A program made the translations under genes and the position numbers. Under the pieces are notes generated by a model. That model was not told the DNA's origin. It saw nothing but the letters and a program-made list of their open reading frames with translations, and did no database searches. A stretch of 41,967 nucleotides of DNA, taken from NCBI GenBank assembly GCA_021813405.1, contig JAKAKS010000035.1:1-41967 (forward strand), in the 5' to 3' direction. The stretch's first letter is position 1, and the number at the start of each line of letters is the position of its first letter. Source of the DNA: Nitrospirota bacterium (GTDB taxonomy: Bacteria > Nitrospirota > Thermodesulfovibrionia > Thermodesulfovibrionales > JdFR-88). Shown here one piece after another: positions 1-41,967 of this stretch.

Positions 1-7
1 CTAGTAC

Positions 8-37
8 GGGAAGTGGCCGCGCCCACGGCCTCTTCCC
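8..37 (-). terminator. Hairpin just downstream of the MacB-type permease
   Basis: Arms at 8-18 and 27-37 are complementary over 11 positions with one central mismatch, around an 8-nt loop. The hairpin begins 5 nt after the permease stop codon (minus strand). There is no clear T-run in the minus direction, so intrinsic termination is plausible but not shown. Confidence 0.35.
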
Positions 38-41
38 TTTC

Positions 42-1280
42 CTATTCCAGCCGCAGGGCGGCTATCGGGTCCATCTGAGTGGCTTTCCATGCCGGGTAAA
101 TCCCGGAGCACACGCCTACAAGCGCAGAGAAGGCCGGGGCGATAACCAGGGATTCCGGTGGTATGGCCATGCGCCATCCAAGAACTGCTCCAAAAACAAA
201 AGAGCCGGCCACGCCCAACAATACCCCGATAAGCCCTCCGGCCAGGCTGAGCGTAATAGCTTCCCCCAGAAACTGAATCCTTATGGCCCGCACGGTTGCC
301 CCTACCGCCATGCGCAGGCCTATCTCCCTGGTGCGCTCGGCCACGGTCACCAGCATAACATTCATAATCCCGATGCCCCCCACCAGCAGCGAGATGGAGG
401 CGATGCTGATAAGGAACAAGGCCAGCGTGCGGTTTGCGGCCACCTGCGTTTTTATCATGTCATCGGGATGGCGTATGTTGAAATCGTTGTCTTGGCCTGT
501 CCTTATATGGTGACGCTGGCGCAGCAGGGCAACTATATCGTCAGTTGCGGGCCCGATGGCCTCCTGAGAAACAGCGGAACACATGATGTCGTCCACCCAA
601 TTGGAGCCTTTCCCTCTTATCTTTTCCTGAACGGTGGAGTAGGGCATAATCACGGTGTCATCCTGGCTGAATCCGGTGGGCGTCTGGCCCTTTTCCTCCA
701 GCACCCCGTCCACGCGGAAAAGCTGGTTGTTTATCCGGACATGCTTTCCAACCGGGTCCTCGCCGGGCCTGAATAGCTGCTGGAGCACATCCTGGCCGAT
801 AAGGCATACATTGGCGGAGCGTTTTACATCCTGTTCTGTAAATGGCGCCCCTTCAGTAAGGCCCCAGCGCCTGATTGCCAGGAATTCAGGGGACACTCCA
901 CGATAGTGCGTTGTCCAGTTCAGGTCTTTTCGGGAGATTGGTATGTTGCCGTCCATATTGGGTGAAACTTCCTTTACGCCGGCAACGCCCTGGCGAATGG
1001 CTTCCACGTCGTCCATTGTAAGCGTATTCATGCCATGGCTGCCGGAGCGCACGCCGTTTACATTCCTGGAGCCGGCCTCTATCCAGATGAAATTATCTCC
1101 CAGGCTTTGAAGCTGCTGCTGGGCCCTTTTGGAACCTGCCGCGCCGATTGCCATGACGCAGACCACGGCGGCTATGCCTATGCCGATGCCGGTAATGGAG
1201 AGCGCGCTTCGCATCTTGTTTCTGGCAAGCGCCTTAAGATACTCCCGGCCGGGCAGCCATGGTAAATGCTGATTAAACAT
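42..1280 (-). CDS. MacB-type ABC transporter permease (FtsX family)
   Basis: Inner-membrane permease of a MacB/LolCE-like ABC transporter, 412 aa, which is full length for a permease-only protein. One N-terminal membrane helix (about residues 22-45, after the RNKMRSALSITGIGIG start typical of the family) is followed by a large MacB periplasmic domain (about 50-280). Three helices then form the C-terminal FtsX domain (about 285-405), with the hallmark AERTREIGLRMAVGA at about 317-331. It starts 7 nt after the flavin reductase stop, so the two are probably co-transcribed. The ATPase and adaptor normally encoded beside such permeases are not in view; they may lie beyond the left edge. Family assignment is firm; the substrate is unknown. 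Confidence 0.88.
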   Translation of the reverse strand: MFNQHLPWLPGREYLKALARNKMRSALSITGIGIGIAAVVCVMAIGAAGSKRAQQQLQSLGDNFIWIEAGSRNVNGVRSGSHGMNTLTMDDVEAIRQGVAGVKEVSPNMDGNIPISRKDLNWTTHYRGVSPEFLAIRRWGLTEGAPFTEQDVKRSANVCLIGQDVLQQLFRPGEDPVGKHVRINNQLFRVDGVLEEKGQTPTGFSQDDTVIMPYSTVQEKIRGKGSNWVDDIMCSAVSQEAIGPATDDIVALLRQRHHIRTGQDNDFNIRHPDDMIKTQVAANRTLALFLISIASISLLVGGIGIMNVMLVTVAERTREIGLRMAVGATVRAIRIQFLGEAITLSLAGGLIGVLLGVAGSFVFGAVLGWRMAIPPESLVIAPAFSALVGVCSGIYPAWKATQMDPIAALRLE

Positions 1281-1287
1281 ACTCTAA

Positions 1288-1866
1288 TTATTCCGGCTTG
1301 GTGATTGCCTTCCCCATTGCAAACGCCTCTCCAAGAAAACCGCCTGCCTTGTAATACCTGCGGGACTCCGGCGTGAAGATGAACGGTTTAAGTTTTTCTA
1401 TATCGGGCGAACCGTTGGCGTTAAGCACGGATTCATCCGCCTTTACGTCCAGTATCTCGCCTATGAACTGCGTATGCAGGCCGATCTCTACTGTTTGAAG
1501 GAGCTTGCACTCCAGTATCAACGGAAATTCTTCCAGATAAGGGGCGTCCACAAGCGTGCTTTTTACCGCTTTTACACCGGCTGCGGCCAGCTTATCATTG
1601 TCCCTGCCAGATACCATCCCGAAGTAATCCGCCTTTGCTGCCTGCGCTTCCGATGGTATATTTATTGTAAATGATTTCTTCTCCAGGATGTTTCCATACG
1701 TGTACGTGGCCTTCCTTATGGAAACGGCCACGCATGGCGGTTTTGAGCAGCATATCCCGCCCCATGCGATTGTCATTGCGTTTGGCTTGCCTTCCTTGCC
1801 GTACGAACCTACAACCCACACCGGAGCCGGATAAAGAAGTGTTTTTGCCCCCAGAGATCTTTTCAT
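1288..1866 (-). CDS. Flavin reductase-like / flavoredoxin family protein
   Basis: 192-aa cytoplasmic FMN-binding split-barrel protein of the flavin reductase-like (flavoredoxin) family. The pattern is a conserved N-terminal [20 protein letters not shown] stretch, then WGG(I/V)CCSKPP and a central FTINIPSE, with length as usual for the family. Members bind FMN and act as flavin reductases or electron carriers, often in anaerobes. The start ATG has a strong ribosome binding site (AAGGAGGG, 6 nt upstream). It is first in a likely two-gene unit with the MacB-type permease 7 nt downstream. The pairing is not one I recognise as functional; it may simply be shared transcription. Confidence 0.85.
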
Positions 1867-1996
1867 TATGACCCTCCTTGGCTGGATATTTTTACGCCAG
1901 AATATATATTACAATTTTCCAGGCATCATTGATTCCTTATTCCTGCTTTTTGATTTGGGCCGCGTTTTCCATTCTTTTTTAAGGCAGTGAAAAGGT

Positions 1997-2002
1997 TATA
2001 AT
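1997..2002 (+). promoter_or_regulatory. Perfect -10 hexamer TATAAT close to the kinase start
   Basis: TATAAT at 1997-2002 lies 7 nt before an in-frame TTG (2010) and 13 nt before ATG (2016). No convincing -35 is visible at 16-18 nt. Transcription would begin at about 2009, giving a leader of 0-7 nt. Confidence 0.5.
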
Positions 2003-2015
2003 CAAATAATTGAGG

Positions 2016-3686
2016 ATGAAAAAGCCCTTTCCTGAAGCTAAACTTAAAAGCAATCTGTTAAAAGGCATTATGCTTGTGGCCGCCATTTCCGTCTGCCTGC
2101 TTGCCGCGTATGACGTCCTTTTCATATTCCCTTCTTTCAATCAACTGTTCATGAAGGCTTATGAGCGCCAGTCGCTTAAAGTGGCCAGGCATGTTGAAAA
2201 TGTTTTGCTTTCGAAAAATATCCTGCCGGGCAAGACTGCCTTTCCCGGTTCTTTTAAAAAAGAGACCGGCCTGATAAAAAATGATTTCGAATTATGGAAG
2301 ATATTAGTAATCTCTCCGACGGGAAAGATCGTTTATTCAACCGACAAGGCCGATATTGGCCGGAAGCTCAACGAAAAATTCTTTTTTGAAGTGGTGGCAA
2401 AGGGAGGCGTTTACAGCAAATACGTCCCTAAGAATACGCTTACGCCAGGGGGCCAGGTGGCCGGGAACGATGTGATATCAACCTATATGCCGGTAATGCA
2501 AAATGGCCGGTTTCTGGGCGCATGCGAGGTTTATTCGAATGTTTCCGCAGTAATGAAAGAAATCCGCAGGCTATTTGTAGCGTCCTTCCTGGTCCTTTTT
2601 CTGCTGTTAACCGGCCTTTTTCTGGCTTTGATTACTATCTGGCGCAAGGCAAAGCAGAGCGCAGCCGCAAGGAAAAAGGCGGAGGACGTGCTGGCGGAGA
2701 GTGAGAACCTTTTAAGGACGATTATTGAAACGGTGCCGGAATGCGTAAAACTGCTGTCTGCCGACGGGAAGGTGCTGATGATGAACCGGGCGGGCCTGAT
2801 GATGCTGGGCTCCGTTTCGTTTGAACAGATGAAGGGGGAAAAACTCACTCCGTTTATTTTACCGGAGTACCGTGAGGCCTTCGGTAATCTCAATAGACAG
2901 GTTTTTGAAGGCAAACCCGGCATGCTTGAATTCGAGGCCCAGGGCATGGATAACAAGCGCCTCTGGTTATCAACCCATGCCGTGCCGCTTCCCGGCAAAG
3001 ATGGGAAAACAGTGGCCCTGCTGGGGATAACCCGTGACATAACCAAGGAGAAGCACGCCGCCGAGGCTCTGACGACTTCGCTAAAGGAAAAGGAAGTGCT
3101 GCTTAGGGAGCTGTATCACAGGACAAAGAACAATCTTCAGGTGGTCATAAGCCTGATAAGCCTCCAGGCCGCTAATGTAACTGATGAGCACTTGAAACAG
3201 GCGCTGGAGGACATTTCGCTCAGGATACGCGCGATGTCACTTGTGCATGAGAAGCTGTATAAATCAAAGGACCTTACCAGCGTTGATGTTAAGGATTACG
3301 TGGAAGACCTGGCCAACGCCATCCTTATCGGCTATGAAAAGAGCGCCGCAAGCATATCCCTTAAGCTAGACATAGATAAAACGCTTATGACTATAGACGC
3401 AATAACAACATTGGGCCTGATAATAAACGAGCTGATGACTAATTCCATTAAATATGCCTTTCCGGCTGGCAGGGAGGGCAGGATAGGCATCTCGCTTCAT
3501 TCCCTTGGAGACCATCTGGAATTCGTTTTCAGCGACAACGGCGTTGGACTTGCGGATACGGATATTAAAAAAGCTAAATCTCTTGGCCTGAAGCTGGTTG
3601 ACAAGCTGTCCGTAAAACAGCTTGGCGGCAGGCTGGAAGTAAAGACGGACAATGGCACGGAATTCCGGATTACCTTCAAGGCGTAA
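2016..3686 (+). CDS. Membrane sensor histidine kinase, PAS plus HisKA_2/HATPase
   Basis: About 556 aa. A membrane helix (about 15-38), an extracytoplasmic sensing segment (about 40-185, single-Cache-like by layout) and a second helix (about 187-210) precede a PAS domain (about 225-345). Then come a HisKA_2 dimerisation/phosphoacceptor domain with the LYHRTKNNLQVV box (about 365) and a HATPase_c domain with N-box NELMTNSIKYAF and G-box FSDNGVGL. It autophosphorylates on the HRTKNN histidine by family rule. No response regulator is adjacent, so it is an orphan. It closely resembles the kinase at 17323-19701 in its catalytic half and may share that locus's receivers (inference). Start choice: ATG 2016 is used, but TTG 2010 is in frame and also possible; there is no usable SD for either. 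Confidence 0.87.
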   Translation: MKKPFPEAKLKSNLLKGIMLVAAISVCLLAAYDVLFIFPSFNQLFMKAYERQSLKVARHVENVLLSKNILPGKTAFPGSFKKETGLIKNDFELWKILVISPTGKIVYSTDKADIGRKLNEKFFFEVVAKGGVYSKYVPKNTLTPGGQVAGNDVISTYMPVMQNGRFLGACEVYSNVSAVMKEIRRLFVASFLVLFLLLTGLFLALITIWRKAKQSAAARKKAEDVLAESENLLRTIIETVPECVKLLSADGKVLMMNRAGLMMLGSVSFEQMKGEKLTPFILPEYREAFGNLNRQVFEGKPGMLEFEAQGMDNKRLWLSTHAVPLPGKDGKTVALLGITRDITKEKHAAEALTTSLKEKEVLLRELYHRTKNNLQVVISLISLQAANVTDEHLKQALEDISLRIRAMSLVHEKLYKSKDLTSVDVKDYVEDLANAILIGYEKSAASISLKLDIDKTLMTIDAITTLGLIINELMTNSIKYAFPAGREGRIGISLHSLGDHLEFVFSDNGVGLADTDIKKAKSLGLKLVDKLSVKQLGGRLEVKTDNGTEFRITFKA

Positions 3687-3702
3687 CCGCCCCGTTTTTT
3701 TT
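3680..3702 (+). terminator. Short intrinsic terminator after the sensor kinase
   Basis: A four-base GC stem (GGCG/CGCC, loop TAAC) contains the stop codon. It is followed after 3 nt by eight T residues (3695-3702). The stem is short but the T-run is strong. Confidence 0.5.
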
Positions 3703-3767
3703 ATCTAGATTTTCCCGTAACCCGTTAAAAAACCATCGGATTCACACCCGGACGGCGCCCGCATGGC

Positions 3768-3803
3768 TTGACATAACATATCAATTTATGGTTATATGTT
3801 CAT
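3768..3803 (+). promoter_or_regulatory. arsR-operon promoter and operator
   Basis: A perfect -35 TTGACA (3768-3773) is followed 17-19 nt later by a TTATATG region (3792-3798). A perfect 7-bp inverted repeat, AACATAT (3775-3781) and ATATGTT (3794-3800), spaced by 12 nt, fills the spacer and -10. This is the position expected for an ArsR-type repressor operator. The ATG (3804) is at or next to the predicted transcription start and has no SD, so the mRNA could be leaderless. Confidence 0.68.
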
Positions 3804-4196
3804 ATGGAAAACATGCTCAAACTTTTAAAGGCGCTGTCGGACGGGGCGAGGCTGCGGATACTTATGCTGTTGTCTGCCAGGGAGCTTTGCGTTTGCCAGC
3901 TTATGGCGGTGCTGTGCATCTCTCAGCCGCTTGTCTCCAAGAACCTGAATATAATGAAAAACGCTGGGCTAATCAAGTCCCGCCGCGATGGGAAACTGAT
4001 GTTTTACAGCATTAACAGGGCACTGGAGAGCAATGGGGCAGCCCTGGTAAAAAGCGTTATTAAAGGTTTCAAAAACTCACCGGAGGCGGCTATGGACCTT
4101 GAGTCCCTTACCGAGTGTACGGAATTCCAGAAGAAGACAGGCCGCTGCGACATGGAGACTTTAAAAAAATTCCTGAAAGAAAGAGGTTGCAGGTGA
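3804..4196 (+). CDS. ArsR/SmtB-family transcriptional repressor
   Basis: 130-aa winged-helix regulator. The first helix carries ELCVCQL with C29 and C31, the CVC metal/thiol motif of arsenite-sensing ArsR proteins. The recognition helix is ISQPLVSKNLNIMKNAG and the wing SRRDGKLMFYS. The C-terminal tail adds further cysteines (TECTEF, GRCDME, RGCR), which could supply a third ligand. By family knowledge, binding As(III), Sb(III) or an electrophile at the cysteines releases the operator. It is the first gene of the efflux operon and overlaps the next start (GTGA), so it is probably autoregulated. The actual inducer is not known. Confidence 0.9.
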   Translation: MENMLKLLKALSDGARLRILMLLSARELCVCQLMAVLCISQPLVSKNLNIMKNAGLIKSRRDGKLMFYSINRALESNGAALVKSVIKGFKNSPEAAMDLESLTECTEFQKKTGRCDMETLKKFLKERGCR

Positions 4197-5623
4197 AGGG
4201 AACCCTTGTGGCTTTGATCCTCATTGCGCTTGGTTCGTATCCGGCTTCATCGGTATTGGCCGCCGGCATGCCGGTTATTGCAAATACAACCGGCGCGCAG
4301 CCTGCGGACGCAATGGGGCTAAAGGAGGCTGTGCAGGCGGCGCTTAAAGATAATCCGCAGCTAAAAAGCGGGGTTTGGACGGTCCGGTCCGCCAGGCAGG
4401 ATGTTGGCATAGCCAAAAGCAATTATCTGCCTGCCCTGAAGTTTGAAGACAGGTATATGCGAACTAATAATCCGACATTGGTATTTATGAACAAGCTCAA
4501 TGAAAGCAGGTTCACCTCTTCCGATTTTGCCATAGATTCCCTTAATTCACCGGAGGCGGTAAACGATTTCCAGGGCAGCGTTAGCCTTCAGCAGGTTATA
4601 TTTTCCAAACGGCTGAATGATTCCGTTGGGATTTCAAAGGCCGTGCTTGCCGCTAAAAAAGAATCTCTTGAGGGTCTGCGGCAGAAAGTGGCGCTGGAGA
4701 CGGCGGATGCGTACCTTGGGGCTGTGACCGCCTCCCGTTTCCGCGATGCCGCCAGGCAGGGTGTTGCCGATGCCCGGGAGCATAAAAGGATAGCCTCGCT
4801 GCGTTACCAAAGCGGCCTGGGGCTTTACTCCGATGTTCTGAGGGCCGATTCCGCCCTGAAAGAGGCGCAAAAGCGGCAGGCGGAAGCGCAGAAGGAATAT
4901 GACGTGGCCAGGATGGGGCTTGGGCTTGCCATGGGCAGAAGCCAGATGGTCCAGCCACTATATAATTCCACCTCGCCGGAAATGGTTTCCGCGCCAGGCC
5001 AGATAGACGCATACTACAACTCAATAGATAACAGGCCCGATGTAAAAGCGATGGAAGCTCAGACGGAGGCAGCAGGGAAGGCCGTGGGGCTTGCAAAATC
5101 AGCTTACTGGCCGGACCTTGGCGCCGGAGGGCAATACCAGTGGAACGACCACAGGAGCCCGTTTGAAGGCGAAGGTTCCAGCTACACGGTGCAGGGGTTT
5201 TTGAGGTGGACAATCTTCGACGGCACAAAGACCCGGCATGAGATAAAAAAGGCCGAAGCCGGATACAACCAGGCCGGAAGCATGCTGGACGGGTTAAAGA
5301 AAAAGGCCAGGTTCGACATCTTTCAGGCATACAGCGAACTTACGGAGGCAGAAAAAAACCTGGCGCTTTCTAGGGCGGAACTGGAGTCCGCCACGGAGGG
5401 CAGCAGGCTGGTGCAGACCAGGTATAAAAATTCCCTTGCGCCTATTGTGGACGTTCTGGATTCCCAGACATCGCTTGATGCCGCAAGGGCAGGGGTGATA
5501 GAGGCCGAAAACGGGTACTTGCAGAAATATTTCCGGCTGGAATACGAAAGCGGCAAGATAATCGATTTCATAGATACATTAAAGGAGACAGTTTTTTCTG
5601 GAGGCGCGAATGAGACAAAATAG
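4193..5623 (+). CDS. TolC-family outer-membrane efflux protein
   Basis: About 476 aa. It is the outer-membrane channel of a tripartite efflux pump. A cleavable signal peptide (about residues 1-24) precedes two OEP repeats (about 45-230 and 255-450), rich in long alpha-helical barrel sequence, for example DVLRADSALKEAQKRQ and its C-terminal counterpart VDVLDSQTSLDAARAG. The start GTG at 4193 overlaps the arsR stop (GTGA) and is preceded by AAGAGG at a 6-nt spacing. An open frame extends further upstream but would lack both the RBS and a leading signal peptide. Translation is probably coupled to arsR. Confidence 0.9.
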   Translation: MKGTLVALILIALGSYPASSVLAAGMPVIANTTGAQPADAMGLKEAVQAALKDNPQLKSGVWTVRSARQDVGIAKSNYLPALKFEDRYMRTNNPTLVFMNKLNESRFTSSDFAIDSLNSPEAVNDFQGSVSLQQVIFSKRLNDSVGISKAVLAAKKESLEGLRQKVALETADAYLGAVTASRFRDAARQGVADAREHKRIASLRYQSGLGLYSDVLRADSALKEAQKRQAEAQKEYDVARMGLGLAMGRSQMVQPLYNSTSPEMVSAPGQIDAYYNSIDNRPDVKAMEAQTEAAGKAVGLAKSAYWPDLGAGGQYQWNDHRSPFEGEGSSYTVQGFLRWTIFDGTKTRHEIKKAEAGYNQAGSMLDGLKKKARFDIFQAYSELTEAEKNLALSRAELESATEGSRLVQTRYKNSLAPIVDVLDSQTSLDAARAGVIEAENGYLQKYFRLEYESGKIIDFIDTLKETVFSGGANETK

Positions 5624-6746
5624 GCTTCTTCTGTACATCCTGCCGGCAGTTGTGCTTGCGGCCCTCGCTTCGTGCAGCAACAAGATACATCCGGGCAGCG
5701 CCGGGGTAAAGAGGACCGTTGTGGAAGGCGTGGCGACCTCTGTTGCCAAAAGCGGTGAAATCCCAGGTTTATATCAGGCAAGCGGGCAGGTAGAGTCCCG
5801 CAATTCAGCGATGATAGCGGCAAAGGTTATGGGGGCCGTTACATCGGTGCGGGTGGAGCGCGGCCAGACGGTGCGCAGGGGGCAGATACTGCTTACGATT
5901 GACGATTCGGACCTGAGGCAGAAGGCCGATCAGGCCAGGCAGGCGCTGGCCGGGGCTGAGAAGGCCGCCGCAATGGCCAAGGAAGACGCAACTTTATCGG
6001 AAACCACATTCAACCGTTATAAAAAACTTTATGACGAAAAGGCCCTCTCCGGCCAGGAGTTTGACGAGATAAGCGCAAAGCGTTCCGTGGCGCAGCTTCA
6101 GTTGGAGCAGGCCAACGCTGGCGTTGCCCAGGCCAAGGCTGCCGTGAAGGAAGCGGAAACCTATCTGGGATATTCCGTGCTGAGGGCGCCAATAAACGGG
6201 ATAGTGGTGGACCGCAAGGTTGATGCTGGGAGCATGGCTACACCCGGCATGCCGCTTATCCAGGTGGAGGAGCCTGTTTACAGGCTTGCCATCCCCCTTG
6301 ATGAACGGTTTTCAGGAAAGATAAAAGTTAACTCAACCATTGAATACGTGGATCCGGTTACGGGAAAGCGCGGCCCCATCAGGATAAGCCAGGTTGTGCC
6401 GGCAATCGATCCGGCCACAAGGACGTTCATGGTAAGGGCGGATCTGCCCTCGTCCGAGTACGCCAGTTTGCGAAGCGGTCTTTACGTGCGGTGCTTTGTG
6501 CCTGACGGTGCAAAGACCGCCGTTACCGTTCCCTCTGATGCGGTGCGTACCAGGGGGCAGCTGCAATTCGTTTATGTTATCGGCAAAGACGGTGTAATCG
6601 AATTCAGGGCCGTAAGGACCGGCGCGGTGGAAAACGGCAGTGCCGAGATAGTGTCCGGCGTGTCTGCCGGCGAGAAGGTTGCGGTGTCCGGGTTTGACAG
6701 GATAGCCGACGGTATGGCCCTGGCCAATAACGGGAGCGCTAAGTGA
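5610..6746 (+). CDS. RND efflux periplasmic adaptor lipoprotein (MFP/HlyD family)
   Basis: 378-aa membrane-fusion protein. A lipoprotein signal peptide ends in LASC with the lipidated cysteine at C22. After it come the first half of the lipoyl domain (about 60-95), an alpha-hairpin (about 100-165), the second lipoyl half containing LRAPINGIVVDRKVD (about 185-200), a beta-barrel and a membrane-proximal domain. It links the RND pump to TolC. It starts inside the tolC end (14-nt overlap) with GGAGG 5 nt upstream, and ends overlapping the RND start by GTGA. Confidence 0.9.
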   Translation: MRQNRLLLYILPAVVLAALASCSNKIHPGSAGVKRTVVEGVATSVAKSGEIPGLYQASGQVESRNSAMIAAKVMGAVTSVRVERGQTVRRGQILLTIDDSDLRQKADQARQALAGAEKAAAMAKEDATLSETTFNRYKKLYDEKALSGQEFDEISAKRSVAQLQLEQANAGVAQAKAAVKEAETYLGYSVLRAPINGIVVDRKVDAGSMATPGMPLIQVEEPVYRLAIPLDERFSGKIKVNSTIEYVDPVTGKRGPIRISQVVPAIDPATRTFMVRADLPSSEYASLRSGLYVRCFVPDGAKTAVTVPSDAVRTRGQLQFVYVIGKDGVIEFRAVRTGAVENGSAEIVSGVSAGEKVAVSGFDRIADGMALANNGSAK

Positions 6747-9700
6747 AGGCAAAGCTTGGCATTTCAGGCAGGATAGCAAAGGCGTTCATACAGTCCAAGC
6801 TTACGCCCCTTATAGTGATGGCCGCGCTTCTGGCCGGGATATTCGCTGTAATAGCCACCCCGCGCGAGGAGGATCCCCAGATAAAGGTCCCGATGATAGA
6901 TGTGTTTGTAAACTATCCGGGCGCCTCGGCCAAAGAAGTGGAAGAGCGTGTGACCAGGCCGATGGAGAACCTGATAAGGCAGATCCCCACGGTTGAGTAT
7001 GTGTATTCGACATCCAGCCCCGGCCAAAGCCTTGTGATAGCGCGGTTCTATGTTGGGCAGAATGTCGAAAAGAGCGTTGTGGACCTTTACGACAAGCTGA
7101 TGTCCAATTACAACGTGATACCTCCGGGTGTTTCCAAGCCGCTAATAAAGCCCATGTCCATATACGACGTACCGGTCATGGTCTTCAACCTGTGGTCCAG
7201 GCGGTACAATTCTTACGAGCTTGGCAGAATAGCCACGGAAGTTGCCCAGCAGCTAAGGAATGACCAGGACGTATCGGAAGTAACAGTTACCGGGGGGCCG
7301 AAGAGGCAGGTAACCGTGCAGGTTTCGCCTGCCCGGCTAAGGGCATATAACATGCCGGTGCTTGCCATTTACGGTGCGCTGAAGAAATCGAATGTGGTTG
7401 TGCCAGCCGGCCAGTTCCGGCAGAACGGCATGAGCGTGGCGGTGCAGGCCGGGGGCTTCCTGGACAACGCCCAGGATGTGGGCAATGTTGTGGTGGGAGT
7501 GTATCAGGGCAGACCCGTGTACCTGAAGGACGTTGCCGATATCAAGGACGGCGAACCGGAGCAACAGGACCATGTGTTCATGGGCACCGGCCCGGCGTTC
7601 GATAAAAAGCAGCAGATTGCGGGCGATGACGCAGGCAAGGGCATAAAAAGCGCGGGGCTGTTCGACGCTGTTACCATAAGCGTGGCTAAGAAAAAGGGCA
7701 CTAACGCCGCTTTCATATCCAAGCGCCTCTTAAGCAAAATAGGGACGCTGGAAGGCAGGATTATACCGGACGGCGTGCATGTGAACCTGGCAAGGGATTA
7801 CGGCCAGACAGCCGAGCAGAAATCCGACGAGCTTCTGGAGCACATGCTGATAGCCACAATATCGGTTATCATCCTTGTCGCGCTTGCCCTTGGCGGAAGG
7901 GAATCGATAGTTGTGGCCGTGGCGGTCCCGGTAACGCTGGCCCTTACGTTATTGATTACGTACCTGTACGGGTACACGCTTAACCGCGTTACACTGTTTG
8001 CCCTTATCTTCTCGATAGGCATACTTGTGGACGACGCCATTGTTGTAGTGGAGAACATCCACAGGCATTTTAAGATGGAGGGGCCTGGGCTTGCGCGGGC
8101 GGCAGCCGCGGTGGACGAGGTTGGCAACCCTACCATACTTGCAACGTTTACCGTTATAGCGGCGCTGCTGCCGATGGCGTTTGTAAGAGGGCTGATGGGC
8201 CCTTACATGCGGCCCATACCGGTTGGGGCTTCCGCCGCGATGATATTCTCGCTGCTTATCGCGTTCATAGTAAGCCCGTGGATGAGCTATAAGGTGCTCC
8301 GCAAGCCAAAACACGCCAGCCAGGACAAGCAGAAAGAGGCCCACGAGGAAAACGCGATGTACAGGTTTTACTACCGCATGGTCTATCCCCTGCTTGAAAA
8401 CAGGAAACGCAGGATCGCCGTGCTGGCGGGCATAGCCGGCCTGCTGCTGCTTGCCCTGCTTATGGTCCCGTTCAAGCTTGTGCTGATGAAGATGCTGCCC
8501 TTCGACAACAAGAACGAGCTTCAGATTGTGCTGAACATGCCGGCCGGCACATCCCTTGAAGAAACCATGCGCACTACCGGGGAGATGGGCGAGTATCTGA
8601 GGACCGTTCCGGAGGTAACCGATTTCCAGCTTTATGACGGGACTTCCGGCCCGTTCAATTTCAACGGGCTTGTAAGGCATTACTATCTGAGGCGCGGCCC
8701 TAACATGGCGGACATTCAGGTGAACTTTGTAGATAAGGGCCTGCGCTCCGCCCAAAGCCACGACATCGCCAAACGCATAAGGCCGGCCATAACGGCAATA
8801 GCAAAAAGACACGGCGGAAGGGTGGCAATTGCGGAGATACCGCCGGGCCCCCCGGTGCTGCAAACGCTGGTTGCCGAGGTGTATGGACCGCACTTAAGCG
8901 GGCAGGTGGCGCTGGCGCGCAAAGTGATGGGGGTCTTTGAAAACACGCCCGGCGTTGTGGATGTGGACTGGTATCACGAAGCGCCGCAAAAGAAACTTGA
9001 TATAACCGTGGACAAGACCAAGGCGGCGCTGAACGGGGTATCAACAGCGGCGGCGGCCCAAACGCTTTCTGCCGGGCTGGATGGACTGCCCGCGGGCCTG
9101 GTGCACTTTAAAAACGAGATGGACCCGGTGCATATCGTTATCCGCACGCCAGAAGCGATGCACTCCAATACCAACGATATCCTGGGGCTCACCGCGCCCT
9201 CCAGTGACGGACACCTTGTTCCGCTTGGCGCTATCACCAGCGTTGAAAATACCACTATCGACCAGCCCATATATCACAAGAACCTGCAAAGGGTTGTATA
9301 CGTGGTGGGGGACGTGGCGGGCGGCGCGGAAAGCCCCGTGTACGCCATACTGAATATGAGGGACGCCATATCGAAGCTTCTGCCAGGCGGATTGAAGGAG
9401 CACTATACCAGCCAGCCGTCCTCGGATGCGCACTACTCTGTAAAGTGGGACGGCGAGTGGCAGATAACCTACGAGGTGTTCAGGGACATGGGGATAGCGT
9501 TTGCCGCGGTCCTTGTGCTCATATACGTGCTTGTTGTGGCTTGGTTTGGTGACTTCACAACACCGCTTATCATCATGGCCCCGATACCGCTTACCCTTAT
9601 TGGCATATTTCCGGGGCATATGCTGTTTGGCGCGTTCTTCACAGCAACCAGCATGATAGGCTTTATAGCCCTGGCCGGCATTATCGTGCGAAACTCCATC

Positions 9701-10006
9701 TTGCTTGTGGACTTTGTCCGCCACGAATGGAGAAAATGCGACGACCTGAAACTGGCGCTTGTCCGTGCAGGGGCCGTGCGGTTCCGCCCTATAGCGCTTA
9801 CGGCAGCGGCGGTTGTGGTTGGTTCCACAGTGATTCTGTTCGACCCGATATTCCAGGGGCTGGCGATATCGCTTATGTTCGGGGCGATTTCCGCCACGGC
9901 CCTTACGCTTGTGGCCGTGCCGCTGTTATATTACGAGTTCTTTAAAAACAAGCCGTGCCCGATGTCCAAAGAAAACGGGCCGGATGTGGAAAAGGAGGAA
10001 GAGTAG
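6743..10006 (+). CDS. RND efflux permease (HAE-type, AcrB/MexB superfamily)
   Basis: 1087-aa inner-membrane proton antiporter of the RND family. The N-terminal helix is followed by the family hallmark TPREEDPQIKVPMIDV. Porter domains alternate with two six-helix bundles. TM4 carries adjacent aspartates D430-D431 in ILVDDAIVVVENIHR, the proton-relay pair of hydrophobic/amphiphilic-type (HAE) pumps; heavy-metal HME pumps differ here. TM11/12 contains IALAGIIVRNSILLVDFV. The start GTG overlaps the adaptor stop (GTGA). The C-terminus is charged. With the adaptor and TolC it should form a complete envelope-spanning exporter. The ArsR regulator suggests a thiophilic or electrophilic inducer, but the pump class suggests an organic substrate. 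Confidence 0.93.
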   Translation: MKAKLGISGRIAKAFIQSKLTPLIVMAALLAGIFAVIATPREEDPQIKVPMIDVFVNYPGASAKEVEERVTRPMENLIRQIPTVEYVYSTSSPGQSLVIARFYVGQNVEKSVVDLYDKLMSNYNVIPPGVSKPLIKPMSIYDVPVMVFNLWSRRYNSYELGRIATEVAQQLRNDQDVSEVTVTGGPKRQVTVQVSPARLRAYNMPVLAIYGALKKSNVVVPAGQFRQNGMSVAVQAGGFLDNAQDVGNVVVGVYQGRPVYLKDVADIKDGEPEQQDHVFMGTGPAFDKKQQIAGDDAGKGIKSAGLFDAVTISVAKKKGTNAAFISKRLLSKIGTLEGRIIPDGVHVNLARDYGQTAEQKSDELLEHMLIATISVIILVALALGGRESIVVAVAVPVTLALTLLITYLYGYTLNRVTLFALIFSIGILVDDAIVVVENIHRHFKMEGPGLARAAAAVDEVGNPTILATFTVIAALLPMAFVRGLMGPYMRPIPVGASAAMIFSLLIAFIVSPWMSYKVLRKPKHASQDKQKEAHEENAMYRFYYRMVYPLLENRKRRIAVLAGIAGLLLLALLMVPFKLVLMKMLPFDNKNELQIVLNMPAGTSLEETMRTTGEMGEYLRTVPEVTDFQLYDGTSGPFNFNGLVRHYYLRRGPNMADIQVNFVDKGLRSAQSHDIAKRIRPAITAIAKRHGGRVAIAEIPPGPPVLQTLVAEVYGPHLSGQVALARKVMGVFENTPGVVDVDWYHEAPQKKLDITVDKTKAALNGVSTAAAAQTLSAGLDGLPAGLVHFKNEMDPVHIVIRTPEAMHSNTNDILGLTAPSSDGHLVPLGAITSVENTTIDQPIYHKNLQRVVYVVGDVAGGAESPVYAILNMRDAISKLLPGGLKEHYTSQPSSDAHYSVKWDGEWQITYEVFRDMGIAFAAVLVLIYVLVVAWFGDFTTPLIIMAPIPLTLIGIFPGHMLFGAFFTATSMIGFIALAGIIVRNSILLVDFVRHEWRKCDDLKLALVRAGAVRFRPIALTAAAVVVGSTVILFDPIFQGLAISLMFGAISATALTLVAVPLLYYEFFKNKPCPMSKENGPDVEKEEE

Positions 10007-10007
10007 G

Positions 10008-10250
10008 ATGTACTTTCTGAAAACGGATTCCTGGTACCTGGAGAGAATGGTTTTTCTTGCCGCCGGTATAGTTGTGCTTATAGGGGCCGCGCTTGCATGG
10101 CTTGTAAGCCCGTACTGGATACTGCTTTGCGCTTTCGCAGGCGTGAACCTGGTGGTATTTGCGACTACCGGCTTCTGCATGATGGCCAACATCCTGAAGA
10201 AACTGGCCGGACTGGAACCAAGGCTAGCCAGGGGGGGCGAGCGCAGATGA
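10008..10250 (+). CDS. DUF2892/YgaP-like small inner-membrane protein
   Basis: 80 aa. Two hydrophobic helices (about residues 14-34 and 38-58) match the YgaP transmembrane module (DUF2892): a YLERMVFLAAGIVVL opening, then CAFAGVNLVVFATTGFC and MMANILKKLAG. A strong AGGAGG lies 9 nt before the ATG, only 1 nt after the RND stop. Related domains occur next to rhodanese or sulfur/metal-stress genes. Its role in this efflux operon is unknown; the cysteine in TTGFCMMANIL is typical of the family. Confidence 0.78.
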   Translation: MYFLKTDSWYLERMVFLAAGIVVLIGAALAWLVSPYWILLCAFAGVNLVVFATTGFCMMANILKKLAGLEPRLARGGERR

Positions 10251-10417
10251 GCCTGTACGTATGCAGGTGCGGCGATTGTTCGATTGAGTTCAACATGGCT
10301 TTGGAATCGCGCGCCGAAATCAAAAAGATGATATGCCCCGAATGCGGCGGGCAAGACCTTACGATAATGCGCGAAGTGCCTCCCATGCCGCCTGTAACCA
10401 ACTTTGGCGGCGGGTGA
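10247..10417 (+). CDS. FmdB-like small zinc-ribbon protein
   Basis: 56 aa, read from an ATG overlapping the previous stop (ATGA). Cysteines in YVCRCGDC and MICPECGG form a two-knuckle zinc ribbon like the FmdB regulator family (CxxC...CxxC). The tail PPMPPVTNFGGG is low complexity. It is the last gene of the efflux operon. FmdB-like proteins are poorly characterised; regulatory or assembly roles are only suggested. The small size and overlap argue that it is really translated. Confidence 0.75.
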   Translation: MSLYVCRCGDCSIEFNMALESRAEIKKMICPECGGQDLTIMREVPPMPPVTNFGGG

Positions 10418-10439
10418 AGCCCCTTCGGCGGGTGCCGTT

Positions 10440-10455
10440 AGGGCCGGCCGGCCCT
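10440..10455. repeat. 16-bp perfect palindrome after the efflux operon
   Basis: AGGGCCGGCCGGCCCT is fully self-complementary and lies 23 nt after the zinc-ribbon stop. It has no T-run, so it could serve as an RNA-processing or weak termination hairpin. Confidence 0.4.
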
Positions 10456-10500
10456 GATGAGATTTTCAAAGAACGGTAAAATCAAATTTTGAGATGGTTT

Positions 10501-10545
10501 CTAAAAAAGGCGGAGGGCCATGCCGGATATACGGCCCGCCGTCTT
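10501..10545 (-). terminator. Intrinsic terminator of the DHA2-type exporter gene
   Basis: Read on the minus strand, GGCGGGCC pairs with GGCCCTCCGCC (3-nt bulge) and is followed directly by six T residues. It lies just past the exporter stop codon. Confidence 0.65.
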
Positions 10546-10553
10546 TGTCCGCC

Positions 10554-12062
10554 CTAAACCCCTTCGAACTCCTTTGCAGCTTCGGCAGCGGCCTTGTCTA
10601 TCTTCTCGTTCCTCATTACCGATATGAACGCGGAGAGCAGATTGATGGCAATCAGTGTTACAAGCACGGCCAAAAACCCTTTCATGAAGGCCCCTACTTT
10701 AACCTGGTCCGGCATGGCGCTGCCGAAGATATGCTCCACGTTGGCATACCCCTTTTCCGCCGCATACTTATGCTCCAGGCTTGCAAACAGGAGCCCTGAG
10801 ATATCAACGCCGAATATCAGCCCCAGGGAACGCATCATATTCAAAAGGGCGCCCGCCACGCTTAGTTTGTCCTTGGGCGCCGCGCCCATTATGGCGCTGT
10901 TATTGGGCGGCGTGAAGAGCCCCATGCCCACCCCAAGCAATATGAGAATGCCCACCAGGAATGGCAGATGGGAGGCCGTGCCAAGCAGGGTCAGCAGGAA
11001 GCAGGCAAGGGCGGCCAGCAGCATGCCGGTAGTGGTCATCAACCTGGGGCCGCGCTTGTCGGAAATACCGCCCGCAACCGGGGCCACAAAAGCCATGGCA
11101 AGCGGGATGGGCGTAAGCAGCGAACCGGACAGGGCAACGGAGTAATGCAGCACCCTTTCGAAATAGAAGGGCATCAGGAACATGACCGCAAACAGCATGT
11201 AGTAGGAGAGCATGCCGGTAAAATTGCCGGCGGAGAAGGTGAAGTTTTTGAACATCTTTAAATCCACCAGCGGATATTTCACCTTTACCTCGGTTATCAC
11301 AAACAGGGTCAGAAGCACGGCCGCAAGTATGAAATACGTGATAACCGTATGCGACTGCAACCCCAGTTTCACAATGTTATTGAAAGCCATCACCAGAAAA
11401 AGCAGCCCGGTGGAGAAGAGCGCGGTGCCAACGTAGTCCACGGTCTCCTTCTGCTCCTTTTTTTTGTCCGCCGGCAGGATAAGGAGGGCGGCCACGGTGC
11501 CAATGGCGCCGATGGGCAGGTTCACATAGAATATTGCGCGCCACCCCACGGCCGCTATCAGGATACCGCCAACAAACGGGCCAACGGCCATGGCAACGGC
11601 CTGCGTGGCACCCTGGATGCCGATGGCGCGGCCCCTTTCAAAAGCTGGAAATGCCGCGGTTATTAGCGCAACCGCATTTGCCTGCAAAAGTCCGGCCCCA
11701 ACAGCCTGAAGCACGCGCGCCCCGATCAGGAAGTTGGCCGATGGCGCCATGCCGCAGAAGAAGGACCCTATCGAGAATATGACGAACCCGGTGTTATAAA
11801 GTTTTGAGCGGCCGTACATGTCCGCCAGCCTTCCAAAGAGCGGCAGGAATATTGTAAGCGTCAGCATGTAGGCCATTGCCACCCATTCCACCAGCGCAAG
11901 TGAGACATTGAACTCTGTCTTTAAAGTTGGCATGGCGATGTTCACGATACTCACGTCCAGGGCGGACATCGTTGCGCCGATCAGCACTGTGCTAAGAATG
12001 AACCACTTCCAGCCTGGCTTTTCAGAGAAAAAAGGGTGAGGAAACTGAAACTTTTTACTCAT
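10554..12062 (-). CDS. DHA2-family MFS multidrug exporter (EmrB/QacA type)
   Basis: About 502 aa with 14 predicted membrane helices, the length and layout of EmrB/QacA drug:proton antiporters. Visible motifs are LDVSIVNIAMPTL in TM1 (motif D1), LFGRLADMYGRSKLY (motif A) and GARVLQAVGAGLLQ (motif B). TM5 has AVGPFVGGIL (motif C, antiporter motif). The ATG at 12062 is chosen over an upstream TTG because AGGAGG lies 11 nt before it. No EmrA-type adaptor or TolC is adjacent. It is preceded by its own promoter and an about 120-nt leader. Substrate unknown. Confidence 0.92.
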   Translation of the reverse strand: MSKKFQFPHPFFSEKPGWKWFILSTVLIGATMSALDVSIVNIAMPTLKTEFNVSLALVEWVAMAYMLTLTIFLPLFGRLADMYGRSKLYNTGFVIFSIGSFFCGMAPSANFLIGARVLQAVGAGLLQANAVALITAAFPAFERGRAIGIQGATQAVAMAVGPFVGGILIAAVGWRAIFYVNLPIGAIGTVAALLILPADKKKEQKETVDYVGTALFSTGLLFLVMAFNNIVKLGLQSHTVITYFILAAVLLTLFVITEVKVKYPLVDLKMFKNFTFSAGNFTGMLSYYMLFAVMFLMPFYFERVLHYSVALSGSLLTPIPLAMAFVAPVAGGISDKRGPRLMTTTGMLLAALACFLLTLLGTASHLPFLVGILILLGVGMGLFTPPNNSAIMGAAPKDKLSVAGALLNMMRSLGLIFGVDISGLLFASLEHKYAAEKGYANVEHIFGSAMPDQVKVGAFMKGFLAVLVTLIAINLLSAFISVMRNEKIDKAAAEAAKEFEGV

Positions 12063-12190
12063 TCCTAACAGGGCCTCCTTCAAAAATTTAGGCTAGCCGG
12101 CAAAAAAAACGGCGTTTCATTCAGGGCTCGGGCTGGTTAATGCGCAAAAGAAAAACGAACCCGCGATTTAAGGCCGTTCTGTTGAATCCC

Positions 12191-12219
12191 ATTATAAAAC
12201 TTTACGGGCAGGATGGGAA
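12191..12219 (-). promoter_or_regulatory. Promoter of the DHA2-type exporter
   Basis: On the minus strand, TTCCCA (12214-12219) and a perfect TATAAT (12191-12196) are separated by 17 nt. The predicted start near 12184 gives an about 120-nt untranslated leader that contains a possible GGGTTCG/CGAGCCC stem and a T8 tract. Confidence 0.6.
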
Positions 12220-12254
12220 ATAAATGGCTTTGGCGATTTTTAATCAAGTGTACG

Positions 12255-13622
12255 CTATTCATTACCGCCGGGCTGTTCAGGTGGTCCGGCATATTCTTTA
12301 AGCCTTCTCAAGCCTACCCAAAGCAGGGTCACGTACATCGCCAGTACGCACCATACGATCCCGAAGCAGTTTCTCCAGAAATCCACAGCCCTGTTAAGCC
12401 CTATGCCTCCAGGCGGAAGTACCAGCGCCCCAACCATTAAAACCAGCCCGATAATCAGCGGCTTTCCGGGCACGCTTCTGGAAGGGGCCATTAGCACGGC
12501 CACGGCGGTCATGCAGATCAGTAACAGCATGGAAAGATGGGGGCTGTTGGTTTGAGGGCCAAACGCCAGAACTACAACCACCAGGCCCGCCCATTCCAGC
12601 GCGGTCACCCCGCGCATGATGCCCTGTTTTTCCCGCTCTCCGCCCCGTCCGGCAAAAAAAGGCACGCCCGCGCGGCGGTAAACAAACCAGTTGACCATAA
12701 AGAAAATCAGGGCCAGGGCGGCAAGCACCGCCAGGCTTTCAAGGTCCTGCCTGCCGGAGCCGAAATACCTTACCGCAAACGACGATAAAGACTGGCCGAA
12801 CGCCGGCCCCTGTATGCGCGCGGCCCCGCCTGCCGCGGAATTGGCCGTCTTGAGGTTTGCCAGCCCGCCCAAAGCGCCCTTTAAAAGCCGGATGTTTTCG
12901 CTCCATCCCACTGAAGCCGCCGGTACCAGAGCCCAAATAACTGTCCACCCGGCAGAGGCCGCGGCCGCCCTGAACCGCCTCCGCAATAGCAGATACGGTA
13001 TGGCTATCAGCGTTACGTATTTAATGTTTGCCCCAAGCCCGATTGCTGCGCCGCTTAAAAGCGGGCGCTTGTCCAGCCATCTTAAGGCAAGCACAAAACA
13101 GAGGAGCACCAGCAGGTTTGTCTGCTGCATGTTCATCTCCGTGCGGATCTTGTCGAAGTCAAGCAGCATGCCTGCTACAAAAGTAAGCATTACGGCAGGC
13201 CAGTCTGAAGGCCTGTTAAGCCTGCGCTGCACTTCAATGGCGCCGAACCAGCCGCATGCGGCAAGCAAAAGGGTTTTAATGGCAAGCCATATCCAGGCCG
13301 CCTCCGATATCGGCAGCATGGCCAGAGGGGCCATCAAAAATGCCAGCAGGGGAGGGTAGATGTAACCCAGATACCCCGCTTTATAAATATTGCCGCCTGT
13401 GAGCATGGCCTTTGCGCCGGAATAGAATTCCAGGAAATCGCGGTAGCGCCGGTTCATGTCCACCTCTCCGCCGTGGCCCATTATCCTTCTGGCCACTCCG
13501 TAAATGAGCCAGCAGAAAGCGGCGGTTGCCGCAAATGCCAGAGCGGCCTTGAACCTGGGCGAAGTTGTGATGCCGGGACCGGCAGGCTGATTTCCGGTTT
13601 TCTTGCGGTTTGAATTTTCCAT
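12255..13622 (-). CDS. GT87-family (DUF2029) membrane glycosyltransferase-like protein
   Basis: 455 aa, about ten membrane helices. The early loop RRYRDFLEFYSGAKAMLTGG followed by YGYIYPPLLAF-like sequence (here YLGYIYPPLLAFLMAPLAM) is the hallmark of GT87/DUF2029 polyprenyl-phosphate-mannose-type transferases. The LGANIKYVTLIAIPYLLLRR segment (about 203-222) also fits. Members add sugars on the outer side of the inner membrane, using lipid-linked donors. The acceptor here is unknown. The ATG has no clear SD; TAGGAT lies 12 nt upstream. It stands alone between the exporter and an intergenic gap. Confidence 0.82.
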   Translation of the reverse strand: MENSNRKKTGNQPAGPGITTSPRFKAALAFAATAAFCWLIYGVARRIMGHGGEVDMNRRYRDFLEFYSGAKAMLTGGNIYKAGYLGYIYPPLLAFLMAPLAMLPISEAAWIWLAIKTLLLAACGWFGAIEVQRRLNRPSDWPAVMLTFVAGMLLDFDKIRTEMNMQQTNLLVLLCFVLALRWLDKRPLLSGAAIGLGANIKYVTLIAIPYLLLRRRFRAAAASAGWTVIWALVPAASVGWSENIRLLKGALGGLANLKTANSAAGGAARIQGPAFGQSLSSFAVRYFGSGRQDLESLAVLAALALIFFMVNWFVYRRAGVPFFAGRGGEREKQGIMRGVTALEWAGLVVVVLAFGPQTNSPHLSMLLLICMTAVAVLMAPSRSVPGKPLIIGLVLMVGALVLPPGGIGLNRAVDFWRNCFGIVWCVLAMYVTLLWVGLRRLKEYAGPPEQPGGNE

Positions 13623-13825
13623 TGCCGGATTTCTATCCTACCCTAAAGGGCGTTTTTATCTCCACTGGGCCTTTTTTTATACGTTCAAATTAAAATTCAC
13701 AACTCTATAATTTTAAATGGAATTCTGGAATTTTTTGTTCAATCTGTTCAATCTCCCGGTTTTGTTTTACCCTTTTTTACCGCAGCAATGCGTTTTGGCC
13801 GCGAGGGTATCGTAAACCGCACCGC

Positions 13826-13855
13826 CATGACATTGTCAATGGAAACGGTGTCATG
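13826..13855. promoter_or_regulatory. Candidate operator: CATGACA / TGTCATG inverted repeat
   Basis: Perfect 7-bp arms (13826-13832 and 13849-13855) with a 16-nt spacer. The left arm overlaps an inner palindrome CATTG-T-CAATG. It ends 23 nt before the -35 at 13879, a typical activator position. Confidence 0.4.
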
Positions 13856-13878
13856 ATTTTCCTGCAAGCAAAAATCCC

Positions 13879-13908
13879 TTGACTGGGGAAAAGGCCTCCG
13901 CTTAAAAT
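13879..13908 (+). promoter_or_regulatory. Promoter for the small membrane protein gene
   Basis: TTGACT (13879-13884), an 18-nt spacer and TAAAAT (13903-13908). The predicted start near 13915 gives an about 60-nt leader ending in a strong AGGAGG. Confidence 0.65.
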
Positions 13909-13974
13909 CATGCGGCTGAGCTCATAAGGCCAAATCACTTTTTTCAGGGGAAATAACCCCGGAAGGAGGCTGGA

Positions 13975-14454
13975 ATGTGGTGGCAATACGGCCTAGGTTA
14001 TTTCTTTTCGGTTGTAATAGGCCATTTCCTTATCTACCCGCTTGTTGATTCCCTGTGGAACAATCTTGGGTGGCAGCGCCGCCCGGAAGGCGATCTGGTA
14101 CGCCCCGTACCGGAGCACCACGCGATGGTGGGAATGCTTGAAAGGGGGCTTTACACTTCCGCCCTGCTCATGGGCAAGATGGAATTTATCGGGTTGTGGT
14201 TTTTTATCAAGGTGGCCGGCAACTGGAAGGGTTTTTCGGAGGACCGGGAATTCGACGGCGTTAAGATACACGGCCGCAGCATCTTCAACATCGCCCTGAT
14301 TGCAAACGGGTTTTCGATAGCCTACGGCGTGCTTGGGGGCATGATAGTGAACTGGCTTAATGCGGAGCAGTATGACCTTGCTTTCGGTGCGTCCGCGATA
14401 CTTGCAGTGGTTACGTCCGGCTTCTGGCTGTGGAGCAGACAGAGGCGGGGGTGA
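13975..14454 (+). CDS. Small integral membrane protein of unknown function
   Basis: 159 aa, not recognised. About four hydrophobic helices: residues 4-24, 58-82, 102-125 and 130-155. Noticeable features are a conserved-looking loop PVPEHHAMVGMLERGLYTSALLMGK with paired histidines, and a soluble loop FSEDREFDGVKIHGRSIFNI between helices 2 and 3. ATG with AGGAGG 7 nt upstream; the promoter and an inverted repeat lie just before it. It is monocistronic by spacing (240 nt to lptE). The clear promoter and RBS argue it is a real gene; no function is proposed. Confidence 0.72.
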   Translation: MWWQYGLGYFFSVVIGHFLIYPLVDSLWNNLGWQRRPEGDLVRPVPEHHAMVGMLERGLYTSALLMGKMEFIGLWFFIKVAGNWKGFSEDREFDGVKIHGRSIFNIALIANGFSIAYGVLGGMIVNWLNAEQYDLAFGASAILAVVTSGFWLWSRQRRG

Positions 14455-14596
14455 AGGAGAGCAGCATCAGTAATGTGAAGGAACAAAAAGCATTTGTGAG
14501 CGCCTGGTTACAAAAGGGAAAGAGTTGATAATGCTCATTAGCCGTTAATTTTGTGTTTGGGTATCGCCATTGCGTCGCTGAAAACGTGCGGCATTC

Positions 14597-14613
14597 CGCA
14601 TGGCAGCCATGCG
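14597..14613. repeat. 17-bp interrupted palindrome
   Basis: CGCATGGC-A-GCCATGCG, with perfect 8-bp arms, lies in the 240-nt gap between the small membrane protein gene and lptE, about 80 nt upstream of the lptE start. It could be a protein-binding site or a compact hairpin. Confidence 0.4.
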
Positions 14614-14693
14614 TTCCCAAGCCTGCCTGTACGCTGTCTGCCGGGGATGGCGCAGATGGCTTTAACTGAAGCAATTGATTAAAATAACTGCAC

Positions 14694-15200
14694 ATGCCAA
14701 GCACGGGCCGCCTTAATACATATACTTTTCTGCTGCCGCTTCTGGCGCTGCTTTCGCTTTCCGGGTGCGGATACAGCCTTATGGGGCGAAAGGCCATCAA
14801 CGTTTCGGACATAAGGATCGGGACGATTAAAAATACAACTTATGAGCCGGGGCTTGACGACGCGCTTATAAGGGCGCTGAAGGACCAGCTGATGAAGGAA
14901 GGTTTCGTTATAAACCCGGCGTCCAAAGACGTTATCCACGGGACGGTAACAAGTTACCAGATAACAGGGGTGAGCATTGTAAACGATATTTTCAGCGCCT
15001 ACCAGATCAGCATTGCCGGCACGTTCTACTACAGGGACGCATCCGGCAAGGAACAGCTGCTGCGCGGGGACACTCCGTTTATCGTCACCTTCCAGGCAAC
15101 GGACCCGCTTAATACAGTATTTGCAGACAGGCAGGCGGCCGAGGAAAGCGCCTTGCAGGACCTGTCTTCAAACATCGTGTCTTCCCTTGTATACCGCTGA
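14694..15200 (+). CDS. lptE: LptE, LPS-assembly lipoprotein
   Basis: 168-aa outer-membrane lipoprotein that plugs the LptD translocon and helps deliver LPS to the cell surface. The signal peptide ends in the lipobox LSGC (C25), followed by the family-typical GYSL. The mature part shows IRIGTIKNTTYEPGLDDAL and a C-terminal AEESALQDLSSNIVSSL helix. It overlaps holA by one base (TGATG), the lptE-holA order found in many Gram-negatives. No SD is visible. TAAAAT (14680-14685) lies only 8 nt before the ATG, so a leaderless or near-leaderless mRNA is possible. Confidence 0.88.
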   Translation: MPSTGRLNTYTFLLPLLALLSLSGCGYSLMGRKAINVSDIRIGTIKNTTYEPGLDDALIRALKDQLMKEGFVINPASKDVIHGTVTSYQITGVSIVNDIFSAYQISIAGTFYYRDASGKEQLLRGDTPFIVTFQATDPLNTVFADRQAAEESALQDLSSNIVSSLVYR

Positions 15201-16063
15201 TGAAGGCCTTCCTGGACGAGCTTAAAAAAGGTTTCCCCGCGGCGGCGTACCTTGCTTATTCCAATGACGATTACCTGCTTTACGAGGCCAGGCTTACGGT
15301 AAAGGGCCTTCTGCCGCGCGAATCAATGGACTTTGCATATGAGGGTTTTGATGCCGGGGAGGGCGGATTTTCGGCCGCGGCGGTAATCGATGCCCACAGG
15401 GCCATCCCGTTCATGGGCGGCAGGAAGTTTGTAATCCTTGAAAACCTTCAGGAGGCCAAGGCCGCCGAGGTGAAAAAACTGGCGGCATATCTTGACGGGG
15501 TCAATACGCCCGCAGACAACAAAAACCTTTTGTTCATGTTCGAGCTGGCAAAAAAGCCTTCTGCCTTTGAAGGCGTGAAGCCGCTGCCGCTTTCGCTTGG
15601 CCCCAGGGACCTGCCGGACTGGATACGGTCCAGGGCACGCCGCGAAGGGTTCGAGCTTTCGCCGGATGCGGTTTCGCTTATAGCCGAAAACTATGGTTCC
15701 GAGCCCGGCCTTGCGGCCTCGGAGATAAAGAAGTTTTCGCTGCTTGGCATCCAAAAGGTAGGCATTGCCGATATGAAAAAACTGATGGAGGACATGTCCG
15801 GGTACGGGGCCTTCGAGATAATAGGCGCAATGAAAACCGGCGACAGGGGACTGGTGCTTAAGATGGCGCGGTCGCTTAAAGGGACGCAGGACATGATACT
15901 GCTGATGGGGGCGCTGAACAGGGAATACGCCGGGCGGAAGCTTGCCCCCGAAGCAAAGAGAAAGGCTATGGAGATCCTCCGGGAGGCCGATATACGCGTG
16001 AGGGCTACTCCGGCCTATCCGGTTGAAGAGGTGCTTTTAAGGCTGATGCGCCAGGCCAATTAA
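15200..16063 (+). CDS. holA: DNA polymerase III delta subunit (clamp-loader)
   Basis: 287 aa, slightly shorter than the usual 330-340. HolA opens the beta clamp inside the clamp-loader complex. The N-terminal DELKKGFPAAAYLAYSNDDYLL matches the family YLLxGxE-type opening. It lacks Walker motifs, as expected. A middle segment LIAENYGSEPGLAASEIKKFSLL (about 155-178) and the KGTQDMILLMGALNREYAGRKL lid/collar region are characteristic. The C-terminus reads RVRATPAYPVEEVLLRLMRQ. The start overlaps the lptE stop. It converges with rpsT downstream. Confidence 0.87.
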   Translation: MKAFLDELKKGFPAAAYLAYSNDDYLLYEARLTVKGLLPRESMDFAYEGFDAGEGGFSAAAVIDAHRAIPFMGGRKFVILENLQEAKAAEVKKLAAYLDGVNTPADNKNLLFMFELAKKPSAFEGVKPLPLSLGPRDLPDWIRSRARREGFELSPDAVSLIAENYGSEPGLAASEIKKFSLLGIQKVGIADMKKLMEDMSGYGAFEIIGAMKTGDRGLVLKMARSLKGTQDMILLMGALNREYAGRKLAPEAKRKAMEILREADIRVRATPAYPVEEVLLRLMRQAN

Positions 16064-16068
16064 CACTG

Positions 16069-16105
16069 CGTGATCCGTGAATCGTTTGCCTTGAAACGGA
16101 TCACG
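16069..16105. terminator. Shared hairpin between convergent holA and rpsT
   Basis: Perfect 10-bp arms CGTGATCCGT (16069-16078) and ACGGATCACG (16096-16105) around a 17-nt loop, in the 60-nt gap between two convergent genes. A T6 run follows 13 nt later on the plus side. It is probably a bidirectional termination or transcript-end structure. Confidence 0.5.
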
Positions 16106-16123
16106 AGCACGGAATACGCTTTT

Positions 16124-16411
16124 TTAAGCTTTAACCGCTTTATTGGCGGCCTTGGCCAGCCTGGATATCTTCCTTGAGGCCGTATTCTTATGTAATATTC
16201 CCTTGGAAGCGGCCTTGGCGTATGCCTTGGTTGCCTCTTTCAGGGTTTCGGCTATTGCGCCGGCGTCCTTCTTTTCATTGGCCGCAACCGCTTTCTTCGA
16301 GACGGTCTTCAGGGCGCTTTTTACAGCCACGTTCTTGTCGTGCCTTTTAACGGCCTGTCTGGCGCGCTTTATGGCCGAGGGGTTTTTCTTCTTTTTAGGT
16401 GCTGCTGGCAA
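16124..16411 (-). CDS. rpsT: 30S ribosomal protein S20
   Basis: 95 aa, highly basic and helical: PKKKKNPSAIKRARQAVKRH at the N-terminus and ILHKNTASRKISRLAKAANKAV at the C-terminus. S20 binds 16S rRNA in the body of the small subunit. The start codon is TTG (plus-strand 16409-16411), preceded by AAAGGAG at a 10-nt spacing. No ATG or GTG start fits the conserved N-terminus. Escherichia coli rpsT also uses UUG, where the weak start is part of autogenous control. Confidence 0.95.
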   Translation of the reverse strand: MPAAPKKKKNPSAIKRARQAVKRHDKNVAVKSALKTVSKKAVAANEKKDAGAIAETLKEATKAYAKAASKGILHKNTASRKISRLAKAANKAVKA

Positions 16412-16452
16412 TTTATCTCTTCTCCTTTCGGGTTTTTAAAGATAGCCTATAA

Positions 16453-16480
16453 ATTATCATATAAGCCCCCTGCAAAGCAA
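16453..16480 (-). promoter_or_regulatory. rpsT promoter
   Basis: On the minus strand, TTGCTT (16475-16480), 16 nt and GATAAT (16453-16458). The predicted start near 16446 leaves an about 35-nt leader with the SD. The -35 sits in the loop of the 16466-16494 hairpin. Confidence 0.5.
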
Positions 16481-16494
16481 GCGTTTTCAGGGGG
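16466..16494. terminator. Hairpin between the receiver operon and rpsT
   Basis: CCCCCTG (16466-16472) and CAGGGGG (16488-16494) form a perfect stem with a 15-nt loop, 45 nt past the end of the receiver operon (minus). The minus-strand tail CTTATAT is a poor T-run. Confidence 0.5.
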
Positions 16495-16538
16495 TTTTGC
16501 CGCAGCGTTGTGCCCGTGCAGCAGCCAAAATATTAAAG

Positions 16539-16928
16539 TCAGCAGCCGGCAGTGGCCTGGTTTCCCCCGGTAATTGAATCGATCAGGTCTTTAAGTTTTT
16601 CCATTTCCATGGATTTATCCATGAATGCGGCGCGCTCCAGTCCGGGGTGTTTCCTGATTTCCGCCTCCGGATAGCCGGATATGATTATGACCGGTATATC
16701 GAAACGGGCCAGTATCTCCTTTGCGGCCCATGGACCCCTCAGTTCTCCCCTTAATTTGGCATCTATAAGCACGACGTCTGGACGCGCGTTTTCAGCCAGG
16801 CTGACCGCTTCGTCCGCAAATGACGCATGCCCGCATATCTGGAACCCCCAAAGGCCGAGGTTCTCCTTAAGAAGCAGGGCAGACATGTAATCGTCCTCAA
16901 CTACAAGTATTTTTTTGCCGGGCGACAT
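16539..16928 (-). CDS. Stand-alone response-regulator receiver domain
   Basis: 129-aa single-domain CheY-like protein. The acidic pair is in ILVVEDDYMSALLL, the phosphoacceptor aspartate in RPDVVLIDAKL, and the conserved Thr/Ser in VIIISGYPE. The lysine is in AAFMDKSMEMEKL (usually followed by Pro; here Ser). There is no output domain. It starts 4 nt after the stop of the preceding receiver gene and is the third gene of the kinase-receiver-receiver operon. It may relay phosphate or compete for it (inference). SD is weak. Confidence 0.88.
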   Translation of the reverse strand: MSPGKKILVVEDDYMSALLLKENLGLWGFQICGHASFADEAVSLAENARPDVVLIDAKLRGELRGPWAAKEILARFDIPVIIISGYPEAEIRKHPGLERAAFMDKSMEMEKLKDLIDSITGGNQATAGC

Positions 16929-16932
16929 AAGA

Positions 16933-17319
16933 TCAGGCCTGGCCCGTGTGTTTTGTGTTGTTCAGGAGTTTTTCAACCGTTTCCCTGAGTATCTCTTCGT
17001 TTACCGGCTTGTTGAGGAATTCAACGCCGTCCGGGATGCCAACTTCCTCCTTCACCCCTTCGCGCAGGTAGCCGGACAGGAATATTATCGGCACGAACTT
17101 TTTTGCGCGTATCCGCCTGGCCGTCTCTATGCCGTCTATTTCGCCCTTGATGCGGACATCCATGGTAATGAGGTCCGGCCGGCATTCTTCGTCCAGCCAG
17201 ATTGCGCGGGCCCCGGAGTAAGCGGAACCGCAGACCTCATAACCCCATTTATCAAACAGGTCCGAAAGGCCCAGGGCGCCAAGCGCCTCGTCTTCCACTA
17301 TCAATATTTTATTTTTCAA
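16933..17319 (-). CDS. Stand-alone response-regulator receiver domain
   Basis: 128 aa. KILIVEDEALGALGL holds the acidic cluster, LITMDVRIKGEIDG the phosphoacceptor aspartate, PIIFLSGYLR the Ser and VEFLNKPVNEEIL the Lys-Pro, so all receiver residues are intact. It starts with TTG (plus-strand 17317-17319) 3 nt after the kinase stop, without a clear SD, so its translation probably depends on coupling. It is about as long as its neighbour and similar to it (both contain a WG(Y/F)(E/Q)(V/I)CG segment), consistent with duplication. Confidence 0.88.
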   Translation of the reverse strand: MKNKILIVEDEALGALGLSDLFDKWGYEVCGSAYSGARAIWLDEECRPDLITMDVRIKGEIDGIETARRIRAKKFVPIIFLSGYLREGVKEEVGIPDGVEFLNKPVNEEILRETVEKLLNNTKHTGQA

Positions 17320-17322
17320 TGT

Positions 17323-19701
17323 TCATTCTTTCTCAAAAGTTATTATGAATGCCGTTCCCCGTCCGGGGGCGCTGCGGATATCCACTTCGCCCATAAGCTG
17401 CATGGCCAGATTATAAACTATCTTCAACCCCAGGGAGCTGGCCTTCCTGAGGTCCGTGCCTTCCGGCAGGCCTATGCCGTTGTCGGCCACCGTAAGCTCA
17501 ATCTGCGCATCGCCAACAGAGCGCAGCCCCACACTTATTTTGCCTGCTATATTGTCCGCAAACGCGGCCGGAAAGGCGTATTTCATGGAATTCGAGATAA
17601 GCTCGTTTATTATAAGCCCGCAGGGGATGGCTGCGTCTATCGAGACCACGGCGTTTTCAACCGCCAGATCGATAGCGATATTTCTGCCGCCTTGAAGGAA
17701 ACTGCCCGTGAGCGCTTTTACAAGGTCGGTAATGTAGTCCTTGAGGTCCAGCATGGAGAGGTCGCCGCTTTTGTAGAGCTTCTCATGCACAAGGGCCATG
17801 GCCTGTATCCTGCTTTGCAGTTCATGCGTCTTTGCGGCCGCCCCTTTATCATTTATGGAGCGTGCCTGAAGGCCAATGAGGTTCGTGATGACGTGCATGT
17901 TGTTTTTAGTGCGATGGTAGACCTCCTTTAAAAGCATCTCCTTTTCAGCCAGAGCGGTCTTGAGTTTTTGGTTGGATTCTTTAAGCGCATCTTCCGCCTG
18001 CTTGCGCGCAATAGCGGTTGCAACCTGGTCTGTAACCGTGCTCATCAGGCCGATCTCTTCCTGGGTGAAGTACGCCCGGTCACGGGCGCCGAACGATAGC
18101 GTGCCGATTGTTTTTCCGTGATAGACCAGGGGGTGGCAAGCATAGGCCTGTATGCCCAGAGAGCGGAGCAGCTCGGTCCTTTCATCCGGATTATTAGGGA
18201 TGTCCTCCGCAATTATCCTGCATCCGTCCCTGGCCACGCACCCGGAAACCGTAATCCCGAAATCCAGACACTCGATCTCCTTTGCGGCCGCCCCCGTAAT
18301 CCCGTAATAGGCATTCAGGCGAATCCGCTGGCTGCCGTCTTCGATCAGATAATTGAAAAAGGTATGGCAGTTCAGATACCTCATCACTTTCCCGGCCAGC
18401 CCCTGGACGATTTTCTTCGGCATATCAACAGATAAAAGCATCCTTGCAGTCTCGGCGAGAAGCCCCAGCTTTTCTTTTTCCCTTTTTATGGCGCTTTCGG
18501 CCCGCTTGCGCTCTGTAATGTTATGCGCGATCTTTGAGACGCCTAATACCTTCCCGTTTTTATCCGTGATAGGCGAGAAGGTCAGTGAAACGGGTACGGC
18601 CGTCCCATTCTTGCGCATGCGCAAGGACTCAAAATGATCTATATGCTCTCCCATTGAAATGCGCCTGATGATTTCATGTACTTCATCGCCATGCCCTGGC
18701 GGTATGAGAAAAGAAATGTCCCTTCCCACAGCTTCCGATGCGCTGTAGCCAAAAAGCTTTTCGGCCCCGGCATTCCAGCTTTGGATAATCCCATTCAGGT
18801 CTTTGCTGATAATTGCGTCGTCAGCGCTCTCAACGAGTGCGGCCAGGCGCCCCCTCAGGGCTTCAGCCTGCCTGCGTTCAGTTATATTACGGAAGACCAG
18901 CACTACGCCAATTATCCTGCCGTCATGGTCTCTTATCGGGGCGCTGCTATCATCTATCGGGACTTCGGTGCCGTCTTTCCTTATCAATATCGTATGATTT
19001 GCAAGGCCCACCACCATACTTTTTTCAAGCGCTTTTTTGATAGGGCTTTCAACCACAGCCCTGGTGTGCTCATTGATGATATTGAACACGACGGTCACCG
19101 GTTTTGCCTCTGCCGTGCCCAGGCTCCAACCGGTAAGCTCTTCAGCCATCGCGTTCATGAAAGTTATCCTGCTCTCAGTGTCGGTAGCTATTACTGCGTC
19201 CCCGATGCTTTCCAGGGTGGTTGCCCAGCGCTGCTCTTTTGCAATAAGATGGGCTTCAGCCAGCTTGCGGGCCGTAATATCCTCCATGTAAACAAGGCAT
19301 AGGGTTTCATCAGGAAAGTGGATAAGCGAGGTGGACACCAAAAATATAAGCTCTTCAGGATCTTCCTTGTTTCCAAACCAGCCTCTGGTTTCAATCTGGC
19401 GCTGATTGATGCCTGTCCTGAAGGTTTCAAGTATTGCGTTTCGGACAATGCAGCCGCCGCAAACCGGGCCAAAGCCGCATCCGCCTGAGGCGTCCTTGGA
19501 GTGGATACATTTGAAAGCATCCCCGTGCCTGTGGCCCGTGGTTTCCTGCCAGGCGCGTTTTGCGAGCGCCGATGCCGTTGCGTTAGCCTTCCGGATATTT
19601 GTTCCGCTGTCTACCAGCAACACGGCCATGGGCACGTTTTCAAGCATGGCCTCAAGCTCCAGGCGCGTGTTTTTGCGTGGTTTTCTGCCAGCTTTACTCA
19701 T
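17323..19701 (-). CDS. Soluble multi-PAS/GAF sensor histidine kinase (HisKA_2)
   Basis: 792 aa, no membrane helix. An N-terminal PAS (about 15-145) carries a four-cysteine cluster C65-x9-C75-x5-C81-x2-C84. Next come PAS2 (about 155-275, SIGDAVIATDTESRITFMN) and PAS3 (about 285-400, SADDAIISKDLNGIIQSWN). A GAF domain (about 415-565) leads to a HisKA_2 domain with VYHRTKNNMHVI (about 600) and HATPase_c with NELISNSMKYAF and VADNGIGLPEG. It is a cytoplasmic sensor, possibly redox- or metal-responsive through the cysteines (inference). It heads an operon with two receivers. The ATG lacks a clear SD. Confidence 0.9.
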   Translation of the reverse strand: MSKAGRKPRKNTRLELEAMLENVPMAVLLVDSGTNIRKANATASALAKRAWQETTGHRHGDAFKCIHSKDASGGCGFGPVCGGCIVRNAILETFRTGINQRQIETRGWFGNKEDPEELIFLVSTSLIHFPDETLCLVYMEDITARKLAEAHLIAKEQRWATTLESIGDAVIATDTESRITFMNAMAEELTGWSLGTAEAKPVTVVFNIINEHTRAVVESPIKKALEKSMVVGLANHTILIRKDGTEVPIDDSSAPIRDHDGRIIGVVLVFRNITERRQAEALRGRLAALVESADDAIISKDLNGIIQSWNAGAEKLFGYSASEAVGRDISFLIPPGHGDEVHEIIRRISMGEHIDHFESLRMRKNGTAVPVSLTFSPITDKNGKVLGVSKIAHNITERKRAESAIKREKEKLGLLAETARMLLSVDMPKKIVQGLAGKVMRYLNCHTFFNYLIEDGSQRIRLNAYYGITGAAAKEIECLDFGITVSGCVARDGCRIIAEDIPNNPDERTELLRSLGIQAYACHPLVYHGKTIGTLSFGARDRAYFTQEEIGLMSTVTDQVATAIARKQAEDALKESNQKLKTALAEKEMLLKEVYHRTKNNMHVITNLIGLQARSINDKGAAAKTHELQSRIQAMALVHEKLYKSGDLSMLDLKDYITDLVKALTGSFLQGGRNIAIDLAVENAVVSIDAAIPCGLIINELISNSMKYAFPAAFADNIAGKISVGLRSVGDAQIELTVADNGIGLPEGTDLRKASSLGLKIVYNLAMQLMGEVDIRSAPGRGTAFIITFEKE

Positions 19702-19785
19702 TGTGCCATATCCAGGCGGACTTATCTTTTTTTACTATACCAGACAAATCCTAAAAGTGCTTGTTCCTTAAGATGATTCCTTTGA

Positions 19786-19791
19786 TAGAAT
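19786..19791 (+). promoter_or_regulatory. -10-like TAGAAT 6 nt before the DUF72 start
   Basis: TAGAAT ends 6 nt before the ATG at 19798 and there is no SD. A TTGTTC at 19761-19766 is a possible but over-spaced (19 nt) -35. This fits a leaderless transcript. Confidence 0.4.
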
Positions 19792-19797
19792 TTTCTT

Positions 19798-20571
19798 ATG
19801 CCGGGGCAAATCAATATCGGGTGCAGCGGGTTCTCGTATAAACATTGGAGAGGTGTTTTCTATCCCGAAGGGCTGCCTCCGTCCAAATGGCTGGCATACT
19901 ATACTGAAAAATTCCACACGGTTGAATTGAATGTAACTTTCTACCGCCTGCCCAGGGAAAGCACGTTTGAAAAATGGTACAGGGAAACACCTTCCGGTTT
20001 CCGCATATCGGTAAAAGGAAGCAGGTATATCACCCACATAAAAAGGCTGAAAGACCCTAAAGACCCGCTAAAGAGGTTTTTCGATAATATAAAGCCCCTG
20101 AAAGAAAAGATGGCCGTTGTGCTTTGGCAGTTACCCCCAGGCTTCAAGGCGGACCCGGCAAGGCTTGAAACCTTTCTCAAGGCGCTGAAACCATACAGGG
20201 CGAAAAACGCTTTCGAGTTCCGGCAAGAGTCCTGGGTGAAAAGCAGCGAGGTAAAAGAGATGCTTGCCGCAAATGGGGCTTGCCTGTGCATGGCGGACTG
20301 GCCGCCGTTCGTAAACGCCCTGCCGCAGGAGGCGGATTTTGTGTACATAAGAAGGCACGGGCATGGGATATACGGGGCGTCATATTCACAAGGGGAGCTT
20401 GACGAAGATGCCAAAACGGTTAAGAGTTACGCCAGAAAGGGCAAGGATGTGTTTATTTATTTCAACAACGATATAGAAGGGTTTGCTCCCAAAAACGCGC
20501 TGGAGCTTATAGGCATGCTGGGCGCGTCCCCGCCGCATCCCGCCCTCAAGGAAGAGGGTGTTGCCGTTTAA
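19798..20571 (+). CDS. DUF72 (YecE-like) TIM-barrel protein
   Basis: 257 aa, normal length. The N-terminal IGCSGFSYKHWRGVFYPEGL, then FHTVELNVTFYRLP, FRISVKGSRYITH and FEFRQESWV are the DUF72 signature strands. The fold is a TIM barrel of unconfirmed function, reported across bacteria and archaea. The C-terminal part YIRRHGHGIYGASYSQGEL and DVFIYFNNDIEGFAPKNALEL also matches. PolX follows 11 nt after the stop, so the two are probably one operon. No SD precedes its start. Confidence 0.9.
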   Translation: MPGQINIGCSGFSYKHWRGVFYPEGLPPSKWLAYYTEKFHTVELNVTFYRLPRESTFEKWYRETPSGFRISVKGSRYITHIKRLKDPKDPLKRFFDNIKPLKEKMAVVLWQLPPGFKADPARLETFLKALKPYRAKNAFEFRQESWVKSSEVKEMLAANGACLCMADWPPFVNALPQEADFVYIRRHGHGIYGASYSQGELDEDAKTVKSYARKGKDVFIYFNNDIEGFAPKNALELIGMLGASPPHPALKEEGVAV

Positions 20572-20582
20572 GGGGAGCAATC

Positions 20583-22325
20583 ATGAAGAACGCCGAGATA
20601 GCAAAGATATTCTATGACATGGCGGACATCCTGGAGATTAATAATGAAAACCAGTTCAGGGTGCGCGCTTACAGGCGTGCCGCTTTGAATATAGAAGGGC
20701 ATCCAAAAGATGCGGCCCTGCTTTCCGTTGAGGACCTTAGAAAAATCCCCGGCATAGGCGAGGACCTGGCCGGCAAGATAAAGGAGATAACTGAAACCGG
20801 CACGTGCGCCGATTATGAAAAACTGAAAAAGAAGTACCCTGCGGGATTAACGGAAATCCTTGCTATTCCGGGTTTAGGCCCCAAGACGGCAAAGTTTCTT
20901 TACGACAAATTCAAGGTAAAGGGCATAGACAACCTGGAAATGCTTGCGCGGGAACATAAGTTGAAAGGGCCCGGCATAAAGGAAAAGACGGAGCTTAATA
21001 TCATCAAAGGCATAGAGATGCTGCGGGGCAGGCAGACGGAGCGGCATCCCATCGGCAAAGTGCTCCCGTCCGCCAGGGAGTTAATGGAATACCTGGCCAA
21101 ATCTTCCGCAGTGCAGAAAATCTCCATAGCCGGGAGCCTGCGGCGGTGGAAAGAGACCATCAGGGACATAGACATCCTGGCCGCCTCGGCCCGGCCTGAT
21201 GAGCTGATGGACTATTTCGTTAAACTGCCGCAGGTGTCACGCGTGCTGGCCAAAGGGCCTACAAAAAGCTCGGTTGTTATCGGGCACGGCAGCAATGGCA
21301 TCCAGGCGGACTTGCGGGTGGTGGAGGAGGGGGCCTACGGCGCCGCGCTGTGCTACTTTACCGGCAGCAAGGAGCATAACATCAGGCTCCGCGAGATGGC
21401 CGTGAAGCGCGGGCTTAAGGTAAACGAGTACGGAGTATTTGACTTAAAAGGGAAAAAGATTGGCGGCCAGCGTGAGGAGGATGTATACCAGGCTTTGGGG
21501 CTTCCATATATTCCACCGGAATTAAGGGAGGATTCTGGCGAGATAGACGCGGCGCTTGAAGACAGTCTGCCCCGGCTGATCGAATTGTCAGATATAAAAG
21601 GGGACCTGCACGTCCACAGCAAGCAGTCCGACGGCAGCTATCCTGTTGAAAAATTGATAGAGGCCGCCCGAGAGCGCGGCTATAGCTATATGGCGCTTAC
21701 CGATCATTCCAAAAGCCTTGGGATAGCGCGCGGACTGGACGAACAGAAAATACTTGAACAGATAAAAATGATTGATGCGCTGAACAGGAAACTGCGGGGC
21801 TTCCGTTTGTTGAAAGGCGTGGAGCTGGACATACGCGGAGATGGCGCGCTGGACCTGCCGGATGCATTACTTGCAAGGCTGGAGATAGTCAACGCATCGA
21901 TACACAGCGGGTTCAGGCAGGACGCGGCAAGGGTAACGGGGCGGATTGTGAGGGCGATGGAAAACCCGTATGTAAACGTGATATCGCATCCCACGGGCAG
22001 GCTTATAGGTGAGCGGGAGGCATACGGGCTGGATTTCGAACGCGTGCTTAAAGCAGCAAAAGAGACCGGGACGGCGCTGGAGATAAACGCCTATCCGGCC
22101 AGGCTGGACCTTAACGACCAGATGGCCAGACGCGCGCGGGACATGGGCATTCCGCTTGTGATTAGCACGGATGCCCACGTGCTTACGCATTTCGAGTTCA
22201 TGGAGTACGGCGTGGAAGTGGCCCGCCGGGCCTGGTGCGGGCCGGGCGATGTGCTAAACACCCTGGACTTGAAAAATCTGCTTGCCGCGCTTGCGGCAAA
22301 GAGGAGGAAATTGGCCGCCGTATAA
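20583..22325 (+). CDS. polX: DNA polymerase X with PHP exonuclease domain
   Basis: 580 aa, the usual bacterial PolX length. Domains: 8-kDa and helix-hairpin-helix region (LRKIPGIGEDLAGKI, LAIPGLGPKTAKFLYDKF, about 45-120), and polymerase palm with IAGSLRRWKETIRDIDILA (catalytic DxD, about 180-200). The PHP domain starts at about 338 with GDLHVHSKQSDGSY. Metal ligands appear intact (HVHS, TDHS, GVELDI, SIHSGF, SHPTGR, STDAH), so a 3'-5' exonuclease or AP-endonuclease activity is expected. It acts in base-excision and gap repair. GGGGAG lies 6 nt before the ATG. Confidence 0.93.
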   Translation: MKNAEIAKIFYDMADILEINNENQFRVRAYRRAALNIEGHPKDAALLSVEDLRKIPGIGEDLAGKIKEITETGTCADYEKLKKKYPAGLTEILAIPGLGPKTAKFLYDKFKVKGIDNLEMLAREHKLKGPGIKEKTELNIIKGIEMLRGRQTERHPIGKVLPSARELMEYLAKSSAVQKISIAGSLRRWKETIRDIDILAASARPDELMDYFVKLPQVSRVLAKGPTKSSVVIGHGSNGIQADLRVVEEGAYGAALCYFTGSKEHNIRLREMAVKRGLKVNEYGVFDLKGKKIGGQREEDVYQALGLPYIPPELREDSGEIDAALEDSLPRLIELSDIKGDLHVHSKQSDGSYPVEKLIEAARERGYSYMALTDHSKSLGIARGLDEQKILEQIKMIDALNRKLRGFRLLKGVELDIRGDGALDLPDALLARLEIVNASIHSGFRQDAARVTGRIVRAMENPYVNVISHPTGRLIGEREAYGLDFERVLKAAKETGTALEINAYPARLDLNDQMARRARDMGIPLVISTDAHVLTHFEFMEYGVEVARRAWCGPGDVLNTLDLKNLLAALAAKRRKLAAV

Positions 22326-22364
22326 AAATATTCCAAAAATTTTCCCCTCCTGCTGCTCCCGGCC

Positions 22365-22375
22365 TCTGTTATAAT
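22365..22375 (+). promoter_or_regulatory. Extended -10 promoter before the two-TM protein
   Basis: TCTGTTATAAT contains TG-n-TATAAT, a perfect extended -10. No -35 of note. The predicted start near 22382 gives an about 22-nt leader with GGAAGGG. The same 11-mer (one base different) precedes the cytochrome and the 39662 gene. Confidence 0.6.
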
Positions 22376-22403
22376 TCCGGAATAAAAAGTGGGGAAGGGC
22401 AAT

Positions 22404-22766
22404 ATGGGGTTAGAGCACCATAAAAAACCGCTGCTCAGCAGGAAGCAATTTTTTAAAAGGCAGCTCATGTATACCGGTTTTTCACTCATTATCCTGGGGG
22501 GCTCCATAGGCATCGGCGTTGCCGGATACCACTACACCGGGAATCTCCCCTGGCTGGACTCATTCCTTAATGCCTCTATGATACTTACCGGCATGGGGCC
22601 GGTGGATAAAATGAATACCACTGCGGGTAAGCTGTTTGCCTCTTTTTACGCCCTGTTTAGCGGGATATCTTTCCTGTCTTTTATAGCGGTGCTTGCCACC
22701 CCTGTTTACCACAGGTTCCTTCATAAGCTGCATCTGGACATCGGGGAGAACTGCGAAGACGATTAG
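22404..22766 (+). CDS. Small two-TM protein with ion-channel-like layout
   Basis: 120 aa. Basic N-terminus (HHKKPLLSRKQFFKRQ), helix 1 (about 22-43), then a short re-entrant-like segment LDSFLNASMILTGMGPVD (about 51-68), helix 2 (about 76-98) and an acidic tail. The helix-loop-helix spacing recalls two-TM potassium channels, but the canonical TVGYG filter is replaced by LTGMGPVD, so conduction is uncertain. The ATG at 22404 is chosen for GGAAGGG 4 nt upstream; an upstream GTG lacks one. A strong terminator overlaps the stop codon. Function unproven. Confidence 0.7.
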   Translation: MGLEHHKKPLLSRKQFFKRQLMYTGFSLIILGGSIGIGVAGYHYTGNLPWLDSFLNASMILTGMGPVDKMNTTAGKLFASFYALFSGISFLSFIAVLATPVYHRFLHKLHLDIGENCEDD

Positions 22767-22788
22767 GGGGGCGGTAGCCCCCCTTCTT
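22766..22788 (+). terminator. Intrinsic terminator
   Basis: GGGGGGC and GCCCCCC form a perfect 7-bp stem with a GGTA loop, followed by TTCTT. The left arm begins at the last base of the preceding stop codon. Confidence 0.8.
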
Positions 22789-22801
22789 AATCTCTATTTT
22801 T

Positions 22802-24013
22802 TTATAAACACCTTGTAAGCGGCAGTTCCTTCTTCTCCAGCTCCGGTTCGAATTTTTGCGGCTGCCGTCCGAAGCATATCCCCAGGGTTTCGTAGAGGGC
22901 TATCTCGTTTAAGTCCACGGTCCTCTGTTTAATTACCTGGGCGGTATCGGTGTATTCTATCTTCTTGTCGTTTACGTCCACAACTGTTACGCCGGTTACG
23001 TTTCTGGCAAGAAGCATTACTGCCGCCGCGCCTGTGCGCAGCCCGAAGTTGATGTCGTAGGCGTATGAGATGCCGCTTCTTACAAGATGGCCGGGCGTTA
23101 CTTCGCGTATCTCCGGGCTCTCGTACACGCCGGGGGTGAACATAAAGGATTTTTTCATGAAATCGGCAACATCAGGGTCATTCTTCATACGGTCTTCCAG
23201 TTGTTTTCTAACATACTTGCCCGCGCCGGCCAGCTTTACGTGGCCAAATGCGTCCACACCGGCGGACTTGTCTGCTATGGCCTGGCCCTTTGCGTCATTT
23301 ATCCCCTCGGCCACCACTATTCCGTAGGTGCCTTTCTTTACATCGCTGTCCAACACCCGCTTGAAGAAGACTTTTTTCATGTGGGCGTAAACGATATCGA
23401 AGTCCACGGGTATCTCCGGGATTATTATGCAGTCCGCCTCGCCCGCAAGCCCGCCGCGAAGCGCGGTGTGCCCCGCATATCTGCCAAATACCTCCAGCAC
23501 CACCACGCGGTTATGGCTGAGGCCGGTGGTCTTCAGGTCCCGCATGAACTGGGCAATCCTGTTTACGGCGGAGTCCCCGCCAACGCTGTAGGACTGGAGG
23601 TCCAGGTCCATAGTCTTTGGAACGTGCACGCACGGGATGCCCTGGGCCGACAGGTCCACTATAACGCTTCCGGTGTCGTCCCCGCCGCTGATAACAAGCC
23701 CGTCTATCCCGAATTTGGCAAGCCCCTGCTTTATCCGTTCATATCTATTATCGTCGTTGATTTTTTTGATTTTCACCCTGGAGTGGCCTGCCTCGGAGCC
23801 TGCGTTGCCAGCCTCAATTTCAAGCAGCCTCCCGGGCGTGAGCCTGGTAAGGCCCTGCATCTCCACAAGGTTATAAAGCCCGGCGTAGCCATTGGGGATG
23901 ACCACAGCCTCTATCCCCATAGAGTTTGCCATCAGGCCCACGCCCTTAATAACTGCGTTCAAGCCCCCGCAATCGCCCCCGCTTGTTATAACGCCGATTT
24001 TACGAATAGCCAT
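22802..24013 (-). CDS. 6-phosphofructokinase, PPi-type active-site residues
   Basis: About 403 aa. It phosphorylates fructose 6-phosphate to fructose 1,6-bisphosphate. Motifs: IGVITSGGDCGGLNAVI (N-terminal nucleotide/phosphate loop), SGGDDTGS (residues 109-116) and PKTMDLDL (132-139), then EVFGRYAGHTAL. At the two positions that discriminate donor (G104 and G124 in E. coli PfkA) this protein has D113 and K133, as in pyrophosphate-dependent enzymes. The usual TIDND loop is TMDLD, keeping both aspartates. ATG 24013 is preceded by AGGAGGG (10-nt spacing); the longer open frame upstream is discarded. It is divergent from the FIST gene. Confidence 0.88.
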   Translation of the reverse strand: MAIRKIGVITSGGDCGGLNAVIKGVGLMANSMGIEAVVIPNGYAGLYNLVEMQGLTRLTPGRLLEIEAGNAGSEAGHSRVKIKKINDDNRYERIKQGLAKFGIDGLVISGGDDTGSVIVDLSAQGIPCVHVPKTMDLDLQSYSVGGDSAVNRIAQFMRDLKTTGLSHNRVVVLEVFGRYAGHTALRGGLAGEADCIIIPEIPVDFDIVYAHMKKVFFKRVLDSDVKKGTYGIVVAEGINDAKGQAIADKSAGVDAFGHVKLAGAGKYVRKQLEDRMKNDPDVADFMKKSFMFTPGVYESPEIREVTPGHLVRSGISYAYDINFGLRTGAAAVMLLARNVTGVTVVDVNDKKIEYTDTAQVIKQRTVDLNEIALYETLGICFGRQPQKFEPELEKKELPLTRCL

Positions 24014-24183
24014 TGAATGAAATCCCTCCTGAGGATTGGTTTTTAATATCAACCCTAATATTAATATGTAAGCGGGAAAAATTAAAGGGGCTGCCCTCAT
24101 ACGGCCATGCAGGGGCGGGGCGGACAAAACGTGCGCCAGGACACTCCGGTTTCCATTTTCTTGTCATACACTATTGCCAGGCA

Positions 24184-25374
24184 ATGGGAACGGTAGCAGG
24201 CGTAGGCCATAGTATCCGCAGGAACCCCTCCGAGGCAGGCCGGGAAGCAGCCCTTTTGGCCCTGGAGCGGGCCGGCGTGGACAAGGCGGATTTTTTGTTT
24301 GTGTTTGCCACGGTTGGCTACAACCAGCAGACCCTGATCGATTCCATAAGGAAAGCGACATCGGAAACCCCTTTAAGCGGCTGTTCCGGCGAAGGGATAA
24401 TAACGCAGGAAGCTGTTGTGGAGACCGGCTTCGGGGTTTCGGTTATGGCCATCAGCACGAGTGAGCTCCGGTTCCATAACGCAAGCGTCAGGGGCATAGG
24501 CCGGGATTGCGGTATTGCCGGGCAGCAACTGGCCCTGGACATAAGGAAGTTCGCGGCACCGGACAGCATAGCGTGTTTTGTATTTGCCGACGGGCTAAGT
24601 TTCAACTTCGACCCCTTTGTTTCGGCTTTCGAGAAAAACATCCATGGCGGCAGATGGCTGCCCCTTTTTGGCGGGCTGGCCGCGGACAACTGGACGCTCC
24701 AAAAAACCTTTCAATATCATAACGGCGACGTCTTTTCAGACGGCATCTCATGCGCGCTGATGTCTGGCAAGGGCGATGTGGCGTGGGGGGTAAACCACGG
24801 CTGCATGCCTGTTGGAAGCGAACTTAAAATAACGCGCTGCAAGGGTAACGTTATATACGAGGTAGACGGGACGCCCGCCCTCGATGTTCTAAGAGACTAC
24901 CTTGATGAAGGATGGGAAAAGGACTGGAACAAGACCTCGCTGAACCTGTGCCTGGGCTTAAGGGCGCCCGAGGGGTTGAGGAAAGACTACAGCGAACACA
25001 TTATCAGGTACATGATGAAGAAGGCTGACCGGGAAGGTTCCGTCACCATACAGTCCGATGTCTGCGAGGGCGACAGCATATGGATAATGCGCCGGGACAA
25101 GGAATTGATAACGGAAGGGCTGAAGGCAACGGCCGGCAGCATCAATGAAAAGACTAGGACCAAAAGGCCGGACTTCGTGCTGCAATTTGACTGCGTTGGC
25201 AGGGGAAGAGTGGTTTTCCGCGAGCAGGAGAAGATAGAAATGATCAGGGCGATGCAGCGAAAAATCGGCCAGGATATACCATGGGCCGGGTTTTATACCT
25301 ATGGAGAGATAGGGCCGGTAAAAAAGAAAAATGTCTTTCACAATTTCACGGCGGTTGTATTGGCCGTATCCTGA
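24184..25374 (+). CDS. FIST-domain sensory protein (FIST_N plus FIST_C)
   Basis: About 396 aa. FIST_N (about 10-215) has GVGHSIRRNPSEAGREAALLALE and the central SGCSGEGIIT; FIST_C (about 235-375) has the EVDGTPALDVLRDYLDE and GDSIWIMRRDKE segments. The terminal FYTYGEIGPV...FHNFTAVVLAV is also diagnostic (GEigP...HN.T). FIST domains are sensory modules proposed to bind small ligands such as amino acids. There is no membrane segment. The start ATG has no good SD; a longer frame from 24013 would run across the phosphofructokinase promoter and is unlikely. It lies 8 nt before the diguanylate cyclase gene. Confidence 0.87.
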   Translation: MGTVAGVGHSIRRNPSEAGREAALLALERAGVDKADFLFVFATVGYNQQTLIDSIRKATSETPLSGCSGEGIITQEAVVETGFGVSVMAISTSELRFHNASVRGIGRDCGIAGQQLALDIRKFAAPDSIACFVFADGLSFNFDPFVSAFEKNIHGGRWLPLFGGLAADNWTLQKTFQYHNGDVFSDGISCALMSGKGDVAWGVNHGCMPVGSELKITRCKGNVIYEVDGTPALDVLRDYLDEGWEKDWNKTSLNLCLGLRAPEGLRKDYSEHIIRYMMKKADREGSVTIQSDVCEGDSIWIMRRDKELITEGLKATAGSINEKTRTKRPDFVLQFDCVGRGRVVFREQEKIEMIRAMQRKIGQDIPWAGFYTYGEIGPVKKKNVFHNFTAVVLAVS

Positions 25375-25382
25375 CAAGGCAC

Positions 25383-27548
25383 ATGGCAGGCAAGGACAAG
25401 GGATTAGCCAGGGGAAGCGGCGAACTTGCCAGGCTTAGGCTGGAAAAAGAGGCCATGGCCCTGCAGGTGAAGCGTCTTGTGAAGGCGGAGGGCAAGCTTT
25501 ACGAATACCAGGAAAAACTGGACGCCCAGCTTGCAGAATATCAAAACCTCTATGAATTGAGCAGAAAACTGAACGCCTCACCGGACATCGAAAGCGTCTT
25601 TGAGCTGGCAGTCCAGTACGTTATCAATTACCTGGGATATGAGAGGGTGGTCATTTTCCGGCGGCAAGAAGACGGCACCTATGCGATATGCGCCCTGGAC
25701 GGATATTATGGCCGGGACGAAAAAAAGAGCGTTGAAGCCATTGTGCTTGATCAGTGCGATCATGTCTTTTGCTCGTTTGAAAAAGACGAATATGTTATCG
25801 GCAACGCTTCCACTGAAAAGGCCTGGCTGGAGATCAGCCGCAGGTTGCTGATGGACGAATACATGATCTGCCCGCTGGTGCCCGGCCTGCGCCCATTCGC
25901 ACTGCTGGCGATAGGCAATTGCTCCGCCAACGCCGCGTTCTACCGCAGGGTTAACGGCGACAAGCCGGCGATGCTCAGCGTAGGCAATCTGGTGGCCCTT
26001 CTGACGGCGTCACTGGAGAATCAAATTTACCGGGCCAGCATGGAAAAGGCCCTGCAGCAGGAAAAAATGGCCGAAGCGAAGTACCGGGGCATCTTTGAAA
26101 ATGCGCTTGAGGGTATATTCCAGACCACAATCGGCGGACAGTTTCTCAGCGCCAATCCAGCGATGGCGGCAATGCTGGGCTATAACGGCCCCGAGGAAAT
26201 GATTTCAAGCATGAACGGCATGGCGCAGCAATTATATGTGAATCCCGCAGATCGCGAAAGGCTGCTTTCCCTTCTTGGTGAAAGCGGCAAGTTTCTGGGC
26301 CAGGAGGTCCAGTTCCTGCGCAAGGATAACGGGCGGGTCTGGGTGTCCATCAGCGCGCACATGGCGCAAGGGGCTGGCGGCAACCGGCTTATTATTGAAG
26401 GGCTGGCCACGGACATCACGGAGCGCAAAGCGGCAGAGGAAGGGCTGGAAAAGGCGCATGAGGAACTGGAGCAAAGGGTGAGAGAACGCACCGCCGAGCT
26501 TTCTGCCACCAATGCGCTGCTGGACAGGCGGCATAAAGAGGCCACCGCCCTCTATAGAGTGTCTGCCGTGTTAAGCCGGTCTTTGCACATGGACACGCTG
26601 CTTGGGGAAGTGCTGGAGGAGATTGCCGGGCTTGAAGCTTTTGAAACAAAAAAGGCCGGGATATTTATTGTGGAGGGCGGCAGGATGAGGCTGATCGCCC
26701 ATTTGGGCCATTCGGAGCAGTTTTTAAATCTGCACAATGGCATGAGGGTTGGGGACTGTCTCTGCGGTATTGCAGCCCGGACAGGGGAAGTGATCATATC
26801 CGGCAATTCCAGCACTGACGCCGGGCATACGTTTAAATGTGGTGAGGTTGGCCCCCATGGGCACATCATTTTGCCTCTTAAGGCAAAAGACAGTATCCTG
26901 GGGGTGTTGTATCTTTACACGCCCGCCGGCAAGGAAATAGACAAGAGCAAGCTGGACCTGCTGCAGTTGCTGGGAAACCAGCTTGGCATTGCAATGGAAA
27001 ACACAATGCTTTACGAGAAAACCAGGGCGCTTTCCCTCCACGACTCGCTGACCGGGCTATGGAATCACGAGGAGATACTCCGGATACTTGAATCGGAACT
27101 GGTGAGGGCGGCGCGTGAAATAAGCCGTGTGGGTGTGATAATGGCGGACCTGGACGATTTTAAACGGATAAACGATCTTTACGGCCATCTGGCAGGTGAC
27201 GAAGTGATCCGTTTTGCCGCTAAAGCGATGCTCTCGCAGGTGCGGCCGTACGATTCGGTGGGCCGTTATGGCGGAGAGGAGTTCCTCTTTGTGCTGCCAG
27301 GATGCAATGACAAGTGCACCGCCGCAATAGCCGAACGGCTATGCCAGCTGATGCGCACAAGAAGCGTTGATACATTGCAGGGGCAGGTGTCCGTTACCGT
27401 TAGCCTGGGAACGGCTGTCAGCGGAAGCGGCAGCAGCGTGAACTCCCTGGTCCATGCCGCGGACATGGCCTTGTACCGGGCAAAAAAGAACGGCAAAGAC
27501 CGCGTGGAAGCCGCCCCTTATTTTCACGAAATAACGGAAAAGCATTAA
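25383..27548 (+). CDS. GAF-PAS-GAF diguanylate cyclase
   Basis: About 721 aa, soluble. N-terminal coiled coil (about 15-60), GAF1 (about 65-220), PAS (about 230-345), coiled coil (about 350-395), GAF2 (about 405-545) and a C-terminal GGDEF domain. The active-site motif is GGEEF (residues 630-634), intact for making cyclic-di-GMP. The inhibitory I-site RPYD (621-624) sits exactly five residues upstream, so product feedback is expected. It has several sensory inputs but no phosphodiesterase partner here. It follows the FIST gene with an 8-nt gap, so the FIST protein is a likely functional partner (inference). The short AAGG before the ATG is a weak RBS. Confidence 0.9.
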   Translation: MAGKDKGLARGSGELARLRLEKEAMALQVKRLVKAEGKLYEYQEKLDAQLAEYQNLYELSRKLNASPDIESVFELAVQYVINYLGYERVVIFRRQEDGTYAICALDGYYGRDEKKSVEAIVLDQCDHVFCSFEKDEYVIGNASTEKAWLEISRRLLMDEYMICPLVPGLRPFALLAIGNCSANAAFYRRVNGDKPAMLSVGNLVALLTASLENQIYRASMEKALQQEKMAEAKYRGIFENALEGIFQTTIGGQFLSANPAMAAMLGYNGPEEMISSMNGMAQQLYVNPADRERLLSLLGESGKFLGQEVQFLRKDNGRVWVSISAHMAQGAGGNRLIIEGLATDITERKAAEEGLEKAHEELEQRVRERTAELSATNALLDRRHKEATALYRVSAVLSRSLHMDTLLGEVLEEIAGLEAFETKKAGIFIVEGGRMRLIAHLGHSEQFLNLHNGMRVGDCLCGIAARTGEVIISGNSSTDAGHTFKCGEVGPHGHIILPLKAKDSILGVLYLYTPAGKEIDKSKLDLLQLLGNQLGIAMENTMLYEKTRALSLHDSLTGLWNHEEILRILESELVRAAREISRVGVIMADLDDFKRINDLYGHLAGDEVIRFAAKAMLSQVRPYDSVGRYGGEEFLFVLPGCNDKCTAAIAERLCQLMRTRSVDTLQGQVSVTVSLGTAVSGSGSSVNSLVHAADMALYRAKKNGKDRVEAAPYFHEITEKH

Positions 27549-27619
27549 ATATCCACGAATCATTCTGGCTGGAATAGGAAAAATTTAACATACTTATAGA
27601 TTTCTATCCCATTCTGCAC

Positions 27620-27625
27620 TACTAT
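27620..27625 (+). promoter_or_regulatory. -10-like TACTAT 7 nt before the AraC-like gene
   Basis: TACTAT ends 7 nt before the ATG at 27633; no SD is present. A weak candidate for a leaderless start. Confidence 0.3.
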
Positions 27626-27632
27626 CTGTTTT

Positions 27633-28451
27633 ATGGTTGTCCTTATCGCGTCGGAAGGGGGCGCGGGCAGGATAGAAAACCTGCTTGCGGCGGAAGGATA
27701 TCATACGCTGGCGTATGATCCGGAAGGCGGCATGCCGCTTATTGACCAGAGCCAGGCGTGGCTTCTTGTGCTGCACGTCGGTTTTAACACCAACTTGGGG
27801 CTAAAGCGCCTGAGGCAGTTCAAATCAGCTTACCCCGATGTCCCTGTAATATTCCTGACGGAGTTTCATTCCGTGGACGTAGTGCTTGCGGTATTCAGGG
27901 CCGGGGCCAGGGACTACTTTTCCGTGCCGCTGGATGAAGCGGGTTTCAAGGAGTCCGTGTGCGCGCTGATCAGGTGCCGCAAGGCGGAAGCCGCAGGAAA
28001 CAGCATGCCTTTTCTGGCGGCCTCCGAAACGCACCCTGTTTATGCGGGCATGGCCGGCGCCGTTGCCAGCGCAATCCCCAGCGGCATACGGCGGGTGGTA
28101 AACAGCCTGGAGGGCAACTTTGCCAAAGAAACATCCCTTGAATCCATGTCCGAAAAGGCCGGGGTTAGCAAATATCATTTCTGCCGCATGTTTAAAAAAT
28201 ACACGGGGTTGTCCCCTATGCACTATCTTGCGCGCGTAAGGGTAGAGCGGGCAAAGGAACTGCTCCAAAGCACTTCATCCAGCATTTCGACGGTTGCTGC
28301 CGAGGTGGGGTTTAATGACTTGAGCAGCTTTATAAAGCACTTCAAGAGGGTGGCTGGCTGCACGCCACGGACTTTCAAGAAGTTTTCCGGCGCCGTTTCC
28401 GCCGGCAACAAAAAGAGCGGGGAGATATCGCAGAACCTGCGGCTTTTTTAA
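27633..28451 (+). CDS. AraC-family regulator with degenerate receiver domain
   Basis: 272 aa. Residues 1-115 have the receiver fold pattern (VIFLTEF at beta4, AGARDYFSVPLD at beta5), but the acidic pair is absent (IASEGG). The phosphoacceptor position is histidine (LLVLHVGF) and the beta5 lysine is valine, so it cannot be a normal phospho-receiver. Residues about 150-255 are a two-HTH AraC DNA-binding domain: TSLESMSEKAGVSKYHFCRM, then ISTVAAEVGFNDLSSFIKHF. It probably binds DNA constitutively or responds to a ligand or protein (inference). It lies 84 nt after the diguanylate cyclase and may regulate that locus. Confidence 0.86.
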   Translation: MVVLIASEGGAGRIENLLAAEGYHTLAYDPEGGMPLIDQSQAWLLVLHVGFNTNLGLKRLRQFKSAYPDVPVIFLTEFHSVDVVLAVFRAGARDYFSVPLDEAGFKESVCALIRCRKAEAAGNSMPFLAASETHPVYAGMAGAVASAIPSGIRRVVNSLEGNFAKETSLESMSEKAGVSKYHFCRMFKKYTGLSPMHYLARVRVERAKELLQSTSSSISTVAAEVGFNDLSSFIKHFKRVAGCTPRTFKKFSGAVSAGNKKSGEISQNLRLF

Positions 28452-28485
28452 CGCCCTTGCAGCCTGCCGGAAGCCGGATTTGTTT

Positions 28486-28515
28486 TTGACAAAGCGGCAA
28501 ATCCTATTGTAATAT
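28486..28515 (+). promoter_or_regulatory. Promoter for tRNA-Ser and downstream RNA
   Basis: A perfect TTGACA (28486-28491), 18 nt and TAATAT (28510-28515). The predicted start near 28522 is about 43 nt before the tRNA. Confidence 0.62.
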
Positions 28516-28564
28516 AACGGACGAAAACCGGATAATAATAAAAGGTTTTTTTGTTTTTTGTCAT

Positions 28565-28655
28565 GGAGAGATGTCCGAGTGGCCGAAGGAGCACGACTGG
28601 AAATCGTGTATGGACTAATACTCCATCGAGGGTTCGACTCCCTCTCTCTCCGCCA
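28565..28655 (+). tRNA. tRNA-Ser(GGA)
   Basis: Class II tRNA, 91 nt with an encoded CCA. Acceptor GGAGAGA pairs with TCTCTCC. The anticodon loop CTGGAAA gives anticodon GGA (28599-28601), reading UCC and UCU. The long variable arm ATGGA/TCCAT is typical of tRNA-Ser, and the T-arm is GAGGG-TTCGACT-CCCTC. Confidence 0.96.
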
Positions 28656-28674
28656 TTTAAATAGTTTTTAGGAG

Positions 28675-28780
28675 CTCGGGCGGCGGCCCCGCGTAACGTG
28701 GATGTGTGAACCCCGTGAGGTCCGGAAGGAAGCAGCGGTAAGCATCTTTCCGCGTGTACCGCGGCAAGCCGCCACCCGGG
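28675..28780 (+). ncRNA. ffs: Signal recognition particle RNA, small bacterial (4.5S) type
   Basis: The universal domain IV core GTCCGGAAGGAAGCAGC (28730-28736 region) lies inside a long hairpin closed by GGGCGGCGGC (from 28678) and GCCGCCACCC (to 28777). Length about 105 nt. It lies 20 nt after tRNA-Ser and 15 nt before dnaX, a common arrangement. The exact ends are estimated. Confidence 0.93.
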
Positions 28781-28783
28781 ATT

Positions 28784-28789
28784 TACAAT
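28784..28789 (+). promoter_or_regulatory. -10-like TACAAT 6 nt before dnaX
   Basis: TACAAT follows the SRP RNA 3' end and is 6 nt before the dnaX ATG, which has no SD. Either a leaderless promoter or read-through from the RNA genes. Confidence 0.33.
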
Positions 28790-28795
28790 AAGCTT

Positions 28796-30508
28796 ATGAG
28801 TTATCTCGTCCTTGCCCGCAAATGGCGTCCCCGGAATTTTGACGATCTGGTTGGTCAGGAAGCCATAGCCAGGATACTGAAGAATTCCATAGCGCAGGGC
28901 AGGATTGCGCACGCATACATATTTTCCGGCCCAAGAGGGGTTGGCAAGACATCTACCGCGCGCATCCTGGCCAGGGCTTTGAATTGCCAGAGGAACGCGG
29001 AGCCGGGCGTGGCCGCCCATCCTTCAGCCGAGCCATGCGGCGAATGCGAATCCTGCCGCGGCGTGCTTGCCGGCACCAGCATGGATGTTATCGAGATAGA
29101 CGGGGCATCCAACAACAGCGTAAACGACATAAGGGAGCTAAGGGAGATGGTGAAGTACGCTCCGTCGGGCTCCAGGTACAAGGTGTATATTATTGATGAG
29201 TCCCACATGTTGTCGGAGTCCGCGTTCAATGCGCTTTTAAAAACACTCGAAGAACCGCCCGCCCACGTCATATTTGTTATGGCCACAACGGAACCCCGGA
29301 AGATACCGCTTACGGTGCTTTCCAGGTGCCAGCACCTGCCTTTCAAGCGCATAAGCGCAAGGATGATAAGGCAACGGCTGGAGGCCATCTGCGCTTCCGA
29401 GGACATAAAAATTTCTGGTGATTCGCTTGGCATCATAGCGCGGGCCGCGGACGGCAGCATGAGGGATTCCCTGACATTTCTGGACCAGGTTGCCTCCGCT
29501 TCCACCGATATAGACGACGGGCTTGTAAAAGAGCTTCTGGGCATGACCGACAGGCAGCCGGTGATAGCGCTGTGCCGTGCGGCGCTCTCCGGAGACAGGG
29601 ACGGCATCCTGGAGGGCACGGCCGCCCTGGCCGAATCAGGCGCGGATTTCAGGCAGGTTTTGAAAGACCTGATAGGCATTACAAGGGACCTTCTTGGCGT
29701 GGCGGTTGCCTCCGCAGCGGGTAAAAACATCTCCGCGTCCGGGCAGGCACTGGATCTTTCCGGCGAGGATGCGGCGGAGCTTGAAGGCCTTCTGGCGGCA
29801 TCCTCCGGCGAGGAGCACATCCTTGTGTTTCTTTCGGAACTGGTGAAGGCGGAGCCGGAGGCCAGGCTGTCTTCCAGCCCAAGGATAGCTTTCGAGATGG
29901 CGCTTTTGAAGGCCAGCTATTTCAGGGCGCTTGTCCCGGTAAAAGAAGCGCTAAAAAGGCTGGAGAACGCGGCCCCCGGCGAGGTTGCAGATATTTCCGT
30001 GCCGCCGCCTGCAGCGGCACGGCGCAGAGGACCGGCGGCAGCCGCGCCGGAACCGGAAATGAAACCGGCGCCTGAGGCCAGTGTGGCTGAAAAAACGCCC
30101 CGCGAAAAAACCAGAACCGAAAAACCTGAAACGGAGCCGGCCGCCGTAATCCAGACGACGCAGGACCCCGCATTGATTATAGAAACGCTTCGGCAAAGGG
30201 CCCCGAAGCCGATGATAGCATCCGCCCTTGGCTCGGCGGCGGGCAAAATGGAAGACGGTTTTCTGGTAATGGATTTAAACGGCTCCAATCCTCTTTTTGA
30301 GGACGCCATAAAGGAAAACAGCAACTGGCTGGAGCGTGAGGCGTCGTCCGTGTATGGAGCGCCGGTAAGGATAAGATTGAACATTCAACAGAAGAAGGCA
30401 GTGTCCAGGCGAGAGCTGTTCGAGCAGGCCGGGGAGGACCCATACATTAAGAAAGCGCTTGAGCTTTTCGATGGTAAGCTGGCGGAAGTAAAGCAAAAAT
30501 TAATATAA
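28796..30508 (+). CDS. dnaX: DNA polymerase III tau/gamma subunit
   Basis: 570 aa. Clamp-loader ATPase with Walker A GPRGVGKTS (about 44-52), a zinc knuckle (C61 plus the CGECESC cysteines), Walker B/DEXH as IIDESHMLSESAFNALLKTL, sensor 1 VIFVMATTEP and the arginine-finger SRCQHLPFKRI. Domain III and an Ala/Pro/Glu-rich linker (about 400-460) lead to a short C-terminal domain. MSYLVLARKWRPRNFDDLVG is the family N-terminus, which fixes the start; upstream in-frame codons lie within the SRP RNA. I found no slippery heptamer in the right frame for making gamma. Confidence 0.95.
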   Translation: MSYLVLARKWRPRNFDDLVGQEAIARILKNSIAQGRIAHAYIFSGPRGVGKTSTARILARALNCQRNAEPGVAAHPSAEPCGECESCRGVLAGTSMDVIEIDGASNNSVNDIRELREMVKYAPSGSRYKVYIIDESHMLSESAFNALLKTLEEPPAHVIFVMATTEPRKIPLTVLSRCQHLPFKRISARMIRQRLEAICASEDIKISGDSLGIIARAADGSMRDSLTFLDQVASASTDIDDGLVKELLGMTDRQPVIALCRAALSGDRDGILEGTAALAESGADFRQVLKDLIGITRDLLGVAVASAAGKNISASGQALDLSGEDAAELEGLLAASSGEEHILVFLSELVKAEPEARLSSSPRIAFEMALLKASYFRALVPVKEALKRLENAAPGEVADISVPPPAAARRRGPAAAAPEPEMKPAPEASVAEKTPREKTRTEKPETEPAAVIQTTQDPALIIETLRQRAPKPMIASALGSAAGKMEDGFLVMDLNGSNPLFEDAIKENSNWLEREASSVYGAPVRIRLNIQQKKAVSRRELFEQAGEDPYIKKALELFDGKLAEVKQKLI

Positions 30509-30541
30509 TAAATTAGAAAGAGCGGGAGGTTGGTAAAAAAT

Positions 30542-30883
30542 ATGTCCAAAAAAATGCTAGGCAACATGCTCAGGGAGGCCCAGCGGCTTCAGGCCGAGAT
30601 GCAGCGCCTTCAGGAAGAGGCGAAGATGAAGACGGTTGATGCTTCATCGGGCGGCGGCATGGTTACAGTGAAGGCAAACGGGGCCGGAGAGATTGTCTCG
30701 ATAAAGATAGAAAAAGACGTTGTGAACCCCGATGATGTAGGGATGCTGGAGGACCTTGTAATGGCTGCTGCAAACGAGGCCCTCAGGCGCGCCCGGGACA
30801 TGGTAAGCGAGGAGATGTCCAAACTAACCGGCGGGCTTAAGCTTCCGGGGCTTGGCGGCCTTGGGGACATGTTCGGGGCGTAA
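30542..30883 (+). CDS. ebfC: YbaB/EbfC nucleoid-associated protein
   Basis: 113 aa. Heptad-rich N-terminus MLREAQRLQAEMQRLQEE, then GGGMVTVKANGAGEIVSIKI and LEDLVMAAANEALRRARDM, the YbaB dimer core. The C-terminal glycine-rich tail LPGLGGLGDMFGA is typical. It binds DNA non-specifically and is almost always between dnaX and recR, as here. ATG 30542 is chosen with GGGAGG 12 nt upstream; a TTG directly after that SD is less likely. Confidence 0.93.
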   Translation: MSKKMLGNMLREAQRLQAEMQRLQEEAKMKTVDASSGGGMVTVKANGAGEIVSIKIEKDVVNPDDVGMLEDLVMAAANEALRRARDMVSEEMSKLTGGLKLPGLGGLGDMFGA

Positions 30884-30895
30884 GCCAGGCTTTTT

Positions 30896-31492
30896 ATGGC
30901 TAAAGCGGTAATAGACGAACTGGTTGAGCAGTTGTCCAAACTGCCCGGCATAGGGCGCAAGAGCGCCCAGAGGCTGGCTTTTTTCATCCTGAAAATGGAA
31001 GACGGGAACGCCCGCGCCCTGGCCACGGCAATAATGGAGCTGAAGGAAAAGGCCAGGTTTTGCAGCACCTGCTTCAATATTGCCGACAGCGAGCTGTGCC
31101 CAGTGTGCAGGGATTCCCTGCGGGACAGGAAACGCATCTGCGTTGTGGAGGAGCCGGGCAATATCGCGGTAATAGAACGCTCCGGCGGGTTTAACGGCCT
31201 CTATCACGTGCTGATGGGCGCGCTGTCTCCGGTGGACGGCATTACGGCCGGGATGCTGCGGATAGATGAGCTTGTGCGCAGGGTGTCCTCAGACGGCGTG
31301 GAAGAGGTAATCGTGGCCACCAACCCCAACACCAAGGGAGAGCTGACTGCAAGGCATATAAGAGAAGTGCTTTCCCCATTCAATGTAAGCGTGACCAGGA
31401 TAGCTTACGGCCTGCCGCTTGGTGGTGATATAGAGTTTGTGGACGAGATTACGATGAAGAAATCTTTGGAGGGCAGAAGGCGGCTGGATTAG
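30896..31492 (+). CDS. recR: Recombination mediator RecR
   Basis: 198 aa, full length. HhH region LSKLPGIGRKSAQRLAFFIL, a four-cysteine zinc finger (FCSTCFNIADSELCPVC), and a Toprim domain starting ICVVEEPGNIAVIERSG. Conserved ATNPNTKGELTA, then TRIAYGLPLGGDIEFVDEIT at the C-terminus. It loads RecA with RecO/RecF at gaps. It begins 12 nt after ebfC. Confidence 0.96.
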   Translation: MAKAVIDELVEQLSKLPGIGRKSAQRLAFFILKMEDGNARALATAIMELKEKARFCSTCFNIADSELCPVCRDSLRDRKRICVVEEPGNIAVIERSGGFNGLYHVLMGALSPVDGITAGMLRIDELVRRVSSDGVEEVIVATNPNTKGELTARHIREVLSPFNVSVTRIAYGLPLGGDIEFVDEITMKKSLEGRRRLD

Positions 31493-31746
31493 GCTTCTAA
31501 GGCTCATCAGGCTTCTCTGCAGCGGGCCGCGCGTGCGTGCGTCTGCAAGTGCCTTGCCAGAAACAGCTCCGGCGCGGATAATGCCGCAAGGCTTGTATAA
31601 CGTGAGGCGCGGGCCCAACGCAGACGAACACCGCCCCGTGAAAAAAATAAAACCTGGCTATTAAGATTCAGGCATATCGGCCAACGCCGCAAACAAGCAG
31701 CCAGGGCCGCTTAACCCCTCCCACAGGAAACCCGGTAAAACCCCTT

Positions 31747-32903
31747 TTAATTGGGCCGCATCTGTCCCACGGAATATGCCACTGGCACTAGTTTATTTCC
31801 GGAAATATCAAAAATCCTGGTGGTAACAACGAAACCACTGGGTTCGATTTCGGCAAGGTATTTAACACCCTGAAGCCGCATATACTCCACCATTGCGTTA
31901 TTCATTCTATTTAACGGGATTGTAAAACCGTGCCTGTCCGCGAAATACATCAGCACCGGGTTGAAAAGGTCCACATCCGGAGACGCTATGGCAACCAGGG
32001 ACCCTTTTTCCGTATGCTGGCCTATAAACTCTCCAATCCCGATAAGGCTGGTGCCCCTGAACAGTTTTTTCGCTGTGGAAAACCCGGTGGCGAAAACGGC
32101 GGCAGCGATAATAACAACAAATGCCGTTGTAATCCATTTGCCGTTTTTTTTCAGGCCGTCAAGCAAAGAGCCGGCGCCCGCGCCGCAGAAGATCGAAAGG
32201 ACGGGGCAGAGAGGCAGAAGCCAATAATTGTGCACGATGTATATATTAAAAACTGTCCACACAATAATGCACAGCGAAAAAAGCCATACAAACAGAAAAC
32301 CGGCCTTTTTTCTTAAAGCCAGGGAAAAGACGCCGGCCACAAAAAAGAAAAACCCTGCGGGCGTAAGCGCTTTCCAAAAGATCCTCCTGGCGATTATCAG
32401 ATAATTGTTCAGGGCCAATCTTTCGGCTATGGTGCCAAAATACACCGTGTTGAATGGGTGGAGCTTTACCACAAAACTGGCATACAGATCACGGAAGGGA
32501 TAACCGCTTTTAATGCATTAGGTGTTGTTTGCAAAATCAGCGTGCCGCTGCCAAATCACCATTACTGTTAAAGGAGCAATAAGGGGGCCAGATACGCCAT
32601 ATAATCCGACGCCCGGGATTTTTTCCGTTCGCGCCAAATCGCCTGGTAGATAGGGAATTCCAGTACCAGATAGCCGGGTTTGCCGAGGGTTATTATAGTT
32701 GGATAGAGGAGGTTTATGCCATGCCTGTAATAGTCCCTTATCAGCCCCGCGGTCTGCGTTTGCCGGACGTCGTGCATATCATTAATGGGGTATGTAATAT
32801 GATACAGCCGTACGAGCAGGGCTGATGCAATTATCAGTAAAAGCCAGAATCCGGATTTTGAAAACAAGCGGGAAGACTTCTTCGGAGTAACTTCATTTTC
32901 CAT
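31747..32903 (-). pseudogene. Decayed GT39-type membrane glycosyltransferase, paralogue of 32974-34488
   Basis: Two open pieces match one intact neighbour. The upstream piece (32568-32903) matches residues about 15-87 of the neighbour, then jumps to about residue 208: an internal loss of about 120 codons at YQA/WRERKK. A frameshift follows at about 32570. The correct frame then reads VMVIWQRHADFANN, hits an in-frame TAA where the neighbour has Tyr, and continues as CIKSGYPFRDLYASFVVKL. The 31747-32472 piece supplies the intact C-terminal membrane and soluble part. At least three separate lesions make it non-functional, although the C-terminal open frame is long. Confidence 0.85.
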
Positions 32904-32973
32904 TTTTCAAGACAGAATTAAAATGGAACAGGTCTTTCCCTGTAAAGCAGGCAGGGTATACGGCCCGCCATAA

Positions 32974-34488
32974 TCACGGCCCCGCATGGCCGGTGGAAGA
33001 CGCCACAAGTACAGGTTCCTTGCCGGAGATGTCGTAAATCCTGGTTTTAATAGTGTAACCTGCCGGTTCTATTTTGGCCAGGTATTTGACATCCTGGCTG
33101 CGCAGGTAATCCATCATCCGGCCATTCATTCTGTCTAAAGGGACGGCAAATCCGTGCCGGTCGGCAAAGTACAACTGTACCGGGCTGTACAGGTTTGTAT
33201 CCGGAGATGCTACTGCAACAAGGGCCCCGCGCTGCGTGTGCTGTCCTATGAACTCTCCAATTCCGATAAGGCCGTTGCCGTTGTAAAAGCCCTTTGCTAT
33301 GGAGGTGCCGGACAAAAGAAATGCCGCCGCAATAACAAGCGCGGAAACGGCTGAGACGCCCCTCCCGTGTTTATCCAGGCAATCAAGCAAAAGGCCCGCT
33401 CCCGCGCCGCAGAAGACAGCCAGCACAGGGCTAAACGGCAGAAGATAATAATTATGCACTACATACAAATTGAATATCATCATCACCATTGCGCACAGGG
33501 AAAAAAGCCAGATGAATAGAAATGCGCCCCTCTTTTCCAGGGCAAGCCGGACGGCACCGGCTGCAAAAAGCGCCGCGCCGATGGGGGTCAGCACGTACAG
33601 GGCGGCACGCTTCAGCAAAAGCAGGTAGTTGGCTATTTCAAGCCTTTGGCCAATTGTCCCGAAATACCACGTATTAAACGGGTGGAGCTTTACAACCAGG
33701 GTTGGGTATATGTCCCTGAACGGATAGCCGTCCTTGCGGCAGTAGAGGTCGTTTACAAAATTGGCATGGCGCTGCCAGAGGACCATGGCGGCGACCGGAA
33801 CGCCAAAAGCCCACAGCAAACCAGCATATGACCGGGCCGCGCCCGGCCTGCCGCGCCTTTTCCACGCCAGGTAGAAGACGGGAAGAAAGAGCGGGCCGAT
33901 AAAAGGGCTTTTCATCATCAGCCCCAGGCTTGCCGCCAGTGCGCCGGGAATGAAATAAAATTTTTTGCCTTCTATGCCTTCGATAAAGAAGTCCAGCATC
34001 ACAAGCGAAAGAAGAACCGTAAGCGGGTCCTGCATAGGCACCCTCTGGAAAAAGATATCCAGCGGCATGAACGCAAAAAAGAAGGAGGCCAGAAGCGAGG
34101 CCCTCTTGTCCAGGAATCTGATAGAGATGCGGTAAACAAAACAGGCGGAAAGCAGGCCCGTTATGATTGTAAAAATCCGGGCCGTTATCAGGCTGGGGAT
34201 GAATATTTTATAGAGAAGGGCGGAAAGCGCCTGGTATAGCGGAAACTCCTGCACCATATAGCCCGGTTTGCCCAGGGTGATAAGAGTTGGGTAAAAAATG
34301 TTTATTCCGTGCCTGTAATAATCCCTTATGAGCCCTGCGGTTGCGGTCTGCCTGAATGCCCATGTGTCAAAGGGGGGATATGTAATATGGTAAACGCGCG
34401 CGGCGGCGGCGGATAGGATTATTACACCCAGCCAGAATACGGGTTTATGGAGCATGGAGCAGGATTTTTGGCGGCCTTCGCTTACCAT
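32974..34488 (-). CDS. GT39-type (PMT/ArnT-like) membrane glycosyltransferase
   Basis: 504 aa with about ten membrane helices. The first extracytoplasmic loop has YPPFDTWAFRQTATAGLIRD, where the Asp and Arg are positioned as in the catalytic loop of PMT/ArnT enzymes. A later loop has GKPGYMVQEFPLYQAL. The C-terminal soluble portion (about 400-504) includes GEFIGQHTQRGALVAVASPD. It probably transfers a sugar from a polyprenyl-phosphate donor outside the inner membrane. Acceptor unknown. ATG without SD; TATAAT is 15 nt upstream. Its degraded tandem copy lies downstream on the same strand. Confidence 0.83.
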   Translation of the reverse strand: MVSEGRQKSCSMLHKPVFWLGVIILSAAAARVYHITYPPFDTWAFRQTATAGLIRDYYRHGINIFYPTLITLGKPGYMVQEFPLYQALSALLYKIFIPSLITARIFTIITGLLSACFVYRISIRFLDKRASLLASFFFAFMPLDIFFQRVPMQDPLTVLLSLVMLDFFIEGIEGKKFYFIPGALAASLGLMMKSPFIGPLFLPVFYLAWKRRGRPGAARSYAGLLWAFGVPVAAMVLWQRHANFVNDLYCRKDGYPFRDIYPTLVVKLHPFNTWYFGTIGQRLEIANYLLLLKRAALYVLTPIGAALFAAGAVRLALEKRGAFLFIWLFSLCAMVMMIFNLYVVHNYYLLPFSPVLAVFCGAGAGLLLDCLDKHGRGVSAVSALVIAAAFLLSGTSIAKGFYNGNGLIGIGEFIGQHTQRGALVAVASPDTNLYSPVQLYFADRHGFAVPLDRMNGRMMDYLRSQDVKYLAKIEPAGYTIKTRIYDISGKEPVLVASSTGHAGP

Positions 34489-34503
34489 AGGGTTTAAAGT
34501 TGG

Positions 34504-34533
34504 ATTATAATTGAGCCTGATATTTTAAAGCAA
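34504..34533 (-). promoter_or_regulatory. Promoter of the intact GT39-type gene
   Basis: On the minus strand, TTGCTT (34528-34533), 18 nt and a perfect TATAAT (34504-34509). The predicted start near 34497 leaves a leader of only about 9 nt. Confidence 0.55.
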
Positions 34534-34554
34534 TTAACCGGGGGCGCTTCAGAC

Positions 34555-36723
34555 TTGAAAGCTGTAAAAGGCAATCTAAAATACCTTCTTTTTTTCGTTC
34601 TGGCCTCATCCATTTATTTTTGGGACGTAATTTTTAAGGGTGTTTTGCTTGTTGTAGAGGATGGCCTGGATGAGCATTATCCCATCTTTAAGCTGGTTGC
34701 CCAGCAGTACCGGCACGGCATATTCCCCTTCTGGAACCCCGGTATGTTCTCCGGTTTCCCGTTGATGGCCGCCAACCAGGGGGGGGTGTTTTATCCGCCA
34801 ACTGTAATCCTGGCGTTTCTGTTCAAAGCGCCCGCGGCATTCAATATAAATATCATGCTCCATTTTGCACTGGCCGGGTTCTTCACCTTTCTTTACGCAA
34901 GCAGGATCGGGCTTGGCAAGGCATCGGCCGTTTGGGCGGGGCTGGCATTTTGCTTCCTGGGGTATCTGCCGGCGCATATTAATTATGAGCCGGTAATCCT
35001 GTGCGGAGCGTGGCTGCCGGCTGTGCTTTATCTTTGCGAAGGGCTGCTGGAGGACATTGGGCCAGGGCGGGCAGCGTTTCTGGCGCTGGCCGTTTCCATG
35101 CAGGTTTTTGCAGGCCACCCGCAGATATTTTTCTATTCGCTTCTGGCCGTTATCTTTTACGCTGCCTTCAGGTCCACCAGCCTTGGGCAGGGCAGGCGGT
35201 TGAGGTTTGCCGGTTACATGGCGCTGGCCCTTGCGCTTGCCGCGGTAATAACCCTGCCGCAGACATTTGCTTCATGGCAGCTTTCCAGGATGGGTGCAAG
35301 GGGCGCTGCTAATTATGAGCTCTTTTCGATGGGCTCATTTGCGCCCCGGGACCTGCCATCGGTGCTGTTTCCGGCGCTTTATCATCAATGGATAGAAGCG
35401 TTTGTGGGCCTGCCCACGCTTTTCCTGGCGGCATGGGGTGTTTTTGCCGGAGGCCGCGGTTCAAAACTGCCCGTGTTCTGGGCGGCGGTGGTGGTTTTGG
35501 GGATAATGCTCTCCTTTGGGGCCTACCTTGCCCCGCTGAACAGGATACTGTTCCGGTTGCCTTTATACAGTTCCTTCCGAGGGGCCGCAAAGCACTGGTT
35601 TGAGGTTTCCTTTGCTTTTTCCATTCTGTCGGCTTTCGGCATGAAGGCCATTTTTGCAGGAGGACGGGAAAAGCTTTCGGTTAAGTACATAAGCTTTATT
35701 GCCGCCGCGGGATGCCTGTGCGGCCTGGCTTATTTTCTTTTTGGCGGCAATGTTAACGCAAAAAATCTACTGGCCTCCATGCCGGTTGTGTTTATCTGCG
35801 TCTATGTACTGGTTTTCCTGTTAATGAGAAAATATCCCGCCGTTCGATACATCTTGTTTCTGGTTATTTTTGTTGAGGCCGTTTCATACAGGATGGATTA
35901 TAAATTCCCGCGGGCTAATGATGTGGGTGCCGCCAATGCCGGACTGTACCGGGTGATACGGGCGCATAATGAGGGCAGGACCGCTTTCCTTACCGCAAAG
36001 CCAAGGTATTTCATGCTTGGGATGTCGCGGGGCGTTATGGCCATAAACGGATACGACCCGTTGTTTACCTACCAGTACGCCCGGCTTTTGAACATGGGGA
36101 TACAGGGGTTTTCCTTTGAATGGCCCCAACTGCTGCAAAATAACCTTGTTCTGAGCCTGCTGAACACAAAATACATTGTGGCCCCAGATAGCCTGGCCAT
36201 TGCAAACCCGGCCTATAAAAAGATATACGTGGATGGCGGGCTGGCCGCCTATGAAAATTTAAATGCCTTGCCCAGGGCCTATGCCGTAACCGGGCTGGTG
36301 CCGGTAGACTCGATAGAGGATTTCAAACAGGCTGTATACGCCGGGCGTGTGGATCCCCGCCGTGAGGCAGGGATTTATATGGACGACCTCGCTTCAATCG
36401 GCAGCGCATCGTTTGCCGCCGGGCAGGTAAATATATTATTTTCTTCGCCGCTTAAAACCCGTATCGGCACGGATTTTCCGGGCAGGGGATTTGTTGTGCT
36501 TGCAGACCAGTATTATCCGGGCTGGAAGGCATACATAGACGGCGCCCGCGCCGCCATATACAGGGCGGACGGCCTTCTGCGCGGGGTGGTTGTGCCACCT
36601 GGCAGGCATATGCTTGTATTTGCCTACAGGCCTTATAAAATATACCTTGCAATGCTGCTGGCCGCTTTGGCGCTGGCCGCAGCGGTTTTAATGATTTTTG
36701 TCCACAAAACAAAAACCGGATGA
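34555..36723 (+). CDS. YfhO-family multispanning membrane protein
   Basis: 722 aa. Many membrane helices, with the YfhO signature near the N-terminus: [20 protein letters not shown], then [20 protein letters not shown]. The C-terminus has [20 protein letters not shown] and a final hydrophobic helix. YfhO proteins are GT-C-like and linked to glycosylation of wall polymers or lipids; the chemistry is not settled for most members. The start is TTG (34555), with a G-rich stretch about 12 nt upstream instead of a clean SD. It is divergent from the intact GT39 gene and 22 nt ahead of cysK. Confidence 0.84.
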
Positions 36724-36745
36724 AAGCATGAAAAGGAGGGCGGTA

Positions 36746-37678
36746 ATGAGGATACACGAAGATATTACGGCGGCGGTAGGCAATACCCCGCTGGTAAGGC
36801 TTTCACGTATTTCGGCCGGGCTGGGGGCGGACGTAATAGGCAAGCTGGAGTCCTGCAACCCGCTTTCCAGCGTGAAAGACAGGATAGGGGTTGCCATGCT
36901 GGACGCAGCCGGCAGGGAAGGGCTGATTAAAAAAGGCTCTCTTATCGTGGAGCCTACCAGCGGCAACACCGGAATCGCTCTGGCGTTTGCCTGCGCGGCC
37001 AGGGGCTACAGGCTAATCCTCACCATGCCGGACACCATGAGCGTGGAGCGCAGGGCGCTGCTTCGGATATTCGGGGCGGAGGTTGTGCTTACGTCTGGAG
37101 CAAAAGGGATGAAAGGCGCGGTGGAGCGGGCGGAAGAGATACAGCGCGAAAACCCCGGCAGTTTCATGCCCCAGCAGTTCAAAAATCCGGCCAACCCGGA
37201 GGTGCACAGGCGGACAACGGCCCAGGAGATATGGCAGGATACGGATGGTAAGGTGGACATCCTGGTGGCCGGGGTTGGCACTGGCGGCACTATAACGGGC
37301 ATTTCAAGCGCCATCAAGCAGAAGAAACCGGGTTTCCGCGCAATTGCAGTGGAGCCGAAGGATTCACCGGTGCTCTCAGGAGGCCAGCCCGGACCGCACA
37401 AGATACAGGGAATAGGGGCAGGGTTTATCCCGGACGTTCTGCATCAGGGCTTCATTGATGAGGTAATCCAGGTTGGCAACGAAGATGCCGGCAATACGGC
37501 CAGGCGGCTGGCCAGGGAAGAAGGCGTGCTGGCGGGTATATCTTCCGGGGCGGCGGTATGGGCGGCGCTGGAGGCGGCAAAAAAACCTGAAAACAGGGGC
37601 AAGATGATAATTGTAATACTGCCGGACACCGGGGAGCGCTATCTTTCCACGTGGCTCTTTGAGGAATACCTGAAATAG
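36746..37678 (+). CDS. cysK: Cysteine synthase A (O-acetylserine sulfhydrylase)
   Basis: 310 aa, typical length. A PLP enzyme making cysteine from O-acetylserine and sulfide. The PLP lysine is K44 in [11 protein letters not shown]. The substrate loop is [11 protein letters not shown] and the phosphate loop [10 protein letters not shown]. The C-terminal [13 protein letters not shown] and [12 protein letters not shown] are family hallmarks. ATG 36746 has AAGGAGGG 5 nt upstream; in-frame starts before it overlap the SD and are less likely. A bidirectional terminator follows at once. Confidence 0.95.
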
Positions 37679-37679
37679 A

Positions 37680-37704
37680 AAGGCCCGCTTTGGCAGCGGG
37701 CCTT
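37680..37704. terminator. Bidirectional terminator between cysK and the OmpH/Skp gene
   Basis: AAGGCCCGCT and AGCGGGCCTT form a perfect 10-bp stem with a 5-nt loop between the convergent genes. Flanking A/T tracts on both sides fit use in both directions. Confidence 0.8.
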
Positions 37705-37750
37705 GAAATTCAATTTTGAATCACGTCCCCAAGGACCGGGCGCAAGCTTA

Positions 37751-38308
37751 TTACTTCGAGTATTCCTTATCGTACATGGCGACGATCTCTTTAGTGATGT
37801 CCAGGGAATCCTGGGCAAAAGCAACGCTCCTGGATTCAAATATCATCGAATAATTGTCCTTGGCAACTATCTGTTTTATCACGTTGGAGACTTCCTTCAG
37901 CACGCGCTCTGTGGTGTCGCGCTGCATGTTTTCTATGTCCGTCTGGAAGTCTTCGCCCATGCGTTCCATATTTTTCTTTGTCTTGTCTATCTTGTCCTTC
38001 AGGGCGCTCCTCTGGGAGGGGCTGAGGGTGGTGCTTTTGAGCCTGGCCTGCATCCCCTTTATGTCGGCCTCTTTATCTTCGAGCGCCTTTTTCTTTTTTG
38101 CCGCGCTAGCTTCGATCTGCGCCGAATAGCCCTTGACCACCTTGGAGTCTTTCATTACCTCCGAAAGGTCGAATACGGCAAGTTTAAGCGGCTGGACGGT
38201 AGTGTGACCAGCCTTTTGCTGCCCGGCAAGCGCCGGCAGCGGAGCGAAAAGGGGTGCGGAAATTGCGGCCGCAAATAGCAGGGCCATCAGTATGCTAAAG
38301 CGCTTCAT
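37751..38308 (-). CDS. OmpH/Skp-family periplasmic chaperone
   Basis: 185 aa. A signal peptide (about 1-28, ending LPALA) precedes LKLAVFDLSEVMKDSKVVKG, the Skp beta-strand opening. Then come long charged helices with coiled-coil character (AAKKKKALEDKEADIKGMQ) and the closing VSNVIKQIVAKDNYSMIFES segment. Skp-like proteins hold unfolded outer-membrane proteins in the periplasm. It is not next to bamA here, where it is often found. GGAGG is 7 nt before the ATG. Its promoter is the extended -10 at 38347-38355. Confidence 0.85.
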   Translation of the reverse strand: MKRFSILMALLFAAAISAPLFAPLPALAGQQKAGHTTVQPLKLAVFDLSEVMKDSKVVKGYSAQIEASAAKKKKALEDKEADIKGMQARLKSTTLSPSQRSALKDKIDKTKKNMERMGEDFQTDIENMQRDTTERVLKEVSNVIKQIVAKDNYSMIFESRSVAFAQDSLDITKEIVAMYDKEYSK

Positions 38309-38336
38309 TAAGATTCCTCCTTCACGGTTTTAGAGC

Positions 38337-38355
38337 GTTAAAACCTATTTTAACA
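38337..38355 (-). promoter_or_regulatory. Extended -10 of the OmpH/Skp gene overlapped by a palindrome
   Basis: The minus strand reads TGTTAAAAT (plus coordinates 38347-38355), an extended -10 about 38 nt before the start codon. A perfect 7-bp inverted repeat GTTAAAA-CCTA-TTTTAAC (38337-38354) covers it, a possible repressor site. Confidence 0.5.
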
Positions 38356-38397
38356 AATGAGGCAAAACCATTTCCCGCCTGAGTTTTTGGAAAGCGC

Positions 38398-38426
38398 TTG
38401 AGAATAGAAGTACGCTCTGTTAAAAT
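38398..38426 (+). promoter_or_regulatory. Promoter of the cytochrome gene
   Basis: TTGAGA (38398-38403), exactly 17 nt, then TAAAAT (38421-38426) with TG one base upstream (extended -10). It is followed by a leader with GGAAG before ATG 38443. Confidence 0.72.
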
Positions 38427-38442
38427 AACACCCGGAAGCATT

Positions 38443-39525
38443 ATGCGTGAAACACCAAAGATGCGGATGAAAAAGGGAAAAGGCCCTTCCTCGCAGCCTG
38501 TACTGGCCGGCAGCTCATTTCTGATAATGGTGTTCCTTGTGGCGGCATTTGTTCTGGCTGCCACCAGCCTTTTTTATCCCGGTAGCCGTTCCGCAGAGGC
38601 CGTGCTTTGGGGTGTGGGCAACGTAACAAACCCCGACAACCCGCATAACCTTTCGGTTTATTCCAACAGCCCTATAAAATCCACTACCGAAACCCAGGTA
38701 TGTATTTTCTGCCATACTCCGCATTCGGCCATTACCACTGGCAGCCTGCTGAACGCGCCCCTATGGAACCATACGCTTTCCGGCGCAACTTATTCACTGG
38801 GAAGCATGAACGTGCCGTCTTCAACGGGCGAGGTGGTAAACGCCGCCAATGTGGGCTCTCCGGTGCTGAATACAACGTACATGAGCGGCATCCAGCCAGA
38901 CGGCGATTCCCAGCTGTGCCTTAGCTGCCACGACGGCACCGTGGCAATCGGCAGCCTGAATAACCCTGCGGAATCGGTAAGCATGGTAAACGTGACCACA
39001 AATGGTTTTATGCCTACAAACGCTGTAGGTTACATGGGCACCGGCCAAAACTCGGGGGACCCTATTTTGAATCATTATTTCTTCTCTATCCCCATGAATC
39101 AGCAAATGCTGTACAGCTCTTATTACAACAGCTCGTGCGTGGCCGGCGGCACAAACACGTTTTACGTTAAATACCCGTGGACAGGGGACGTAAACGCCCC
39201 CGCCATGGGAGGGCAGGTCTATTTGCGCCCAACGGCTCATACGTATCCTGCTCCGCCCAATGGATTCCCCGGTATTGACGGCACTACCATTAAAGGAGTG
39301 GACGCAACTGATTATGCCAAGGCGGACCCCAATTATTATTACGGTGTCCAATGCTCAACGTGTCACGACCCGCATCTCTGGTGGACCTCCGGCGGCTCAT
39401 CATGCGACTTTCTTGTTGCCAACGCCTGTCCGTCGGGGCCGGAAGGCACAACCCCGCTGTGCCTGGCTTGCCATGAGGCTTATCCCGATTGCGGAAGCGG
39501 TCCTCCAACATCTACCAACTATTAG
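38443..39525 (+). CDS. Four-haem c-type cytochrome, membrane-anchored or secreted
   Basis: About 360 aa. Four CXXCH haem sites: CIFCH (followed by TPHSAI), CLSCH (DGTVAIG), CSTCH (DPHLWW) and CLACH (EAYPD). A basic N-terminus and one hydrophobic segment (about 20-45) direct export; whether it is cleaved is unclear. The protein resembles doubled-CXXCH and cytochrome-c-family proteins of Nitrospirota and Desulfobacterota. It is probably periplasmic or extracellular electron transfer. ATG 38443 is preferred (GGAAG 4 nt upstream); a TTG at 38398 is the promoter -35. No partner oxidoreductase is adjacent. Confidence 0.85.
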   Translation: MRETPKMRMKKGKGPSSQPVLAGSSFLIMVFLVAAFVLAATSLFYPGSRSAEAVLWGVGNVTNPDNPHNLSVYSNSPIKSTTETQVCIFCHTPHSAITTGSLLNAPLWNHTLSGATYSLGSMNVPSSTGEVVNAANVGSPVLNTTYMSGIQPDGDSQLCLSCHDGTVAIGSLNNPAESVSMVNVTTNGFMPTNAVGYMGTGQNSGDPILNHYFFSIPMNQQMLYSSYYNSSCVAGGTNTFYVKYPWTGDVNAPAMGGQVYLRPTAHTYPAPPNGFPGIDGTTIKGVDATDYAKADPNYYYGVQCSTCHDPHLWWTSGGSSCDFLVANACPSGPEGTTPLCLACHEAYPDCGSGPPTSTNY

Positions 39526-39574
39526 TGACCGGGCCTAAAACATCTTTTTGTCCCTCAACCCTGCATGTTTCAAA

Positions 39575-39585
39575 TCTGTTAAAAT
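39575..39585 (+). promoter_or_regulatory. Extended -10 upstream of the 39662 glycosyltransferase
   Basis: TCTGTTAAAAT (TG-n-TAAAAT) is identical to the cytochrome promoter 11-mer. There is no clear -35. The predicted leader is about 70 nt. Confidence 0.5.
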
Positions 39586-39661
39586 GCGCTGGTTCTGATT
39601 GGAACAGCTTGCCTGGTAAGTATTTCACCGGCGCGGATCAGGTTTTTCCGGAGGAAGAAGA

Positions 39662-41389
39662 GTGAGGGTACGTTCCAGGTTTAATTATTTCCATATCGCA
39701 CTGATTGCCGCCTTTGCCGCCGGGACAATACTGAGAATGCATATGCTGTCATCCCAAATTCTTCTGGATGATGAATGGCACGGCATCATTGCCGCATTAA
39801 CTGGAAAGGGCCTATGGAATATAATTGCCAGCTATAATCCATTCGACAATTCAAGCACTCCGCTGAATATATATAACTACCTGGTTTTTAAATATTTTGG
39901 TTTATCGGAACTGGCCGTCCGTTTGCCTTCTGTCCTTTCCGGCATCCTGAGCCTGATATTGCTTCCTCTTGCCTTACGAAAAGTCCTGAACGAAAAAACC
40001 GCCATCGTGTTTGCGGTCTTGCTCTCGGTCTCTCCGTTCCTGATTTTTTATAGCAGGTTCGCGAAAGCATATGGCCCGATGATGTTATTGTCTTTCCTGG
40101 CATTGCTTCAGGGGTATCAATGGCTGACTACAGGGGAGCGGACAAAGGCTGCATGGTATGTTTTCCTTGGATGTCTTGCGGTTTATATGCATCCGTTTGC
40201 TGTTTTTGCGGCAGTCTGGCCGCTGGTCTTTGCGCTGGCCGATTATCCGGCCAGGAAGCTGAAGCGGGGGGGTATTCTTGGGGCCAACGCTCCTGCAATA
40301 AAAGATTCCATATCTGTTGCAGTGGTTGCAAGCGGAATTGTTTTTGCCGAGTCGTGGCCATTACTGCTGAAGAGCGCCAAATTGCCATTGGAGAAAGGGG
40401 GGTTTACAAGTGCAGGGCTGCTTACCGCGCTTTCCCTGCAGAGCGGTACAGCCAACTTTTCCCTGAACGCCGCCTTTTATCTCCTTGCAGCGTTTGGCCT
40501 GGTTTCCTTGCTCAGGCGCAGGCCTGTTTTGGGCTGGCTTTTGTCTTGTGCAGTTTGCTGCTGCATGGCGGTACTTGCCATTACCCGGCCTTATGGAATT
40601 CAAAACGGCATGGTCTTGCTGCGGTATATGATTTTTGCGGTGCCAATCACCCTTACATTGGTAGCCATTGCGTTTGCCGATTTCATAACCCGCGTTACCA
40701 GGCAAGAAAATCCGGCCCCGCAACTGTTCGTGGCCGCCGCTGGCTTTGCTGGTGTGCTCTTTGCCGCCGGTCCGCTATCGGGCATATACAGTTTTCCCAA
40801 TAATTTCGCCAACCATTCCGCATACCAGGGATATTACAAGCGTATAAACTGGGGCCATTCTGATGCCCACAATATTTATAATGATTTTTCAGTATCCAGC
40901 GCGACTGTTCCGCCTTTTTATTTATGGCTAAAAAAACAATCAGATATCAAAGTGATCGTCGAATATCCTTTTGATGTCTGTGACTTTAATGATTTATTTT
41001 ATTATTATCAGCATTTTCATAAAAAGCGCGTCATTGCAGGTTATTGCAGTGATTTTCACCTCCGCGGATATTCTGAAAAAAGCTCCGCCACCGTTGGGAT
41101 GCTAAGTGCGGATTTAATTCTGGCCGGGCTGCCAGGCACAAAAGCTAAATTCCGTAATATGGTTGATGTTGTAAATCCGGCCAGCCTTTCGGCCAGAGGG
41201 GTTGATATTATTGTTTTCCATAAATATATTATGGCGCCAAGCTTTTCCCCGGAGATCAAAAAGGGGTTCATAAGAATAGATTACCGCTCCGTCCCTTTTC
41301 TGGAGAACATATATCAGTTTGTGTTCGGGCAACCAATTTATGATGATGGGCAGATTGTGTGTTTTCGAATTCCGCATGGCGGCAAGTGA
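39662..41389 (+). CDS. GT39-type membrane glycosyltransferase
   Basis: 575 aa, about ten helices. The first loop has QILLDDEWHGI, the acidic DE-type motif of the PMT/GT39 catalytic loop, and NSSTPLNIYNYLVFKYFGLSEL follows as in this family (P-L-Y-Y-like region). The LPSVLSGILSLILLPLALRK segment is also typical, and the long C-terminal soluble domain (about 400-575) is less conserved. It starts with GTG, with GGAGGAAG about 4-10 nt upstream. Its relation to the 32974-34488 protein is only at family level. Donor and acceptor unknown. Confidence 0.82.
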   Translation: MRVRSRFNYFHIALIAAFAAGTILRMHMLSSQILLDDEWHGIIAALTGKGLWNIIASYNPFDNSSTPLNIYNYLVFKYFGLSELAVRLPSVLSGILSLILLPLALRKVLNEKTAIVFAVLLSVSPFLIFYSRFAKAYGPMMLLSFLALLQGYQWLTTGERTKAAWYVFLGCLAVYMHPFAVFAAVWPLVFALADYPARKLKRGGILGANAPAIKDSISVAVVASGIVFAESWPLLLKSAKLPLEKGGFTSAGLLTALSLQSGTANFSLNAAFYLLAAFGLVSLLRRRPVLGWLLSCAVCCCMAVLAITRPYGIQNGMVLLRYMIFAVPITLTLVAIAFADFITRVTRQENPAPQLFVAAAGFAGVLFAAGPLSGIYSFPNNFANHSAYQGYYKRINWGHSDAHNIYNDFSVSSATVPPFYLWLKKQSDIKVIVEYPFDVCDFNDLFYYYQHFHKKRVIAGYCSDFHLRGYSEKSSATVGMLSADLILAGLPGTKAKFRNMVDVVNPASLSARGVDIIVFHKYIMAPSFSPEIKKGFIRIDYRSVPFLENIYQFVFGQPIYDDGQIVCFRIPHGGK

Positions 41390-41494
41390 TTTGATTGCCG
41401 GGTAAATTCAGCCAAGGACCGGTACTAAAAATAATGATAATACTATTTCCTATGAGCAAGCCGCTTTTATTAGTGGAAGCTTTTTATTCCAGCA

Positions 41495-41967
41495 GTGCCG
41501 CCCGATAACAGCCTGCCTGTTGAAGTGCGCCGCCTGATGGCGGCAAGAGGGGCCCGCAGCCTTGGGCAGGGCGCATTGTTTGCCGCATTCACCCTTTATC
41601 TGCATGCGATGAATTGGACGGCCCCTGAGATAGGCGCCACGCTTTCCGCGGCCCTGCTTGTGGGCGCTGTTTTCACAATGGTTGTTGGCCCGGCAAGCGA
41701 CCGCAGGGGGCGAAAACGCTACCTGCTTATATACGAGGCTGTTCAGGCTGTAGCCGCCCTGCTGGCACTTGTTACCGCTTGGCCTCCGGCGCTGGCGCTG
41801 GCTGCAATAGTGGGCGGGTTTGGGCGTGGGGCTGGGGGCAGTGCCGGGCCGTTTGCCCCGCTGGAGCAGGCGTGGCTGGCCAATGCCCTGCCAGCCCATA
41901 AACGCGGCGCGGTATTCAGCCTTAATGCGGCAATAGGTTTTTTGGGCATGGCGGCAGGGAGATCGGA
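41495..41967 (+). CDS. MFS transporter, N-terminal part (cut by the window edge)
   Basis: About 157 codons, open to the right edge. Helix 1 includes RSLGQGALFAAFTLYLH. TM2-TM3 carries the MFS motif A as VGPASDRRGRKRYLLIY. A glycine-rich GGFGRGAGGSAGPFAPLEQAWLA resembles TM4. The GTG at 41495 is the first usual start after an in-frame stop (41471-41473). Its own SD is poor; GGAAG lies 6 nt before an in-frame ATT. ATG 41537 is an alternative. It is a fragment, so family level only. Confidence 0.75.
   Translation, partial: MPPDNSLPVEVRRLMAARGARSLGQGALFAAFTLYLHAMNWTAPEIGATLSAALLVGAVFTMVVGPASDRRGRKRYLLIYEAVQAVAALLALVTAWPPALALAAIVGGFGRGAGGSAGPFAPLEQAWLANALPAHKRGAVFSLNAAIGFLGMAAGRS

Follow-up and report, generated by a model that had tools for sequence, protein, structure and literature searches.

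NreB, a histidine kinase of Staphylococcus carnosus, is the main iron-sulfur PAS sensor in the literature we searched, and the accounts cited here describe an O2-labile [4Fe-4S] cluster that is held on four cysteines of its PAS domain and controls the kinase (PMC4601167, PMC8534201). A large PAS survey mentions Fe-S PAS as nine domains within its heme cluster, with NreB cited (PMC10468136), and sulfide sensing, perhaps via heme, has been reported for an NreB homologue of Bacillus licheniformis (PMC9918477), so that cofactors can differ between relatives. AirS of Staphylococcus aureus is described as a [2Fe-2S] histidine kinase with an N-terminal four-cysteine cluster spaced C-x7-C-x-C-x17-C (PMC4601167), and the cytoplasmic PAS domain of WalK as binding a regulatory Zn2+ at its surface, with H271 among the four ligands (PMC6624279). 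Here, we analyze a sensor kinase encoded in a 41,967-nucleotide stretch of DNA from a Nitrospirota bacterium (contig JAKAKS010000035.1; hereafter, the window), the first PAS domain of which carries four cysteines in another arrangement. An account of the PAS motif C-x8/9-C-x5-C-x2-C was not found in the mostly open-access literature searched, and the cysteine spacing used as a query returned only a spider-venom paper. The domain, which we call the 4-Cys PAS, represents a conserved, apparently unnamed PAS subfamily.

The kinase and its N-terminal PAS domain

The kinase gene lies at 17323-19701 on the minus strand, as do all of the features within it, and its open reading frame, taken from ATG, encodes 792 residues in the Pfam order 4-Cys PAS, PAS, PAS, GAF, HisKA_2 and HATPase_c. 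The 4-Cys PAS spans approximately residues 13-149 (19255-19665), as judged from its AlphaFold elements and the family alignments. It is followed by a second PAS domain (approximately residues 158-280; 18862-19230) and a third (approximately residues 285-400; 18502-18849), both placed by Pfam; by cysteine count, the second is cysteine-free and the third is cysteine-free in the region counted. A GAF domain (GAF_2 model, residues 434-565; 18007-18402) then leads to the HisKA_2 phospho-acceptor domain (residues 593-666; 17704-17925), with HRTKNN at residue 596, and to HATPase_c (residues 696-790; 17332-17616). Pfam scores of 75.2 bits for HisKA_2 (cut-off 22.3) and 50.2 bits for HATPase_c (cut-off 26.4) place the protein in the HisKA_2 histidine kinase class. 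Compared with a relative in a record titled Nitrospirae bacterium (L002), dN/dS is 0.19 for the whole gene and 0.21 for the 4-Cys PAS, indicating purifying selection on both.

The cysteine block, C65-x9-C75-x5-C81-x2-C84, maps to 19450-19509, with codons at 19507-19509 (Cys65), 19477-19479 (Cys75), 19459-19461 (Cys81) and 19450-19452 (Cys84). The first-pass annotation had given exactly this spacing for the first PAS domain of the kinase, and had located it at 19448-19510, the right place but one or two bases too wide. It had also remarked that a cysteine cluster is absent from most PAS domains, which is generally true with exceptions. In this genome, 43 PAS_8 regions (110 residues taken from each hit start) average 1.3 cysteines each, and four of them, the window's included, have four cysteines spanning no more than 31 residues. 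The remaining three of these four (C33:4980-5102, C12:4428-4556 and C41:26044-26166; L119, L131 and L124 of genome G000) carry four or five cysteines in the equivalent PAS loop. Their spacing, C-x8-C-x4-C-x4-C or near it, is unlike that of the window domain, and the 4-Cys family profiles match no more of them than the N-terminal half or scattered stretches. A C-x10-C-x2-C loop is present in two more PAS domains of the genome (C33:4233 and C33:1808).

Existing domain models stop short of the cysteines. PAS_8 scores 21.5 bits on the 4-Cys PAS, just below its cut-off of 21.8, and the Pfam and NCBIfam PAS models, all below cut-off, cover only approximately residues 11-64, with the cysteine block beyond. 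An AlphaFold2 model built from three alignment rows (mean pLDDT 70) has its elements in PAS order, namely a helix, two strands, C-alpha to F-alpha and three strands, and the best Foldseek matches are PAS/LOV domains (E 2e-6). VIA gave Z up to 11.0, and the two lists contain PAS, LOV, heme-PAS and PYP domains, so that the predicted fold puts the window domain in the PAS superfamily. In the model, the cysteines lie between C-alpha (residues 41-51) and F-alpha (residues 82-96), with C84 in the first turn of F-alpha. The Cys loop is at low confidence (pLDDT below 50 at residues 51-62 and 68-80), which fits an empty cofactor loop but also plain uncertainty. A search of PDB sequences with the single window domain gave one irrelevant match only, and the family profile matched PAS chains over roughly positions 3-55, with no credible PDB sequence match over the cysteine block. 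The only two PDB matches past position 55, to the fungal Zn2Cys6 protein PUT3 (E ~0.8), were judged to be chance.

Conservation of the four cysteines

A tblastn search of 295 genomes from the phylum to which the window belongs, with the window domain as query, gave 46 matches in 32 of them. We examined 31 loci, which comprise 29 distinct relatives because L001 is the window itself and L002 and L003 are one gene, and C-x8/9-C-x5-C-x2-C with GCG is present in all 31. The only positions invariant in 29 aligned rows are N40, G60, C65, G74, C75, G76, C81 and C84, and adding Fusobacteriota and Bacteroidota rows (31 in total) leaves N40, G60 and the four cysteines. Alignment A2 was made without L010 (cut by a stop), L003 (the L002 gene), L025 and L028, in all four of which the cysteines are intact.

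Because ordinary family profiles reward cysteines and would make the reasoning circular, we wrote the four cysteine columns of a 13-row profile, the window domain among the rows, as X. This Cys-masked profile gave 51 matches at E ≤1e-8 in the 295 phylum genomes. Full-domain matches number 44 (E ≤6.6e-15, 30 genomes), and every one has the four cysteines; 43 fit the pattern and L161, by eye, is spaced 9-6-2. The motif is absent from the other seven, which match in the N-terminal half only (E ~1e-9); one of these, L208, instead has a loop with four cysteines spaced C-x7-C-x3-C-x-C, and another, L202, has several cysteines in the loop region. The window domain itself, being a row of the profile, matches it at E 4.5e-45 and carries the motif. 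Two weak partial tblastn matches (G248:C44 and G062:C5) were left out and are absent from the masked-profile list, hence 32 genomes by one search and 30 by the other.

Reducing 90 profile-match rows to 51 unique sequences and then to those below 80% identity gave a non-redundant set of 42 domains, window included, that share 18-51% identity with the window domain. The first-pass annotation had named non-conservation of the cysteines in orthologues as evidence against its reading; in this set, all 42 domains keep the four cysteines, spaced 9-5-2 in 33 and 8-5-2 in nine. On these alignments, the four-cysteine cluster is conserved beyond chance. H67 is present in 32 of the 42; being frequent yet variable, it gives no help in choosing a cofactor.

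The unmasked profile matched 47 of 394 relatives' genomes at E ≤1e-12 (weakest among the matches listed, 7.6e-21). The subfamily extends beyond the phylum, with members on plasmid records of Ilyobacter and Cetobacterium, both Fusobacteriota, and of Phocaeicola, one of the Bacteroidota. The five Fusobacteriota and Bacteroidota domains are matched nearly end to end by the masked profile, which was built without them, at domain E 4.9e-22 to 1.2e-6. Matches in Bacteroides finegoldii and Martelella were left out of the member set, and an Azospirillum match (L035, E 0.07) was rejected because it has no Cys cluster. A plasmid collection searched with the window domain and with L029 gave no match.

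Outputs, gene neighborhoods and a viral contig

The 4-Cys PAS is attached to a HisKA_2 kinase in the window and L096; to a HisKA kinase in L079 (with MASE3), L081 and L034 (both with PAS); to a hybrid kinase in L088 and L037; to HATPase_c without a recognized HisKA in L089 and L097; and to a GGDEF diguanylate cyclase in L083, L085, L032 and L033. L090, L087 and L092 have no known output domain. Since the same module, with its four cysteines kept, occurs on so many outputs, it is best read as an interchangeable sensory input domain. Six short members with frames of 199-230 residues (L009, L014, L015, L018, L022 and L023) share a segment after the PAS domain like LLPICAWCKKIRDD, with a C-x2-C of its own; Pfam named no domain in the post-PAS segment of L090, one such short-protein type.

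In the window, two stand-alone response regulator receivers identified by Pfam follow on the minus strand, one of 128 residues 3 bp after the kinase (16933-17319) and one of 129 residues 4 bp further on (16539-16928), and the order kinase-receiver-receiver is the same in L002. A DUF72 protein (window 19798-20571, plus strand) is encoded divergently, 96 bp from the kinase start, and at that place in L002 lies an ORF matching it in size and orientation. The nearest relatives outside the genus, L079 and L080 (genomes G033 and G076), have domains approximately 50% identical to the window's, and downstream of the 4-Cys kinase both encode, in the same order, proteins of approximately 350, 1047 and 152 residues; in L079 these begin with an NMT1-like substrate-binding protein, and a PAS-GAF kinase comes next. 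L088 and L098 (G156 and G267) encode a CHASE8-HAMP-4-Cys PAS hybrid kinase flanked on one side by a TonB receptor and a YfiR-like protein and on the other by an HD-domain response regulator. The neighbors of L088 were domain-scanned, and in L098 only the regulator was, its other assignments coming from agreeing sizes. Pfam scans of 10 neighbors from seven loci, plus two neighbors in another scan, gave no shared pathway.

Among viral contigs, 34 stretches carry the DNA pattern of the motif, and one of them, L052, encodes a member (E 1.2e-31). Its gene (L052:828-1583, minus strand; L078:3028-3732, plus strand) lies on the 92.9-kb contig IMGVR_UViG_3300022188_000229, adjoins tRNA-Cys, tRNA-Ser and a CUA-anticodon tRNA (Pyl by ARAGORN), and encodes a 234-residue protein with a 4-Cys PAS and a HisKA-type DHp domain, the ATPase being absent. 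The protein is perhaps a phage product that taps host two-component signaling. A second viral stretch (L061; E 0.009, 55-residue frame) was judged to be chance, two further DNA patterns run over the viral contigs gave no match, and neither did a search of a phage collection with the L052 protein.

Candidate cofactors and comparison with known sensors

By analogy with NreB, we consider it probable that the 4-Cys PAS serves as an Fe-S input domain responsive to redox state or oxygen. The four cysteines in the C-alpha/F-alpha loop would ligate an iron-sulfur cluster, probably [4Fe-4S], whose gain, loss or oxidation would register oxygen, redox state or NO. Such a change would reshape F-alpha and the sheet, and the signal would be relayed via the helix that comes next, the second and third PAS domains and GAF so as to switch autophosphorylation of the HisKA_2 kinase, which may then phosphorylate the two receivers encoded just downstream. 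Strong COX1-family matches (best E ≤1.4e-50, in 128 of 295 genomes by hand count from the match list) occur in 25 of the 30 member genomes, being absent from five, as against 103 of the 265 others; this association with heme-copper oxidases (Fisher p 3e-6) fits oxygen or redox sensing, but kinship and genome size, for which it is uncorrected, confound it. A weak Pfam match to Fer2 (2Fe-2S; E 0.003) is present in one member of 31. The first-pass annotation had suggested a redox- or metal-sensing kinase, and for that reading speak the predicted PAS fold, the modeled position of the cysteines in the usual cofactor loop and a sensory role indicated by modular attachment; the choice between Fe-S and zinc is less firm, as Fe-S is preferred here only by the NreB analogy and the confounded oxidase association.

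Zinc, held by the four cysteines either structurally, to fix the loop, or as a regulator, is an unlikely alternative. An invariant set of four cysteines ending in C-x2-C would suit it as well. Zinc knuckles are paired C-x2-C motifs, a pattern from which the long x8-x9 and x5 spacings depart. A purely structural zinc would leave the shuffling of the module among many signaling outputs unexplained, although the PAS domain could be sensing something else. WalK offers a precedent for regulatory zinc in a kinase PAS domain and thus for metal regulation, though its site, as described, is at the surface and includes H271 rather than consisting of four loop cysteines (PMC6624279). It is improbable that the cysteines instead form a metal-free thiol switch, in which disulfides made on oxidation would change kinase activity, as ArcB is described to do with cytoplasmic PAS cysteines (PMC4601167, PMC8534201). 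ArcB needs two such residues, whereas the invariance of four at near-fixed spacing in 42 of 42 domains better suits binding by four ligands.

If the domain is an Fe-S input module, then C-x8/9-C-x5-C-x2-C could mark an undescribed and widespread class of Fe-S PAS domains, a suggestion we make tentatively, which feeds oxygen or redox signals into two types of histidine kinase, hybrid kinases and c-di-GMP synthesis in several phyla and which a phage has acquired in the form of a PAS-DHp protein lacking the kinase domain. The subfamily, recognizable by sequence, is present in 30 of the 295 genomes sampled from the phylum and in Fusobacteriota and Bacteroidota. It would give a testable redox-type input for many kinases and diguanylate cyclases currently annotated merely as PAS proteins, and the four cysteines are a clear four-residue target for mutagenesis.

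AirS resembles the window kinase in having an N-terminal four-cysteine cluster that controls a kinase, and is set apart by its published spacing (PMC4601167). The likeness to NreB lies in four loop cysteines within a PAS domain at the N terminus, a final C-x2-C pair and a kinase output in a protein that looks cytoplasmic. We compared one NreB relative, from Niallia taxi (L165), found with a staphylococcal NreB sequence as query. Its cysteines are spaced C-x2-C-x11-C-x2-C as against C-x9-C-x5-C-x2-C in the window, and its kinase is of another class than the HisKA_2 kinase of the window, presumably HisKA_3. In hhalign, the family profile aligned with it over 33 N-terminal columns only (probability 4.6%), the HMM alignment ended ahead of the cysteine block, and the Cys-masked profile gave no match to it. 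NreB is partnered by an NreC-like DNA-binding regulator, whereas the two single receivers of the window have no DNA-binding domain. With spacing, homology over the Cys block and type of partner all different, the window kinase is hardly an NreB-family oxygen sensor proper, and the 4-Cys PAS is not a member of that family. NreB is nevertheless its nearest functional analogue, and the two may work alike. If the 4-Cys PAS is indeed such an Fe-S class, then together with NreB and the three Cys-loop PAS domains of different spacing in this genome it would mean that the C-alpha to F-alpha loop became a site for a four-cysteine cluster several times.
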